Shown here one piece after another: positions 1 to 64,000 of a DNA stretch of 64,000 nucleotides. Made by a program: the position numbers and the translations under genes. Origin of the DNA: Psychrobacter alimentarius (GTDB lineage Bacteria > Pseudomonadota > Gammaproteobacteria > Pseudomonadales > Moraxellaceae); assembly GCF_001606025.1 (NCBI RefSeq), contig NZ_CP014945.1, positions 1,984,001 to 2,048,000 on the forward strand, given 5' to 3'. Each line of letters begins with the position of its first letter. The first letter of the stretch is position 1. The notes beneath the pieces are model-generated. The model made no database searches, was not told the DNA's origin, and saw only the letters and a list, made by a program, of their open reading frames with translations.

Positions 1-1108
1 TCCAATTGCCTGCCCCTGCTTTTATCGTCTCAACCCCTTCTACCGCCTCTACCAATAAGCCTGTTTTATAATAAGATGCCGTCGCGCCTTCAGCAGCAAT
101 CGCATCAATACGTTTACGCGCAGACAAGCCCATTACTATCGCAATCACAGCTGCAATCACAGGGACGACAGCCACCAGAGGTGAGCCAATAAAGGCCACC
201 AAACTGACAAAAATAATGGTCATCGGCAGATCGACCAACCCAAATAAAGTACTTGCCGTAAAAAAACTGCGTACTTGCTCATAGCCGCGTAGCTGCGCTG
301 CCATAGAGCCCACCGACCCTGGCATCTGATCGATACGCACTTTAAGCAGGCGCTGAAACACTTCGCGAGACAAATACTGATCGAGTCCCACAACGACCTT
401 ATCCATAATTCTCGACCGTGAGAATTTCATAAAGGCTTCAAAAAGAATAATAAGAAACACACCACTGGCTAAGATAATGAGCGTATATTCACTGCGCGTT
501 GGAATCACTCGATCATAAACTTGCATAGAGAATAGCGACACCGCTAATGCCAATACATTAATCAAAAATGTCGCGATAACCGCTTCAATCAAAATGCCTT
601 TGTAATTGCCCAAATCTGACTTAAGCAACTCAGAAAAAGACACTTTGCGCTGTTTGGCAGGGTCATTTTTCAAGCGGATTTTTAAGATTAATGACAGCTC
701 ATCGGCGCGTGTGTGAACATGATTTTTTTCTTGACGAAAATTCCAACTTTTTTGTGGTGTCTGACCGTCGATGACACCCCACCCTAGTTCAGGATGATAG
801 GCCAACAATGGTAAAAAAGCGGCGTCCGGCTGCTCTAGTATTTCTGGCATATCGGTAATACCAATACCTTCCAAGACCGCAATAATGCCGCCCCCTTCAC
901 GAATACTTTGGTTATTTTTGGGGTGCTCACTATGCTGTTTGACGACATCGTTCAGACGTATGTTATCGACTGGATATCCCTGTTGACTCAGCAAATGCTT
1001 GATGGCATCTACGAGGCTTGAGGTCAGCTCACTCTGCTCAAGCGTGTTTTGCTCATCATGATGAACTAAAGCTGCTTTCGTCGGTTTCAAGTTTGAACTC
1101 ATATTCAT
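1..1108 (-). CDS. Type I secretion ABC transporter, LapB/HlyB-like (partial, N-terminal part)
   Basis: The reverse strand is open from an ATG at 1108 to the window edge, so only about 369 N-terminal residues are present and the ATPase domain lies outside. About 145 residues of a C39-peptidase-like domain come first; I see no convincing catalytic Cys/His set, as expected for the non-proteolytic domain of LapB/HlyB exporters. The membrane domain starts near residue 165 with a long hydrophobic helix ending in the motif SMQVYDRVIPT, typical of RTX and adhesin exporters, followed by LPMTIIF. The protein should use ATP to export the giant adhesin encoded upstream in the same locus. It lies 60 bp behind the TolC-family gene on the same strand, so the two are probably co-transcribed. 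The membrane-fusion (LapC/HlyD) partner is not in the window and probably follows to the left. Confidence 0.9.
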   Translation of the reverse strand, partial: MNMSSNLKPTKAALVHHDEQNTLEQSELTSSLVDAIKHLLSQQGYPVDNIRLNDVVKQHSEHPKNNQSIREGGGIIAVLEGIGITDMPEILEQPDAAFLPLLAYHPELGWGVIDGQTPQKSWNFRQEKNHVHTRADELSLILKIRLKNDPAKQRKVSFSELLKSDLGNYKGILIEAVIATFLINVLALAVSLFSMQVYDRVIPTRSEYTLIILASGVFLIILFEAFMKFSRSRIMDKVVVGLDQYLSREVFQRLLKVRIDQMPGSVGSMAAQLRGYEQVRSFFTASTLFGLVDLPMTIIFVSLVAFIGSPLVAVVPVIAAVIAIVMGLSARKRIDAIAAEGATASYYKTGLLVEAVEGVETIKAGAGNW

Positions 1109-1168
1109 CACTTATTTAATATTTGGGACAGCCATATAATTATTAGTAGCCCGATTATTTTGGTATTG

Positions 1169-2719
1169 TTATTTTCTTTGGTTGATATTATTCCCTTCAA
1201 CGATAGGCGTAATACTATAGTCATCGTTTAACATGATACGTTCACCTTTATTCAGGCTTTCTTCTACATCAGCAGGCAGTCTGATTTCTATGTATTCTTC
1301 ATTGAGATCTGACACGTCTGGCTGATAGCCCAAGCTTTGGCTGGTTCTTTTTTTATCCTGTTTGCTTATCCATTCTCTGACAGGATCTGTCGGCCTAAAT
1401 AACGCCACAGGCTGACGGTTGTGCCCAAACTGCTGCCATTGCATCGTACCGAAATCCACTTGTAGACGATGAAATGCACCCAATATGTCTGCACGCGTTT
1501 GCACCAGTTGCACTTTATAATCATTGTGTTCACGAACGGCGTTCAACACTTCAAGCCATGATTTACGGCCAGCAATGAACTGTCTACGATAAGAGTTGAC
1601 GACAATCTGCGCGCCTGCCACAGCAGCAATCAACGAATTTTCTCTGTCTTTTGCACTTACAAACTGCTGATACTGAACCTGAATATTCTCAATCACCTGA
1701 CGGCGTGAGGCTTCTTGTGTTTGCACTAAGCTATTGACCTGTGCTTGAGAGGCTCGTGCCAATGCAAGATTAGAAAACCCAGCACCAGGCGCATAACTCA
1801 ATCCTAGTGAAAACTTGCCGTCATTTTCATTATCGTCATGATAATAAGCGTGCTCGTATTGAGCATAAACGGTAGGATATCGAGCGGCTTGCTGTGACTC
1901 GACGCCTTGTTTGGCAGATTCGATTTGAAAATGTTCTTTGACGATAACGGGGTTATAAAAGCTGGCTTTTTCGAATGCCATTTTTTCGAAGTTGACAGAT
2001 TGTTGTTTGGCTTGATTGACCAATACTTTGATATCAGGAAGACTCATGGCGCTCATTTGCGATATAGGCTGACCGATGATCTGCTCAAGTCTCGCCGCTG
2101 CGATACGTTGCTGCTCTCCAGCTGCTTGATAAGCCGTTTGTTCTTGCAAGATGCGGTTGGTCACAAGATCCAGCTCAATGCGAGCAGAAACACCTTGCCC
2201 CACGCGGCGCTGCATCATAGCCTCAAATTCGCTTAGCTCTTTTAAGGCTTCAGAATGAACATTTTGTTTTGCAATGGCTTGGATATAGCTTTGCCACGCA
2301 TCAATCGTTGTTTTGGCGACGAGGTTTTGTTGTTCGTAGATATATTCTGTGGCTGCTTTATCATCAAATATGGCTTGATTGACATCGGCTGTCAGCTTGC
2401 CACCCGTCCATAAAGGCTGGCGAATAGACACTTGTGAGATAAAATCATTGTCTCTATCGTAGCCTGAGCTCACACTGGGTGTCGGTAAAAGGTTTAGCTT
2501 TGCTGCATTGATGCCTTCTGTAGTGGCTTGCTGATTGGCTCTTGCCGAGCCTACCAAAGGATGAGTCTGAATGGCTTGAGTAATCAAACTGTCTACCCGT
2601 AGATCCTGTACTGCGGCTTGCGCTGTCATAGTAAAACACGTACCAATTATTAAAAGCGTCACATAATGGCAACGTAACAGCCGATCGCATAACTGGTTTT
2701 TGTTTGACGATTTTTTCAT
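1169..2719 (-). CDS. TolC-family outer membrane efflux protein of the type I secretion system
   Basis: This 516-aa protein starts with a basic N-terminus and a hydrophobic stretch ending in TAQA, a plausible Sec signal peptide. The rest has the two-fold alpha-helical outer membrane efflux layout: an early LITQAIQTHPLVGSARAN segment, a middle segment rich in Gln and Ala, and the late motif GRKSWLEVLNAVREHNDYK that is characteristic of LapE/TolC-type type I secretion channels. About 90 C-terminal residues beyond the core are polar. It would form the outer membrane and periplasmic channel used with the ABC exporter 60 bp downstream. The AUG at 2719 has only a weak ribosome-binding site, but no better start gives a complete signal peptide. 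A 0.9-kb gap separates it from the CapA/MurF fusion gene, so it may have its own promoter. Confidence 0.9.
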   Translation of the reverse strand: MKKSSNKNQLCDRLLRCHYVTLLIIGTCFTMTAQAAVQDLRVDSLITQAIQTHPLVGSARANQQATTEGINAAKLNLLPTPSVSSGYDRDNDFISQVSIRQPLWTGGKLTADVNQAIFDDKAATEYIYEQQNLVAKTTIDAWQSYIQAIAKQNVHSEALKELSEFEAMMQRRVGQGVSARIELDLVTNRILQEQTAYQAAGEQQRIAAARLEQIIGQPISQMSAMSLPDIKVLVNQAKQQSVNFEKMAFEKASFYNPVIVKEHFQIESAKQGVESQQAARYPTVYAQYEHAYYHDDNENDGKFSLGLSYAPGAGFSNLALARASQAQVNSLVQTQEASRRQVIENIQVQYQQFVSAKDRENSLIAAVAGAQIVVNSYRRQFIAGRKSWLEVLNAVREHNDYKVQLVQTRADILGAFHRLQVDFGTMQWQQFGHNRQPVALFRPTDPVREWISKQDKKRTSQSLGYQPDVSDLNEEYIEIRLPADVEESLNKGERIMLNDDYSITPIVEGNNINQRK

Positions 2720-3284
2720 ATTAAGTTTCAGTAGCTAGCCCTATAAAAATACGCTTGATTAAGTGTTTAGCTTTTGTGTGTTAAACCTTACTAAAACTTA
2801 GAGTATAAAACAATCATATACTGGCTAAAGAAATGTTTAAAGTAATAAATCAACCGAGATTGGGCCTAATATCAGATAGGTATAGAGATATACGGAGGAT
2901 AGAAAAATTAATACGAAGTAAGCCGATGAATCTATAGAAGTTTAAGCAGCATTTTTTATTTTTAGTCATAGGGTTGCAGATTCAATTATCAGCATTCTAT
3001 TTTTGTAGAAAATCAAATTTATCAGTAATCGTAAGTATTTTAGGATGGTAATTATGAAATGAGACTTATATGCCATTTATTGAATAAATGCATGCCGAAT
3101 ATTGGAGGGAACAATAAAAGCTCATAAAATGAAACACCGCTTTTTAATGAGAAAAAATTAAAGCGGTGTTGGTCGTAAAACTTAAACGTCAATAATTGGA
3201 GTAATCAAACCTCAACATATAGGAGATCTGATAAATTGGTAAACCTCTATAAGAATCACTCAAAATTTATGTTCGTACAATAGG
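2720..3284. other. AT-rich intergenic region upstream of the TolC-family gene
   Basis: No convincing gene is visible here on either strand. The stretch is AT-rich and holds one clear inverted repeat (3133-3170, listed separately). It probably carries the promoter for the tolC-like and ABC exporter genes, but I could not single out a convincing -35/-10 pair. Confidence 0.4.
3133..3170 (-). terminator. Inverted repeat, possible terminator
   Basis: AACACCGCTTT at 3133-3143 pairs perfectly with AAAGCGGTGTT at 3160-3170, an 11-bp stem with a 16-nt loop. Read on the minus strand it is followed by the loose T-rich run TTTCATTTTATG. It lies downstream of the small ORF at 3285-3428, so it could end transcription coming from the adhesin side. 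The T tract is weak, so an operator or attenuator role is also possible. Confidence 0.4.
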
Positions 3285-3428
3285 TTAAACACACATCTCT
3301 ATTATTCTTTCAGACAATGCATAGCAAGTCTCTCGATTTTCAGCCTCCAAAACAATACTAATGTAATGAACGTCCTTATCCACCCAGTAATTGATTAAAT
3401 TAGAGCCGATACCAACCAAATTGCCCAT
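3285..3428 (-). CDS. Possible small protein, 47 aa, unknown function
   Basis: A short reading frame begins with ATG at 3428, preceded by AAAGGA six bases upstream, which is a good ribosome-binding site, and ends with TAA at 3285. The predicted product is soluble and mixed, with GIGSNLINYWVDKDVHY near the N-terminus and two cysteines near the C-terminus (ETCYALSERIIEMC). I do not recognise a family. It could be a real small protein or the surviving end of a decayed gene. The main support is the ribosome-binding site and the inverted repeat downstream. It lies between the CapA/MurF fusion and the TolC-like gene, on the same strand as both. Confidence 0.3.
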   Translation of the reverse strand: MGNLVGIGSNLINYWVDKDVHYISIVLEAENRETCYALSERIIEMCV

Positions 3429-3632
3429 TTTTAATCCTTTAATATTTGTATAAGAAGGCAGCCATTTATAGCAAATATCTAGTAATAGCGATCATTGATA
3501 CCATTAAACTTTAACAAATAGTCATGAACCTCTTCTTGTTTTTATTAACTTTATTATGATTGATAAGAGAATACAGCCTACCCTACTAATTAATCGTAAT
3601 TTTGATATCATGAGCCTGATAATTAAATAAGT

Positions 3633-6600
3633 TTATAAAATACTTTTAAATATAACTCCTGTCTTACCAAAGTCACTATCACGACTAGAACCTTTGAATA
3701 AAATGACATCGTCAGGACTTACTTTTTGCTTCAAAAATTTTGCAAGTGCTTCCGCGTTATTAAAATGAGGTCCAAGGATTGTATCGGGCAGTTTCGCCCT
3801 TAGCCATTTCATCTCTTTTCCATGGGTTAATACCAGATCAGGATCACTTTGTAATACTGGTTGAGCTAAGGCTTCGTGGATATCTTGTGACTTATCACCA
3901 AGGTGCACAATACGACCAAGAACAAATATCTTTTTATTGTAGCTCGATATCGCAGATCCTTGAATGTCAGTGCCTTTATCATACGCATCCCTAAAGGAGC
4001 TGTCCTTAAAAATAGTAAAAGCATTCACCATCGAATCGTATTCAGCATTAAAGCTATCATCGATTATATTGATAACTCCTTGAGCATACTGAAATTTTTC
4101 AATCTGTAGCCTTCGTTCAGTTGTCTTATAATGCTCCATGGCATAGCAAGCAGCTTTTTTATTAAATCCTATAGCATAAATGACGGCAAAAGCTGCAATC
4201 GCATTTTTTGCCATTCCTATAGATGGTATCGGCAAATTGAATTCAAAATCTCCTTCGTCCGTTTCTAGTTTTATGTGACTAGATTCTAGTGACAACTCAA
4301 TACTTTTAACACGGATCTGCGCTTGTGGATGATCCCCGTAAATGACCACTCGCTTGCTATATTTTTGAGCATAATAAAACACTTGCTCAAAAAGAGGTAA
4401 GTGCGCACCGACAACGGCTATCGCATTTCGGCTTAAGCCATTGAATATCTGCGTCTTATATTTCATCGTGTGCTCAAGAGATTTGACCTGCTGAGTCTGT
4501 GAATAGCCAATCTCAGTGACTAGAGCGACGTCAGGCCGAATAAACTGAGTTATCGGACCTCTTTTCATCCATAAAGCACTTTGCGCTACCTCTATTATCG
4601 CTGCGTCATGATGCGGTGATAAGCTAGCTAGCGAACCAAGGGCCCCTACTCTAGAGTTATAATTATCAAGAGAGGTTAACACTTTACTATCGGCCATCAT
4701 CTGTTCCAACATCTCACAAGTGCTTGACTTACCTACTGTTCCAGTGACCGCTATCACTGGCTTAGAAAAACGAGATCGAGCGGCAATTCCCAACTCCATC
4801 CAAGCTTTTATTGGGTCTGCGACCTGCAATATTGGAAAATCCTTTTTTAACCCTTTTATAGGATGATCAACTATCGCACCTACTAAATCATTTTGAAGTC
4901 CCAATATATCTTGATGCCTATCAAACGGTTTTGGTTTTTTCGTAGAGTTTTCATGAGAAGCTCGATTATCATTAGTATTACCTACAAACATCACTCGACC
5001 AGCAGCTAAACTAACGTGCTTTTTACCAGCGACTAGAGAATCTACATACCAACCTTTGGGAGGGGCTACTAACCATTTACCACGAGTAATTGACGCAATT
5101 TGCTCTGCATTCCATGTACCCTTAGTGTGATTCTCATAAACCTTATCAAGAAACGCTTGGCGATAATGCATATGCTCTGCTAAGTTATCGGCATATCTTA
5201 CTTTATGAGTATGTAGCACATATTCAAATGGGAGCTCAACAAAGCTATGGCGCTTATACTTATCAATAATGCTAACTTCTAGCTGTACATTACCATCTTC
5301 CCAAGCCGTTTTATAAGGAGGACGTAGTCCATAGAAATCACGGTATACCTTACCAGGCTCCCAATGTGAGGTTGGGATCAGCCAGTCACAAGGATCATGA
5401 TCGCTGCCAATACCCCATGGACGCATCTTATTAGTTTGAAAGATAGGCTTCGCTCTAAAGTGTATGCGTATATCATCAGCGACTGCTTTGGTTATCTGCC
5501 AAAAGCTCTCAACCCATAGCATCCGGCGACGATTAAAAAAGTAAGGATGAGTTCTGATACCAACCAGCTGTATAACTCCAAAACCAATAGGCGCTATGCG
5601 AGCATCTTCTGGAATTTCATCAATGATTAGATCATTACGTGTTTTGGCAGACCACTTAGAATAATCAACATCATTCTTTTGATTATCCAAGACTGGGTTT
5701 GGATATACTTTTCGATCATTGCTAATTTGTCTAGCTAAACTAGGCTCAATAGCAATAGATAAATGACCATCTTCATACAGACTCGGTGTCGTTCCCATCG
5801 CTATACACATCGATGCAAAATCACGGCTCACCGCCATTGCTTGCTCACCAGTAACAGTTTGTGTTTGACCATATCCTACATACATAGGGTAGAAATTTAC
5901 TCGCTCAATACCCCTAAGCCCAATCTCCAAATGGAAGACTCCACCGGCTTTAGAGTTAACTTTAGAAACGGCTGCGTCAAAAAGCAAATCTCCTGCGTCA
6001 TGTATTATAGGCTTGGACTTATAAACCTCTATACCTTGTAGCTGATGGGCAGAAGCACCTAGGACTGCATCAGCACCTGCATCTATTAATCGATGTCCAA
6101 TTTCAATTTCATTATTGTCAGGTGTAGCACGGCCATTATCTCCCCAATGAACAGAAACTAGAATTAAGTCTGCGGCTTCTTTTGCCGATTTAAACAAACT
6201 CGTGTAAGTTTCTGTCCATAGCTGATGACTTTTCGGATCAAGATAAGCCGCACCCGCTATCTTGTTCGTAGCGGCAAAATACTCAATAGTCGAATCCACA
6301 TTAAACAATGAGATTTTAATACCATTAGGTAGTTGATGAAAAATAGGAGCAAATGCCTCTTCTTTAGTATAGCCAGTTCCTACAGAAATAATTCCTGTCG
6401 CTTGTAGTATTTCTTTTTGCTGCATTAATGCTTTCGGTCCATAATCACCGCTATGATTATTCGCACATGCGACAGCATTTACACCAGCATGACGCAGTAT
6501 CTCTACCATTTTAGGAAGTGCACGATAGTAATAGGGTCCACCCTCGCCCTTAACTCTACCCTGTTCACCTAAAGTAGAAACCACACATTCTAAGTTGACG

Positions 6601-8630
6601 ATCGTAAAATTAGCCTTTCTTAATGCTGCTATATTCAACACATTCTCTAAACCATAAAGCTTGGTCAAATAATGTTGCCGACGACCTAAATTAACATCTC
6701 CACCCCATGCAACAGTAGAAATATTAGTACCTGCTTGTACTACTGGTTTAATTTCCAACTCGACTCTTTTCTCAGCTTTTAAGTTTGGCTTAGGGTAGAT
6801 ATTACTATTTAATAACTCATAGTAAGCAATCATTCCTGATAAATAGTGCTCCACATCATCAATGCGCACTCTGAACGAATGATGACGAATAAAAAACCCA
6901 TGCAAAATAGTCTGCGGTGCTTTATAAAACATCGCCATCTCAGGAAAGAAAAAACCATTCATTAAATGATTGGCACGCGCATGTAAGGCCTGATAAAAAT
7001 GCTGAGTATCAAAACCTATTAATACGTCATGAAACTCTGGGTGCTCGTCTAATGTCAGCAGCATCTTATGAAATGCCATCGACAGCTCAAGCAGGGTCGG
7101 AAACGTGGTGATACGATTTTTGATAAAATCGGTATAGCCTGCGATGTTATTGACCGCAAACTGAAAATATTTTTTTTCAGGTTTATGAATCACCAGCTCA
7201 TTTGAGCAGTAAGAGAGCCAATGGTCATGAGCGCGGTGGTGCTTGGCTTCGATAAAATAATCAAAAGCTCGAGTCACACAATTCAGCCAGCGCTCATCTT
7301 TGGTCAAGCCATATAAACGCATCAGTGCAAATGCGGCCTCTCCATCATAATAAATGATGCGATGTTTTGCTTTTAAGGTTAAGTCTTTATGCAATACATG
7401 GACAAAGCTACCATCTTCTTGCTGCATCTCAGTGATGCCTAGCGCTAACTTATTGGCCAAATCACGGTATTCATTTGCCAATGGTGTGTCTGCAAATACC
7501 TGTAAATATTTAACCAACGCCAATATTGCGACTGCATTGGCGCCCAGTTTGATCTCGCCACCCGTATCTATTACATACGCTTTGTCATCATAGGTGTGAA
7601 TCAATTGATGAGTCAGATAACTCATTGCGCCATCAATATTGTTCTGCATCTCAGTCAAACTTAACTTGGCAGGCGCGGCTATATTTACGCTATCAAAGCT
7701 GTTCAAACTACTGAAATCATGAAAACCGCGGCAGGCTTCATAGCCCTCAATCAGTGCATAAGTACTACTGGCGTGACGCAAGCTATTGTAAGTATTTATT
7801 TTGCGATCAAAGCAAGGAAAATATCCATAAACGTATTGGCCCGAAGGCTGGACTTGTCTGGCTAAGTACTGCGTGGAATGCTCGATGATAGGTTGAGTGG
7901 TGGCAGCCGATAGTGGCAACAGCTTGCGGTGACCTTTGAAGCGCGGCTGTGTATCGAGATTATGGCAATCACCCGTATCGCCATCGATAAACACACCCGC
8001 TGTGTTAAAGCTGATTACTACTAAATCCTCACGAAAATTAGGTAATTGGCTGCTACCATGGCGCGCTTTAAAGTAGACATCGAGGTTGGTGGTATTTACC
8101 TGTGCATGAGCTACGGTATTTCCTGCATAGAGACAAGCGTTGGCATTTAGCTCTGTTTCTGTCAGCAATAACCACGGCTCACGTATGCCTTCAAACGCAA
8201 TACCTGAGCGATAATAGTTTCTTTTAAAGCGTTTTAAATCTTGCTGTAGATCTGCCCACGTTGTGAATGTTGCCTGATGCAGCCACTCAAGTCTCAACCA
8301 CACAATTGGTGCGTCAAACTTTGCTGAGAGCTTGTCTATTTTTGCGTGAATGATAGGTAGTATTTTTTCAAAATTTGCAAAGCGATTGGCGCTATCGGTT
8401 TTATCTGCTTTTATCAAGTCATTGATAATGAAAGTAACTATTTTGGCTTTTTTATGACCATCAGAGAGCGATAGAACAAAAGTATAAGGTAAAGTATCTG
8501 TCCTATTGCCCTTTATATTATTTTTATTGTCTATATGAGCAATATGAGTTTGTATCCAATTGTCATAAATGGCTGGAAGATTTTGTTTTAGATGACTCAT
8601 CAAGCGCTTTATTTTTATAGGCTCATCCAT
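3633..8630 (-). CDS. CapA-like / MurF-like Mur ligase fusion protein with an unassigned N-terminal domain
   Basis: This 1665-aa protein has no signal peptide and appears to join several domains. Residues 1 to about 620 contain repeated helical segments resembling an alpha/alpha-toroid fold (for example YYDGEAAFALMRLYGL); the family is not recognised. Residues 636-920 match the CapA/PgsA metallophosphatase-like family of poly-gamma-glutamate synthesis: WGGDVNLGR, then VNLECVVS, then CANNHSGDYG and SVHWGDN. Residues 960-1250 include an all-beta-looking segment with the pattern W-x-PG-x-VYRDFYGL. From 1285 to the end it is a Mur ligase: P-loop GTVGKSST near 1295, the MurF-type DDSFNAEYDSM motif, and a C-terminal LFKGSSRDSDFG. 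It may ligate an amino acid or build a peptide polymer, in line with PgsB/CapB plus PgsA/CapA chemistry; the substrate is unknown. Start supported by AAAGGA ten bases upstream. It follows the adhesin gene by 178 bp, beyond a terminator. Confidence 0.75.
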   Translation of the reverse strand: MDEPIKIKRLMSHLKQNLPAIYDNWIQTHIAHIDNKNNIKGNRTDTLPYTFVLSLSDGHKKAKIVTFIINDLIKADKTDSANRFANFEKILPIIHAKIDKLSAKFDAPIVWLRLEWLHQATFTTWADLQQDLKRFKRNYYRSGIAFEGIREPWLLLTETELNANACLYAGNTVAHAQVNTTNLDVYFKARHGSSQLPNFREDLVVISFNTAGVFIDGDTGDCHNLDTQPRFKGHRKLLPLSAATTQPIIEHSTQYLARQVQPSGQYVYGYFPCFDRKINTYNSLRHASSTYALIEGYEACRGFHDFSSLNSFDSVNIAAPAKLSLTEMQNNIDGAMSYLTHQLIHTYDDKAYVIDTGGEIKLGANAVAILALVKYLQVFADTPLANEYRDLANKLALGITEMQQEDGSFVHVLHKDLTLKAKHRIIYYDGEAAFALMRLYGLTKDERWLNCVTRAFDYFIEAKHHRAHDHWLSYCSNELVIHKPEKKYFQFAVNNIAGYTDFIKNRITTFPTLLELSMAFHKMLLTLDEHPEFHDVLIGFDTQHFYQALHARANHLMNGFFFPEMAMFYKAPQTILHGFFIRHHSFRVRIDDVEHYLSGMIAYYELLNSNIYPKPNLKAEKRVELEIKPVVQAGTNISTVAWGGDVNLGRRQHYLTKLYGLENVLNIAALRKANFTIVNLECVVSTLGEQGRVKGEGGPYYYRALPKMVEILRHAGVNAVACANNHSGDYGPKALMQQKEILQATGIISVGTGYTKEEAFAPIFHQLPNGIKISLFNVDSTIEYFAATNKIAGAAYLDPKSHQLWTETYTSLFKSAKEAADLILVSVHWGDNGRATPDNNEIEIGHRLIDAGADAVLGASAHQLQGIEVYKSKPIIHDAGDLLFDAAVSKVNSKAGGVFHLEIGLRGIERVNFYPMYVGYGQTQTVTGEQAMAVSRDFASMCIAMGTTPSLYEDGHLSIAIEPSLARQISNDRKVYPNPVLDNQKNDVDYSKWSAKTRNDLIIDEIPEDARIAPIGFGVIQLVGIRTHPYFFNRRRMLWVESFWQITKAVADDIRIHFRAKPIFQTNKMRPWGIGSDHDPCDWLIPTSHWEPGKVYRDFYGLRPPYKTAWEDGNVQLEVSIIDKYKRHSFVELPFEYVLHTHKVRYADNLAEHMHYRQAFLDKVYENHTKGTWNAEQIASITRGKWLVAPPKGWYVDSLVAGKKHVSLAAGRVMFVGNTNDNRASHENSTKKPKPFDRHQDILGLQNDLVGAIVDHPIKGLKKDFPILQVADPIKAWMELGIAARSRFSKPVIAVTGTVGKSSTCEMLEQMMADSKVLTSLDNYNSRVGALGSLASLSPHHDAAIIEVAQSALWMKRGPITQFIRPDVALVTEIGYSQTQQVKSLEHTMKYKTQIFNGLSRNAIAVVGAHLPLFEQVFYYAQKYSKRVVIYGDHPQAQIRVKSIELSLESSHIKLETDEGDFEFNLPIPSIGMAKNAIAAFAVIYAIGFNKKAACYAMEHYKTTERRLQIEKFQYAQGVINIIDDSFNAEYDSMVNAFTIFKDSSFRDAYDKGTDIQGSAISSYNKKIFVLGRIVHLGDKSQDIHEALAQPVLQSDPDLVLTHGKEMKWLRAKLPDTILGPHFNNAEALAKFLKQKVSPDDVILFKGSSRDSDFGKTGVIFKSIL

Positions 8631-8753
8631 GTTTTTATCATCCTTTTCATTTTTTAATGCAGTTATTTAATCAACGTAAATATAAGGCAATTATATTGAA
8701 TCGCTATTTTTGGCTATCTCTTAACTATATTTGAAAAATTAGAAATACGATAT

Positions 8754-8782
8754 AAAAAACGCCCTCATTTCGAGAGCGTTTT
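8754..8782 (-). terminator. Rho-independent terminator behind the giant adhesin gene
   Basis: On the minus strand AAAACGCTCTC and GAGGGCGTTTT form an 11-bp stem, with one G-T pair, around the loop GAAAT, followed by a run of T. It lies about 25 bp beyond the adhesin stop codon. It should separate the adhesin transcript from the CapA/MurF fusion gene. Confidence 0.85.
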
Positions 8783-8808
8783 GAATATATAAATACAATT
8801 ACCGAATA

Positions 8809-11800
8809 TTAGATAACGTTTGTAATATTCGTATCAATGTACATCTGAGTAGATATATCACTGTCTAATTGCCATACATTATATGCATGTCCACCAGTAT
8901 CTGTGACATCCACTCCTGTATCGAACCAACTTGAAGGGTTACTAGCGCCATCTGTATCACTAAGGTCATCGCCAGCGCCGCCTAAATCAACGGTATCATC
9001 ACTATCACCTTTGATATAAAGAGTAGAGCTTATATCTTCAGCTGCCACGTTCAAGGTATTCGCACCCAAACCACTGATATCGATGATATCAAGCGTTTCA
9101 GGTTGCATAAGATCCGCTAAGCTAATCACTTGATCTGCGCCCTCAAAACTTAGAACATCAAGTCCTTCACTTGAGAAAGTCAATGATGTATCAGGTAGCT
9201 CGATAGTGTCATCACTGCTATCATCAGCAAATATAAAACTATCATCGAATGGCATACTATCTGCAGTAACTGGCGCTGGAGCAGGCCAATCACTCGTAAT
9301 ATTAATGGTCAGTGTGGCTGTATCGGTATTATTAAAATCATCAACTATCGTATACTCAAACTGATCCACTTGATTGATAACATTAACATTACCATCAGGG
9401 GTATAGAAATACGAACCATCTGGTTTGATCGTAAGCGTACCGAAGTCGCCGTCTATGAGGGTAGCACCAGTAACAGCTACACCATCAACTGATGAAACAA
9501 CAGTCGATAAAGTTACATCATCATTGTCACTGATAACATTGCCAACCGCAGCTTGCGAACCATAAGTGCCTGGTACATCTGGATCAATCTCAGTCACGAT
9601 GGCTTTTATCGTATGATTTGGTACCACACCAAGAAGTCCACCAGCTCTACCATTAATACGATAGTTACCTGCTTCTAGACCATCTATAGAGAAGCGTGTA
9701 GCATCACCAAGGATACCAATGACTTCAATTAAGCTGCCACCTGAAGAGCTATCTATAGTTTCCCAAGTACCATTAGCCCTCTGCTTCTGTAGAATAACGG
9801 TAGCACTGTCAAGAATACTTATTCCGCCTGCTGTTATAGCAATATCAGCAGAACCTACATTGCCTGCAGCAATGTCAAACGAAACGCTCGTATTCGTGAA
9901 ACCAGTCAATGCTGTGTCAGAATCTTGAAGATTCTCGACAGTTGTCAAAGGCTCAACAATCAATTTGGTACCTGCTATATCATCCACTGCATCAATTGGG
10001 AAATTGACCGCTGGATAATCACTATTGATGCCCACGGTAAGTGTTGCGCTGTCGGTGCTACTAGTGATCGGATCAACAATGATATATACGAACTCGTCCA
10101 TCTGTCCAATTTCACTAACAGTCGAGTTTGGCGTATAAGTATACGCACCATCAGAGTTGATGATTAAAGTACCATGGTCACCTATGATAGTAGTGTTACC
10201 AGTAGAATTAACTGGCTGACCATTAACCTCTGTGACTATGGTCGATTGCGTTGCAACGTCATTATCATCAATGACATTACCAGTGGCAGCTTCCGTAGTG
10301 ATCGTGCCAACCACTGATGGATCAGTCTCAGTGATGATTGCCCTAATAGTACCAGTTTCTAGCACACCAATTAGTCCACCAACATTACCGTTGATACGGT
10401 ATTCACCCGCTGGGAGATCTTCTATCCTAAAGCCTGCTCCCTCACCAAAGAGACCAAGTACGTTGATCAAGCCAATATTACTAGAATTGGCGACGTTAAC
10501 GTAGTTACCACTAGCATCTTTCACTTGCAGAACCAAGCTACTTCTATCGACAATTTCAGCTAAACCACCTCCAGACAAGGTAATTACTGCCGTACCTGTA
10601 CTGCCTTCAGCGATATCAAAGCTAACTGTAGGTCTAGCATTACCTATGCCTAACACGTTTATGAGTGAGGCAGCTGTGTTTTGTAGATTCTCAGTAGTCG
10701 TCACTGGCGTAACGATAATTTCTGCTGTATCAAAATCGTCCACTGCATCTATACTGACAGGCGCTGTGATATCACCCACAGTGGCACTGATTGTGGCTAT
10801 CGGACTGGTGTTACCCGCCTGATCGGTCACGCTTGCGGTGACCGTCAATACCTCACCTTCTGCAGGCGGCGTCACGGCGGTGTCATAGCCGTTATCAAGC
10901 ATGTCTTGGGTTACTGGGATTTCTAACCCGTTTACAGTGAGGGTGTCACCCACCAAAGCATTGATCGGTAAGCTCACATTCACGATCACATCGCCATCTT
11001 CATTCAAGTCAAAGCCATTGATGGTGTCATCATCATTGCCAATCACCACAGCTGGGATGCCTGGCGCTGTGATATCACCCACAGTGGCACTGATTGTGGC
11101 TATCGGACTGGTGTTACCCGCCTGATCGGTCACGCTTGCGGTGACCGTCAATACCTCACCTTCTGCAGGCGGCGTCACGGCGGTGTCATAGCCGTTATCA
11201 AGCATGTCTTGGGTTACTGGGATTTCTAACCCGTTTACAGTGAGGGTGTCACCCACCAAAGCATTGATCGGTAAGCTCACATTCACGATCACATCGCCAT
11301 CTTCATTCAAGTCAAAGCCATTGATGGTGTCATCATCATTGCCAATCACCACAGCTGGGATGCCTGGCGCTGTGATATCACCCACAGTGGCACTGATTGT
11401 GGCTATCGGACTGGTGTTACCTGCCTGATCGGTCACGCTTGCGGTGACCGTCAATACCTCACCTTCTGCAGGCGGCGTCACGGCGGTGTCATAGCCGTTA
11501 TCAAGCATGTCTTGGGTTACTGGGATTTCTAACCCGTTTACAGTGAGGGTGTCACCCACCAAAGCATTGATCGGTAAGCTCACATTCACGATCACATCGC
11601 CATCTTCATTCAAGTCAAAGCCATTGATGGTGTCATCATCATTGCCAATCACCACAGCTGGGATGCCTGGCGCTGTGATATCACCCACAGTGGCACTGAT
11701 TGTGGCTATCGGACTGGTGTTACCCGCCTGATCGGTCACGCTTGCGGTGACCGTCAATACCTCACCTTCTGCAGGCGGCGTCACGGCGGTGTCATAGCCG

Positions 11801-14800
11801 TTATCAAGCATGTCTTGGGTTACTGGGATTTCTAACCCGTTTACAGTGAGGGTGTCACCCACCAAAGCATTGATCGGTAAGCTCACATTCACGATCACAT
11901 CGCCATCTTCATTCAAGTCAAAGCCATTGATGGTGTCATCATCATTGCCAATCACCACAGCTGGGATGCCTGGCGCTGTGATATCACCCACAGTGGCACT
12001 GATTGTGGCTATCGGACTGGTGTTACCCGCCTGATCGGTCACGCTTGCGGTGACCGTCAATACCTCACCTTCTGCAGGCGGCGTCACGGCGGTGTCATAG
12101 CCGTTATCAAGCATGTCTTGGGTTACTGGGATTTCTAACCCGTTTACAGTGAGGGTGTCACCCACCAAAGCATTGATCGGTAAGCTCACATTCACGATCA
12201 CATCGCCATCTTCATTCAAGTCAAAGCCATTGATGGTGTCATCATCATTGCCAATCACCACAGCTGGGATGCCTGGCGCTGTGATATCACCCACAGTGGC
12301 ACTGATTGTGGCTATCGGACTGGTGTTACCCGCCTGATCGGTCACGCTTGCGGTGACCGTCAATACCTCACCTTCTGCAGGCGGCGTCACGGCGGTGTCA
12401 TAGCCGTTATCAAGCATGTCTTGGGTTACTGGGATTTCTAACCCGTTTACAGTGAGGGTGTCACCCACCAAAGCATTGATCGGTAAGCTCACATTCACGA
12501 TCACATCGCCATCTTCATTCAAGTCAAAGCCATTGATGGTGTCATCATCATTGCCAATCACCACAGCTGGGATGCCTGGCGCTGTGATATCATCCACAGT
12601 GGCACTGATTGTGGCTATCGGACTGGTGTTACCCGCCTGATCGGTCACGCTTGCGGTGACCGTCAATACCTCACCTTCTGCAGGCGGCGTCACGGCGGTG
12701 TCATAGCCGTTATCAAGCATGTCTTGGGTTACTGGGATTTCTAACCCGTTTACAGTGAGGGTGTCACCCACCAAAGCATTGATCGGTAAGCTCACATTCA
12801 CGATCACATCGCCATCTTCATTCAAGTCAAAGCCATTGATGGTGTCATCATCATTGCCAATCACCACAGCTGGGATGCCTGGCGCTGTGATATCACCCAC
12901 AGTGGCACTGATTGTGGCTATCGGACTGGTGTTACCTGCCTGATCGGTCACGCTTGCGGTGACCGTCAATACCTCACCTTCTGCAGGCGGCGTCACGGCG
13001 GTGTCATAGCCGTTATCAAGCATGTCTTGGGTTACTGGGATTTCTAACCCGTTTACAGTGAGGGTGTCACCCACCAAAGCATTGATCGGTAAGCTCACAT
13101 TCACGATCACATCGCCATCTTCATTCAAGTCAAAGCCATTGATGGTGTCATCATCATTGCCAATCACCACAGCTGGGATGCCTGGCGCTGTGATATCACC
13201 CACAGTGGCACTGATTGTGGCTATCGGACTGGTGTTACCTGCCTGATCGGTCACGCTTGCGGTGACCGTCAATACCTCACCTTCTGCAGGCGGCGTCACG
13301 GCGGTGTCATAGCCGTTATCAAGCATGTCTTGGGTTACTGGGATTTCTAACCCGTTTACAGTGAGGGTGTCACCCACCAAAGCATTGATCGGTAAGCTCA
13401 CATTCACGATCACATCGCCATCTTCATTCAAGTCAAAGCCATTGATGGTGTCATCATCATTGCCAATCACCACAGCTGGGATGCCTGGCGCTGTGATATC
13501 ACCCACAGTGGCACTGATTGTGGCTATCGGACTGGTGTTACCTGCCTGATCGGTCACGCTTGCGGTGACCGTCAATACCTCACCTTCTGCAGGCGGCGTC
13601 ACGGCGGTGTCATAGCCGTTATCAAGCATGTCTTGGGTTACTGGGATTTCTAACCCGTTTACAGTGAGGGTGTCACCCACCAAAGCATTGATCGGTAAGC
13701 TCACATTCACGATCACATCGCCATCTTCATTCAAGTCAAAGCCATTGATGGTGTCATCATCATTGCCAATCACCACAGCTGGGATGCCTGGCGCTGTGAT
13801 ATCACCCACAGTGGCACTGATTGTGGCTATCGGACTGGTGTTACCTGCCTGATCGGTCACGCTTGCGGTGACCGTCAATACCTCACCTTCTGCAGGCGGC
13901 GTCACGGCGGTGTCATAGCCGTTATCAAGCATGTCTTGGGTTACTGGGATTTCTAACCCGTTTACAGTGAGGGTGTCACCCACCAAAGCATTGATCGGTA
14001 AGCTCACATTCACGATCACATCGCCATCTTCATTCAAGTCAAAGCCATTGATGGTGTCATCATCATTGCCAATCACCACAGCTGGGATGCCTGGCGCTGT
14101 GATATCACCCACAGTGGCACTGATTGTGGCTATCGGACTGGTGTTACCCGCCTGATCGGTCACGCTTGCGGTGACCGTCAATACCTCACCTTCTGCAGGC
14201 GGCGTCACGGCGGTGTCATAGCCGTTATCAAGCATGTCTTGGGTTACTGGGATTTCTAACCCGTTTACAGTGAGGGTGTCACCCACCAAAGCATTGATCG
14301 GTAAGCTCACATTCACGATCACATCGCCATCTTCATTCAAGTCAAAGCCATTGATGGTGTCATCATCATTGCCAATCACCACAGCTGGGATGCCTGGCGC
14401 TGTGATATCACCCACAGTGGCACTGATTGTGGCTATCGGACTGGTGTTACCTGCCTGATCGGTCACGCTTGCGGTGACCGTCAATACCTCGCCTTCTGCA
14501 GGCGGCGTCACGGCGGTGTCATAGCCGTTATCAAGCATGTCTTGGGTTACTGGGATTTCTAACCCGTTTACAGTGAGGGTGTCACCCACCAAAGCATTGA
14601 TCGGTAAGCTCACATTCACGATCACATCGCCATCTTCATTCAAGTCAAAGCCATTGATGGTGTCATCATCATTGCCAATCACCACAGCTGGGATGCCTGG
14701 CGCTGTGATATCACCCACAGTGGCACTGATTGTGGCTATCGGACTGGTGTTACCTGCCTGATCGGTCACGCTTGCGGTGACCGTCAATACCTCACCTTCT

Positions 14801-17800
14801 GCAGGCGGCGTCACGGCGGTGTCATAGCCGTTATCAAGCATGTCTTGGGTTACTGGGATTTCTAACCCGTTTACAGTGAGGGTGTCACCCACCAAAGCAT
14901 TGATCGGTAAGCTCACATTCACGATCACATCGCCATCTTCATTCAAGTCAAAGCCATTGATGGTGTCATCATCATTGCCAATCACCACAGCTGGGATGCC
15001 TGGCGCTGTGATATCATCCACAGTGGCACTGATTGTGGCTATCGGACTGGTGTTACCCGCCTGATCGGTCACGCTTGCGGTGACCGTCAATACCTCACCT
15101 TCTGCAGGCGGCGTCACGGCGGTGTCATAGCCGTTATCAAGCATGTCTTGGGTTACTGGGATTTCTAACCCGTTTACAGTGAGGGTGTCACCCACCAAAG
15201 CATTGATCGGTAAGCTCACATTCACGATCACATCGCCATCTTCATTCAAGTCAAAGCCATTGATGGTGTCATCATCATTGCCAATCACCACAGCTGGGAT
15301 GCCTGGCGCTGTGATATTACCCACAGTGGCACTGATTGTGGCTATCGGACTGGTGTTACCTGCCTGATCGGTCACGCTTGCGGTGACCGTCAATACCTCA
15401 CCTTCTGCAGGCGGCGTCACGGCGGTGTCATAGCCGTTATCAAGCATGTCTTGGGTTACTGGGATTTCTAACCCGTTTACAGTGAGGGTGTCACCCACCA
15501 AAGCATTGATCGGTAAGCTCACATTCACGATCACATCGCCATCTTCATTCAAGTCAAAGCCATTGATGGTGTCATCATCATTGCCAATCACCACAGCTGG
15601 GATGCCTGGCGCTGTGATATCACCCACAGTGGCACTGATTGTGGCTATCGGACTGGTGTTACCTGCCTGATCGGTCACGCTTGCGGTGACCGTCAATACC
15701 TCACCTTCTGCAGGCGGCGTCACGGCGGTGTCATAGCCGTTATCAAGCATGTCTTGGGTTACTGGGATTTCTAACCCGTTTACAGTGAGGGTGTCACCCA
15801 CCAAAGCATTGATCGGTAAGCTCACATTCACGATCACATCGCCATCTTCATTCAAGTCAAAGCCATTGATGGTGTCATCATCATTGCCAATCACCACAGC
15901 TGGGATGCCTGGCGCTGTGATATCACCCACAGTGGCACTGATTGTGGCTATCGGACTGGTGTTACCTGCCTGATCGGTCACGCTTGCGGTGACCGTCAAT
16001 ACCTCACCTTCTGCAGGCGGCGTCACGGCGGTGTCATAGCCGTTATCAAGCATGTCTTGGGTTACTGGGATTTCTAACCCGTTTACAGTGAGGGTGTCAC
16101 CCACCAAAGCATTGATCGGTAAGCTCACATTCACGATCACATCGCCATCTTCATTCAAGTCAAAGCCATTGATGGTGTCATCATCATTGCCAATCACCAC
16201 AGCTGGGATGCCTGGCGCTGTGATATCACCCACAGTGGCACTGATTGTGGCTATCGGACTGGTGTTACCTGCCTGATCGGTCACGCTTGCGGTGACCGTC
16301 AATACCTCACCTTCTGCAGGCGGCGTCACGGCGGTGTCATAGCCGTTATCAAGCATGTCTTGGGTTACTGGGATTTCTAACCCGTTTACAGTGAGGGTGT
16401 CACCCACCAAAGCATTGATCGGTAAGCTCACATTCACGATCACATCGCCATCTTCATTCAAGTCAAAGCCATTGATGGTGTCATCATCATTGCCAATCAC
16501 CACAGCTGGGATGCCTGGCGCTGTGATATCACCCACAGTGGCACTGATTGTGGCTATCGGACTGGTGTTACCCGCCTGATCGGTCACGCTTGCGGTGACC
16601 GTCAATACCTCACCTTCTGCAGGCGGCGTCACGGCGGTGTCATAGCCGTTATCAAGCATGTCTTGGGTTACTGGGATTTCTAACCCGTTTACAGTGAGGG
16701 TGTCACCCACCAAAGCATTGATCGGTAAGCTCACATTCACGATCACATCGCCATCTTCATTCAAGTCAAAGCCATTGATGGTGTCATCATCATTGCCAAT
16801 CACCACAGCTGGGATGCCTGGCGCTGTGATATCACCCACAGTGGCACTGATTGTGGCTATCGGACTGGTGTTACCTGCCTGATCGGTCACGCTTGCGGTG
16901 ACCGTCAATACCTCGCCTTCTGCAGGCGGCGTCACGGCGGTGTCATAGCCGTTATCAAGCATGTCTTGGGTTACTGGGATTTCTAACCCGTTTACAGTGA
17001 GGGTGTCACCCACCAAAGCATTGATCGGTAAGCTCACATTCACGATCACATCGCCATCTTCATTCAAGTCAAAGCCATTGATGGTGTCATCATCATTGCC
17101 AATCACCACAGCTGGGATGCCTGGCGCTGTGATATCACCCACAGTGGCACTGATTGTGGCTATCGGACTGGTGTTACCTGCCTGATCGGTCACGCTTGCG
17201 GTGACCGTCAATACCTCACCTTCTGCAGGCGGCGTCACGGCGGTGTCATAGCCGTTATCAAGCATGTCTTGGGTTACTGGGATTTCTAACCCGTTTACAG
17301 TGAGGGTGTCACCCACCAAAGCATTGATCGGTAAGCTCACATTCACGATCACATCGCCATCTTCATTCAAGTCAAAGCCATTGATGGTGTCATCATCATT
17401 GCCAATCACCACAGCTGGGATGCCTGGCGCTGTGGTGTCTAGGGCATTTTCTGTGCCTGGATCGGATACGTTACCCGCATCATCAGTTAACGTGGCGCTG
17501 ACCTCTTCACCATTGGTTAAGGCAGGATCAAGCACGGCCGTAAAGACACCGTCTACAATCGTGCCTTCAATCACACCAGTTGGTGTGGTGATGACAACCG
17601 CAGCCCCTTCTTCACCCGTGACGGTCACTGAGTCGCCATCATCATTGATAGTTACCACAGGGGCATCAGGCGCGGTGATGTCCACTATAATATTGGTAGT
17701 CGCAGTGGAAGTGTTCCCTGCAGTATTTGTAGCCGTCGCTGTCAACGTTTCCGCACCTTCACCCATGGCGTCCACGTCGGCTTGATCGACAAGAACACTC

Positions 17801-19077
17801 CAGTTGCCATCGGCATCGACAAGGGCGGTACCAATGAGCGCCCCTGCTCCATTGGTCAAGGTGATGGTATCCCCTTCTGTGCCTGTTCCTGTGACGGTAA
17901 AGCCTGCAGCGACTTCAGCGGCATTGACAATGTCATCGCCTGCAATTGGCGTATCAATCGTTGGGGCATCAGCGTCTGCATCAGCATCAGCATCAGCATC
18001 AGCATCAGCGTCTGCATCTGCATCTGCATCTGCATCAGCATCAGCGTCGGCGTCAGCGTCAGCATCAGCGTCGGCGTCAGCATCAGCGTCGGCGTCAGCG
18101 TCGGCGTCAGCGTCAGCGTCGGCGTCAGCGTCGGCGTCAGCGTCGGCGTCAGCGTCGGCGTCAGCGTCGGCGTCGGCATCAGCGTCTGCATCAGCATCGG
18201 CATCGGCGTCTGCATCAGTATCAGCATCAGCATCAGCATCGGCATCGGCATCGGCATCGGCATCGGCGTCTGCATCAGCATCGGCATCGGCGTCTGCATC
18301 GGCGTCTGCATCGGCGTCTGCATCGGCGTCTGCATCGGCGTCTGCATCGGCATCAGCATCAGCATCAGCATCAGCATCAGCGTCGGCATCGGCATCGGCA
18401 TCGGCATCGGCATCGGCATCTGCATCGGCATCTGCATCGGCATCTGCATCGGCGTCAGCATCGGCGTCAGCATCGGCGTCTGCATCAGCATCAGCATCAG
18501 CATCAGCGTCTGCGTCTGCATCAGCATCGGCATCAGCATCGGCATCGGCGTCTGCATCGGCGTCTGCATCAGCGTCTGCATCGGCATCGGCATCGGCGTC
18601 TGCATCGGCGTCTGCATCAGCGTCTGCATCGGCATCAGCATCAGCATCGGCGTCACTGTCATCGTTATCGTCATTAGAGAAAGCAGCGGTAGCAAGGCCT
18701 ATTCCTGCAAGACCCGCCAACCAAGGCAGCGCATTAAAAGCGCCAGACTCCGTAGCTCCTACCCACCAAGGCGAAACCTGCGCATCTCCGCCCAATGATT
18801 GTCCTTGTATCTCACCTGCTTCTAACTCAGTGACATAGTCAGCAACTTCACCAGTATCAGGAACATAGTAGTAATAACTACCATCTTCCGCGACACCGAT
18901 AAGCGCACTCTCAGTAGCATCGTAGAATCCCTCAATAATCAGATCAGGATCGACACTATCACTTTCAAAAGAAATCTGAAGGTCTTGACCGACACGTTTA
19001 GTAATAATGTTGTTGGGGGCGTAACCCGTTGACTCATCAAGAAACTCATAGTTAATTTTATCGGTAGCTTGGAGCAC
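8809..19077 (-). CDS. Giant BapA/LapA-type Ig-repeat adhesin (5' end displaced by a frameshift)
   Basis: The open frame codes for 3422 aa from a GTG at 19077. The natural start is almost certainly the ATG at 19198 (AAGGA upstream); a 37-bp tandem duplication at 19056-19129 shifts the frame. With one copy removed the protein would be about 3450 aa. Order: BapA prefix-like N-terminal domain; hydrophobic segment with [15 protein letters not shown]; about 228 residues of alternating Asp-Ala; two bacterial Ig-like domains; 22 Ig-like repeats of 101 aa; two related modules of about 240 aa each starting IDAVDD; a C-terminal type I secretion-like domain ([17 protein letters not shown], then GDSDDTVDL). 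It should be a surface adhesin for attachment and biofilm formation, exported by the ABC/TolC system of this locus. The GTG has no ribosome-binding site, so this allele may be off. No classical RTX nonapeptide array is seen. Confidence 0.85.
10760..17425 (-). repeat. 22 tandem units of 303 bp coding for Ig-like domains
   Basis: Exactly 22 units with a 303-bp period (101 codons) are nearly identical at the DNA level. The few differences are single bases: C or T in TTAC(C/T)GCC/TGCC, A or G in CTC(A/G)CC, TCACCC to TCATCC in two units, and ATCACC to ATTACC in one. They change the protein only at the domain junction (VGD, VDD or VGN). Each domain contains [15 protein letters not shown] and [12 protein letters not shown], typical of adhesin Ig-like modules. 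The array makes the gene prone to copy-number change by recombination. Confidence 0.97.
17965..18654 (-). repeat. Hexanucleotide array coding for poly(Asp-Ala)
   Basis: About 690 bp consist of 6-bp units of the form GATGC(A/C/T), GACGC(A/C/T) on the coding strand, translating to alternating Asp and Ala with a single Thr replacing an Ala. The codon wobble positions vary (GCA, GCC, GCT; GAT, GAC) in higher-order blocks, so the run is not a pure microsatellite. It forms an acidic, probably extended linker between the N-terminal hydrophobic segment and the Ig-like domains. The period also leaves long stop-free frames on both strands; these are by-products, not genes. Confidence 0.95.
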
Positions 19078-19129
19078 CGTAGGAGTACCGTCTTTTATCG
19101 GTAGCTTGGAGCACCGTAGGAGTACCGTC
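19056..19129 (-). repeat. 37-bp perfect tandem duplication inside the adhesin 5' end
   Basis: Positions 19056-19092 and 19093-19129 are identical 37-bp copies. As 37 is not a multiple of three, the second copy shifts the frame: the frame from the ATG at 19198 ends at a TAA at 19058. Removing one copy joins the N-terminal residues MSTINIKVNGQAETVAEHT directly to the long downstream frame. It could be a reversible slipped-strand switch, a fixed mutation or an assembly artefact. Confidence 0.9.
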
Positions 19130-19198
19130 TTGTGTCACAACTGTATGTTCAGCAACGGTTTCGGCTTGGCCGTTTACCTTGATATTTATAGTGCTCAT
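19058..19198 (-). pseudogene. Detached true 5' end of the giant adhesin gene (46 codons)
   Basis: This is the frame from the ATG at 19198, with AAGGA seven to eight bases upstream. It begins MSTINIKVNGQAETVAEHT, which fits the start of BapA-prefix domains, reaches LQATDK in frame, and then enters the second 37-bp copy out of frame and stops after 46 codons. It overlaps the downstream adhesin frame in another phase. It is listed separately so the natural translation start is not lost; functionally it belongs to the adhesin gene. Confidence 0.8.
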
Positions 19199-19261
19199 AA
19201 AATCATCCTTAATTAATTAATTCTAAATAAAATAAGTATCGACTTAGAATAAAGATTTGAT

Positions 19262-20251
19262 TCAGTTAACTTTTTCACTAACAGTGGCGACAACTCGGCG
19301 GTTGTTTTGGCGTCCTTCTTCAGTATCATTGGTATCAATTGGCATCGCCTCTCCGTACCCTACGGTACGTAAACGTGAAGGCTGCATACCATATTTATCT
19401 ACTAAAATATTTTTCACTGTATTTGCACGCTTTTGAGAAAGCTGCAAGTTATAGCTTTCAGAACCTCGACTGTCTGTATGACCTTCCACAGTGATATTGG
19501 TTCTTGGATAAGACTGAATAAAACTGGCCATACCATCTAGCACAGCGCTATTGTTGTTTTTCAAGTTCGCGCTATCAAAATCAAATAACACACTGAATTG
19601 TTTAAGATCACTTGTATCTACTGGCGTATTGACTATAGGTTTCTTGAATGATTTTTTTGGTAGATTTTGATTTGGCAATGGCTGACTGAGTAGCGTTTGA
19701 CTTGTCATGCTACAGTCTGATGGCATACGACTGATTTGATGCGTCTGGCGATTGGCTTGGCTCAATGATGACAAGGCTTCGTTGGCTGATATTTGCTGAA
19801 GAACAGGTTTGCCCGTTGCTGTTAAGCTAACTCTTATATAAGTTGTTTTTTGAGGAAGGAATTGAAAACTTTCTGAATAAGAAACAATGTCTCCATTTTC
19901 TTTTAAGACTGACGCATTGATGATTTGTGCGTTATCACAAATGATTTTTTCCGAGTAATGACCATTGTCTAGACTGGTTTGAAAAATATTATCCAGTCCA
20001 ATACCTATATTGATATTATTTTTCTTCTCATTGTGAGCGTCTCGAAAAAAAACAATTCTACGCTCATTTACTTTTAGATCACTATCATTAGGCAAGCGAA
20101 ATAATTCACCACTTTTTTCCCAACCAACTTGATTAACTCGCTGAGTATCACCAGAGGAAAATTTTATTTTATCATTTGGTACAGTTTGACAGCCTACCAA
20201 ACCTACCAATGTGAACAATGTCGTCGATAATAGTAAACCTTTACTGTCCAT
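19262..20251 (-). CDS. OmpA-family outer membrane lipoprotein
   Basis: This 329-aa protein has an N-terminal hydrophobic segment ending in a lipobox (LVGC, Cys at about residue 21), so it should be lipid-anchored, probably in the outer membrane. Residues 22-200 are not recognised. Residues about 215-325 form an OmpA C-terminal peptidoglycan-binding domain: VLFDFDSANLK, then EGHTDSRGSESYN with the Asp, and QNNRRV with the Arg that contact diaminopimelate. It likely ties the outer membrane to the cell wall and may stabilise the secretion or adhesin machinery. The start has AGGA nine bases upstream. It lies just upstream of the adhesin gene (63 bp before the natural ATG), suggesting one transcript. 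OmpA-like proteins are common next to Bap/Lap adhesins. Confidence 0.85.
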   Translation of the reverse strand: MDSKGLLLSTTLFTLVGLVGCQTVPNDKIKFSSGDTQRVNQVGWEKSGELFRLPNDSDLKVNERRIVFFRDAHNEKKNNINIGIGLDNIFQTSLDNGHYSEKIICDNAQIINASVLKENGDIVSYSESFQFLPQKTTYIRVSLTATGKPVLQQISANEALSSLSQANRQTHQISRMPSDCSMTSQTLLSQPLPNQNLPKKSFKKPIVNTPVDTSDLKQFSVLFDFDSANLKNNNSAVLDGMASFIQSYPRTNITVEGHTDSRGSESYNLQLSQKRANTVKNILVDKYGMQPSRLRTVGYGEAMPIDTNDTEEGRQNNRRVVATVSEKVN

Positions 20252-21416
20252 AGCTTTTCATCCTAATAAAATCTAGTTTATGGGCATCTATTTTTCTCTT
20301 ATACAATTCATTCTTATTAAAAAGTTATCATCTTCAAACGATATTTATTACAGTTATTATGAAATTTTTTAGAATATTATTTTATAAAATAGAGACGTAG
20401 TTAAATTTCATTATATTCACATCAATTAATAATGCAATTTTAGAATGTTTAGAAAAATGCTTAATTCTTATATATGAATTGCGTGAATACTATGTTTATC
20501 AACGCCTGAAAACAAAAGAACTTATGTAAGGTAAATTGTAAAGAAACATTAATACTACATTTTCAATACTGAAGTATTAAACTTATAATAAGTAAATAAT
20601 TACAATTGGCTTGCTTTTATTAGATTAACTTACTTATGTAATATTATGAGTACATTACGAATAATTCTTTACAACAAAAAGTGGTAGATTTTTTGGATTA
20701 GAGAGCTTCTCACTGTGAGCTATGTTCTTTTGATTTACCTTTCTGACACACATCAAGGTGTACGCTTTCAGAGAATTACTGATAAAAGTTCTGAATCCGA
20801 CTCATTTTTTGAGTAAATTACTGCATTAATTAGGTGACAATTTATACAAGGTAGAGGAATAATACTGGTGATTAAACTGGTTATCTTCTTAATGACATCA
20901 ATAAAGACTATTATTGATAAGAGAAATTAACTAAGAAATTAGAAAGCTATCGACGTGAATGGTATTGACATTAATGTACGTCACTATTAGTGTTTATAAG
21001 AGATGTATATATCACAATAAAACCATGATTTTTGAAACGTGCACACGCGATACTATGTTTTTTCTTAGGTTTGCAAAGACTATAGCCTGGTCAGAATAAA
21101 CAGCTTGAAGCCCTTGATTTATAGGCTTTGGCTCGTAGTAAATAAAAGATAGTATATCGGTATGTTTTATTTCGATAGGGTCTTTTACTTTAGACTCGTG
21201 GTAGGAAAAAATAGGGGTTTAAAATTGATGAAAGTCGGATATAAGTACTGTATTTTTAGTCATTACCATAGCTAAAGATGAAAAATTCTCGCCAGTCGCT
21301 CAGGTATATTTTTTAAAGAGGATTAGGTTTTATCGATATAATAATAAGCAGGTAACTACCCTATTTAACTAAAATCAACGATCGTAAATAGTGCATTATT
21401 TACTTTTAGCGATTGA
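20252..21416. other. 1.16-kb AT-rich region upstream of the adhesin locus
   Basis: No gene of credible length or family is visible on either strand. The stretch is very AT-rich, with many short T and A runs. It precedes the lipoprotein-adhesin unit and is probably its regulatory leader, but no specific operator or promoter could be pinned down by eye. Confidence 0.4.
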
Positions 21417-21477
21417 AAAAGGCTACTGTACATTTGCCATCGAAAAACGATGAAAACATACAGTAGCCTTTTTTTTA
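21417..21477. terminator. Bidirectional hairpin terminator
   Basis: AAGGCTACTGTA at 21419-21430 pairs perfectly with TACAGTAGCCTT at 21459-21470. A smaller inner hairpin (CATCGAAAAACGATG) sits in the loop. T runs follow on both strands, with eight T on the plus side and five on the minus side. It should end the universal stress protein transcript, which reads leftwards from 21529. Confidence 0.85.
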
Positions 21478-21528
21478 TAAGAACTTGACTGTGTTTATTG
21501 TGACTCTATTTATCTACATTATAAAACG

Positions 21529-22392
21529 TTAGCGGACTAAAATGACAGGAGACAAGGTGCTAGCAATAATTTCTGTTGTAGTACTTCCCAAAAACAATTG
21601 CTGCAACTTTGAGTGACCATACGCACCCAACACCATCATATCAACGTCATTATCCATCTGAAATTTTAATAAGCCATTCACAGCATCAGAAGCTGTGACA
21701 TGGTGAGCCCCTACGGCATAGCCAGCGGCTTCTAATTGCGCCCCTGCCGCGCTTAGACTTTGTTTGGCAGCATCATTGTGATTGCCTACCATGACGATAT
21801 GACCTTGCATTCCCTTTAATACAGGGCTTCTTGCAACCATCAAAACGGCTTTTATAGAGGTTTTGCTGCCATCAAATGCAATCATGTAGGAGCGTGGCTC
21901 TTTAAACGCCTCTGAACAAATCAAGATAGGCACCTCTGATGCACGAGCAACCGTTTCTATTTGGCTACCGATGTTGATACGGCTATTCTTATGGTCTTCG
22001 CCGCGTCGGCCCATGACGATGGCTCGGTTTTCAGCTTTGAAATGCTCGATGGCAGGCAGTAATTTGCCATGTCGCTGATAAAGACGAACATCAATATGTG
22101 CAAATTTCTCTTGAATATGACTTTTTGCGTCTTCTACTAACGCATTGCTATAGCTGTTTTCTATTTTTGCCCTTTGCTCGTCCAGTTGAGTCAACTCTTC
22201 TAATAAAAACTGGCGGCTATTGATGCCGATTGCCCCTGATAAGTCTCGTCTGGTAGAGACAGGAACATTGCTAACATGCATCAACCCAACAGGTAAATTC
22301 AGTTTGCTTGCATACCATGCTGCATAATCACAAACCGATTCAGTCACTGCGGAGCCGTCAATACAGGCCAAAATGTGCTGTGATGTTGTCAT
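21529..22392 (-). CDS. Universal stress protein with two tandem Usp domains
   Basis: This 287-aa cytoplasmic protein consists of two UspA-like domains, residues 1-145 and 150-287. The first begins HILACIDGSAVTESV and ends with GRRG followed by nine residues and G. The second ends LGAYGHSKLQQLFLGST, matching the G-2x-G-9x-G(S/T) ATP-binding pattern, so at least the second domain probably binds ATP. Such proteins help survival under starvation and oxidative stress. The ATG at 22392 has AAGGA six bases upstream. It stands alone with its own terminator. Confidence 0.92.
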   Translation of the reverse strand: MTTSQHILACIDGSAVTESVCDYAAWYASKLNLPVGLMHVSNVPVSTRRDLSGAIGINSRQFLLEELTQLDEQRAKIENSYSNALVEDAKSHIQEKFAHIDVRLYQRHGKLLPAIEHFKAENRAIVMGRRGEDHKNSRINIGSQIETVARASEVPILICSEAFKEPRSYMIAFDGSKTSIKAVLMVARSPVLKGMQGHIVMVGNHNDAAKQSLSAAGAQLEAAGYAVGAHHVTASDAVNGLLKFQMDNDVDMMVLGAYGHSKLQQLFLGSTTTEIIASTLSPVILVR

Positions 22393-22694
22393 AATTCATC
22401 CTTAAATATGGTTGGTTAATCCTATGTCACTTTTTAGGGTGTTTTTAGTTTATGACCACTTTACGCCGTATTACGAAAAGCGCCTCCTCTATACGCTCTA
22501 TAAAATACATTTGTTTGTTAACTTCATACCTTATTTGATAATAACCAATTTAAGCCACTTCATCCAGTCATGTATGTGAGATTGTGACATCCTATTCGGC
22601 TTGTCTCTATGCCAGCTAAACCTAGCTTTTGATCGTTTCAGTTTGATTTAACAATCCCTTCTTGTATTCTCCTAACAACATGCCATAGCAAAGT

Positions 22695-22725
22695 TTGATA
22701 CAATGTATTTTTTAATATTTATAAT
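22695..22725 (+). promoter_or_regulatory. Possible promoter for the DUF2058 gene
   Basis: TTGATA at 22695-22700 and TATAAT at 22720-22725 resemble sigma-70 elements, separated by 19 bp, slightly longer than ideal. They lie 44 bp before the preferred start at 22769. The rest of the 22393-22694 gap shows no gene. Confidence 0.35.
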
Positions 22726-22768
22726 TCGATCATCAAAATTGAAGCATCGTTATTTAGGGGATAAAGAG

Positions 22769-23302
22769 ATGGCAAAAAATGCCCTACAAGCTCAGTTATT
22801 AAAAGCAGGATTGGTGGATAGCAAAAAAGCCAAAAAAATCAGTAAGCAAGCTGATCATGCCAAGCGCACTGGCGACTCAGAAAGCATCGAGACAAAAAAA
22901 GCGTTGGCAGACGCGCAAGCAAAAAAGCTAGAAAAAGATCAAAAGCTCAATCAAGAAAAGCAGCGGGTTTTAGAAGAAAAGATGCTCAGAGCCAATATCG
23001 TACAAATGATTAAGCAGCATCAAATCAACGACACAAGTGGTGAGGTCAGCTATCAGTTTGTAGATCATGCTAAGGTTAAGAAAATTGCTATTACTCAAAA
23101 GCTTTATGACCAAATCGTGGCCGGTCATGTGGTCATCGCACGATTAGAAGACAGCTATGCGCTACTGCCTCGTCCATTGGCAGATCGCATAAATACAAAA
23201 ATGGAAGGCTTTATTGTCGTTTCTAACGATACTTCAGAAGAAGCGTTTGAAGAAGATGATCCTTATGCTGCTTATGTGATTCCAGATGATCTGATGTGGT
23301 AA
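22769..23302 (+). CDS. DUF2058 family protein (YaiL-like)
   Basis: From ATG 22769 this is a 177-aa protein starting MAKNALQAQLLKAGLVDSKK, the typical start of the DUF2058 (YaiL) family; the frame is open further upstream to 22703 but those 22 residues overlap the likely promoter and do not fit the family. Residues 1-75 are rich in Lys, Gln and Glu and probably helical or coiled coil. The C-terminal part holds the conserved core with YQFVDHAKVKKI and ARLEDSYALLPRPLADRI. The function is not known; the charged N-terminus would suit nucleic acid or ribosome contact, which is only a guess. It is monocistronic, between a likely promoter and a terminator. Confidence 0.88.
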   Translation: MAKNALQAQLLKAGLVDSKKAKKISKQADHAKRTGDSESIETKKALADAQAKKLEKDQKLNQEKQRVLEEKMLRANIVQMIKQHQINDTSGEVSYQFVDHAKVKKIAITQKLYDQIVAGHVVIARLEDSYALLPRPLADRINTKMEGFIVVSNDTSEEAFEEDDPYAAYVIPDDLMW

Positions 23303-23326
23303 AAGTCTCCTCTGATATACAACATC

Positions 23327-23366
23327 AAAAAAACCCTTTATTGAATAATCGATAAAGGGTTTTTCT
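23327..23366. terminator. Bidirectional terminator between convergent genes
   Basis: AAACCCTTTAT at 23350 side and ATAAAGGGTTT form a strong stem around TGAATAATCG, with A and T runs at both ends. It separates the DUF2058 gene (plus) from the aldehyde dehydrogenase gene (minus), which end facing each other. Confidence 0.85.
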
Positions 23367-23406
23367 ATATCCACATCATTTATTACTAATCGATATTTTT
23401 AATGTG

Positions 23407-24906
23407 TTAATGTGTGAGCAGTACATGTTTGCTTTTTTGATAAGCAGACAAGCCATCACTGCCAAGTTCACGACCGATCCCGCTTTGCTTAAACCCGCCC
23501 CATCCAGCTTGCGGCAATACGATTTGTTGCTCATTAATCCAAATATGACCTGCTTGAATTTGTAGCGCTATCTTGAGTGCAGCGCTCTCATCAGCGCTCA
23601 CAATGGTTGCAGCCAAGGCAAATTTACTGTCATTGGCTAAACGAATCGCATCCAAATCCTCTGCAAACGTTTTGCTGACTAAGACGGGACCGAACACCTC
23701 TTCTGTCCACAGCTGACTGGTCACGGGCACATTGTGATAGATGGTTGGCGTGACAAAATACCCCGCTCTATCCAACACTTTGCCACCTGTTAGGCACTCT
23801 AACTTTTTAGTTATGGCGATATCGAAGTATTTTTTTACCTGATTGAGCTGCTGCTCACTGACCAGTGGCCCCATTTGCGTGTCTGTATCAAAACCATCAC
23901 CGATGGACAGGTTTTCTGTCTTTGTCTTCAACCTCTCAAATAACGCGTCAGCAATATCTTGATGAACAATCAATCTGGACGTCGCTGAACAGATTTGACC
24001 TGCATTGGTAAAGATACCACCGATGATTAAGTCGCAAGCATACTCAATGTCCGCATCCGCGCAGACGATGATGGCCGACTTACCGCCCAGCTCTAAGCTG
24101 ATATCTTTGATACCTTTTGCTGCTTGGCTCATGACCTTTTCACCCACCGCATTACTGCCTGTGAAAGACACTTTGTCAATCAGCGGATGACTGGTCATGC
24201 CAGCACCCACCGCTGCCGCTCCAGGTAAAATATTCACCACGCCTTTTGGCAGATCAATAGCAGACAATATATTGCCCAGCATCAGCTCTGGTAATAATGT
24301 CACCTCAGACGGTTTTAGTACCACCGTGCAGCCTGCCGCCAGTGCAGGTGCAAGCTTCCAAGCGGTGGTGACCATAGGGAAATTCCAAGGTACAATCAAG
24401 GCACAAACCCCAACAGGGGCATACGTTTTTAATAAGCGGATACCTGTCTCATTGGTCTCGACCTCAGCCCAAGTCTCTTGCTTGATAATGAGCTGAGCAT
24501 AATAGCGATAACAAGCAATGGCGTCGCTGACGTCTATCTTTGCCTCTTCGATCGGCTTACCGTTATTTAACACGGACAAACCAACCAATGTATCAAACTG
24601 CTCTGTCATCGTGTCTGCGATGGCATTTAGATAATGCGCACGCTCGTTTGTGCTTGTCTGTGACCAACTGGCATAGGCGGTAGCAGCAGCGTTGACGGCA
24701 GACTCTACGTGTTCTGCGCTACACAAACGAGTGGTGGCAATCACTTCTCCTGAATTGGGATCATACAAAGCGTATTCATCTATGCTATCAGATGCTTCAA
24801 TAGTCACCCAATCACCCTCTATATACGCTGCATTTAGGACGACGTCGTTACGAACGGTTTGCTTTGCCATTTCTCTCGTTAGAGAGTTTGTGTCTGTTTT
24901 TTTCAT
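23407..24906 (-). CDS. NAD(P)-dependent aldehyde dehydrogenase, probably 4-guanidinobutyraldehyde dehydrogenase
   Basis: This 499-aa protein has all the class hallmarks: LIVPWNFPM, the nucleotide-binding FTGSNAVGEKV, the general-base Glu in LELGGKSA, and the catalytic Cys306 in GQICSATSR. It is closest in look to betaine/aminoaldehyde dehydrogenases. The genes upstream code for a 2-ketoarginine-type decarboxylase and a guanidinobutyrase, whose pathway needs exactly one oxidation in between (4-guanidinobutyraldehyde to 4-guanidinobutyrate, the KauB/ArcI-type step in Pseudomonas), so this is the inferred substrate. Other aminoaldehydes remain possible. It is the last gene of the minus-strand group, 93 bp behind the transporter, and is followed by a terminator. 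Confidence 0.85.
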   Translation of the reverse strand: MKKTDTNSLTREMAKQTVRNDVVLNAAYIEGDWVTIEASDSIDEYALYDPNSGEVIATTRLCSAEHVESAVNAAATAYASWSQTSTNERAHYLNAIADTMTEQFDTLVGLSVLNNGKPIEEAKIDVSDAIACYRYYAQLIIKQETWAEVETNETGIRLLKTYAPVGVCALIVPWNFPMVTTAWKLAPALAAGCTVVLKPSEVTLLPELMLGNILSAIDLPKGVVNILPGAAAVGAGMTSHPLIDKVSFTGSNAVGEKVMSQAAKGIKDISLELGGKSAIIVCADADIEYACDLIIGGIFTNAGQICSATSRLIVHQDIADALFERLKTKTENLSIGDGFDTDTQMGPLVSEQQLNQVKKYFDIAITKKLECLTGGKVLDRAGYFVTPTIYHNVPVTSQLWTEEVFGPVLVSKTFAEDLDAIRLANDSKFALAATIVSADESAALKIALQIQAGHIWINEQQIVLPQAGWGGFKQSGIGRELGSDGLSAYQKSKHVLLTH

Positions 24907-24999
24907 ATTATCGACTGCCTTATGTCATTTCATATTCAACCAGCTGGGTTGTGTAGACTGTTTATACTTGTGCTGCTCATGTTCAAAGAGTTGATTGAC

Positions 25000-26388
25000 C
25001 TAATATAATAGGTGCGCAACCGAGGTAATCACGACCAAACTGATAAGCGTCCGCAGTATAAAAATCCCAAACAGCTCCAATATATTGAGCTTGATGTTTG
25101 ATTTTAAAATAAGCGCGCCTACTTCAGACATATAGATAATCTGAGTGATAGAAGCAGCACCAACGATAAACCTTGTCATTTCACTCTCGATACTTTTGCC
25201 CACTAGTGCTGGCAGATACATATCGGCAAAACCCATAATCATCGCAGGCGCCGCTTTTGTGGCCTCTGGAATTTGCAACCATTCAAGCAAAGGCACAAGC
25301 GGCGTGGCCAACCAATTAAAGACAGGGGTGTATTCTGCTAACCCAAGACCAATCGTACCAATAGCAAAAACCACTGGAATAAGCCCAAAATAAATATCAA
25401 ATAAGTTCTTGGTGCTACTCTTGAAGACTTTACCCAGCCCTGGCATAGACTGCGCACGAGTCACAGCACGATTGACCGCCCATTGATAGGTGGAGTAATG
25501 CGCTGGCGTCTCTTCGTCCAGCATACTTTTGCCAGAATGGTACGTATCAGGCTTCAATGATAGTGGCGGTATACGTGGCATAATGACAGCGGCGATAAAC
25601 CCAGTGAGTGCAATGGTTAAGTAAAAATAGACGAAGTTATTGTCCACGCCGATGGTCTTTGCCACCACATAAGTAAACGCGATCGAGGTGACGGAAAACG
25701 TCGTTGCGATAATTGCTGCTTCGCGCTGACTATAATAGCTTTTATCATACTGCTGCATCGTCACCAGCAAGCCAATGGACGCGGCACCAAACCAAGAGGA
25801 CATAGCATCCACTGCCGAACGCCCAGGGAGATTAAAGAGCTTAACAAAAAGCTTACTCGATAGCGTACCTAAAAACTCCATCAAACCAAAGTCAGTCAAA
25901 AACGGCAAGAACAAAGGAATCAAAATAGGAATCAAATCTTCAAAAATCACACCGCCAGTATTACGACTAATGATAAATTCAGGGCCGACTTGTAAAAAGA
26001 TCATCCAAACAAAGACCATCCCCAAAACGCGTGCAACCAGCCAAAACCAATTCACATCAAAAAGATTTTTGGCTAAACTGCCTTCACGTAAATTGGGATT
26101 TAATACCTTTACTGCCAACGCTCCCACACAAGAGGTCGTCACAAGTGCCATGACCACATAAACGACATAACCACCCAGTAATGCTTGCAAAGTATCTGTT
26201 AATACGCCCAATAAAATCGTGACTTTGCCATCCCACTGAAACGGTATAATAAACAAAGCAATACCGAATGCAGAAAACAGTAAAAACTTCCATAATGATG
26301 CGCGCCATTGCTTTTCACTTAACGAGTCTGAATCGACAGCATCTTTTTCTAAAATCGACTGTTGCGACTTATCCATATAGTTTGTCAT
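25000..26388 (-). CDS. YjiH-like nucleoside-recognition (gate) domain membrane transporter
   Basis: This 462-aa protein has about ten to eleven hydrophobic segments and no signal peptide. Gate-domain features appear as FLPFLTDFGLMEFLG, the first half SAVDAMSSWFGAASIGLLVTM and a matching second half MIMGFADMYLPALVGKSI, an internal repeat typical of the YjiH family. The ATG has a near-perfect AAGGAGG upstream. Family members are poorly characterised transporters. Its position between the decarboxylase and aldehyde dehydrogenase genes suggests import of arginine or a guanidino compound, which is an inference from context. A short 12-bp repeat lies in the gap to the upstream gene. Confidence 0.8.
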   Translation of the reverse strand: MTNYMDKSQQSILEKDAVDSDSLSEKQWRASLWKFLLFSAFGIALFIIPFQWDGKVTILLGVLTDTLQALLGGYVVYVVMALVTTSCVGALAVKVLNPNLREGSLAKNLFDVNWFWLVARVLGMVFVWMIFLQVGPEFIISRNTGGVIFEDLIPILIPLFLPFLTDFGLMEFLGTLSSKLFVKLFNLPGRSAVDAMSSWFGAASIGLLVTMQQYDKSYYSQREAAIIATTFSVTSIAFTYVVAKTIGVDNNFVYFYLTIALTGFIAAVIMPRIPPLSLKPDTYHSGKSMLDEETPAHYSTYQWAVNRAVTRAQSMPGLGKVFKSSTKNLFDIYFGLIPVVFAIGTIGLGLAEYTPVFNWLATPLVPLLEWLQIPEATKAAPAMIMGFADMYLPALVGKSIESEMTRFIVGAASITQIIYMSEVGALILKSNIKLNILELFGIFILRTLISLVVITSVAHLLY

Positions 26389-26456
26389 TCAATTCCTCCT
26401 TGATAGGCGACCATCGCCAATTTATCCATTTTGCTGTCTAACCACTATCTAACGTT

Positions 26457-26504
26457 ACTACTACCTAAACTACTACCTAAACTACTACATAAGCTACTAC
26501 TTAA
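26457..26504. repeat. Four tandem 12-bp units
   Basis: ACTACTACCTAA occurs twice in perfect tandem at 26457-26480, followed by ACTACTACATAA and GCTACTACTTAA. The array lies between the decarboxylase stop and the transporter start, within the inferred operon. No function can be assigned; it may only change spacing in the transcript. Confidence 0.85.
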
Positions 26505-26531
26505 AGATTGCTCCCAAAATCTGTCATCTCA

Positions 26532-28250
26532 TTACGTAAAACACGCAAAATCCTTGCCCATTTCCATCAGGAACGCATCGGACTCATCAATTTCATAAAT
26601 GATTGGCTGCTTACCTTTTGTGTCTGTCTTTAGCGCATCCAGTAATTGCTGCTTCTCTGTGATTCTGCGATATCCAGCCCCAAACCCTGCGGCTAATGGC
26701 TCAAAGTTTGGCGTTTTGATATTGACCCCAATCAGTGGCAATCCGCCCTCTTCCATATACCGTCGAATCTCGCCATAACCTTGGTTATTCCATAATAATA
26801 CGATCAATGGCAGCTCAAGCTCTGCTGCACAGATGAGCTCAGCAATAGTAAATTGAATACCGCCATCACCAATCAGACTGACAACGGGCACCTTTGATCC
26901 AATCATTGCCCCAATGGCAGCTGGTAATCCATAACCTAACGTGCCAAACCCTGTTGATGAATTGAACCATCTGCGAGTTGCCAATGCCTCAAAGCCAAGA
27001 TTGCCACTATAAACAGGCTGAGTTGAGTCACCGACGAAGATGACATCTTCTATTTCATCGCGAATGAGCTGAAGCAGTGCATTTTGACCAGCGAAGTCTG
27101 GTGTTATATCCTTTATAAGGTCTTGTTTTGCATCGTTTACTCGTGACACTGCCTTATGATCCACTGCTTGATGATCGAATACTTGCCCCTCTAAACGTGC
27201 GCACAAACCACTGATGGCCAATTGTGCATCGCCCAATACGGCAATATCTGCTCTAAACGGACGCTGTAACTGCGCAGCGTCACAGTCGATACGCACCAGT
27301 GTGCCATTGATATGGAACCCACCATTAAAAAACACGTCGTAATCAGTTTCGCCAAGCTCAGTACCGATTGCTAATACCCAATCAGCCTCAGTAATCACCG
27401 CACGACCTGCTGCTAATGACTGATTGCTGCCCAAGCTTAATGGATGACGAGGTGGCAACAAACCTTTTGCATTAATGGTTAAAAACGTGGGCGCGTCTAT
27501 CAGCTCGGCCAGTTTTTGCGCATCCTGATCGACATCGACGCAGCCACCACCGTAGAGCAACACTGGGTTTTTCGCTGTTTTTAAGGATTCGATAATCAGG
27601 TCTAATTGCGCAGGGTTTGGCAATGGCTTCATGACCCGCGGTAAGGATACGTGGTCTGCTGACGTATTTGAGCGTGGCGGTCTTTCGACATGGCTGGCAT
27701 CAGCGGTGATGATATCGATAGGCAACTGGATATGAACTGGCCCAGGCCGTGCGCCGTTAAATAACGCAAAGGCTTCGGCAATGACTTTGGGCAATGATTC
27801 AGGCTGCCAGATGGTTTTGCTTGTGAGCGCGACCTTACTCACCATACCTTGCTGATCGTGCAGCTCATGCAAGTGCCCTTCACCACTGCCTGTGTCTTTT
27901 ACTTTATTCACACTAGAGATGATAAGCATCGGTATCGAATCCGCCAGTGCTTGCGCCATTGCCGTCATGATATTGGTCATGCCAGGACCTGTAATAATAA
28001 AACAGACACCGATTTTGCCTGAGGCGCGGTAATAACCATCTGCCATAAACCCAGCCCCTTGCTCATGACGCGGTGTTATGTGGCGAATGTTAGTATTGGG
28101 TAGACCGCGATACAGCTCGACTGTGTGCACGCCCGGTATGCCAAATGCAGTCTCGACGCCGTAGTATTCTAACCATTGAACAAGCAGCTCACCGCAGGTC
28201 AAAGACGAGCGCGGAGATGATGCCAAAGGCGATTTTGTAGAGTGCGTCAT
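26532..28250 (-). CDS. aruI: Thiamine-diphosphate-dependent decarboxylase, AruI-like 5-guanidino-2-oxopentanoate decarboxylase
   Basis: This 572-aa protein has the acetolactate-synthase-like three-domain order: an N-terminal PYR domain with the catalytic Glu in PRHEQGAGFMADGY near residue 63, a central domain, and a C-terminal PP domain with GDGGIQFTIAELICA near residue 455 and NNQGYGEIR, the TPP and Mg binding pattern. AruI of Pseudomonas decarboxylates 2-ketoarginine to 4-guanidinobutyraldehyde in the arginine transaminase pathway. I assign this role because a guanidinobutyrase gene precedes it and an aldehyde dehydrogenase follows. A general acetolactate-synthase-like enzyme is the alternative. 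The start has AGGA six bases upstream. The aminotransferase for the first step (AruH) is not in the window. Confidence 0.78.
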   Translation of the reverse strand: MTHSTKSPLASSPRSSLTCGELLVQWLEYYGVETAFGIPGVHTVELYRGLPNTNIRHITPRHEQGAGFMADGYYRASGKIGVCFIITGPGMTNIMTAMAQALADSIPMLIISSVNKVKDTGSGEGHLHELHDQQGMVSKVALTSKTIWQPESLPKVIAEAFALFNGARPGPVHIQLPIDIITADASHVERPPRSNTSADHVSLPRVMKPLPNPAQLDLIIESLKTAKNPVLLYGGGCVDVDQDAQKLAELIDAPTFLTINAKGLLPPRHPLSLGSNQSLAAGRAVITEADWVLAIGTELGETDYDVFFNGGFHINGTLVRIDCDAAQLQRPFRADIAVLGDAQLAISGLCARLEGQVFDHQAVDHKAVSRVNDAKQDLIKDITPDFAGQNALLQLIRDEIEDVIFVGDSTQPVYSGNLGFEALATRRWFNSSTGFGTLGYGLPAAIGAMIGSKVPVVSLIGDGGIQFTIAELICAAELELPLIVLLWNNQGYGEIRRYMEEGGLPLIGVNIKTPNFEPLAAGFGAGYRRITEKQQLLDALKTDTKGKQPIIYEIDESDAFLMEMGKDFACFT

Positions 28251-28359
28251 GAGTCATCCTAAAAATTTTAATATTGTTTAATAACTTGTTTAACGATATA
28301 AAAAACGACAATTTATCTACTTACAAGCGGCCATTTACTGCTTCTATCACAAATTATGA

Positions 28360-29328
28360 TTAATAAACGGCTTTAACCTTATCGTCATAGCGCACGCCCG
28401 GTAAAATACATAGCATCTCAAACAGTAAGTTTGCTGCCAGCACCGAAGTGTTTCCAAAGGGATCATAAGGCGGAGATACTTCTACCAAATCACCGCCCAC
28501 CACATCGAGACCACGCATACCGCGAATGATTTCTATGCCTTGAGTGGATGTCAAACCACCGATTTCCGCAGTTCCAGTACCGGGGGCAAACGCGGGGTCA
28601 ATACCATCAATATCGAAGCTTAAATAAACAGGACCATTACCCAGCTTTTCGCGTACTTCTGCCATCAAGGGTGCAAGCGACTTGTACCAGCACTCTTCAG
28701 CGGGTACAACTCGGAATCCTTGCTGGGTTGACCAATCAAACTCTTCGGCACTATAGCCTGTACCGCGTAAACCAATCTGTACCACACGGTTGCCGTCAAT
28801 GAGGTTCTCTTCAACAGCGCGGCGAAACGGTGTGCCGTGGGCAATTTTTTCACCAAACATATCATCGTTGATATCAGCATGGGCATCGATATGTACCATG
28901 CCAACTGGACCATGTTTTTTAGCAAGCGCCCGCAAGATAGGCAGTGCAATGGTATGATCGCCGCCTAGTGTCAATGGAACAGCGCCATGCTTGACGATTT
29001 TTTCAGAATAGAATTTTTCGATGATATCGACGCTTTTTAGGAGGTTAAACGTATTGATAGGCACATCGCCAATATCAGCGACTTGTAAGGATTCAAAGGG
29101 CGCAGCACGCGTGGCTACGTTATAAGGACGAATCATGCGTGATTCATCGCGAATCTGTCTTGGGCCTAAGCGGGCACCACTGCGATTTGATGCGCCAATA
29201 TCTAGAGGGACACCCACAAAAGCAACATCTAGCCCTTCCGCATCCGCTTGTGTTGGCAGGCGCATCATAGAGGCAAAACCGCCAAATCTTGGCATATCAT
29301 TGCCACTCAATGGTTGATTAAATTTCAT
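28360..29328 (-). CDS. gbuA: Ureohydrolase, probable guanidinobutyrase (agmatinase family)
   Basis: The 322-aa product belongs to the arginase/agmatinase/guanidinobutyrase superfamily. The metal ligands are visible in GGDHT, DAHADIND and SFDIDGIDPAFAPGTGT. Members split a guanidino compound into urea and an amine or amino acid using two Mn ions. Its neighbours point to 4-guanidinobutyrate as substrate, giving GABA and urea; agmatinase or guanidinopropionase activity cannot be excluded by eye. I place the start at ATG 29328 because the upstream AAGG has correct spacing to it, while the in-frame ATG at 29337 overlaps that site. It is the first gene of the catabolic group, divergent from a LysR regulator. 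Confidence 0.85.
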   Translation of the reverse strand: MKFNQPLSGNDMPRFGGFASMMRLPTQADAEGLDVAFVGVPLDIGASNRSGARLGPRQIRDESRMIRPYNVATRAAPFESLQVADIGDVPINTFNLLKSVDIIEKFYSEKIVKHGAVPLTLGGDHTIALPILRALAKKHGPVGMVHIDAHADINDDMFGEKIAHGTPFRRAVEENLIDGNRVVQIGLRGTGYSAEEFDWSTQQGFRVVPAEECWYKSLAPLMAEVREKLGNGPVYLSFDIDGIDPAFAPGTGTAEIGGLTSTQGIEIIRGMRGLDVVGGDLVEVSPPYDPFGNTSVLAANLLFEMLCILPGVRYDDKVKAVY

Positions 29329-29436
29329 AAAGCACATCCTTGTTCAGGTTTTCGAAATAGGCAATCTTTCGAGGTAGACAATTTGTTGTATGTCTCGACA
29401 ATACCTAAATAATAGACGGTAGACCATGGTAAAATT

Positions 29437-29452
29437 CAGAAGTAAACTTCTG
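29437..29452. promoter_or_regulatory. Candidate LysR operator between divergent genes
   Basis: CAGAAG-TAAA-CTTCTG is a perfect dyad in the 206-bp gap between the guanidinobutyrase gene and the LysR gene. LysR regulators usually bind such dyads between themselves and the divergent target operon. It is 83 bp upstream of the LysR start. Binding is inferred from position and symmetry only. Confidence 0.4.
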
Positions 29453-29534
29453 GTTTTTCGTAGTAAATTGGATTTAACCATTATTATTAGAAGTTTATGC
29501 AACCAAAACATGATGTGATAAGGCGCTATTATCA

Positions 29535-30434
29535 ATGCTAGATGAACTGATAAAAATAGACATCAAAACCCTACGTAGCTTTATGGCCATTGTAGAATGT
29601 CAAGGAGTGACGGCCGCTCAAACGCGTTTGAACGTGACGCCTTCAGTGATTAGTGGTCATTTAACGCACTTAGAAGATCGTTTGGGCATGACACTCTGTC
29701 ATCGTGGTCGAGGAGGATTCAAGCTGACAGAAGATGGCGCGGCAGTCTACGAGGCTTGCTTGAGCTTCACTGAAGCGGTTGCGAGCTTTCAGCATCAGCT
29801 ACACTATATTCGGCAATTAGATTCTGTCCGTGGCGGTCATATTCGACTGTGTTTAACAGATCAAATGCCTACGTTTTTTTATGATGCACTCAGGCAATGC
29901 CTTGCTGGTAGCTATCGCACCAATCCATTGATACATTTTTCTATCGATGTGCAAAGCCCTGAAAACATGCTGGATAAGCTGTTGGGCAATGAGAGTGATA
30001 TTGGGGTAGGATATTTTGGCAGTTTTCCGCCTTTACTGACTTTTCAGCCAGCTTTTATCGAAAAACAAGTGGTTTGCTGTGGTCACACGCATCGCTTGTT
30101 TTATGAGGCAGATACGCTGACATTTCATGAGTTGGAACAAGACTATCCATGGATCAAAAGAGGCTATGCGACTGATCATAGTATCAATCACATTCGCCCT
30201 AAGACATTGAGTGCCACCACTTACCATATGGAGGCGACCGCGCAGCTGATTCTTGCTGGTCACCATGTCGGTTACTTACCCCACGATTTGGCGACGCGTT
30301 ATGAAGAAATGGGCTTGATGAAAATCTTACTGCCCAATGAAGCAAGTTACGATGTCAAGCATCACTGGGCTTATCGAGAAAATCTGCACAAACAAGTCGC
30401 AGATTTTTTGAGTAAAATGATACATCTGCTATAA
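29535..30434 (+). CDS. LysR-family transcriptional regulator
   Basis: This 299-aa protein has an N-terminal winged helix-turn-helix (KTLRSFMAIVECQGVTAAQTR, VTPSVISGHLTHLEDRLG, RGRGGFKLTEDG), followed by a linker helix and a two-lobed effector domain from about residue 95. It is transcribed away from the guanidinobutyrase-decarboxylase-transporter-dehydrogenase group, the usual arrangement for a LysR activator of a divergent catabolic operon. The inducer is probably a guanidino compound or arginine derivative, by inference. Its stop lies only 7 bp from that of the convergent antiporter gene, with no clear hairpin between them. Confidence 0.9.
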   Translation: MLDELIKIDIKTLRSFMAIVECQGVTAAQTRLNVTPSVISGHLTHLEDRLGMTLCHRGRGGFKLTEDGAAVYEACLSFTEAVASFQHQLHYIRQLDSVRGGHIRLCLTDQMPTFFYDALRQCLAGSYRTNPLIHFSIDVQSPENMLDKLLGNESDIGVGYFGSFPPLLTFQPAFIEKQVVCCGHTHRLFYEADTLTFHELEQDYPWIKRGYATDHSINHIRPKTLSATTYHMEATAQLILAGHHVGYLPHDLATRYEEMGLMKILLPNEASYDVKHHWAYRENLHKQVADFLSKMIHLL

Positions 30435-30441
30435 GCAGTTG

Positions 30442-32253
30442 CTATATCGTTGCTGGTACTTCCGTATGTTTGAGACCAATGGTTCTTAGCTTGCCTTTGT
30501 CATCCACTTCCTTGATGACCAATGCCCACTCTTCACTAATTGCCACGGTATCACCTGAGACTGGCGCGGTACCCAAACTCCCTTTGACATACTCAGCGAC
30601 GGTTTGATCCCACATACTTTTTTGAAACGTTTCATCCTCTTGCTCGACATGATCCGCTTGAGATTTTAAACTCTCTACAAGCGTTTCAGATTCCATGATG
30701 TCAGTGAAGAATGGCAAATCGCCGAGTTTGACACTGGGTGATAATAGCCAATCGCCATAAAAGTCATCAATGACCTTGCGATCGAGCGTTGTGTCATTAA
30801 AAATATTGGCAATTTTGCTGGCATGATTGCCGCGCATGGCGTACCACACGCTATCACCAAATTTTAACTTCGTACTTTCATCTACAACGACGATTTCTTG
30901 TTTACGCAACAATGCAAACACGCTGATTTCGTCAGGACTAATGCGGCGAGAGACATCCATCGGATGACGACCAATCGCAAACGCCCCTGATTGAACCTCA
31001 AATTCATACAGAGTAATACTCGCCTTATCTGATACCCACACCTCAAGCTCTTCTTTTGGATCTTTATTGGTCGGAATACGGACTCTAAACAGATTTGCCA
31101 TAAAAGGAATGGTCATTCCTTGCAAAATCAAGGACAAAACCACCACCCCAAAAGCAATGTCAAACAGCATAAAGGCATTATCTATTCCTGCCATAACAGG
31201 CAAAAGCGCAAGGGTAATAGGCACCGCACCGCGCAAACCCACCCAAGAGATAAAGCCAATTTCTCTATCTTTAAATTTAAAAGGTTTGACACTGGTATAA
31301 ACAGCAATCGGACGCGCGATCAGAATCATAAAGGCGGTAATCGCTACTGAATAGTGCCAGACATTAATGACGTTGGATGGAGTAGCCAATAGGCCTAACA
31401 CCACAAAGAGTACTGCTTGCGACAACCACGCAAAGCTGTCCATCACTCGCATGACATGCTCTGTTGAACGCACCTTGTGATTGCCAATCAATACACCAGT
31501 CAAATAAACAGCCAAAAAGCCACTACCGCCAAGCAGGTTGGTTGCGGCAAAGACTGCCAAGCCTGCCGACAGGATCAATATGGCATACATCCCTTCTGCC
31601 AAATGCAACTTGGGCAATAAGCGCGCCAGTAAAAAGCCGAACAGCAAGCCCATCCCTAAACCGAACCCTAACTGCTGTAATAACAGCAACAAAAAGCCAA
31701 TGGCTGTCTGACCTGCGGGATCGACATTTAGGGCAATCAAACCTGTAACTAAAAGAATCGCCAAAGGATCGTTAGCACCAGACTCTAATTCAAGCGTGGC
31801 TTGAACACGGTCATTGAGCTTAACACCGCCATTACGTAATAAAGAAAAAACAGCTGCCGCATCGGTTGAGCCCACGATGGCTGCCATCAAAAGACCAAAG
31901 CGCCAATCAACATCGAGCAACCAAGTGACAAATATCCCTAATACTACTACCGTCACCAGTACGCCCCAAGTCGCTAGGGTAATCGCAGGCTTGAGGCCGA
32001 CTCGAAACGATTTAAAAGAAGTACGCAAACCACCATCTAGCAAAATACACGCTAAGGCAGCTTGTCCAACAAAATTGGCAAGTCCATACTGGGAAAACTC
32101 TATACCCAAAATGCCTTGCTCACCAGCCAACATCCCCACTATTAAAAATAACAGTAGCAGGGGTACGCCTAATCTTGCTGATAAAGTGCTTGCCATGATA
32201 CTGGCAAAAATCAGCAATGCCCCTACGAGATATAGGATATTTAAGGTATCCAT
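30442..32253 (-). CDS. nhaP2: Potassium/proton antiporter, NhaP2 (CvrA) type
   Basis: This 603-aa inner membrane protein has about twelve hydrophobic segments in residues 1-390 forming a CPA1-type Na+/H+ exchanger domain, with the motifs PLLLLFLIVGMLAGE, CILLDGGLR, GSTDAAAVFSLLR and ELESGANDPLA containing the ion-binding ND pair. Residues from about 395 form a cytoplasmic TrkA-C-like regulatory domain (SGAFAIGRHPMDVSRRI) and a further C-terminal portion, the arrangement of NhaP2/CvrA. The family exchanges K+ (and Na+ or Rb+) for protons and helps with osmotic and pH balance. No operon partner is visible. Confidence 0.9.
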   Translation of the reverse strand: MDTLNILYLVGALLIFASIMASTLSARLGVPLLLLFLIVGMLAGEQGILGIEFSQYGLANFVGQAALACILLDGGLRTSFKSFRVGLKPAITLATWGVLVTVVVLGIFVTWLLDVDWRFGLLMAAIVGSTDAAAVFSLLRNGGVKLNDRVQATLELESGANDPLAILLVTGLIALNVDPAGQTAIGFLLLLLQQLGFGLGMGLLFGFLLARLLPKLHLAEGMYAILILSAGLAVFAATNLLGGSGFLAVYLTGVLIGNHKVRSTEHVMRVMDSFAWLSQAVLFVVLGLLATPSNVINVWHYSVAITAFMILIARPIAVYTSVKPFKFKDREIGFISWVGLRGAVPITLALLPVMAGIDNAFMLFDIAFGVVVLSLILQGMTIPFMANLFRVRIPTNKDPKEELEVWVSDKASITLYEFEVQSGAFAIGRHPMDVSRRISPDEISVFALLRKQEIVVVDESTKLKFGDSVWYAMRGNHASKIANIFNDTTLDRKVIDDFYGDWLLSPSVKLGDLPFFTDIMESETLVESLKSQADHVEQEDETFQKSMWDQTVAEYVKGSLGTAPVSGDTVAISEEWALVIKEVDDKGKLRTIGLKHTEVPATI

Positions 32254-32570
32254 TTTTTTAAGCCCTATTTTTATAAATTATAATGCGTTGAATTATTACA
32301 ATCAGATTCGCTTTATTTTGCGACCGATCATTTTCGCGTCTTAATACCAAGGTGACAGTAGGGTTTGTATCCTACTATCAAAAATTTTATTATTATTTTA
32401 GAGTGTCCTTAAGAATAACACTTGCAACCAGATTTTGAGAAATTATCTATCTCAGATTTATATACTTTTTTCTGCTCTGTTTGGTGCGCTGTGATTTAGC
32501 ACTGACTCTGCGCTGATCAAAATACAAATTAATGGCACTGTTTAATGGCACTATATTGATTGCTGTTAAG
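32254..32570. other. Intergenic region between antiporter and glpM genes
   Basis: No gene is seen. An imperfect stem, GACAGTAGG with CCTACTATC at 32353-32379, is present, followed by a loose A/T-rich run on the plus strand. Its role is unclear; it may be part of the antiporter promoter region. Confidence 0.35.
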
Positions 32571-32906
32571 TTAAGACTGAATATATTGCCATGTTAGTAC
32601 CAAAATAGCGGCAGCGATGATCCAAGCGACGACCCCTAGCATTAATGCTTTGTATAAGCTGATGTAATTAATACCTACGAAGACCACAAGCGTATAGACA
32701 AGATGCGGTATGACCCCCAATATACTAAAGATCAACGCAACCTTTAAATCAGCTTGGCTACGCTCAGTACCAACGATAAAGTGACTGATTAAAGCAAAGG
32801 TGGGGAAAAGTGGCGCAAGCGCTGCCAAATAAAAAAAGCGGGTTTGTGCAAATAATTGAATCACCAATACCATCACAGCACCAATAAGCATTTTTAGCCA
32901 AATCAT
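32571..32906 (-). CDS. glpM: GlpM family inner membrane protein
   Basis: This 111-aa protein has four predicted membrane helices and the conserved segment FYLAALAPLFPTFALISHFIVG that marks the GlpM family. GlpM was first linked to alginate production and glycerol metabolism in Pseudomonas; its biochemical role is still unknown. The length fits the family (about 110 aa). AGGAG lies nine bases upstream of the ATG. It stands alone, between the antiporter gene and the decarboxylase gene. Confidence 0.85.
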   Translation of the reverse strand: MIWLKMLIGAVMVLVIQLFAQTRFFYLAALAPLFPTFALISHFIVGTERSQADLKVALIFSILGVIPHLVYTLVVFVGINYISLYKALMLGVVAWIIAAAILVLTWQYIQS

Positions 32907-33025
32907 GGTGGATCATCTCCTGTTAAGTGCCAAGGGCTGAAATAGCCGAATTGCCATGATACTAAAGTATGCAAACTGACATAAGGGGCATATCGACTTA
33001 GTTGACCCGCATTGTAAAAATAATC

Positions 33026-33067
33026 AAAAAACCCCCATTCAGTCTTATAACCAAATGGGGGTTTTTA
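33026..33067. terminator. Bidirectional terminator behind the keto-acid decarboxylase gene
   Basis: AAAAACCCCCATT and AATGGGGGTTTTT form a perfect 13-bp stem with a 14-nt loop, with T runs at the end on both strands. It lies 28 bp downstream of the decarboxylase stop codon (minus strand). Confidence 0.9.
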
Positions 33068-33094
33068 TTTTATAATTAAAGCGATTACCAGCTT

Positions 33095-34765
33095 TTAATC
33101 GGCTTTTGGTTTTAGCGCCGCACTAATATCAGCCAGCAATGGCGGGATATCGTGCTTATCTGCTATCACTTCTATCATGACCAACTTGTTCGTGGTCTCG
33201 GCAGCCTTGATGAGAGCAGATTTTAACTCACCAGCAGTTTCTACCTTCAGCACCAAACTGTTGTCTTCTGTGGCACCAAAGGCTTGTGGCATCAGCTGCC
33301 AGTTACATTTGGGAATATCATTGTAGTGCTGGTTTTCACCATGAATTGCACGCTCGACAGTATAGCCATCATTATTCACCAGCACAATGACTGGATTGAT
33401 ACGCTCTTGAATCATCACGGCGATTTCCTGCACTGTTAATAAAGCGGAACCATCACCGATCAGTAGGACACTGCGTTTATCTGGTGAAGCAATCGCACCG
33501 CCTAAGCTGGCAGGCAACGTGTAACCAATTGAGCCCCACATTGGTTGTCCATAAGAGGTCACCCCTTCTGGTAAACGCACATCGCTGATCCCAAAATACG
33601 CGGTTCCTTGATCAGAAAATACCAAATTATTATGGTCTAAATGATCCGCAATAATATGCCAAAGGTCATCTTGGCGAATGGCTTCGTCGTCTTTGCCATT
33701 TTGCTCATGTGGTTTTACCTCTTTACAAAACTGCTTTGGCACGATCTCAATACCTGAAGTCATGACTTCATGTAGTGCTTGCAAGGCGTCTTTTAAGGCG
33801 ATTGGGGCAAAATTCTGACCACTGACAGACGCACGCTCATAATGCAGATCAACCACCACATTTTCATCAATGTCTTGGCTAAATCCTGCCGTGGTCGTAT
33901 CAGTATATTGCACACCAATTTTTATCAAACATTCACAGTTTTCTACGGCGTCTTTGACGATGGGACGTGATGCCACACCAGCATACGTTCCTGCCCAGCG
34001 ATTGCTGTTTTCATCAAGTAGCGTTTTGCCCCACGACAGCGTTGTATAAGGAATATTGGTATCCGCAATCAATGCCTTTAGCTGATTTTGCAATCCCAAA
34101 CGGTGCACCATCAGATCTGCCATCAGCGTCGTGGTTTTGTTTGGTAAAAATTCTATAAGCGCTTTTTTGAAATCTGCCAACGCGGCTTGACTGGTGATGT
34201 CTTCTTGGCTGTCATCAAGCTTGGTCGTTGGTGGATAAATGGGTTGACGCGCTACATCGGGTGATAATAATAAATAACCTGGGCGATGCTTTTTGAGCAC
34301 CAAACGAATCACACGGTCGATCTCTGATGCGGCATTTTCTGGCGTAATCTGTGCCCGAGCGACTGTCACAGGCTCCACCATCTTGATAAAATGGTTAAAT
34401 ATGCCATCACCAAGGGTATGATGGATGCGGCTTTTTGAATCTTGCAATGCGGTATTGGGTGCGCCTACTACGTGCAATACAGGTGCATACTCAGCAAAAG
34501 AGCCAGCGGTGGCGTTGATAGCGGACAACTCCCCCACCCCAAACGTTGTCACCATCGCGGCAAACCCACGCTCGCGTGCGTAGCCATCGGCAGCATAGCC
34601 TGCATTGAGCTCATTGGTGTTACCCACCCAGCGCAGCTTATCGGAGGCGACAATATTGTCCAAAAAAGTTAAGTTAAAATCACCAGGGACACCGAATATT
34701 TCAGTCGCACCCGCTTCCGCGATACGATCAAACAGATAATCAGCGATGGTATATTGTTGGCTCAT
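33095..34765 (-). CDS. Alpha-keto acid decarboxylase (indolepyruvate/pyruvate decarboxylase family)
   Basis: The product of about 556 aa is a thiamine-diphosphate enzyme of the PDC/IPDC group. It shows IFGVPGDFNLTFLD, the catalytic Glu in NELNAGYAADGYAR, TFGVGELSAINA with cofactor-site residues, and GDGSALLTVQEIAVM followed by VNNDGYTVERAIHG for TPP/Mg binding. Such enzymes turn pyruvate, indolepyruvate or phenylpyruvate into the aldehyde; the substrate cannot be told from motifs alone. I place the start at ATG 34765 (MSQQYTIADYL), with AAGG eight bases upstream; an in-frame ATG at 34786 would add seven residues. It is monocistronic. Confidence 0.87.
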   Translation of the reverse strand: MSQQYTIADYLFDRIAEAGATEIFGVPGDFNLTFLDNIVASDKLRWVGNTNELNAGYAADGYARERGFAAMVTTFGVGELSAINATAGSFAEYAPVLHVVGAPNTALQDSKSRIHHTLGDGIFNHFIKMVEPVTVARAQITPENAASEIDRVIRLVLKKHRPGYLLLSPDVARQPIYPPTTKLDDSQEDITSQAALADFKKALIEFLPNKTTTLMADLMVHRLGLQNQLKALIADTNIPYTTLSWGKTLLDENSNRWAGTYAGVASRPIVKDAVENCECLIKIGVQYTDTTTAGFSQDIDENVVVDLHYERASVSGQNFAPIALKDALQALHEVMTSGIEIVPKQFCKEVKPHEQNGKDDEAIRQDDLWHIIADHLDHNNLVFSDQGTAYFGISDVRLPEGVTSYGQPMWGSIGYTLPASLGGAIASPDKRSVLLIGDGSALLTVQEIAVMIQERINPVIVLVNNDGYTVERAIHGENQHYNDIPKCNWQLMPQAFGATEDNSLVLKVETAGELKSALIKAAETTNKLVMIEVIADKHDIPPLLADISAALKPKAD

Positions 34766-34959
34766 TCCTTTATCCTTATGACTCATTATTATAGGGGTTA
34801 ATACTGTTTATATAATTGAAGTAAATTATAAAAGGTATTCCAGCTTATTTATTCCTATTAAAGCTTTTGGAATACATAATATAATAAACTGTTATAACAT
34901 ATATCAGGGGCCAGATGACATGCCTGTTTTACTAAGTTTATTTTTTTTCGTCATAAGTG

Positions 34960-34987
34960 TTGACACATAAAAAAAACTGCGTATAAT
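34960..34987 (+). promoter_or_regulatory. Sigma-70 promoter of tRNA-Gly
   Basis: TTGACA at 34960-34965 and TATAAT at 34982-34987, both consensus, are separated by 16 bp. The GC-rich discriminator region is weak. The tRNA begins 44 bp downstream of the -10 box. Confidence 0.85.
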
Positions 34988-35031
34988 ACCTCGTCATCAT
35001 CTAGACGATAGATTGTTTATCAGATGATTTA

Positions 35032-35106
35032 GCGGGAATAGCTCAGTGGTAGAGCATAACCTTGCCAAGGTTGGGGTCGAGAGTTCGAATCTCTTTTCCC
35101 GCTCCA
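35032..35106 (+). tRNA. tRNA-Gly (anticodon GCC)
   Basis: A full cloverleaf can be drawn: acceptor GCGGGAA pairs with TTCCCGC, D-arm GCTC-AGTGGTA-GAGC, anticodon arm CCTTGCCAAGG with GCC, and T-arm with GTTCGAATC. The discriminator is T and CCA is encoded (35104-35106). It has its own promoter and terminator. It lies next to an integrase module, and tRNA-Gly genes are common integration sites. Confidence 0.97.
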
Positions 35107-35113
35107 AATACTT

Positions 35114-35146
35114 AAAAAGCCTCACTTAACAGTGAGGCTTTTTTTT
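35114..35146 (+). terminator. Rho-independent terminator of tRNA-Gly
   Basis: AAAAGCCTCACT and AGTGAGGCTTTT form a strong stem with a short TAAC-type loop, followed by eight T. It begins seven bases after the encoded CCA. Confidence 0.92.
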
Positions 35147-35240
35147 GTCTAATTTTCAGGGGCTACAGCGTTTTTATGTCTTATTGCCCAATCAAACTAT
35201 TAAGTTAATCTAACGAGATAAAAGTCTCAAAATCAGCACC

Positions 35241-35415
35241 GTGACCAAAACGTGACCATTTCGTGCCCACGCTATAAACACTGATTTTGTAATTGACCCC
35301 AACTTATTATTCTTATATTTATAAAAAGTGATGCTAAGAAATATTTTTTTAACATCGCTTTTCCTTTTTTACTGCTTTTGTATATTGAGCTCATAGCGTG
35401 ACCAAAACGTGACCA
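35241..35415. repeat. Paired GTGACCA direct repeats, possible integrase arm-type sites
   Basis: GTGACCAAAACGTGACCA occurs identically at 35241-35258 and 35398-35415, each made of two GTGACCA units 11 bp apart. A degenerate further copy follows the first (CGTGCCCA). The 11-bp spacing is about one DNA turn, and the position between the tRNA and the int/xis genes suits arm-type binding sites of a tyrosine recombinase or excisionase sites. The rest of 35147-35531 shows no gene. Confidence 0.5.
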
Positions 35416-35531
35416 AATCATGAAAAATTAAGTTTTAAAAATAACCCCAACCTTAATTTTAGGCCTTGAAACGTTATATATAAGGCTCTACCACTTATTC
35501 CTCTGCGCATCTTTTTCAATTTTGTAGATCC

Positions 35532-35756
35532 TCAAGACTCTTCATCATCTTTATTATTCGGCTTATAAATAAATAAGTCACCCACCTGCACATCTAAAAA
35601 CTCACATAACTGGTCGATGGTATTGAAGTCAATTCTTGATGACTCTTCATTGTATAGCTTATGAAGTGTTGATTTACTCATACCTGTTGCTCTTACAACA
35701 TCTGCTACACGCAATTTTTTCTCTGCCAAAATAACAGGAAGTTTAGACACGATCAT
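35532..35756 (-). CDS. XRE-family helix-turn-helix regulator (74 aa)
   Basis: A small Cro/CI-type DNA-binding protein: the HTH spans about residues 16-65, with VADVVRATGMSKSTLHKLYNEES as helices two and three and the family-typical IDQLCEFLDVQVGDLFIY at the end. The C-terminus is acidic. It lies at the left end of the integrated element, divergent from the excisionase and integrase genes, and two matching palindromes occupy the gap between them. It is probably the element's repressor, controlling its own gene and xis/int expression. Confidence 0.85.
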   Translation of the reverse strand: MIVSKLPVILAEKKLRVADVVRATGMSKSTLHKLYNEESSRIDFNTIDQLCEFLDVQVGDLFIYKPNNKDDEES

Positions 35757-35761
35757 AAAAA

Positions 35762-35850
35762 TTACCTCTTTTCGGGTAAAAATGCTTTACATTGCAGTAA
35801 AAAGGTAATATATTACATAAATCGGTTACTAATTACCTTTAAGCGGGTAA
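35762..35850. promoter_or_regulatory. Two TTACC-N8-GGTAA operators
   Basis: TTACC and GGTAA separated by 8 bp occur at 35762-35779 and again at 35833-35850. A related dyad, TTTAC-ATTGCA-GTAAA, lies between them near 35785. They sit in the gap between the XRE gene and the excisionase gene, the first being 6 bp from the XRE start codon. They are the likely binding sites of the XRE protein. Confidence 0.6.
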
Positions 35851-35952
35851 ATTATAACTGATTCCTTCAAGATGCATTTTTACAGGTTGATAAAATAGTT
35901 TTTATTCTATCACTTAATGCAATGACTTAATAACTGAAAAGAGGTAAACACC

Positions 35953-36168
35953 ATGAGTAATACTTATTTAACAACTGATGAGTTAGCCGAACGTATCAAG
36001 TACGACGCACGTACTATCCGCAATCAAATGAAAGATACCGTTTTGATTGAAAACATTCACTACATACGCCCTTTTGGTGGTCGTAAGATTTTGTACGTAT
36101 GGGAGCGTATCGAGGAAGACATGTGCAAGCCGGTTATGAGCGCTATCAACGGTATGGCACTTCAATAA
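35953..36168 (+). CDS. Excisionase / AlpA-like DNA-binding protein (71 aa)
   Basis: The 71-aa product begins YLTTDELAERIKYDARTIRN, the winged-helix signature shared by MerR-like excisionases and AlpA-type regulators, followed by a basic wing (RPFGGRKILYVWERIEED). A GAGG motif lies upstream of the ATG. It directly precedes the tyrosine integrase gene (19 bp), so it is probably the excision directionality factor or an activator of int. Expression is likely controlled by the XRE operators upstream. Confidence 0.8.
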   Translation: MSNTYLTTDELAERIKYDARTIRNQMKDTVLIENIHYIRPFGGRKILYVWERIEEDMCKPVMSAINGMALQ

Positions 36169-36187
36169 AAAAATAAGGAGATTTACT

Positions 36188-37432
36188 ATGGCTACTATGC
36201 GAGGACGGTTTGGTAAGCTGGTCGTTGACTTCCGCTACTTAGGTAAGCGCTGTCGAGAAAAGACCAGTTTAGAAGACAACCCAGCTAATCGTAAAAAATT
36301 AGCGCAAGTCATGAAAAAAATGGAAGCAGAAATCACCCTAAATATTTTCGACTATGCTGCTTACTTCCCAAAGAGTGAACGAGCGCAGGAGATGACGGCA
36401 CTGGCTGATAGAGCCGAAGCTTGTATCAGTCGCAATCCGACCTTTAAGGAGTTTTCTGAAACGTTTTTTGAGGAGAGGAAGATTGAATGGCGACCTAGCT
36501 ATCGGCAAAAGATACAGATTATTTTGGAAAAGTATTTGTTACCTGAGTTTGGTGGTAAAGCGGTACATGCCATAAAAAAATCAGACTTGCTGACCTTCCG
36601 TAGCTCCCTCGCCAAAGTTCGTTACGGTAAAGATGGTCAGTCAAGTCTGTCAGTAGCACGGATCAACCAGATCATGATACTTCTTCGTATGATACTAGAA
36701 GAAGCGTCAGATCGCCATGAGTTTGAGATGCCTTATAAAAATATTAAGAATCTCAAGCAAGCTCGTCCTGATGTAAATCCGTTTACATTGAGCGAGGTAT
36801 GGCTGATTTTAAAGCATGTTCGTGCTGATTATAGACCCTACTACACTATCCGCTTTTTTACAGGGATGCGTACCAGTGAGATTGATGGGCTTAAGTGGGA
36901 CTGTATTAACTTTGATCGGCGTGAAATCAGTATCAGAGGGGCATTGGTAAACGGGGAGATGGGTCCGACTAAGACATTAGGCTCACAGCGCGATATTGCG
37001 ATGTCACAACTGGTCTATGACGCCCTCCAAGAGCAGAAGGCAAGCACCTTTGGTAAGTCTGAGTTTGTGTTTTGCAATTCACAAGGCAATCCGATGGAGT
37101 ACCGTAATGTGAATAGGCGGATATGGAAGCCCACCCTTGCCCTCCTCGGTCTGAAACATAGGCGTGCTTATCAAACTCGGCACACGGCAGCGACGCTTTG
37201 GTTAGCTGCTGGTGAAAATCCTGAGTGGATTGCTAGGCAGATGGGTCATAGCAGTACGGAGATGTTGTTTCGGGTCTACAGCCGCTATGTCCCTGATATT
37301 ACCCGTCAAGATGGCTCAGCGATGGATAACTTACTACTTGCGAGTAAGGAGAAGTTAACAGGCGCATCGAATAGCTCTGGAGCTGAAACACTAATCACGA
37401 ATGCACAAACTGACAAGGAGACGTCACAATGA
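36188..37432 (+). CDS. Tyrosine recombinase / phage-type integrase (414 aa)
   Basis: The N-terminus (MATMRGRFGKLVVDFRYLGKR) resembles the DUF3596 Arm-DNA-binding domain. Residues about 78-190 form the core-binding SAM-like domain. The catalytic domain has Arg228 in TGMRTSEIDGLKW, the box YQTRHTAAT with Arg331 and His332, MGHSS, and a nucleophile Tyr364 or Tyr367 in RVYSRYVPD. It should integrate the element into a tRNA gene, most likely the tRNA-Gly 1.1 kb to the left. It reads away from the tRNA. The following gene starts 4 bp before its stop, suggesting translational coupling. All catalytic residues appear intact. Confidence 0.93.
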   Translation: MATMRGRFGKLVVDFRYLGKRCREKTSLEDNPANRKKLAQVMKKMEAEITLNIFDYAAYFPKSERAQEMTALADRAEACISRNPTFKEFSETFFEERKIEWRPSYRQKIQIILEKYLLPEFGGKAVHAIKKSDLLTFRSSLAKVRYGKDGQSSLSVARINQIMILLRMILEEASDRHEFEMPYKNIKNLKQARPDVNPFTLSEVWLILKHVRADYRPYYTIRFFTGMRTSEIDGLKWDCINFDRREISIRGALVNGEMGPTKTLGSQRDIAMSQLVYDALQEQKASTFGKSEFVFCNSQGNPMEYRNVNRRIWKPTLALLGLKHRRAYQTRHTAATLWLAAGENPEWIARQMGHSSTEMLFRVYSRYVPDITRQDGSAMDNLLLASKEKLTGASNSSGAETLITNAQTDKETSQ

Positions 37433-37722
37433 AAATCATCAATTATGAGGAGCTGTTTGGTGAGTTTAAACCTGATGGTGCAATCAGTACAGATGCAAAC
37501 CTTATTGCTAATGCATTGATGCGTGAGTTATATATTTCATCTGGTCATAACCTAGCACGCTTCTTAGGAGTGAAGCGGTGCTTTAACAATGACATGGCGA
37601 TGCGTATATGGGTACAGAAGCGCTTAGATGCTCAAGACGGGTACTTTATAAAAGATATGAGCAGTCAGCTTCAAAGCGAGCTCTACGAGCTATTACCGCA
37701 CTCTGATTATGGCAGCTATTGA
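37429..37722 (+). CDS. Hypothetical protein coupled to the integrase gene (97 aa)
   Basis: The start codon overlaps the integrase stop (ATGA), indicating coupled translation. The product is soluble and unrecognised, with IANALMRELYISSGHNLARFLGVKR in the middle and a Tyr-rich end. Small genes behind int in integrative elements often code for accessory or regulatory proteins, but nothing here assigns a role. Confidence 0.7.
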   Translation: MKIINYEELFGEFKPDGAISTDANLIANALMRELYISSGHNLARFLGVKRCFNNDMAMRIWVQKRLDAQDGYFIKDMSSQLQSELYELLPHSDYGSY

Positions 37723-37729
37723 GGAGAGT

Positions 37730-38053
37730 ATGATGAGTGTCAAACTTCAACCCAATATGACGCAGAGTCCATATGATATCAAGATATGTGAGGATTACTG
37801 AGCATACGATAATAAAAGCGGCTTTATTAAACATGTGAAGACGCTTTGTGAGAAGTATGAGGTAAGTCCTCAGGTATTCTTTGAGACAGTTGCTCAGTGT
37901 TATGCCTACTTAGACGATGTTGTATGTGAATACTGCGGCTATGCTTGTCCAATTGAAGTACCTGCTGATATTCCTTATATGCGTGCCAAAAATAGTTGGT
38001 TATGCACAATATGTGAGCATGCTTTATGGCGGACAGATCAAGCAAATAAATGA
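37730..38053 (+). pseudogene. Zinc-ribbon-like small protein interrupted by an in-frame TGA
   Basis: A frame with GAGGAG upstream begins at ATG 37730 and runs 23 codons to TGA at 37799-37801, then continues in the same frame to 38053. Read through, it gives a 107-aa protein: IKICEDY, stop, AYDNKSGFIKHV and later CEYC and CTIC, two Cys pairs spaced like a zinc ribbon. The stop sits where a Trp codon (TGG) would read naturally. The downstream part could start at GTG 37835 (72 aa). It is most likely a single-base nonsense allele. It is followed by a strong terminator. Confidence 0.55.
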
Positions 38054-38066
38054 GCATTAATCATCC

Positions 38067-38101
38067 AAAAAGCCAGACAGCTTGAGCTGTCTGGCTTTTT
38101 A
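38067..38101. terminator. Rho-independent terminator of the int module
   Basis: AAAGCCAGACAGC and GCTGTCTGGCTTT form a perfect stem with a TTGA loop, followed by T on the plus strand and by T on the minus strand as well (AAAA upstream). It lies between the plus-strand int module and the minus-strand cargo genes, so it probably serves both. Confidence 0.9.
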
Positions 38102-38133
38102 TTTATAGTCCTTGCTTAAGTAAAGCCGAAGGC

Positions 38134-38766
38134 TTAGTAATCTTCAGCATATATCGCTCTTAAACGAAAAGATTCATGTTCATCACTAATACTGGTGCAG
38201 TAGTACGTATATAATTCATCAGCTATAACGTTTTTTGCAATAAATGCCACTATATAAGAAATAGTATCTAGTGGGGGGCTTTCGCTACCCTCCATACCTA
38301 GCAACAGCCCTTTGATATTAAGGTTTTCAGGGAACTGACCAACCAACTCATTAGCTGCATTTTTTATCATATCTGTTTCAAATGCATTTGCTATATGAGT
38401 TTGAATAAATTTATATGATTTTTCTCGTTTGAATAAGTTTTTGATATCGTTAACATCTATACCTATTAAGCCACGTGGACTAATATCTAATAATTTAACC
38501 ACTTGATTTACGTCTTCAGGCTGACATTTAACAATACCCTCTATGATATCTAAGCACTTAAACTCATTATCATCTATTTGCAAACCTACTAGGAAATAAG
38601 CCCCTGACTTCTTTTTTAGCTCTTTTAACGCCTTCTCATCCCAGTTATCACTAGTGATAAAACAGCCGATAAAAGACAAAGGGTAGGAATCCATATTTGG
38701 TCGATATAAAAGAGCATTAGATATATCATCTATATACGAGTCGTCAAGCTGGTACTTCATAGTCAT
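38134..38766 (-). CDS. FtsZ C-terminal-domain-like protein, copy 1 (210 aa)
   Basis: The N-terminal 95 residues are unassigned. From residue 99 the protein resembles the FtsZ/tubulin C-terminal domain: GLIGIDVNDIK matches the FtsZ synergy (T7) loop GLMNVDFADV, keeping both acidic residues (Asp104 and Asp107). After it come an A/N helix (IKNAANELVGQFPE) and the strand pattern ending TYYCTSISDEHESFRLRAIYA. No GTP-binding GGGTG motif is present. It is clearly related to the protein at 42366-43040 (shared YRP..DSY, GWDE/NWDE, GIDVNDIK). I infer it might contact host FtsZ or a partner tubulin-like protein. The internal ATG at 38760 has better ribosome-binding spacing. It follows the PD-(D/E)XK gene by 89 bp. 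Confidence 0.55.
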   Translation of the reverse strand: MTMKYQLDDSYIDDISNALLYRPNMDSYPLSFIGCFITSDNWDEKALKELKKKSGAYFLVGLQIDDNEFKCLDIIEGIVKCQPEDVNQVVKLLDISPRGLIGIDVNDIKNLFKREKSYKFIQTHIANAFETDMIKNAANELVGQFPENLNIKGLLLGMEGSESPPLDTISYIVAFIAKNVIADELYTYYCTSISDEHESFRLRAIYAEDY

Positions 38767-38855
38767 ACTCTCTGGTAACGTATTACTGCATTGACTGTTA
38801 GAGGTATAAAATCTAGGCCATCATTTAAATATTATTGACAGCTAATTTATTATAG

Positions 38856-39887
38856 CTATTGACTTATTTGACTCTGATACTGATTTATCGTATAGCTAAT
38901 ATATTTTTGCAAGTTTTCCATTAGCGTCTCTATCTTTCGAAAATCAACTGAACTATCATTATTGAGGTTGAAAACATCAGTACTTAGTATGGCAAAAGTC
39001 ATATGCTTTCCTGAACCAAACTTTTTAGGCTTAATAACTTCAAAATCGAAGTTAGGTGCTTGGGCTACAAACAACTTATAAAACTCATTTCTAATCTTTC
39101 TACGACCATTTTTACTGGGAACAGAAACTTTAAAGCAAATTTTATCTTGTTCTAGTAGTAAGTAAACATCAACATCATTCACTCTATGTTTGAATGCCCA
39201 AAAGCCCATAAAGCCTCCTGACTTATTAGCCACATATTTCCAGTTCCCTTCTCCTAAATATGACTGTAAATATTGAAAAAAACCTATCCATGCACGTTTT
39301 CCCCATTCTGCCACTGGTTGGGACTCAAATTTTTGTACTGCACTTTCAATAGACTGAATGTAGTCATAAAAATTAGTATATATATCACTGTATTTTAATA
39401 CTTCATTTTGTTCATTATCGAAGATGTCTAATAAGTCTTTTCTGACAACAGGATAAAAACCATCTTTTATAACTTTTTTATAACTACTCTGATCATGAGT
39501 CTGCAAATAAATAGGGATAATATTATCTTCTTCAAATGTTTGAGAGTGTCCGTTAAGTATAAATTGCTTGTATCGAGTCAACTGCTCGGAATGCTGAACA
39601 CTACCTACTTTATCCTCGATTAATATACAGTAAGTATCATTAAGGACACATAAGATATCGATATTACTCACATGACGTTGCACTACTATACTGTCAATAC
39701 TGGTTGGTAGAGTTTTACCAGCTTTATCGAAGAGTAATGCTAAAACACTAATTGCAACTTTATTCAAAGCTTTATGTTTATCATTTCCTGTTTTATAATC
39801 TTTCTTCGCCCAAGAAAGAAGCCAACATATAAATGCATCTTGTGACAGCTCAGAGGTAGCAAATTTAAATAAATTAGGTGTTACCAT
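38856..39887 (-). CDS. PD-(D/E)XK nuclease family protein (343 aa)
   Basis: The N-terminal half holds the nuclease core: DAFICWLLSWAKKD at the start, then NIDILCVLNDTYCILIEDKV, with Asp and the E-D-K as the PD-(D/E)XK catalytic set, followed by HSEQLTRYK. This matches the PDDEXK_4 type found often in defence islands. The C-terminal part (from about residue 190) is unassigned and basic. It should cut DNA, with target unknown. The ATG has AAGGA six bases upstream. It precedes the first FtsZ-like gene and follows a decayed WYL regulator gene, the same gene types as in the neighbouring cassette. Confidence 0.75.
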   Translation of the reverse strand: MVTPNLFKFATSELSQDAFICWLLSWAKKDYKTGNDKHKALNKVAISVLALLFDKAGKTLPTSIDSIVVQRHVSNIDILCVLNDTYCILIEDKVGSVQHSEQLTRYKQFILNGHSQTFEEDNIIPIYLQTHDQSSYKKVIKDGFYPVVRKDLLDIFDNEQNEVLKYSDIYTNFYDYIQSIESAVQKFESQPVAEWGKRAWIGFFQYLQSYLGEGNWKYVANKSGGFMGFWAFKHRVNDVDVYLLLEQDKICFKVSVPSKNGRRKIRNEFYKLFVAQAPNFDFEVIKPKKFGSGKHMTFAILSTDVFNLNNDSSVDFRKIETLMENLQKYISYTINQYQSQISQ

Positions 39888-39995
39888 AGTTGTTCCTTAA
39901 TTACATTACAAAAATATGATTAATATCAATCAGTAACAGTAGTTATTTATTTGGTCATAAATCATCGATAAGCAAAAATACATCCGTCTGCTATC

Positions 39996-40387
39996 TTTCG
40001 TAAACTGCCATCCCATTTTTTAAACGCTCGAGAGTAACTGTTTTTATTTCCAATGGGTCAATAACAACAGACAACTGTGACATAATCACTAACCAACCTT
40101 GCAGGTGATTAGTATTAGCAACGGTAGCACAGACTTGATTCCAAATTTTGTCGATAGCAATAATCTTCTAATCAACTAATAATTAGTGCTCATATGAATA
40201 CTGACGGGCAGACTTTTGAATCTTTAAAATCAGCTCTATATGGCTGTCGTTAGTTGGCTATAACTTACCCAATTTGCGTAAACTCTCTAATGAAAAAGCG
40301 TATAGCCCTACCTAATCAAGTATTGGCTTATCTATTATCCTAACCTCGGTAATATGATTTATCGAAAAATTACGATGAGCTTCTAAC
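39996..40387 (-). pseudogene. Remnant of a WYL-domain regulator gene
   Basis: The DNA is clearly similar to the 3' part of the intact WYL gene at 43065-44159 along its whole length: for example CGCTCGAGAGTAACTG against CGCTCAAGAATAACTG, and the later stretches around CAAGTATTGGCTTAT. Stops and indels interrupt the frame, so no product is expected. Homology ends abruptly at 40387, where a short IS-end-like inverted repeat begins. It shows that the adjacent nuclease/FtsZ-like pair once had its own WYL regulator. No other gene is visible in 39888-40521. Confidence 0.75.
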
Positions 40388-40453
40388 TGAACCGCCCCGA
40401 GATTGTCTTACTCTCTCAGGATCTTAAGACTCCAACAATCCTGAGGCAGTTCA
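40388..40453. mobile_element. 66-bp IS-end-like inverted repeat remnant
   Basis: TGAACCGCCCCGAGATTGT at the left end and the complement of ACAATCCTGAGGCAGTTCA at the right end match at about 15 of 19 positions. The TGAAC(C/T)GCC start resembles the terminal repeats of some IS3-family elements. Only the two ends remain with no transposase, so it is a MITE-like or deleted insertion sequence. It marks the break point of the WYL remnant. No clear target duplication is visible. Confidence 0.45.
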
Positions 40454-40521
40454 CTATAGCGTTGTTTCCGACTTTACTACTTAGCTCTAATATATAAGTG
40501 GCTTCATTGATTGTTAAAAAA

Positions 40522-41793
40522 TTATTTAGTTAATAATCCATTATCATTTAACACTTTATAGTACCAATCAAGCTCTGCAATAATTTTATATGCCATTTTT
40601 TTATTATGGATTTGTTCCCATGGCTCAGTTTTAGACCACCAATCATGTGGTTCAAAATTATACCAAGCACACCAATAACCTCCTTTTTCTTTGTCTTCTT
40701 CTGCTTTTATATTTTCACTAGCAAGACTATGGCCATCTTTACACTTAGTTAGAATTTTTTCATAATATTCATAGTCTGGCTTTACATCATCATTAGCTAT
40801 AAAAATCCCTAAATAAGGAAAGTTGAAAACCGTACCTCCAAAACCTAAACAAAACTCTAAAGCACTTTCTTTAATATTAAAAGTGATTTGCTCTTCTTTC
40901 TTGATACCTTTTAGATTGGTTTTAATCATTGAATAAGGTTTGTTTCCTTTTGCAATGATAGTCGTAAGATCGTGTTGTAACTTCTCAATAAGTTGCTTTT
41001 TCATGTCATGAGTACTTAAAGCTATTTTTAATGCGCTAGTTATATTTTCTTGACTAGATAGCATCGTATTTAATACAGACTTCGCTTCATTCATATTTTC
41101 TATTCCCATGAACTGTTTTTGAATAAACTTAGTTAGCTGTGCAATAAATTCACTCACACTATGATTTTGGCATTCTACTTGACACGCTTTGAGCCAACCA
41201 ATCAGATCGCTAAATCTAAGATGACTATATTGATTACTGGTTTTCCAATATTCTAAGGTTTTAGTATCAACACTATATTCACTTGGTACGTCATTATCTT
41301 CGTTTAGATAAACAAGATGCCACAGCTTGTGTTTCCTATTTTTAAGTTCAGTAGCATAATCTTTCATTTGGTCAAGTTGATCTGCTGCATAAGGTTTGTT
41401 TTCGATACAAATACCGTAGCTGTCATTACCCACCTGACATCTTAAGTAAATATCCATACGACGCTGGGTGTTACTTTTTCCCGTTATTTCTTCAAGAAAA
41501 ACCTCTGTTTTCTCAAGGTTATTGAGCATTGTCTGCCAGTTATCATCTTTATATATAACAGGCAGACAATGCTCAACGAATAACCTTAAAAAGCTTTCTT
41601 GCTGAGCATGACTTCCTTTAGGATCAAGCAGAGCCGCTAGAATACGACTAAGTCCTAATTCATCGGTATTAATATAATCAAAAGTACTGAAGTCTGGAGA
41701 CAGTTGACGGCTATAGAGTGCTTGCGCTGTCTCTAATGCATTAATCTTTTGGCTCACATCATTGATTAAACTTTGCACGGTACTCATACTCAT
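40522..41793 (-). CDS. PD-(D/E)XK nuclease family protein (423 aa)
   Basis: The nuclease core is in the N-terminal half: RRMDIYLRCQVGNDSYGICIENK, giving Asp and E-N-K, with a conserved Gln-containing helix (DQLDQMKDY) after it, as in PDDEXK_4 enzymes. The N-terminus (DELGLSRILAALLDPKGSH) is the typical entry helix of this group. The C-terminal region from about 270 is unassigned. It is the last gene of the group read from 45343, 30 bp after the DUF1810 gene. DNA cleavage is inferred from the motif only. Confidence 0.75.
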   Translation of the reverse strand: MSMSTVQSLINDVSQKINALETAQALYSRQLSPDFSTFDYINTDELGLSRILAALLDPKGSHAQQESFLRLFVEHCLPVIYKDDNWQTMLNNLEKTEVFLEEITGKSNTQRRMDIYLRCQVGNDSYGICIENKPYAADQLDQMKDYATELKNRKHKLWHLVYLNEDNDVPSEYSVDTKTLEYWKTSNQYSHLRFSDLIGWLKACQVECQNHSVSEFIAQLTKFIQKQFMGIENMNEAKSVLNTMLSSQENITSALKIALSTHDMKKQLIEKLQHDLTTIIAKGNKPYSMIKTNLKGIKKEEQITFNIKESALEFCLGFGGTVFNFPYLGIFIANDDVKPDYEYYEKILTKCKDGHSLASENIKAEEDKEKGGYWCAWYNFEPHDWWSKTEPWEQIHNKKMAYKIIAELDWYYKVLNDNGLLTK

Positions 41794-41823
41794 CTATCCT
41801 CTCAAGATCTCACTCGGTTTTAT

Positions 41824-42276
41824 TCACTTATATTGCTGGTCATTGATTTGCTTTAGTATTTTAATAGTGTTTATATCGTAACTGCCTGCGTAGAACTGAT
41901 ATAAAAGTTTCTCAAATACACACTTATTACCAGCAGCAAAAGCAAATAACGTTAGCGAAGATTGCAGCTTCAAGTTATCTGGTGAACCAAAGATATTTAA
42001 AGCGCTTTTATCAGGGTGCAACAGTAGTAATTCAGCGCACTCTATCAATTTTGCTCCAAGCACCTCATGCTGCAAATACGCTTTCGCTTGCTCCAGACTC
42101 CCTATTGCAAATCGTCGAGACATTTTACTGTGCCCTAATCCTTTCACCTGTGGAAAAATAAACCACATCCAATGCGTACGTTTATGACCTTGGGTCAACT
42201 CTTCAATCACTTGTGAATAGATAGTATTTTGAGCTTGGATAAAATCATCAAATAAATCTTTATCTATCGTTGTCAT
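41824..42276 (-). CDS. DUF1810 family protein (150 aa)
   Basis: The protein matches the DUF1810 family throughout: QAQNTIYSQVIEELTQGHKRTHW, then MWFIFPQVKGLGHS and a later LKLQSSLTLFAFA. The biochemical function of the family is not known. I place the start at ATG 42276 because AAGGAG lies eight bases upstream of it; the in-frame GTG at 42285 overlaps that site. It lies inside the WYL, FtsZ-like and nuclease gene group with same-strand spacing, so it is probably co-transcribed. It may be an independent passenger or an accessory part. Confidence 0.85.
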   Translation of the reverse strand: MTTIDKDLFDDFIQAQNTIYSQVIEELTQGHKRTHWMWFIFPQVKGLGHSKMSRRFAIGSLEQAKAYLQHEVLGAKLIECAELLLLHPDKSALNIFGSPDNLKLQSSLTLFAFAAGNKCVFEKLLYQFYAGSYDINTIKILKQINDQQYK

Positions 42277-42365
42277 TTTCTGCACTCCTTGCTATTTAAT
42301 TAATGAGCGTTTGCCTGCCTGCCACGCTCACAACGTACGTAAAACCATATATAGTTAATGCTAGA

Positions 42366-43040
42366 CTAACTAGCCACATATATCGCCCCCATCCAATAAT
42401 GGTCAGGTTTATCAATCATCCTATTGCCGTAAAACACTTTTGAATCGTCAGCAATCCGACTTTCAACAGCAGTTGTGACGCTAAAGAACTCATCAAGAGA
42501 TAGCTTATGATCGCTTTCAATATCAAGCATCATATATTGGGTACTAAGACCTTCAGGAATTTGATTGAGCAGATGATTAACGGTACTCTTTATTTGTTCT
42601 GAATCTGGTATGTCCGTTGCCCTAGCCTGTATAAAATTGGCAGGCTTTTCAGCCCCGCAAGATTTTTTGATATCATTAACATCTATACCAACCTTATCAC
42701 GATCAGATAATACTGATTCAAACACGGTTTTTATCTGCCCGACTTCATCAGCTTTGCAAACAATAATACCGTCTATAACCTCGAACCTATCAATGTGCTT
42801 ATCTGTGGTTTGTAGCGCAAACAATGTGCAACCGACTTGTTGTTGTAGATTTAGCAATGACTGTTCATCCCAACCATCTTCAATAACAATAAACCCAACC
42901 TCAGACAAGTGGTAGCTATCTGCTTGCGGTCTATACAAAGTAGCTAAAGGTATGGGCTCTATCTGAAGCTCATCATTACATTCTTTTTTAATATCATTTT
43001 TTAGAGTCTGTTTATTTTTAAAAATACTATCTACTGTCAT
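42366..43040 (-). CDS. FtsZ C-terminal-domain-like protein, copy 2 (224 aa)
   Basis: The C-terminal half follows the FtsZ C-terminal domain closely. The T7-like loop KVGIDVNDIKK has Asp120 and Asp123 at the positions of the FtsZ pair that completes the GTPase site of the neighbouring subunit. LSLDEFFSVTTAVES then corresponds to FtsZ LRLDEFETVGNTIRA, and SKVFYGNRMID to the ATVVIGTSLD strand. The N-terminal 110 residues are not a GTPase domain and lack GGGTG. It is a paralogue of the protein at 38134-38766. AAGGAG precedes the ATG. It starts 24 bp after the WYL gene, in one probable operon. Interference with or sensing of host FtsZ is an inference. Confidence 0.6.
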   Translation of the reverse strand: MTVDSIFKNKQTLKNDIKKECNDELQIEPIPLATLYRPQADSYHLSEVGFIVIEDGWDEQSLLNLQQQVGCTLFALQTTDKHIDRFEVIDGIIVCKADEVGQIKTVFESVLSDRDKVGIDVNDIKKSCGAEKPANFIQARATDIPDSEQIKSTVNHLLNQIPEGLSTQYMMLDIESDHKLSLDEFFSVTTAVESRIADDSKVFYGNRMIDKPDHYWMGAIYVAS

Positions 43041-43064
43041 ACTCGGCTCCTTTTTAAAATGAAA

Positions 43065-44159
43065 TTATTCATCGGTTTTATAAAGCTGCATCCCACTTTC
43101 TAGACGCTCAAGAATAACTGCCTTTAGCTCTAATGGTTCAATGACGACCGACAATTGCGACATACTTACCAGCCAATCTTGCAAACGAGTCGTATTAGCA
43201 ACTGTAGCGCTGACTTGATTCCAAGTGTCATCGATAATAGTAATTTGCTGATCTATCGATAAGGGACGCTCATAAAGATGCTGACAGGCATATTTCTGTA
43301 CTTTTAAAATCAGTTTAATCTGGGTATCGTCGGTCGGCTCTAACCTACCCAGTTTATGCAAACTCTTTAACGAAAAAGCATCTCGCCCTACCCAGTCAGG
43401 TATTGGCTTATTTATGACGCTAGCTTGGGTAATACGGTTAACTGCAAAATTGCGATGCGCTTTTAACAACTCCTTATCATCGATATGATCGTTTACTGGA
43501 TAAAAGCCTGTTAGATACATCATGTTATCGATAAATACCAAACCGCACGGATAGATCAACTTTTCACTAGCATTATCGTCCCACTTTTTTTGATAACGAA
43601 TATGAAGTTGCCTGTTCTCTAACAAGGCTTTATGAATGCTGGTAAGTACCTCACTATTAAGGGTTGGCGCTTGTACGATGCTTGGCAAAGTTATCAGATG
43701 CAGCTGCCACTGTCCTAATGAGCTATTGGCGAAAACGTACTGATCTTGACGTTTAATTTGCGATAGCTTAGCAGATATGATCTGCTGCATAGAGACTGGC
43801 AAATAGTTAGCGGTGTAATTACTGAGCATCTCCCAAAAAAATACGGTTTGCTCGCTGACAACATCGGTACTAAAGCTTGGCTCAATATAGAAGCGTGCGG
43901 TTTGACCGTTGATGTTTTGCTCCCACGCTGGCACTCTGACTAGAGCATCATTATGAAAAATATTATCGAAAATATTTTTTAAGCTGGTCAAATCGTTCTC
44001 TAAATTTTTTCGGTCGCTGGCGAAGCAATCAGGATTATCACCATAGGCGCTCATCAGCTCGGTAAGCGAGACAGCTTTAGCTTTATCACGCGGTAGACGT
44101 TGATAGAGGATAAACAAGCGCTCTGATTTGGTGTAGCTGGCGATAGGATGATTTGGCAT
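43065..44159 (-). CDS. WYL-domain transcriptional regulator (364 aa)
   Basis: Residues about 5-75 form an N-terminal helical DNA-binding region (SERLFILYQRLPRDKAKAVSLTE). The WYL domain spans about 165-260, with LHIRYQKKWDDNASEKLIYPCGLVFIDNMMYLTGFYPV, followed by a C-terminal extension (LSVVIEPLELKAVILERLESG). WYL proteins often sense a ligand such as single-stranded nucleic acid and control defence genes. It lies between a PD-(D/E)XK gene (17 bp upstream) and the FtsZ-like gene (24 bp downstream), so it probably controls this group. A decayed paralogue lies at 39996-40387. Confidence 0.85.
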   Translation of the reverse strand: MPNHPIASYTKSERLFILYQRLPRDKAKAVSLTELMSAYGDNPDCFASDRKNLENDLTSLKNIFDNIFHNDALVRVPAWEQNINGQTARFYIEPSFSTDVVSEQTVFFWEMLSNYTANYLPVSMQQIISAKLSQIKRQDQYVFANSSLGQWQLHLITLPSIVQAPTLNSEVLTSIHKALLENRQLHIRYQKKWDDNASEKLIYPCGLVFIDNMMYLTGFYPVNDHIDDKELLKAHRNFAVNRITQASVINKPIPDWVGRDAFSLKSLHKLGRLEPTDDTQIKLILKVQKYACQHLYERPLSIDQQITIIDDTWNQVSATVANTTRLQDWLVSMSQLSVVIEPLELKAVILERLESGMQLYKTDE

Positions 44160-44176
44160 TGTTAAATCGCTTATTT

Positions 44177-45343
44177 TTAGTTCAATAATTGGTGATTCAA
44201 CTGATGCTTATCCGCCTCGTAATCGTTTAGAATCGCCATTAATTTAACAATTCTTTCTGATACCTTTTTTATTTCAAAGTCGTTGTACTTCCACATAAAC
44301 CTCCAAGTATTGCTCCCATCAGATTTGTTCTCGTAGGTCTTAATATTAATTTCGCACTGTTTCAATAAACTATCTACTTGGTCCTTAAAAATTCCATTTT
44401 CGTTAAAAAAATCTATATGAATCGTAAAATTCATTTCGTTAGCTTCGTAATTCCTAATACAGAACACCACACATGAAGATGAGTTTTCCCATCTTTCGTT
44501 ATAAAATCGAATATACGGTTCATAATAATTCCATTTATCAATTTTTGTTTTACCAGAAAAACCTTGCAAACTATTTCTTAAATCAATGTTTATCTTCGCA
44601 GCTATTTTAGGAATAATATCCTTATAGAGATATTCACTTAACTTAAAGTAGTCATTTATATTTTTCGTCAAAAACTCAATCTCATCTTCACTTATTTCAC
44701 CCACGTTATCTAACTCCTTTAAATGTAATAAAAACTCTCTAGCGAACAGACCCCACTTGTTATAGGGGTTATCTAATAACGCCTTTGATAAATGCGGTTC
44801 AATAGCTTCTACTAAATTTTGATAAGAAATGCCGTGCCAACCATTATTCTTAATGACATCATCAATTCTACCGTCAAGACAAAGCACTATTTGGACTAAG
44901 TTCTTGTCTCGCTCATCTTCTTTTTTATTGTCTGTAATACGGTGCCTACCATAGCTGGTGTAGTCATCAAACGGATTATTTTGCTCATGATAAATCTTAC
45001 ACTCGACTATGATTAAGGCGTCTTTCGTTTCGATTAACAAGTCGATGCGATTGCCTTTGGCGGTTGATACTTCAGTCTCTACATTTTCCAAGCTGCCAAG
45101 GGTAGCCATCTTGTTTTTGTTTTCTAATAAATATTTTAGCCCTTTAAAAAAGCAATCTCCTAAATTATGAGCTTTAGCTTTGTCTAGAAAGAAGCTGAGC
45201 AGTTCCGTCGTTGGGTTTTCAAAGTGACCACGAGCACCGACATCAAATAGTGTGAGCTCTTTGGTTACGATATCTAGCTGTTTAAACTTATCGAACAGCG
45301 CTTTAAAGCTTTTTAGATTAGATCCACTTGCTAAATCAGTCAT
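44177..45343 (-). CDS. PD-(D/E)XK nuclease family protein (388 aa)
   Basis: The core motif NRIDLLIETKDALIIVECKIYHEQNNPF gives Asp, then E-C-K, followed by a Tyr/Arg-rich DDYTSYGRHR segment. The N-terminus shows PTTELLSFFLDKAKAHNLGDCFF, the entry helices of PDDEXK_4 proteins. The C-terminal half (from about 210) is unassigned and rich in aromatic residues. It is the first gene of the apparent operon with WYL, FtsZ-like, DUF1810 and a further nuclease, and its upstream gap contains no terminator-like hairpin. Function as a restriction-like or abortive-infection nuclease is inferred. Confidence 0.77.
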   Translation of the reverse strand: MTDLASGSNLKSFKALFDKFKQLDIVTKELTLFDVGARGHFENPTTELLSFFLDKAKAHNLGDCFFKGLKYLLENKNKMATLGSLENVETEVSTAKGNRIDLLIETKDALIIVECKIYHEQNNPFDDYTSYGRHRITDNKKEDERDKNLVQIVLCLDGRIDDVIKNNGWHGISYQNLVEAIEPHLSKALLDNPYNKWGLFAREFLLHLKELDNVGEISEDEIEFLTKNINDYFKLSEYLYKDIIPKIAAKINIDLRNSLQGFSGKTKIDKWNYYEPYIRFYNERWENSSSCVVFCIRNYEANEMNFTIHIDFFNENGIFKDQVDSLLKQCEINIKTYENKSDGSNTWRFMWKYNDFEIKKVSERIVKLMAILNDYEADKHQLNHQLLN

Positions 45344-45438
45344 TTATTTTCCTTAAAATGAATGGGTCTTCAGTAAAACTAACAGGTTGAATAGCCAAGT
45401 AGGCGCCAAATTTGTAGAATTAGTACGGTTTAACAATC

Positions 45439-46296
45439 TCATTCAAAACGAACCAATGTCGCGGTGCCATTGTCATAAGCATTGCCATCGGAGTCATAAA
45501 CTTGGTTCTTGAGATTGATTAACCAAGCTTGTAAATCGGTTTCAGCACTGACAAGTTGCCAATGACGACTCGGCACCAAGTCATGAATACCATCCGTACA
45601 AACCAAGAGACAGTCGCCACTATTAATATCAATCTTGCAAGAGCTGCCTTCTGGTGCTTCACTGCTTAGATAACTTTCGTCAGCCGTCAATACAAAGCAC
45701 TCAGTAATACTATATAAACTCCCCGCCATACCTTCTCGGTTATAGTCAGCGAGCTTCGCTTGGCTACCTTGTTCTTGTGCCTGCTGGTCAATAAGCTCAT
45801 TCAATAGATTATGATCTCGAGTCAGGCACTGCCACTGTGACGTCCCTTTAGGTAGCCAATAAATACGACTGTCACCCACATGCGTTATCGTCGCCTTTAT
45901 TGTTCCATCGCTATCTAACTCACAGGTAACCATCGCGAGGGTTGCCGCCGCGCCATGACGCTTAGATAAATGCTTGGTTTGATTAATCAGCTGATGAATA
46001 CTGTCTGAGCAGATATTCTTCTGATCGTTCCATAACCTTCTGATTGCTTTTACCACCGCTTTTGAGCAGTGCTGCGAGTGATTAGAGCTTGCCACGCCAT
46101 CAGACACTGCTAGGCAAAATGGTAATGCAACTGGTGTCACTGCCATCACACCTAGATCTTCTTGATACCAATTATCTAAAAAGAAAAAAGCGTCTTGCTG
46201 CAGGTTATTACTAGCATTCCCTAGAAAGGTAATTGCACAGGTCTGTGCAATAGAAAGAGTTTCTTTTAAAGGACAATGGTCAAGAGAAAAAGCCAT
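45439..46296 (-). CDS. PP2C-family serine/threonine protein phosphatase (285 aa)
   Basis: This cytoplasmic protein has the PP2C motif set: CLAVSDGVASSNHS with the metal-binding Asp, ATITHVGDSRIYWL, LTRDHNLL, and LLVCTDGIHDLV, with the other metal-binding aspartates. It should remove phosphate from Ser/Thr of partner proteins, using Mn or Mg. PP2C phosphatases usually pair with a Ser/Thr kinase; none is visible in the window. It is 95 bp upstream of the nuclease/WYL group on the same strand and may belong to that transcript or act alone. Confidence 0.88.
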   Translation of the reverse strand: MAFSLDHCPLKETLSIAQTCAITFLGNASNNLQQDAFFFLDNWYQEDLGVMAVTPVALPFCLAVSDGVASSNHSQHCSKAVVKAIRRLWNDQKNICSDSIHQLINQTKHLSKRHGAAATLAMVTCELDSDGTIKATITHVGDSRIYWLPKGTSQWQCLTRDHNLLNELIDQQAQEQGSQAKLADYNREGMAGSLYSITECFVLTADESYLSSEAPEGSSCKIDINSGDCLLVCTDGIHDLVPSRHWQLVSAETDLQAWLINLKNQVYDSDGNAYDNGTATLVRFE

Positions 46297-46421
46297 GATG
46301 GTAAGCCTATATGTTTGTCATAGAGGCTAGTATATCTGACTACCTGTAAATTTATTTTCTAGGTTAAAATATAAGATCATTTAAATAGCGCATGAGTAGC
46401 ACAAAGTTGCTTTCTATAAAT

Positions 46422-46453
46422 AAAAAGGTGATGAACGTTTCGCCCATCACCTC
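46422..46453 (-). terminator. Rho-independent terminator behind the 173-aa secreted protein gene
   Basis: AGGTGATG and CATCACCT form an 8-bp stem around an 11-nt loop, followed on the minus strand by five T and further T-rich sequence. It lies 27 bp downstream of the stop at 46481 and separates this gene from the PP2C gene. Confidence 0.75.
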
Positions 46454-46480
46454 TTATGCACTATTTTAGGTCAACAAAAC

Positions 46481-47002
46481 TTAATACTCTCTTACCATAT
46501 CCTTTTGGGCTTTGTCATACTTAAAACAAAAAGGTTGATCTACATAGCTGTCAGACATTCTATAAGCATCGATATTGCCTGAGAAACAAAAGCGGTTAGA
46601 TTTAATACTAAAATCAAAATCAATCGTATCGCCTTTCTTATTAACGATCATTGGCTTACCATTTGATCCAGTTGCCGCTGATAACGAATAACTAAAAGGT
46701 ACTACTGTCTTACTAGCAGGGTCAATCACAACCAAACGATAAGGTTTTTTATTAACATACCCCGTAGCATTGGTTTCAAAAATATAGATAATCTGATTAC
46801 CATTGAAGTTAGGCTTGCGCTCTTTCATAACGGTTGCATAGCTTTTCAAACGACTGTCTGTGCAAAATTTCTCGTCCTCATAATCAAAATCACATTCAAC
46901 CACTGTGACACCATATTTTGTTTTAGGTGCTGCATTAGCCGTAGAGGGTAGACCTAAGATAATCATCGATGCTGCTAGTAGCAGGCTTGTCCTTTTAAAC
47001 AT
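46481..47002 (-). CDS. Secreted hypothetical protein (173 aa)
   Basis: A clear Sec signal peptide is present (basic start, hydrophobic core, ANAA cleavage region at about residue 24). The mature part has four cysteines in the form ECDFD, KFCTD, RFCFS and PFCFK, suggesting one or two disulfides, and an otherwise beta-rich sequence. The family is not recognised. AGGA lies upstream of the ATG. It lies 97 bp after the WG-repeat protein gene on the same strand, so the two secreted proteins may be expressed together. Confidence 0.75.
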   Translation of the reverse strand: MFKRTSLLLAASMIILGLPSTANAAPKTKYGVTVVECDFDYEDEKFCTDSRLKSYATVMKERKPNFNGNQIIYIFETNATGYVNKKPYRLVVIDPASKTVVPFSYSLSAATGSNGKPMIVNKKGDTIDFDFSIKSNRFCFSGNIDAYRMSDSYVDQPFCFKYDKAQKDMVREY

Positions 47003-47099
47003 GAAATTTTTCCTATAAATTTAAATAAATTGAGTACTTTTTACGCGGCTCACTTTCAGATGTCAGTAAGTATGCATTTTTAAGAATAGATGTGAGAAA

Positions 47100-48119
47100 T
47101 TACTGATCGTTTTGCGGATAGCGCTCTTGGTCTATCTCATTCCAGTCCATGTAGGTTTTTTTAGAAAGCACTTTCCCTTGGCGGTCTAATGTATAGCGCG
47201 TGATACTGTCATAGCCATTATCATAAGCATTAGCGCTTTTAGTATTTAGGTTATAGACATCGAGCTTCCCATTTTCATAGCGACCACCATCGACATCTAC
47301 GGCATCCCCCATTGGCTCTATATAAGCCATGTCATATTTTGGTGAGACAATGACCTTACCTGTTTTATCGATGACACCCCATTTACCACTTCTATAGTCT
47401 CCAATCTTGACAGCAGACAGTCCTTCTGAGAACTCCATTGCCTCATCCCATTTAGCTGCTATCATTGTTTTGCCAGAGGTGTCCACAAAGCCTGTTTTGC
47501 TCTCTTCATCACCCAATGTAGATGTGCTATATCTGGCCAATCCTTCTGAATAGTCATCTAGCCAGTTAAATTTAAACGGTACGACTGTTTTGCCTGTTTT
47601 ATCAATTGCTCCAAATTTATCGTTTTTACTCACCACTGCTAGCCCATCATTAAAGTCACCGGCACTCTGATATAAATAAGGTATGGTCATTTTCCCTACC
47701 TTATTCATATAGCCGTATTTACCGTCTTTATATGCGGCTACCATACCTTCTTGGAAATCTCGAAAATCAATATAATAGCCACCAGTCATCGGTGCTTGAT
47801 GCTCAACAGGTATGACTAATTTACCCGCTTCGTTAATATAGCCTTGCCAGTACAGATAGTCTTCATAGTCCTCACCGCCGTCATAGCTCTTGACCATTCC
47901 CATTTTCATGATCGCGACACGAGCCATACCTTCAGAGAAGCCACCACAGCTATAATATTTTGCAGGTACGATGACTTTTCCTCTGTCATCTTTGTAGCCA
48001 CACTGAGGTTGCTCCGTATTCTCTAACTCAAAAGCTTGTAAGCTAGCGGTTGCACTACTTGCGCCAAACGCTGCACATAGACCCAATATCATCGCCCCTT
48101 TAGTCTTATTCTTCTTCAT
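47100..48119 (-). CDS. Secreted WG (KWG) repeat protein (339 aa)
   Basis: A signal peptide is predicted (MKKNK start, hydrophobic stretch, cleavage near SATAS). The rest consists of about eight WG-type repeats of roughly 40 aa with the recurring pattern D-x-x-G-K-x-x-I/V-P-x-x-Y/F-x-x-x-x-x-F-x-E/D-G-x-A, for example KYGYMNKVGKMTIP and KFGAIDKTGKTVVP. Such repeats form beta-propeller-like or solenoid surfaces for protein binding; function is not known. It lies between the TM0106-type gene, after its terminator, and the 173-aa secreted protein gene. Confidence 0.85.
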   Translation of the reverse strand: MKKNKTKGAMILGLCAAFGASSATASLQAFELENTEQPQCGYKDDRGKVIVPAKYYSCGGFSEGMARVAIMKMGMVKSYDGGEDYEDYLYWQGYINEAGKLVIPVEHQAPMTGGYYIDFRDFQEGMVAAYKDGKYGYMNKVGKMTIPYLYQSAGDFNDGLAVVSKNDKFGAIDKTGKTVVPFKFNWLDDYSEGLARYSTSTLGDEESKTGFVDTSGKTMIAAKWDEAMEFSEGLSAVKIGDYRSGKWGVIDKTGKVIVSPKYDMAYIEPMGDAVDVDGGRYENGKLDVYNLNTKSANAYDNGYDSITRYTLDRQGKVLSKKTYMDWNEIDQERYPQNDQ

Positions 48120-48519
48120 TCCAGTCTCATTAGTAAGGTGTAAATGCTATTTGCAATCCACAAACATATCTATGAAATACAGTCAATAGATATCGCTAAA
48201 TTCAATAAACAATAGTAGTCAACTTTATTTTAATAATCAATATATATGTTATGCGATATAGTAATTTTAAATAGTCTCGAAGAATCTAAAGGCACAAAAA
48301 AGGACACAACGTCATCGTTATATCCTTCTGTATATTTTATGAATATTTACTATGGCTTCGCTATGACATAATAAAAGATTTAGGGTTTACTGTTCAGACT
48401 ATTAATATCATTTTTGAAATTCATAAACAGTCTACTTTATCTATCCTCAAAATTTTTAGAACTCAAAAAATCTATTATTTCACTCGACCAGTTACATCTA
48501 CTTCGTTAATAAAATATTA
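48120..48519. other. Intergenic region between the WG-repeat gene and the nuclease-helicase gene
   Basis: No gene is seen. The stretch is AT-rich and contains a terminator hairpin (48296-48327) reading in the minus direction. The part between the hairpin and 48120 probably holds the promoter for the WG-repeat gene. Confidence 0.4.
48296..48327 (-). terminator. Rho-independent terminator behind the TM0106-type gene
   Basis: In the minus-strand RNA AAGGAUAUAACG pairs over 12 positions, two of them G-U, with CGUUGUGUCCUU around an AUGA loop, followed by a run of U. It lies about 190 bp beyond the stop of the nuclease-helicase gene. Confidence 0.7.
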
Positions 48520-51500
48520 TTAATGTAGAAATATAGCTTGTTCTGTATATGTAGCGTTTGTATCGCTACTCATATACATGACTGCATTAAATAAATTTAC
48601 TTTTCTTAGCTGTTCGACACTGTTAACAGAGGTATTACCAAGATTAGGATTTGCTACTACGATAGCTAATGTTTGCGCTCTAGAAATCGCCACATTAATG
48701 CGGTTTTTATCGAATAAGAAGTCCATACCTCGAGGCGACTCATTGGCATCACTAGCACACATACTCAAAAATACGATTGGAGACTCTTGACCTTGAAATT
48801 TATCTACGCTTCCAACTTTTGCTTGTTTACCCAAGACGTTTTTTAGCTTACTAACTTGATGATTGTATGGGGCGACAAACAACATATCGTCCCATGTGAT
48901 TGGTCGAACAACTGCCTCTCCATTATCTTTAGTCAAACCAGTATGAAGCATACAACCCAGTAGCGACTTAGCCAATTGCTCAATCATTGCCACTTCCTCA
49001 TCAGAAGCTTGAGTATTACCCTCATGCTCTACAGGAACAAAAATAATGCCTGCCTCGGTGTTTATGTGCATATCTAACGTTTGGGGGACAATACTATGAT
49101 TGGCTGTGGGTTCTAATACTTTTAAAATACGCTTATCATTATCAAGGTGAGATCTTAATTTGCTTTCATAGATTAGCTGACTGATAACTGTGTTGACCTT
49201 ACTATGCATACGATAGGTCATGTCTAAGAACACACCCATATCTGCAGATATGGTTGGTGTATCATGTAATAAATAGTCCAGTATAGATAGCCCGCTTTTA
49301 GCAGGATGCGTACCTTGTGAAGGTTGACCTAGTTGCATCTGATCACCCATCAATACCAGATTTCTAGCGCTACGACTCATAGCAACTAAGTTGGCTGTTG
49401 ATACTTGACCTGCTTCATCAACAAAAAGATAATCGAGCTGATCTGCCATGTCCTCACGAGCAAATCCCCATGCAGTTGTGCCGACAACACATGCTGGCTG
49501 AATATGATTGGCTAATTGATTGTTGCTTATTATAGTCACGTCATAATCAGAAAGTTCATCATCTGTTTCTTTGGTGCAGAAAGACGATGCTTTTATATTA
49601 TTCTGTTTACAGTGCTTGGCCGTGCTAAGTAATAGATTGTTGATCGCTTTATGGCTATTACTTGAGATACCAATTTTCGCCCCTGACTTAAGCAAATGAG
49701 CGATTGCATGTTTCCCTGTGTAAGTTTTACCTGAACCCGGAGGACCTTGTATCGGCAGGTAACTACTATCGAGATTACTAATGGCTATGATGACTTGCTT
49801 TAAGCGAGTATCTGGTTCCTCACTGCTGACGATATCACCACCTTTGTGATTTAATAGTCTTGGCTTTACACCCGTTAAAAAATCCATAATGGCAGATTTT
49901 TTCTGTCTAAATAAACCTTGTTCATACTCGACCACCGTTTTAAATACTGCTTCTGCAATAACCTTACTAGATATAAGTTCATCGGGAATGAGCGATACCA
50001 TACTTGGTGGTTCATGTTTAGCTTTGAGTACAATTACCCCATTTCCTAAATCACTATCCTCTTTAACCAACCCTACTGTGACGTTTTTATCTTCAGATGT
50101 TTCTACCCCAAGGACATAAAAATTGTTTGCAGCACCTTTGAATTCTTGATTAATATCAAATCGGTATTCGTAACTTAGATTTCTAGCTTTTGGTGATGAT
50201 TTGAATGGCTCTCTTTGTGTACGCTCGCAAAGAGCAAGACAATCTAGGTCATCCATAAGCATCACTTCCTCTGAGCCAAGCCGATCAAATAACCTCCAGA
50301 ATAAAGGCTTGGCCTCGCGACGATGAAAATCTAACATCCATGCTAGATTCTCAGTGAGTTGTGCTTGCTTAGAGTCGACTAGTAACTCTGTTTGGGCTTG
50401 GGCTAATAGACGGTCACGCAGTGCAGTAACCATAGTTGCTTCTTCAGATATTTCTGGCTCAATAACTTCAGCTTTACCTAAATAGTCAATATTATGAATT
50501 GTTTGTTGTTCTCTTAGCCATACTGCTAGCTCTTGCGTCGAGTCACAATCATCAATATTATAATCTCGAATATCACTAAGTATTTTTGAAGTTTGCCAAG
50601 TATCTCCTTCCTCGCCCCGTTGGTATAACGCTCGCCACTGGTCATAAACAATGATCGAATCACTGCCGTTACCCACTTGTGTATTACGCTTATTACGGTA
50701 CAGAAGCTCCACATTTTTAATCGAGTACCGAGGAGCACCTAATCGCAAGCCGCCCTTTACTACCTTATATAAATCGACAAATACTTCATTTCTTAGTAGT
50801 TGATCAACCTCAAATTCACAGATACCATAGCGTCCCATCAGCTTACGACAAGCTGTAACTTCGTAACTGGCATAGTGGTAAATATGCATACTGGGGTCTT
50901 GTTGCCATCTATCGTAAGCCCAATGGATGAAATCTTGGAAACACTGTTTTTCCTGTTCACGATTGTGAGCCCAAAAGTCCTTGAACTGACGGTTGCCATG
51001 CTCATCCAAATAGCTATTACCCCACAGATATTCTAGCCCACCTTCATCGAGCGGAAAACCTTCAATATCAAAGAATACATCCATCGGAGAATCAGGTGGC
51101 AGTAATGTCAGTCCTTTTTTCTCACCTTGCGCAGGTTTTATTATTTCAAACTCTGGTCTAGCGCTATCAATCATCACCTCTGGTCTTTGACTTTTTAACT
51201 TACTCTTTATTTGTATACTCGCTTGAGCTTTAAGTTTAGTAAATATCGTAGAATGCATACCACCCACAGAAAATATAGATGAGTCTGCAAGCTGCTGCAT
51301 GGTATGTATACCTACCTTATTAAGCTTCTTAATTTGTCCTTTGGTAATACTTGCTACTTGGCATAAATGATCTTTACTGAGCAAAATCTGTTCGGCATGG
51401 TTACTCCAGTTACCCCAACTTTCAGAATCAGCAGGGTTTGGACAATGATTTATGTGGAATTCAGCATGCTCTTTTAGAAAGGTGTCTTTCAATTTTAAGT

Positions 51501-52074
51501 AATAATAGTAAAAGTCATAAGTCCTTAATACTTGTACCTCACCATTGCCAAGAGCAACCGTAATATACTGAGGTAAACATCCTTGAATAGACTCAAGCAT
51601 TTGAGCATAGCAACATAACTGAATGATAAATGTCGGCTTTACTCTACTGGCAAGCTTAGTATCCCATACCTCATAATGCCAATTACCAAAACTACTTGGT
51701 AGATGCTCTGGCTCATGATTCACCTTGACCAAGAAGTCAGCAAATCCTGCAAACTGATCCAGTTCCAGCCTTGCTTGCACAATTATTTCGACACCACTTT
51801 GCATTGCTTGCAAAGTTTTAGCATATCTTTCATCATTGTTCTCCCCCTCAATTTTTATTAGATTCTTACCTTCGGCTATAAACATTGCCTCCAGCTTATC
51901 CTCATGCTGATAACCTTTTTGTTGCAGCATTACCATGAGATCATCGTTGGGATCTTGCTTTGGTACTAACTCTGGATATTCTTGAGCAAACCTATCCATC
52001 CATGAAGCGAAAGGACTTTCCATATATTTGGTTAGATCCGATGGGGAGTAATACATATGCTCTTTTTTATACAT
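48520..52074 (-). CDS. TM0106-family RecB-like nuclease / RNase H-like / SF1 helicase fusion (1184 aa)
   Basis: Three parts can be seen. Residues about 1-230 form a RecB-type nuclease-like domain (GYQHEDKLEAMF, then HYEVWDTKLASR with Asp and the T-K pair). Residues about 335-520 form a DEDD exonuclease/RNase H-like domain (DVFFDIEGFPLDEGG, then YHYASYE and DYNIDDCDSTQ). From about 760 it is an SF1 (UPF1-like) helicase: P-loop IQGPPGSGKTYTG near 775, Walker B DEAG near 884, DKFQGQES and INVAISRAQTL near 1127. This is the TM0106 architecture; similar enzymes occur in DNA repair and defence settings. The ATG at 52074 has AGGA six bases upstream. It is divergent from the LRR gene. Confidence 0.88.
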   Translation of the reverse strand: MYKKEHMYYSPSDLTKYMESPFASWMDRFAQEYPELVPKQDPNDDLMVMLQQKGYQHEDKLEAMFIAEGKNLIKIEGENNDERYAKTLQAMQSGVEIIVQARLELDQFAGFADFLVKVNHEPEHLPSSFGNWHYEVWDTKLASRVKPTFIIQLCCYAQMLESIQGCLPQYITVALGNGEVQVLRTYDFYYYYLKLKDTFLKEHAEFHINHCPNPADSESWGNWSNHAEQILLSKDHLCQVASITKGQIKKLNKVGIHTMQQLADSSIFSVGGMHSTIFTKLKAQASIQIKSKLKSQRPEVMIDSARPEFEIIKPAQGEKKGLTLLPPDSPMDVFFDIEGFPLDEGGLEYLWGNSYLDEHGNRQFKDFWAHNREQEKQCFQDFIHWAYDRWQQDPSMHIYHYASYEVTACRKLMGRYGICEFEVDQLLRNEVFVDLYKVVKGGLRLGAPRYSIKNVELLYRNKRNTQVGNGSDSIIVYDQWRALYQRGEEGDTWQTSKILSDIRDYNIDDCDSTQELAVWLREQQTIHNIDYLGKAEVIEPEISEEATMVTALRDRLLAQAQTELLVDSKQAQLTENLAWMLDFHRREAKPLFWRLFDRLGSEEVMLMDDLDCLALCERTQREPFKSSPKARNLSYEYRFDINQEFKGAANNFYVLGVETSEDKNVTVGLVKEDSDLGNGVIVLKAKHEPPSMVSLIPDELISSKVIAEAVFKTVVEYEQGLFRQKKSAIMDFLTGVKPRLLNHKGGDIVSSEEPDTRLKQVIIAISNLDSSYLPIQGPPGSGKTYTGKHAIAHLLKSGAKIGISSNSHKAINNLLLSTAKHCKQNNIKASSFCTKETDDELSDYDVTIISNNQLANHIQPACVVGTTAWGFAREDMADQLDYLFVDEAGQVSTANLVAMSRSARNLVLMGDQMQLGQPSQGTHPAKSGLSILDYLLHDTPTISADMGVFLDMTYRMHSKVNTVISQLIYESKLRSHLDNDKRILKVLEPTANHSIVPQTLDMHINTEAGIIFVPVEHEGNTQASDEEVAMIEQLAKSLLGCMLHTGLTKDNGEAVVRPITWDDMLFVAPYNHQVSKLKNVLGKQAKVGSVDKFQGQESPIVFLSMCASDANESPRGMDFLFDKNRINVAISRAQTLAIVVANPNLGNTSVNSVEQLRKVNLFNAVMYMSSDTNATYTEQAIFLH

Positions 52075-52113
52075 GAAACATCCTGTTTTTCGAAATTTAT
52101 AAGTATATTAATC

Positions 52114-52154
52114 ATACTTATTTCCGCGACACTGGTTGTCGCGGAAATAAGTAT
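52114..52154. repeat. Perfect 18-bp inverted repeat between divergent genes
   Basis: ATACTTATTTCCGCGACA at 52114-52131 pairs perfectly with TGTCGCGGAAATAAGTAT at 52137-52154; the loop is CTGGT. No T run follows on either side, so it is not a standard terminator. The rest of the 52075-52437 gap holds no gene. It could be a transcription factor operator serving both genes, a leftover terminus of a mobile element or a cruciform structure. Confidence 0.9.
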
Positions 52155-52437
52155 TCGTATTGCAATTTTTATGGTTATAGTAGATATTAATGAAAAGATG
52201 TCTACTTATCAGGTTTTTTATCCTAGCTTGATAACATAGTCAATAAAAATCTCTCGATATTTTTCATTTTAAAACACGGATAATATTTCAAATATTGAAA
52301 GACTATTAGGTTGGACACTTAAATGATTTAAGGCTTGTAAGTGATGTTTAGACAGTAACATGAATCCAAGCTAGCCAACCATTCGTGAATGCCATGGAAG
52401 TTTCAAACTTAAAAGTTAACTACTTAGGAAGAGCAAA

Positions 52438-54327
52438 ATGACAATCAAAAGAGATCCAACTATCAAGCCGTGGATGGAAGAAATCTGGGTATGGGCAGAT
52501 AAGCTTGAGCTCTCAGAAGAGCTAATGCCTCGTGATATTAATGCTTTACTAGCCTTGACTGAATTAATACTAATTGAAAAAAATATCACCGAAGTACCAG
52601 ATTCTATAGGTAACCTTAAGAACCTTAAGGTCCTTAGTCTTAGTGAGAACTATAAGCTAAAAGCACTTCCAGAAAGTATTGGCGATCTTGTGAATCTAGA
52701 AGAATTATCACTTTATTACAATGCATTGAATGCGTTACCTGATAGCATTGGCAAACTAAGAAATTTAAAAGAGTTTAATTTAGATGGTAACAAACTTAAG
52801 ACACTTCCAGAAAGTATTGGTAATCTTTCGAACCTAGAAAAATTATCACTTCATTACAATGCATTGAATGCTTTACCTGATAGCATTGGCAAACTAAGAA
52901 GTTTAAAAGAGTTTAGTTTAGACGGTAACAAACTTAAGACACTTCCAGAAGGTATTAGTGATCTTGTGAACCTAGAAAAATTATCATTTCATTACAATGC
53001 ATTGAATGCTTTACCTGATAGCATTGGCAAACTAAGAAGTTTAAAAGAGTTTAATTTAGTCGGTAACAAACTTAAGACACTTCCAGAAAGCATTGGTGAT
53101 CTTGTGAACCTAGAAGAGTTGAATCTTGATGATAATGGGTTGAGTACGCTACCTGATAATATTGGTCAAATGAAAGACTTGAAGATACTTGGCTTAGGAG
53201 TTAACAAACTTAAGACACTTCCAGAAAGTATTGCTCAAATGAAAAACTTGGAGAAGCTCAGTTTAAACGGCAACAAACTTAAGACGCTTCCAGAAAGTAT
53301 TGGTAGTCTGGCAAACCTGGAAGAATTGAGTCTTAACGATAATCTATTGAGTACGTTACCTGATAATATTGGCAAAGTAAAAAGCTTGAGAACGCTCAAC
53401 TTACAAAGTAATAAACTTAAGATGTTTCCGAAAAGTATTAGTGACCTCTCAAGCCTAGAGTATCTGACAATTGCCTATAATACGTTAAACGCCTTGCCTG
53501 ATAGCATTGGTCAAATAAAAAATTTGAAGTCACTTAGCTTAGAAGGTAACGAACTTAAGGTAATTCCAGAAAGTATTGGCGATCTTGTAAATCTAGAATA
53601 TTTGATTCTTAACAATAATATACTAAATACGCTACCTGATAGCATTACCAAGCTAAAGGATTTATATTCGTTATCACTTTGTGATAACTACCTAACCGAT
53701 TTATCTATAAAAGTTACTCAATTCTTGGAAGGATTAGGAGACACTGTTGATGATTGGAAACCAGATACTTACGATTTAGCCGTAGCACAAGAGCCTAGTT
53801 ATGAAATTTATTTAGATGAAGTTCCTGATACTGTTACTATTGATGAAGTAAAGTTAGATGATGACACTATTGAAGCAATAGAAAAACAAGTTACAAATGT
53901 TCTTGATAAAATTATTAGGGATAATATTACTGGTTTTGATCAAGACGTAGGTTACAAGGTACGTCCTGGTTATGGCTATGATAAGTTCTATTTAGATTTT
54001 GTTGATGGTTCATTTGACATGAGCTTACAGAGTTTAATACATTATATTATGCATGAAGACGGTCATTATCAGAAATTCTTAAATAGATCGCAATATGCTA
54101 GATTACTATATACATTACAACAGTATCCAGAATCTATTTTCAATCTCGACCATGATTTAGATGAGAATTACGATCGTATACAGCATGACACGTTAGATAG
54201 AATTTACTATCAGTCTGTTAGATTTGTAGGTACAGCTTTGATAAAAAATGGATTTGATGTAAGAGATACTTTCGAAGAGTATCTAGATGGTTGGGATGTG
54301 AATATTGATGGAGATAAAAATGTGTAA
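52438..54327 (+). CDS. Leucine-rich repeat protein with an unassigned C-terminal domain (629 aa)
   Basis: No signal peptide or membrane segment is seen. Residues about 45-430 hold around 16 to 17 LRRs of 23 aa with the pattern LPESIGxLxNLExLxLxxNxLxx. The DNA of several repeats is nearly identical, indicating recent internal duplication. Residues about 440-629 form an acidic C-terminal domain (TIEAIEKQVTNVLDKIIRD, then GYKVRPGYGYDKFYLDFV), not recognised; it includes HEDGH at 539-543, the form of a zinc-protease HExxH motif. The ATG has AGGAAG upstream. The next gene starts within its last 8 bases, so the two products are probably made together. It may sense or bind a partner through the LRRs. 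Confidence 0.8.
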   Translation: MTIKRDPTIKPWMEEIWVWADKLELSEELMPRDINALLALTELILIEKNITEVPDSIGNLKNLKVLSLSENYKLKALPESIGDLVNLEELSLYYNALNALPDSIGKLRNLKEFNLDGNKLKTLPESIGNLSNLEKLSLHYNALNALPDSIGKLRSLKEFSLDGNKLKTLPEGISDLVNLEKLSFHYNALNALPDSIGKLRSLKEFNLVGNKLKTLPESIGDLVNLEELNLDDNGLSTLPDNIGQMKDLKILGLGVNKLKTLPESIAQMKNLEKLSLNGNKLKTLPESIGSLANLEELSLNDNLLSTLPDNIGKVKSLRTLNLQSNKLKMFPKSISDLSSLEYLTIAYNTLNALPDSIGQIKNLKSLSLEGNELKVIPESIGDLVNLEYLILNNNILNTLPDSITKLKDLYSLSLCDNYLTDLSIKVTQFLEGLGDTVDDWKPDTYDLAVAQEPSYEIYLDEVPDTVTIDEVKLDDDTIEAIEKQVTNVLDKIIRDNITGFDQDVGYKVRPGYGYDKFYLDFVDGSFDMSLQSLIHYIMHEDGHYQKFLNRSQYARLLYTLQQYPESIFNLDHDLDENYDRIQHDTLDRIYYQSVRFVGTALIKNGFDVRDTFEEYLDGWDVNIDGDKNV

Positions 54328-54703
54328 TCTCAATCTGACTAGTAAAGAAGATTCATTAGAAATTACTGAGCCTTCAATGCTAATACGAATTAATGAGCTG
54401 TTTCGAGACGATATGTCAGATGAAGAGCTTTATAATGCCACTCGGAGTAGCTGGAGAGTGAGTCTTAATCGAGCCAACAATGTTGAATATGCCCTATCAG
54501 TATATAAGGGTATTGTACGTGAAGTATATCTGATAACAGCATGGCAGGAAGCGGACCCAACGGCTCATGAAAAAAATAATGGTCGTTTTGAATTCATTGG
54601 TAATATTGCTGAAGATACAATTAGAAACAAATACAAACTTAAATCAGTAAAGCATTATTTCAAAAAAGGAAATATGGCTCCTTTCATGTATATCAACAGC
54701 TGA
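54320..54703 (+). CDS. Hypothetical protein coupled to the LRR gene (127 aa)
   Basis: The start ATG at 54320 lies inside the last codons of the LRR gene and has GGAG six bases upstream; the frame is open further to a TTG at 54305 but without a ribosome-binding site. The small soluble product has the pattern LYNATRSSWRVSL, then YALSVYKGIVREVYLI, GRFEFIGNIAE and KSVKHYFKKGN. I have the impression of a recurrent small domain associated with defence genes, but cannot name it with confidence. Overlapping start and stop point to translational coupling with the LRR protein, and so to a shared task. Confidence 0.7.
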   Translation: MCNLNLTSKEDSLEITEPSMLIRINELFRDDMSDEELYNATRSSWRVSLNRANNVEYALSVYKGIVREVYLITAWQEADPTAHEKNNGRFEFIGNIAEDTIRNKYKLKSVKHYFKKGNMAPFMYINS

Positions 54704-54782
54704 GTAAATTAGCACTTACTGAAATGTCACCAGATTGTCGAAAGCTCAATGTTAAGAGACGATGACAATCTTGGGGCTAATC

Positions 54783-55500
54783 ATGACCACGTATATACTC
54801 GACACCGAAACAACAGGAGTCATTAAGCCACACATAACTGAGGCAGCATACTCTATTGTTAATATCATCAATGGTAAGGTAGCAATGCTACAGGAGCCAA
54901 GATCTAAGCGCTTTAATTCTCTGAAAGAAATTAGCTAGGGCTCTATGGCAATATCACATATATGTAATGAGTGAGGATGGGGTGGATGAACCACCTCATA
55001 CTGATTTTAGACTGCCTGACAGTGTTGAGCACTTGATTGGTCACAATATTGATTTTGATATGGCAGTTCTCAAAAATGCTAGCGAGACACATATACCTAA
55101 TCTTATTTGTACCAATGCGATGGCTAACTACCTTCTTCCTACGCTTGAGAGCCATAAGCTAGTATCTCTTCTCTATCACTTTCACTGAGATATATCCCGA
55201 ACTCAGGCAAAGGATTCACATGCTGCCATTGCTGATATTCACTGAGCTGGTGCTTGGTAGTTTGATTGATTTAGCCAATAGTCAGGATCATGAAATAATT
55301 GATGTGAAGAGCCTATATGAGTTTAGTGAGATGGCACGTGTACTGACGCATTTAAGCTTTGGCAAACATAAGGGGGGGGGACTATCGTAGATTTAGCAGC
55401 TAGTTCTGAGTGTGCTGGCTATCTTAAATGGCTACTTAAACAAGATAATGTTAATCCTTAGTTAGCTCAGGCTTGCCAGCAAGTATTAGAGTCGATATAA
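54783..55500 (+). pseudogene. Decayed ExoX-like 3'-5' exonuclease gene
   Basis: The remains follow the ExoX family from end to end. MTTYILDTETTG carries the DxE catalytic pair, then comes KEIS, a stop, and GSMAISHI; HTDFRLPDSVEHLIGHNIDFD follows in another frame, then KDSHAAIADI, and finally SFGKHKG and YLKWLLKQDNV. At least two nonsense codons (54937-54939 and near the end) and two or more frame changes break it, one of them at a run of nine G at 55372-55380. It should make no active exonuclease. The original protein was probably a DEDD exonuclease of about 230 aa. It lies between the LRR pair and the McrBC genes. Confidence 0.8.
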
Positions 55501-55610
55501 ACCTATTTATATTTATACCGTTAGCCCAGAGCTCTATTTGACAAGGCTATAAGAGCTCTAGATTTATTGAAGTCTTCTATAAATAGTGAGATAAGATTTG
55601 GATTCTAATT

Positions 55611-56729
55611 TTAATAAGCTCCAATAGTATTCAGCAGCTGTTCTCGAATCTCTAATGCAGTCGCTCCCAAATCCACAGTAGCGAATTGAATCTTGTGATT
55701 CTGCATGACAACATACTCATTAACATCTTCACCGACTGAAGGATGAAGTAGCAGACCAGAAGTGGTATCGTTAAGCAAGTCTTCACTACCCTCTTGAGAT
55801 CTTAAGTAGGCATACATTTGATAGAGATAGCCACTACGTAACGTCTCATCTCTATACCAACCACGTGTAACCACAGCATTGAATTTAGTATCAATAACTG
55901 TACGATGTCCTACCTCTTTATTGTCGATAATAATATCTGTCTTCATGTTAGGAAGTATCTTATCGATGCCTGAGCTTTTCTCATCGATTTTCCACTTAAG
56001 CGTTTTGCCAGCACTGACACGCCAGACACTTTTTGAAAGGACGGTATGATAAAACCCAGCAACCCCTTTTTCAAAGAGCTTACGAAGCCACGGTAGATTA
56101 TCTCTTGCTGGTAAAGACAGCTGCCTTGTACCGGCAGACTCAGTTGGCAGTGCTAGATTAAAAGCTAAGTGTGCTGCAGCAATCATTGGTTTATCTTCAA
56201 CGTCATGTCTTCCAAACCGGTCTACAGAAACTTCACTCCGACTAGTGCGTACCTGACTGACTCCCATGCGCCTTAAGCGCACATCCAATGATCGGCATCT
56301 ATGAGCCAACTCCTTGCTTTTAACAATCTTAGAAATCGTTTCAAGGGCGGCTCTGACATATCTATTACGTGGTGTATCAATCGTTAATTCATCAAAATGG
56401 CAAGCGACTTTACCATGGTCAAGCAACCTATTTCTCTCAGTGCTAAGCAAGTCTATTCTTCCACGTACACGATTAAGCACCGCATCACGTGACTGATAGC
56501 TATAACTCAAATTGCGCTGAATACGATACTCAACCCGTCGACAAAGTATTTCTGCGACCAAATCTGGGATGTCGTCAGGATTGTCCTCAACTGCAACTTT
56601 GGCTGCATCGAGTTCCCTATAAATATCGGATGCATATAATATAAGTAACCAAAGATTACGAATAGGTATCTCACCTATTCGCTTAACCTCTTCATAAGAC
56701 TCAGATAGATGATCGACTTCAAAAGACAT
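55611..56729 (-). CDS. mcrC: McrC-like component of a type IV (McrBC) restriction system
   Basis: The 372-aa protein fits the McrC family: GEIPIRNLWLLILYASD at the start, then RRVEYRIQRNLSYSY, GRIDLLSTE and, in the C-terminal half, a PD-(D/E)XK core with TDIIIDNK and TVIDTKFN (Asp and D-T-K). McrC is the nuclease subunit that works with the GTPase McrB. ATG 56729 gives MSFEVDHLS and follows the mcrB stop by 4 bp; a TTG at 56747 would overlap mcrB but is a poor start. The two genes are clearly one operon. Catalytic residues look intact. Confidence 0.88.
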   Translation of the reverse strand: MSFEVDHLSESYEEVKRIGEIPIRNLWLLILYASDIYRELDAAKVAVEDNPDDIPDLVAEILCRRVEYRIQRNLSYSYQSRDAVLNRVRGRIDLLSTERNRLLDHGKVACHFDELTIDTPRNRYVRAALETISKIVKSKELAHRCRSLDVRLRRMGVSQVRTSRSEVSVDRFGRHDVEDKPMIAAAHLAFNLALPTESAGTRQLSLPARDNLPWLRKLFEKGVAGFYHTVLSKSVWRVSAGKTLKWKIDEKSSGIDKILPNMKTDIIIDNKEVGHRTVIDTKFNAVVTRGWYRDETLRSGYLYQMYAYLRSQEGSEDLLNDTTSGLLLHPSVGEDVNEYVVMQNHKIQFATVDLGATALEIREQLLNTIGAY

Positions 56730-56733
56730 ATGC

Positions 56734-59169
56734 TTATAGACCCGCAATCAAGCGTTTCTGTGCGCTCTGAGACTTGTCTAAATTATCGAACCAGTACTCA
56801 TCTAGCAAAGGACCTATCTCTGTTTCTACGACCTCACTAAACCATTCTTTAGCATCTGTGATATTCATACCAAAGGCCGGCGTGACATAACTATGACCTA
56901 CTTGAAATTGAGCGCCAAGGCTTGCATCTGTAGATATCTCGTCATTCAATACGTTGATACGCCTCTCGATGTGATATAGAAAATCTGCATCAATGCCGTT
57001 TTTGTCTTGTACCCAGTTACGCCAAGCTTTACCAAGTGTAGGTTCAAGATCAATGAAAGCGAAACGACGACGCAGCGCAAGATCCACTAAAGCAAGAGAA
57101 CGGTCAGCTATATTCATAGTGCCCACAACATAGAGGTTATCTGGTATAAAAACACGCTCACCATCTTCTTTCTTATAAGATAGCTCTAATGCTTCATTTG
57201 GTGTTCTCTTGTCTGTCTCTAAAAGTGTAAGCATCTCACCAAAAACCTGAGCGGGATTGCCTCGGTTAATCTCTTCAATAACAATAACGTATTTTGATTC
57301 AGGGTCTTCTATAGCGACCTTAATCATTTCCATAAAAGGGCCATCTACCAATGTCAGCTTACCTTCACCAGATGGTCTCCAACCACGTATAAAATCTTCA
57401 TATGAAAGGTTTGGATGAAACTGTACCGCTCTAATTTTACTATCGTCTCGATGTCCGATCAAAGCAAAGGCCAGTCTTTTAGCGAGCCAAGTCTTACCCG
57501 TTCCTGGAGGTCCCTGAAGTATGATATTTTTCTTAGCTTGAAGACGCTTAAGTATCATCTCAATCTTAGGCTGAGGTAAAAAGCACCCGTCAGCCGTAAT
57601 ATCATCAATAGAGTAAGTATCAGGAATTACTTGGGTATCAAACTTAGAATATGTTTCGACACTAGAATCACTGACCAGTGCCTCATCTAGCAATTTATAT
57701 ACTCCTTTACTAAGTAACTCTATTTTCTCATCCCTAACCATTTCTCTTAATAGGTATTTAATGGTTCCTTCAACATCGCTCCTATTAGGAAATCTTTCTT
57801 CAAGATCATTGGTAAATCTTTCTAAAAATTCTTCTACCGTAAATTCATTAGACTGTTTGTCATGACAAAGCTGTTTCACTTGAGATAAAACTATATCTTT
57901 CCAAGTCATATTAGATAATTTCTCCGAATCATCTGGCTGATACTTATATGCGGCATATGACAATGCTGGGAACGAATGTACAGGATAACTGTCTTCTTTG
58001 AATCGTATATCAAGATTAGCCATCAGTTCTAAATAGTCATTCGCATTACAACGTCCCTTTGGACCGTTCATGCTAATCTCAATATTAAGCTTCTTATTGA
58101 TATATTCTTGAGACTGACCATCTAGTGTTAAGAAATTCCAAGGCCTAATCCAATATAGCCCCATAGTCAGATTCCAGCCCACACCATGGCACTGCACCGC
58201 TTTATCATATACAGCAATAAATTCGGATCTAATCTTTTCACTCTCACTTTCATTACCTAAGTCAGTAAATGAAATTGCTTGAGCAAAAACATCCCATAAA
58301 ATATCTATGTCATTTGGTTGGCGCTTGTAACCATAGCCAAAAAACCATGTTTTTTGATTATTAACAAGAGGGATGCCATCAAAAGAATCTGGTACGGGCT
58401 CAGATACGTTGAGTAACTTAGCTAATTCTCTAGCGATAAACTTACGGTTCTCATCAGTGATTTTACGATTGAAAAGAGCCATGACTGTGAATGGACATAT
58501 ATCTTTTAATAACCCTCCTTCAACACCTTCTTCATACTGATCGTTAAGAATAGACATAACGTCACTTTTTTCAGAAATTCTATGTATGCCAGTAATAAGC
58601 TCATCACGTCGATCTCTAAAAGTGAGAAGTTTTGATGCCATCTCCTCATAGAAACTCGTCCACTTAAATGATGAATTTTCTTTAGTATTATCACCAAATC
58701 TTTCTCGCCAATATGGATCATTGCGAAACATGTCAATATCCTGAGCTTTGCCATGAAATGTAAAATCTATCAAACCAGCCCTTAGTGCAGTCTCAGGAAT
58801 AACCTTCCAAACCGTATTTCGACTTGTGAAGAAATACCACTCTCTAAGGGCAGAATCTGCTTCCCATTCTACTTTTAAATTTTTGCCATCCCCTAAATTC
58901 TCTACTACTGTACCGATAGCTTTAATCAACATCACAGAAACAGAATGTCCTCGGTTATCAAAAGGTAGTGCGTTTTTTCTGGTATAAGCTGACTTGATAG
59001 CAATTCTATCGCCAGCCTTGATAGATTTTATTGAATCAATTGGTTTAGCTTCAGAATTGAACTCCCAAACTCCGTCTTCAATGAATCTTTCAGTATGGTC
59101 TTGATCATTGTAGATAGAGCCAACGAACCAATAAGACTGTGTCTCAGTTACATTTAAATTATTACTCAC
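56734..59169 (-). CDS. mcrB: McrB-like GTPase of a type IV restriction system, with an N-terminal reader-like domain (811 aa)
   Basis: Residues about 10-125 (YWFVGSIYNDQDHTERFIEDG, then AGDRIAIKSAY) resemble a PUA/EVE-like DNA-base-reading domain. A central region follows, with a winged-helix-like segment at about 420-500 (FTVEEFLERFTNDLEERFP, KIELLSKGVYKLL). The C-terminal AAA+ domain has Walker A LQGPPGTGKTWLAK near 551, Walker B VIVIEEINRG near 628 and the McrB signature GTMNIADRS near 680. McrB binds modified DNA and, with GTP, drives cleavage by McrC. The GTG at 59169 with AAGGA upstream is the best start. It pairs with mcrC downstream. The modification recognised cannot be told from sequence. 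Confidence 0.88.
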   Translation of the reverse strand: MSNNLNVTETQSYWFVGSIYNDQDHTERFIEDGVWEFNSEAKPIDSIKSIKAGDRIAIKSAYTRKNALPFDNRGHSVSVMLIKAIGTVVENLGDGKNLKVEWEADSALREWYFFTSRNTVWKVIPETALRAGLIDFTFHGKAQDIDMFRNDPYWRERFGDNTKENSSFKWTSFYEEMASKLLTFRDRRDELITGIHRISEKSDVMSILNDQYEEGVEGGLLKDICPFTVMALFNRKITDENRKFIARELAKLLNVSEPVPDSFDGIPLVNNQKTWFFGYGYKRQPNDIDILWDVFAQAISFTDLGNESESEKIRSEFIAVYDKAVQCHGVGWNLTMGLYWIRPWNFLTLDGQSQEYINKKLNIEISMNGPKGRCNANDYLELMANLDIRFKEDSYPVHSFPALSYAAYKYQPDDSEKLSNMTWKDIVLSQVKQLCHDKQSNEFTVEEFLERFTNDLEERFPNRSDVEGTIKYLLREMVRDEKIELLSKGVYKLLDEALVSDSSVETYSKFDTQVIPDTYSIDDITADGCFLPQPKIEMILKRLQAKKNIILQGPPGTGKTWLAKRLAFALIGHRDDSKIRAVQFHPNLSYEDFIRGWRPSGEGKLTLVDGPFMEMIKVAIEDPESKYVIVIEEINRGNPAQVFGEMLTLLETDKRTPNEALELSYKKEDGERVFIPDNLYVVGTMNIADRSLALVDLALRRRFAFIDLEPTLGKAWRNWVQDKNGIDADFLYHIERRINVLNDEISTDASLGAQFQVGHSYVTPAFGMNITDAKEWFSEVVETEIGPLLDEYWFDNLDKSQSAQKRLIAGL

Positions 59170-59322
59170 TTATTCTTCCTTAAAAAAACGATAGTTTTTA
59201 AAGTGCTGGCTAGTAAGCTCGATGAGCATTACTACTATTAGTATATTTATTATGCATAATCGGTGATCTACTTAAATGACTAAAAGTCATAAGCAAATTT
59301 AGAAATACCTTTACATTACTTA

Positions 59323-60384
59323 TCAGCCCCTAAGCCTAGGCAGTAAACCAGGGTTAATAGTTCGTAGTTTTATACTTGGTTCTGGTGACCAGACTAGATC
59401 CTCATGTTCCACCGCTATTTGATAAGCCCACTGGCTGATTGTTTCAGAGCGAAGTTGATTGGTCGTAAAGCCAATATTTTTTGCTTCCTGTTCAATCGTA
59501 TGGCCATGTCGTTGATTGCGTTCCAACCACTTTTCATAAAATAGCTCTTGGGCAAGATAGTCACGTTTGCTGTTATTGCAGCTATGATCTGTAAGTACGA
59601 AGTTATGAGTCGTATCAATTGGATATTTCGACCAAGGAATAAAGTGATCCACTTCGATATTGTTTCTTAAGGGTTTATGGCAATAAAAGCATCGTCCCTG
59701 CTGAGTATCAATCAGTATAGGTATTAATACTTTTAGACTTTGGCGTGATTGGTTAAACAAGAACTGCTGCAAATCAATATCATCACTAAAATGTATTTGG
59801 TTACGACTGTTCTTACGTACGAACTCTGTCCAGTATTGCTGGCATAGCTTGTTAATTATTTTACTAAAGCGTGTAAAACAGTATGCAATACCAGGCTTTA
59901 AAGTTATTACCTTTGATTTTGAGTCATAAACATATAAGAACTCACGACTAACTTTGTCCTCCGCACTTTGCAGATATCTTGCGGGGTACTTTTTGATAGT
60001 TGAAGCAATATCTTTTATAGTCGATTGCCATAGTTTGATATTTTGTGTGCAAGCCATAGTCAGACTGGTTGTCTTAGTTTTATGCTGCAAATCTAGAATG
60101 CTATTAATAACACTAGCCTGCCCTGTTGTACTGCTTTGTCTGAGTACAGAATCACTACTTTGATCCGAGTATGGTAATGCTTGTGTCCAGTAAAGCTGTA
60201 TAAACTGCTCTGCTAACTGCTCATAAGAAATACTGTATTCACTGTCATCATCAATTCCAGACTCTATAGACAGATTAACAATTGCCATTAATAAGGCAAA
60301 TTTATAAGTCGAGGTGTAAGAGCTAGATTCAAGTAGCCATTGAATACGTCTTAAAAAGTTAAGCTGGAATTCTGCTATTGGCAC
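59323..60384 (-). CDS. HNH endonuclease (353 aa)
   Basis: The HNH core lies at about residues 228-285: GRCFYCHKPLRNNIEVDHFIPWSK, then THNFVLTDHSCNNSKRD, giving the Cys pair, the His-Asp-His and the late Asn/His positions. The N-terminal 220 residues are helical and probably bind DNA or a partner. GTG 60384 is the start, with AAGGA eight bases upstream. It ends 154 bp before the mcrB start on the same strand, so it could be co-expressed with McrBC. It is the last clear defence gene of the island. Confidence 0.85.
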   Translation of the reverse strand: MPIAEFQLNFLRRIQWLLESSSYTSTYKFALLMAIVNLSIESGIDDDSEYSISYEQLAEQFIQLYWTQALPYSDQSSDSVLRQSSTTGQASVINSILDLQHKTKTTSLTMACTQNIKLWQSTIKDIASTIKKYPARYLQSAEDKVSREFLYVYDSKSKVITLKPGIAYCFTRFSKIINKLCQQYWTEFVRKNSRNQIHFSDDIDLQQFLFNQSRQSLKVLIPILIDTQQGRCFYCHKPLRNNIEVDHFIPWSKYPIDTTHNFVLTDHSCNNSKRDYLAQELFYEKWLERNQRHGHTIEQEAKNIGFTTNQLRSETISQWAYQIAVEHEDLVWSPEPSIKLRTINPGLLPRLRG

Positions 60385-60530
60385 AATCGTTATCCTTAAA
60401 ATTCAATATTTTGAGAGTCTCATAAAATTGCAAAAGCTAAATAATGTTTAAATCAAAAGCTCTTTGAATAAAGTAACTGGGTTTCTGCTAATATATGGCT
60501 TTTTAGTTTATTATTACTGAGTAATTAATA

Positions 60531-61997
60531 ATGCCATTGTATACATTACCCACCATCTCACGCTTATCACTCGCACTATCCCTACTAGCCGTGACCAGCA
60601 GCACTTATGCAACTAACACGAACAGCATAAACCCGATTAGACCTGCTGTTGATAATCAACAACTTACAGCCTGTTTAGACAATTTGGCTCAAAAAGGTGT
60701 ATTTGCAAGCGTCAAAGACATTTTTGCTCGGAATCGCCCTACTGAAGTAGACCCTAGCGTATTAGAAGCCCTAAATTATCAGCCAGAATTCTCTAAAGAG
60801 CCATGGGATTACCTAGCCAGCTTAGTGGACAAAGAGCGCGTTGTTGACGGTATCGCTGCAAGTGAGCATTATGCCGATGTCTTAGCAAAAATCGAAGCTC
60901 ACTATGGGGTCAGTCGCTATGATGTGCTCGGCGTTTGGGGAGTAGAATCGGATTTTGGAACGACCTTAGGCAAAAAAGATGTGATTAACTCATTAGCGAC
61001 CTTATCTTGCTTTGGCCATCGTCAAAGTTATTTTCGCGGGGAATATGTCAGTGCTCTAAAAATATTAAAGCAAGGAGATATTACTAAGTCTGACTTTAAA
61101 GGTTCATGGGCAGGAGCGTTTGGGCAAACTCAGTTTATGCCCTCTACTTTTTTACAGCTCGCACAAGATTTTGATGGCGATAATCGTAAAGACTTAGTTA
61201 ATAGCCAAGCCGATGCCCTAGCCTCAACCGCTAACTTCCTAAAAAGTAGTGGCTATCAAAGTAACCAACCTTGGGGCTATGAGGTCCGCTTACCTTCAGA
61301 TACGAACTTTTCAAACAATCGTAAAAATAAAAAATTAGTATCACATTGGAAAAACATCGGCATTACTCTGCCAGATGGTGGCGCATTACCTGATACCTTA
61401 TCTTCGGTAGGTTTATTTTTACCCGCTGGTAAACAAGGGCCCGCATTTTTAGTGGGCCGTAATTTTGATGCATTTTATGCTTATAATGCCTCAGAAAATT
61501 ACGCGCTAGCGATTGCCCATTTATCACAGCGTATTGAACAAAAAAATACCGATGTGAATTTTGCCAATGCGTGGCCAACTGACGATCTGGGCTTGAGCCG
61601 TAAAGAGTCTCGCGAGGTTCAAGAATCATTAAATTTACTTGGCTATAATATAGGTGAAGTCGATGGCATTATTGGAGATAAAACACGCCAAACGATTCAA
61701 AAATATCAAGTAGATATCGGTATTAAGGCCGATGGTAAAGCGGGCAAAAAAATATATCAGCGACTCATGGCCAGTACTTCTAAACTAAGAGAGGCTGCCA
61801 AAGTACAGGCCAAAATTAATGCTGAAACTAAGACTGCCGTTAATTCGAACTCACAAAGCACAACCCAAAAACCATCTGACACAAAGTCCAGTTACGGCTT
61901 GTCTAACTTATTAGAGAATAAAACCTTACTTCCTATTCTTATTAGCCTGTTAGTTGCCCTAAGCGTTGCTATCTTTATTAACAGAAAGCGCCAATAA
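60531..61997 (+). CDS. Lytic murein transglycosylase, MltB family, with C-terminal membrane segment (488 aa)
   Basis: The N-terminus is a Sec signal peptide ending in TSSTYA. The catalytic SLT_2 domain covers about residues 45-340, with the catalytic Glu in LGVWGVESDFG and the motif SWAGAFGQTQFMPSTFL. A PG_binding_1 domain spans about 355-410 (VQESLNLLGYNIGEVDGIIGDKTR). After a Gln/Ser-rich linker comes a C-terminal hydrophobic helix (LLPILISLLVALSVAIF) and a basic end, unusual for the family. It cleaves peptidoglycan in the periplasm without adding water. It is divergent from the HNH gene and probably marks the return to the ordinary chromosome. Confidence 0.87.
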   Translation: MPLYTLPTISRLSLALSLLAVTSSTYATNTNSINPIRPAVDNQQLTACLDNLAQKGVFASVKDIFARNRPTEVDPSVLEALNYQPEFSKEPWDYLASLVDKERVVDGIAASEHYADVLAKIEAHYGVSRYDVLGVWGVESDFGTTLGKKDVINSLATLSCFGHRQSYFRGEYVSALKILKQGDITKSDFKGSWAGAFGQTQFMPSTFLQLAQDFDGDNRKDLVNSQADALASTANFLKSSGYQSNQPWGYEVRLPSDTNFSNNRKNKKLVSHWKNIGITLPDGGALPDTLSSVGLFLPAGKQGPAFLVGRNFDAFYAYNASENYALAIAHLSQRIEQKNTDVNFANAWPTDDLGLSRKESREVQESLNLLGYNIGEVDGIIGDKTRQTIQKYQVDIGIKADGKAGKKIYQRLMASTSKLREAAKVQAKINAETKTAVNSNSQSTTQKPSDTKSSYGLSNLLENKTLLPILISLLVALSVAIFINRKRQ

Positions 61998-62026
61998 ACT
62001 AACTTCAGCAGGTAAAAATCATCTCT

Positions 62027-62060
62027 AAACAATGGGTTCCGTCCTGTAACCCATTGTTTC
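62027..62060. terminator. Inverted repeat between convergent genes, likely terminator
   Basis: AAACAATGGGTT and AACCCATTGTTT form a perfect 12-bp stem with a 9-nt loop. The T tract is short on the plus strand (TTTCAAATTT) and weak on the other. Located between the convergent transglycosylase gene and the 280-aa gene. Confidence 0.65.
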
Positions 62061-62096
62061 AAATTTAGGTCATAGTGTTTAGCTTAGTCAAGTCAA

Positions 62097-62939
62097 TTAA
62101 TTACCACCAAATATTTTTCCTAACATAGATAACACGCCCAAAATGAGTAGAATATAAGCAATTATCTTAAAACTATCTGTTCCTTTCTTGGTATTAGCTG
62201 ATATTGTATTGTATTGCGAAGTTATCGTTGATTGCATTGGTATTGACGTAATATTGACATGATCAGGAACGTCCTCTGGCTGTACGAATATATTTTCAAG
62301 CTTAACTGGGTTAGATTGATCTAGAGCAGGCTCTGGTTGTACATCAATATCTTTATTAGCCCTTATTAGTAGCTCCTCTTTACTGATATCTCTTTTCCTA
62401 AGTAACATCGAGTGCCACTGCTTATTTATTTCTTCTTTTATATTTTCACGAAAATACTCAAAGCTTGAATAGTTAATTTTACCGATATTTAAAGCGATAT
62501 TAGAACTATCTTCCATCTCTGGCGCGACCCAAAGTTTAAAAAATATTAAATTGTCTTTGATATGATAATTATGAGTTTCTCCATCATGGGTCATACGAAC
62601 AAAAGCATCTATCGGCTGTTTTGAGTTACTTTTAAAGCAAATAAAAATCTGTCTTACTTCGTCTTTGCTAATACTTCTATTAAAACCCTTATCCAAATTT
62701 ATCGAATAATGACTGTTAAGCGTGAAGCCTTCTACTAGACAATCTTTTCTTACCTTTTTAGTCACTTCATTTTTATCGACTATATCTAGCGCATAGTTTT
62801 CTGAATTAATCCTACTAAAATCAAAATAGTTCAATTCAATGTCAGCATCATCCATCAAGTGATGCTGAATAAAGACACCGTATTCTATATCGAGATTATC
62901 GACCAATGCGGGTACATACAATAATAAATTAAATTTCAT
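62097..62939 (-). CDS. Hypothetical tail-anchored protein (280 aa)
   Basis: No family is recognised. The N-terminal 190 residues form a soluble, probably beta-rich domain (MKFNLLLYVPALVDNLDIEYG, then HYHIKDNLIFFKLWV). A variable linker rich in Pro, Gln and Asp follows (about 200-245), and a single hydrophobic helix near the C-terminus (IIAYILLILGVLSMLG) ends in a short tail. This is a tail-anchored layout, with the soluble part in the cytoplasm if no signal peptide is used. It lies 152 bp behind the Sel1-repeat gene on the same strand. Confidence 0.7.
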   Translation of the reverse strand: MKFNLLLYVPALVDNLDIEYGVFIQHHLMDDADIELNYFDFSRINSENYALDIVDKNEVTKKVRKDCLVEGFTLNSHYSINLDKGFNRSISKDEVRQIFICFKSNSKQPIDAFVRMTHDGETHNYHIKDNLIFFKLWVAPEMEDSSNIALNIGKINYSSFEYFRENIKEEINKQWHSMLLRKRDISKEELLIRANKDIDVQPEPALDQSNPVKLENIFVQPEDVPDHVNITSIPMQSTITSQYNTISANTKKGTDSFKIIAYILLILGVLSMLGKIFGGN

Positions 62940-63091
62940 TAATGGTTAATCCCTAATCAACTATATTCACTACAAAGCAGGCTAATGCCATTAAGCTATC
63001 TACAATATTGGATACCTAAAATGTGCTCTAAGATCGCTATGAAGATAGATATAGGCTGTGATTTATTGTTATTATTGAGCGCCTAAACATT

Positions 63092-64000
63092 TCAATAATT
63101 CAATCGATTCATAGCAGCAACAGCATCAGGCTCACCTAGCTTTGCAGATTCACTATACCAATCAATAGCTTGGTCAATATTTTGTTCTAACCCATTACCA
63201 TATTCATAGCGCAAGCCTATAGCATACATGGCTCGCTTGTGTCCAAGCTTTGCAGACTCCATTAGCAACCTAACCCCTTCTTGTTCATTTTTTGGCATAC
63301 CGCCTGTGCCATTTAGGTAGTAGACCGCTACTGCATAAATTCCTGAAGCACTATTTAACTCAGCCGCTCTTTTATACCACATTTCCGAAGTTTCTAAGTC
63401 TTTTTCAACCCCTTTACCAATACTATAAAGGTAAGCTAAGTTAGTCATAGCACGGGGATAATTAGCCTCAGCAGAGTAACGATGCCAAACTACCGCATAA
63501 TCAAGATCCTCGCTAACACCAAGCCCTTCTCTATATATCCACGCTAGCTGATTCATTGCTCCTGCATGACCTTGATTTGCTGCTTGTTCAAGCCAATTTC
63601 TAGAAAGCTCATAACGCTGTACCTGATAGTAATACGTGCCTAATAAGAACATTGCGTTAATATTTTGATTATTTGCTAAGCTATCAAGGCTATTGAGTGA
63701 CTCTATATCAAAGTTAAAATTATCGAGCCATTCTTCAAATATACTTACGTTTCTAGATTGATTTTTGACATTGACAATTGTATTTGCTAGCAGGATTGGG
63801 GCATAAGGATTTTTATTGTTATCTATCAGACTCTGATAACGCTCTAAACGCTCCATATCGTTAGGATATTGTTCATCTATCAAAGCTAATTCATTTACCC
63901 ATTCAATGTTCTGTTCATCTATTACACTAGTGTCTGCCGCTTGCATATCTGCTTCAGCGTCAGCTACAGCCACTTCAGCGTCGGCCCCTGCCTGTGACTC
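63092..64000 (-). CDS. Sel1-like repeat protein (partial, 5' end beyond the window)
   Basis: The frame is open to the window edge, so the N-terminus is missing; a GTG at 63973 is possible as start but is not supported by a ribosome-binding site. The visible start is rich in Ala, Asp and Glu (ADAEADMQAAD). From about the middle on there are four or so Sel1 (SLR) repeats of 36 aa, for example AMNQLAWIYREGLGV, AMTNLAYLYSIGKGV and AMYAIGLRYEYGNGL. Sel1 proteins act as adaptors or in stress and envelope functions; role here unknown. Confidence 0.85.
   Translation of the reverse strand, partial: ESQAGADAEVAVADAEADMQAADTSVIDEQNIEWVNELALIDEQYPNDMERLERYQSLIDNNKNPYAPILLANTIVNVKNQSRNVSIFEEWLDNFNFDIESLNSLDSLANNQNINAMFLLGTYYYQVQRYELSRNWLEQAANQGHAGAMNQLAWIYREGLGVSEDLDYAVVWHRYSAEANYPRAMTNLAYLYSIGKGVEKDLETSEMWYKRAAELNSASGIYAVAVYYLNGTGGMPKNEQEGVRLLMESAKLGHKRAMYAIGLRYEYGNGLEQNIDQAIDWYSESAKLGEPDAVAAMNRLNY

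What the first reader, a model, noticed from the sequence alone, without database searches (positions are those of the whole stretch)
42366..43040. Small proteins resembling the C-terminal domain of FtsZ, with its catalytic T7-loop acids but no GTPase domain, in a defence-type cassette
The T7-like loop (GIDVNDIK, Asp120 and Asp123) and the segments LSLDEFF and VFYGNRMID line up with FtsZ in order and spacing; the copy at 38134-38766 has the same loop (Asp104, Asp107). In FtsZ this loop supplies the acids that complete the GTPase site of the next subunit. A lone domain of this type could cap or disrupt host FtsZ filaments and stop division, a possible abortive-infection effector or sensor. It occurs beside a WYL regulator and PD-(D/E)XK nucleases. 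I know of no described defence system with this make-up.
Basis: partly seen in the sequence, partly recalled or inferred. Interest (0 to 1): 0.9.

Follow-up and report, generated by a model that had tools for sequence, protein, structure and literature searches.

The report
Half-copy of FtsZ as phage bait
Psychrobacter bacteria carry, in a cassette with predicted DNA-cutting enzymes, shortened copies of the back half of their lineage's own cell-division protein FtsZ, which likely act as bait that would sense viruses trying to jam cell division; if so, this is immunity built from a disarmed piece of the host's own machinery.

The parts
42366..43040 (-). FtsZ-half gene 1 (224 aa), 24 bp downstream of WYL
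   Evidence: dN/dS 0.28 among 8 orthologues
42369..42752 (-). FtsZ C-terminal-like part, residues 97-224 (H7-like helix, T7 loop, H8, C-domain)
   Evidence: profile, hhalign and fold matches
42666..42689 (-). T7 loop GIDVNDIK, residues 118-125 (Asp120, Asp123; Gly118 where FtsZ has Asn)
38134..38766 (-). FtsZ-half gene 2 (210 aa)
38856..39887 (-). PD-(D/E)XK nuclease c (PDDEXK_4; weak PDC-S26, 45 bits)
39997..40386 (-). decayed WYL fragment (62% identity to the WYL at 43065-44159, stops inside), probable scar of a second stacked cassette
   Evidence: G000:C1:2023997-2024386; order WYL-nuclease c-FtsZ half in L045, L134, L136
40522..41793 (-). PD-(D/E)XK nuclease a (PDDEXK_4; PDC-S26, 138 bits)
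41824..42285 (-). DUF1810 protein
   Evidence: 173.7 bits
43065..44159 (-). WYL + WCX regulator
44177..45343 (-). PD-(D/E)XK nuclease b (PDC-S26, 464 bits)
45439..46296 (-). PP2C-type phosphatase
36188..37432 (+). tyrosine integrase at the cassette's edge
35032..35106 (+). tRNA-Gly(gcc), possible integration site (no att repeat found)

Best explanation
The two genes encode a copy of the C-terminal, T7-loop half of this lineage's own FtsZ, without the GTP-binding signature, carried in a PP2C-WYL-nuclease cassette, and they likely work as a bait: phage proteins that jam FtsZ by binding its T7 face would bind this inert half instead, and binding would switch on the attached or neighbouring nuclease. 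Shown by sequence: grouping inside Moraxellaceae FtsZ, retention of T7-face elements with loss of the assembly asparagine, linkage to PP2C and WYL, fusion to LRR and (one ORF) to the nuclease. Inferred: that the partners are phage FtsZ inhibitors, that LRR relays the signal, that the nucleases are the effectors (replaced in some loci by DUF262-type or SIR2 genes), and that WYL and PP2C set expression or activity.
For: Origin: tree; the A3 profile scores Psychrobacter FtsZ at a median 47.8 bits and g7 FtsZ at 52.3, other Moraxellaceae 19.4, other Pseudomonadota 12.8; with A2, which holds no g7 copies, the medians are 37.2, 17.5, 10.5 and 10.0. Copies resemble their own genus's FtsZ: 331 v 185 of 1955 diagnostic cells for Psychrobacter, 251 v 128 of 963 for g7 (cells not independent); among 19 representatives below 60% identity, 13 of 16 and 3 of 3 are closest to their own genus. 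Filament-face elements are 32% identical to own FtsZ, the rest 18%; 3 of 112 circular shifts do as well. Loss of the T7 Asn in 83 of 83 distinct copies would keep a bait from poisoning FtsZ (inference). Fusions: LRR with FtsZ half in 14 of 34 loci, in one of them with the nuclease in the same ORF; FtsZ half + FtsK motor without a P-loop, in a genome that also has its own FtsK. By my reading, 24 of 34 FtsZ-half loci have a same-strand nuclease, DUF262-type or SIR2 gene. Precedents: CapRel-Ebc is triggered by the T7 Gp0.4-FtsZ complex, and Gp0.4 (predicted, HDX), SulA and MciZ bind the T7 face (PMC13423816, sections 8, 10, 11); inactive enzyme domains in other conflict systems, division-related FtsK and MinD/ParA among them, were predicted inactive and a decoy role was proposed (PMC7159879, section 17 and passages).
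Against: No binding, phage or expression data. The Gp0.4 footprint alone is not better preserved than the rest (26% v 23%; 36 of 112 shifts as high). 10 of 34 loci show no same-strand nuclease or NADase gene (one of them is cut by a contig end). The second T7 Asp is kept in 82 of 83 distinct copies, which a filament-binding role explains at least as well. 15 of the 25 best-conserved positions lie in the unexplained N-terminal ~95 residues. The FtsK fusion was seen in 1 of 6 g7 genomes.
Confidence: 0.4

Rival explanations
1. Dominant-negative division blocker: when WYL induces it, the FtsZ half would cap the nucleotide face of host FtsZ filaments and stop division (abortive infection or a damage checkpoint).
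For: T7 Asp pair kept in 82 and 73 of 83 distinct copies; filament-face elements preferentially preserved; sequence tracks own FtsZ; at least one cassette whose only cargo is an FtsZ half (L048); a WYL regulator, DriD, turns on a division inhibitor in Caulobacter (PMC4211646, outline and passages); FtsZ's two domains fold independently (PMC7327170, passages).
Against: The assembly-essential T7 Asn is absent in 83 of 83 distinct copies; LRR and nuclease fusions are not needed for a cap; up to five places per genome (some are fragments) would be a burden; no obvious antitoxin.
Confidence: 0.3
2. Docking module: the FtsZ half would bind FtsZ to bring nuclease, LRR or FtsK-like cargo to the division site.
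For: Fusions with nuclease-LRR (L035) and with an FtsK motor, where it takes the N-terminal place.
Against: Many copies are free-standing; the FtsK P-loop is lost, so that cargo would not pump DNA.
Confidence: 0.13
3. Sponge: the FtsZ half only titrates phage FtsZ inhibitors and keeps division going, with no downstream effector.
For: Loci without a nuclease; inert sequence.
Against: The nuclease fusion and frequent nuclease neighbours.
Confidence: 0.1

Closest known systems
FtsZ (PF12327 FtsZ_C half)
   Same: C-terminal fold, T7-loop Asp pair, groups inside Moraxellaceae FtsZ
   Different: no GGGTGTG motif, ends at the last strand of the C-domain (no linker or tail), T7 Asn lost
CapRel-Ebc sensing of the Gp0.4-FtsZ complex (PMC13423816)
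   Same: FtsZ's T7 face as the thing watched by a defence system
   Different: there the real host FtsZ is used; here a disarmed copy is encoded inside the cassette
Inactive FtsK/MinD domains and rare FtsZ-superfamily domains of vWA-MoxR conflict systems (PMC7159879)
   Same: replicas of division proteins in a defence setting, decoy role proposed for inactive domains
   Different: different core genes (vWA, MoxR); no isolated FtsZ C-half or LRR/nuclease fusion is described in the section and passages I read
FtsZl1 / FtsZl2 (PMC2875224)
   Same: diverged FtsZ relatives
   Different: the reverse: they keep the GTP-binding half; FtsZl1 has no recognisable FtsZ C-half (section 4)
PADLOC candidate PDC-S26
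   Same: the cassette's PD-(D/E)XK nucleases match its models
   Different: no convincing PADLOC match for the FtsZ half; no paper in the library names PDC-S26
BrxR-type WYL regulators (PMC9122601, abstract and outline)
   Same: WYL regulator beside defence genes
   Different: here tied to a PP2C phosphatase and FtsZ halves

Membership tests
FtsZ (tubulin superfamily) | C-terminal domain fold | tested here: met
FtsZ (tubulin superfamily) | Pfam FtsZ_C gathering score | tested here: not met
   13.2 bits v 27; profile-level homology is nonetheless significant
FtsZ (tubulin superfamily) | GTP-binding signature GGGTGTG | tested here: not met
   absent from the translations and alignments
FtsZ (tubulin superfamily) | T7 loop Asn, Asp, Asp | tested here: inconclusive
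   of 83 distinct copies: Asp 73, Asp 82, Asn 0
FtsZ (tubulin superfamily) | GTP-dependent polymerisation | not testable with these tools
   needs purified protein
FtsZ-sensing defence (CapRel-like) | triggered by a phage FtsZ inhibitor | not testable with these tools
   needs phage or co-expression assays
PDC-S26 (PADLOC) | nuclease matches PDC-S26 models | tested here: met
   464 bits (44177-45343), 138 bits (40522-41793)
vWA-MoxR conflict systems | vWA and MoxR core genes | tested here: not met
   no such Pfam hit among the 10 window proteins scanned
FtsZl1/FtsZl2 | N-terminal GTP-binding domain with GGGTG(S/T)G | tested here: not met
   motif absent; definition from PMC2875224 section 4
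BrxR/CapW-type WYL regulators | WYL and WCX domains | tested here: met
   WYL 46.9 bits, WCX 31.1 bits; that these define the type is recalled; HTH and DNA binding not tested

The most novel reading that the evidence does not exclude
A bacterial counterpart of the plant NLR integrated decoy: the lineage's own FtsZ (and once FtsK) copied, disarmed and fused to LRR and nuclease, so that a phage's attack on cell division trips the alarm.
Probability: 0.33. Interest if true: 0.93.

Novelty: new variant of a known kind. Interest (0 to 1): 0.76.

Why it matters
Several phages attack FtsZ, and one defence protein is known to sense FtsZ bound by a phage inhibitor (PMC13423816). Here a lineage has put a truncated copy of its FtsZ into a shuffled regulator-nuclease cassette, often fused to LRRs and once to a nuclease. 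If the bait reading is right, bacteria, like plants, build decoys from the targets of their parasites; it can be tested by two-hybrid and phage plating. Either main reading (bait or cap) would add an isolated FtsZ C-half as a functional unit.

Tried and rejected
Rejected: chance resemblance; a Psychrobacter core gene (46 of 105 genomes at E <= 1e-12 with profile A2; an undercount by at least one, since G055 holds a diverged copy in L122 that A2 missed); a phage gene (FtsZ half 1: no match in 50,697 phage records; neither gene confirmed in viral contigs by a scan that finds close relatives only); widespread in Gammaproteobacteria (369 genomes of the class: besides the own genome two weak matches, in 455- and 469-codon frames at the FtsZ positions, presumably FtsZ itself and not read further); a GTPase-domain remnant recognisable by sequence (29 of 60 shuffles as good).

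Against my reading or limiting it: the T7-loop stretch as a whole is not unusually conserved within the family (49 of 202 windows as low in entropy); the Gp0.4 footprint shows no enrichment; E. coli residue numbers were mapped to this protein by hand with recalled numbering; the filament-face test does not correct for FtsZ's own slower evolution there. The high g7 FtsZ score with profile A3 is partly due to the four g7 rows in A3 (with A2 it is 17.5 bits). dN/dS used 8 sequences (7 of 13 loci L002-L014, one of those 13 being the window itself, plus the window); the rest failed a motif or length filter. The 87 copies passed E < 1e-15 and length filters or were chosen P-entries; 4 are repeats (83 distinct), and 27 of the 30 'g7' copies are protein clusters assigned to g7 by similarity. 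The tallies over 34 of 41 loci are my reading; 8 loci were fetched because no FtsZ half was listed there, and one of them (L122) proved to hold one. The Fisher values ignore relatedness, and its 84 FtsZ-half places include gene fragments. Tree support comes from ~110 columns with long branches. In L035 the LRR scores lie under Pfam's cut-offs (LRR_14 35.3 v 40 bits). 'DUF262-type' is a recalled label: PADLOC matches these proteins to HEC-06, Orf5 and SspE models.

Full report
WHAT IS THERE. The window lies in a Psychrobacter-type genome (G000:C1:1984001-2048000; genus name from the named relatives). All cassette genes are on the minus strand. In order of transcription: PP2C phosphatase 45439-46296, PD-(D/E)XK nuclease b 44177-45343, WYL+WCX regulator 43065-44159, FtsZ half 1 at 42366-43040 (24 bp after WYL), DUF1810 41824-42285, nuclease a 40522-41793, a decayed WYL fragment 39997-40386, nuclease c 38856-39887, FtsZ half 2 at 38134-38766. 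The WYL scar, and the order WYL-nuclease c-FtsZ half in L045, L134 and L136, suggest two stacked cassettes. The cassette lies next to a tyrosine integrase (36188-37432) and tRNA-Gly (35032-35106). The stretch 33.1-38.1 kb recurs, wholly or in large part, in L034, L041, L127, L128, L129, L133 and L135, each with its own version of the cargo. I found no att repeat.

ORIGIN. Profile A3 scores FtsZ of Psychrobacter (7 sequences, median 47.8 bits) and of a second Moraxellaceae genus, g7 (4, median 52.3), above other Moraxellaceae (34, 19.4) and other Pseudomonadota (30, 12.8). A3 holds four g7 rows; with A2, which holds none, the medians are 37.2, 17.5, 10.5 and 10.0. In an ML tree of ~110 columns (19 representatives and 75 FtsZs) the family is one clade (support 79), grouped with g7 FtsZ (99) and then Psychrobacter FtsZ (95), inside Moraxellaceae FtsZ. 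Each genus's copies mostly resemble that genus's FtsZ more (13 of 16 and 3 of 3 representatives). So the domain is a truncated copy of this lineage's FtsZ that either was renewed or has kept tracking it.

THE T7 LOOP. Of 83 distinct copies, the second Asp (window Asp123) is kept in 82 and the first (Asp120) in 73. The preceding Asn, found in 74 of 75 FtsZs, is kept in none (Gly in 69). In S. aureus FtsZ, substitutions N208L, D210N and D213N each suppress assembly, and the filament contacts of this half are T7, H8, S9 and H10 (PMC8936486, passages). These elements (residues assigned by hand) are 32% identical to own FtsZ, the rest of the domain 18% (3 of 112 shifts as high); the Gp0.4 footprint alone is 26% against 23% (36 of 112). 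The gene is under purifying selection (dN/dS 0.28, 28 pairs of 8 sequences). 15 of the 25 best-conserved positions lie in the N-terminal half, among them Cys95 in 19 of 19 representatives; that half is unexplained.

ASSOCIATION. In 105 Psychrobacter genomes the FtsZ half (E <= 1e-12) is in 46, WYL in 46 (41 shared), PP2C in 45 (39 shared with the FtsZ half), nuclease a in 24 (19 shared). 47 of 54 WYL places lie within 8 kb of an FtsZ half; of 63 FtsZ-half clusters, 45 have WYL within 8 kb, 40 PP2C within 10 kb, 24 nuclease a within 8 kb, and 20 hold two or more places. One genome counted as 'WYL without FtsZ half' (G055) holds a diverged copy next to its WYL (L122). The family-level search found the domain in 48 of 299 Moraxellaceae genomes, and the g7 search in 2 of 6. 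Gene orders at 41 loci (34 with an FtsZ half) show, in most, a PP2C-WYL head and a reshuffled cargo; by my reading 24 of 34 have a same-strand nuclease, DUF262-type or SIR2 gene. Neighbours in some loci include type I restriction, DUF262-type proteins and a type I-E CRISPR-Cas. PADLOC assigns nucleases b and a to PDC-S26. In 14 of the 34 loci LRR is fused to an FtsZ half; L035 joins nuclease a, LRR and FtsZ half in one 748-aa ORF. In g7 (L046) a 630-aa ORF joins an FtsZ half to an FtsK motor and gamma domain: it is 40% identical to the genome's own FtsK over 402 aligned positions, and 20 residues of the gamma core are identical, but the P-loop is gone.

MECHANISM. Shown: a disarmed FtsZ half, grouped with this lineage's FtsZ, in a shuffled regulator-nuclease cassette. 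Inferred: bait for FtsZ-directed phage proteins. The precedents are CapRel-Ebc, which responds to Gp0.4 bound to FtsZ's T7 face (PMC13423816; abstract, passages and sections 8, 10, 11 read), and the proposed decoy role of inactive domains in other conflict systems (PMC7159879; section 17 and passages read). The loss of the T7 Asn is what a bait that must not poison FtsZ would need; the kept Asp pair is what a cap would need. I put bait at 0.4 and cap at 0.3. The WYL-controlled division inhibitor of Caulobacter (PMC4211646; outline and passages) is the best precedent for the cap.

KNOWN OR NEW. Searches of the paper library for FtsZ with phage defence, LRR, decoy, WYL, capping or Psychrobacter (several lists were capped) listed no paper on an FtsZ C-terminal half in a defence cassette; most subscription papers and bioRxiv preprints are outside that library. 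No NCBIfam match, and no convincing PADLOC match, covers the FtsZ halves (two PADLOC hits at E about 0.01 are taken as chance).

Noticed in passing
L046 5823-7715 (-): FtsZ half fused to an FtsK motor without a P-loop, with 20 identical residues in the gamma (DNA-reading) core; the genome also has a normal-length FtsK.
   Followed up: partly
window 39997-40386: Decayed WYL fragment between nuclease a and nuclease c: probable scar of cassette stacking.
   Followed up: partly
L087 10581-11647 (plasmid pP62BP1): Plasmid FtsZ half directly after a HicA-type toxin gene and a 60-residue protein, near a LlaMI-type endonuclease and cytosine methyltransferase.
   Followed up: no
L046 14193-15053, L047 10851-11744: SIR2-family gene directly after FtsZ halves in g7, where Psychrobacter often has nucleases.
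   Followed up: no
window 52438-54327: Stand-alone 629-aa LRR gene just outside the cassette, similar to the LRRs fused to FtsZ halves; possible donor.
   Followed up: no
window 48520-52074: 1184-aa RNase_H_2 + helicase protein, partly MkoA-like in PADLOC (144 bits).
   Followed up: no
window 47100-48119 and flanks of L036, L037, L041, L118, L126, L128, L137: WG-repeat proteins sit beside the cassette in these loci.
   Followed up: no
window 41824-42285: DUF1810 is a frequent cassette partner (e.g. L032, L034, L118, L126-L129, L132, L133, L135); its function is unknown to me.
   Followed up: no
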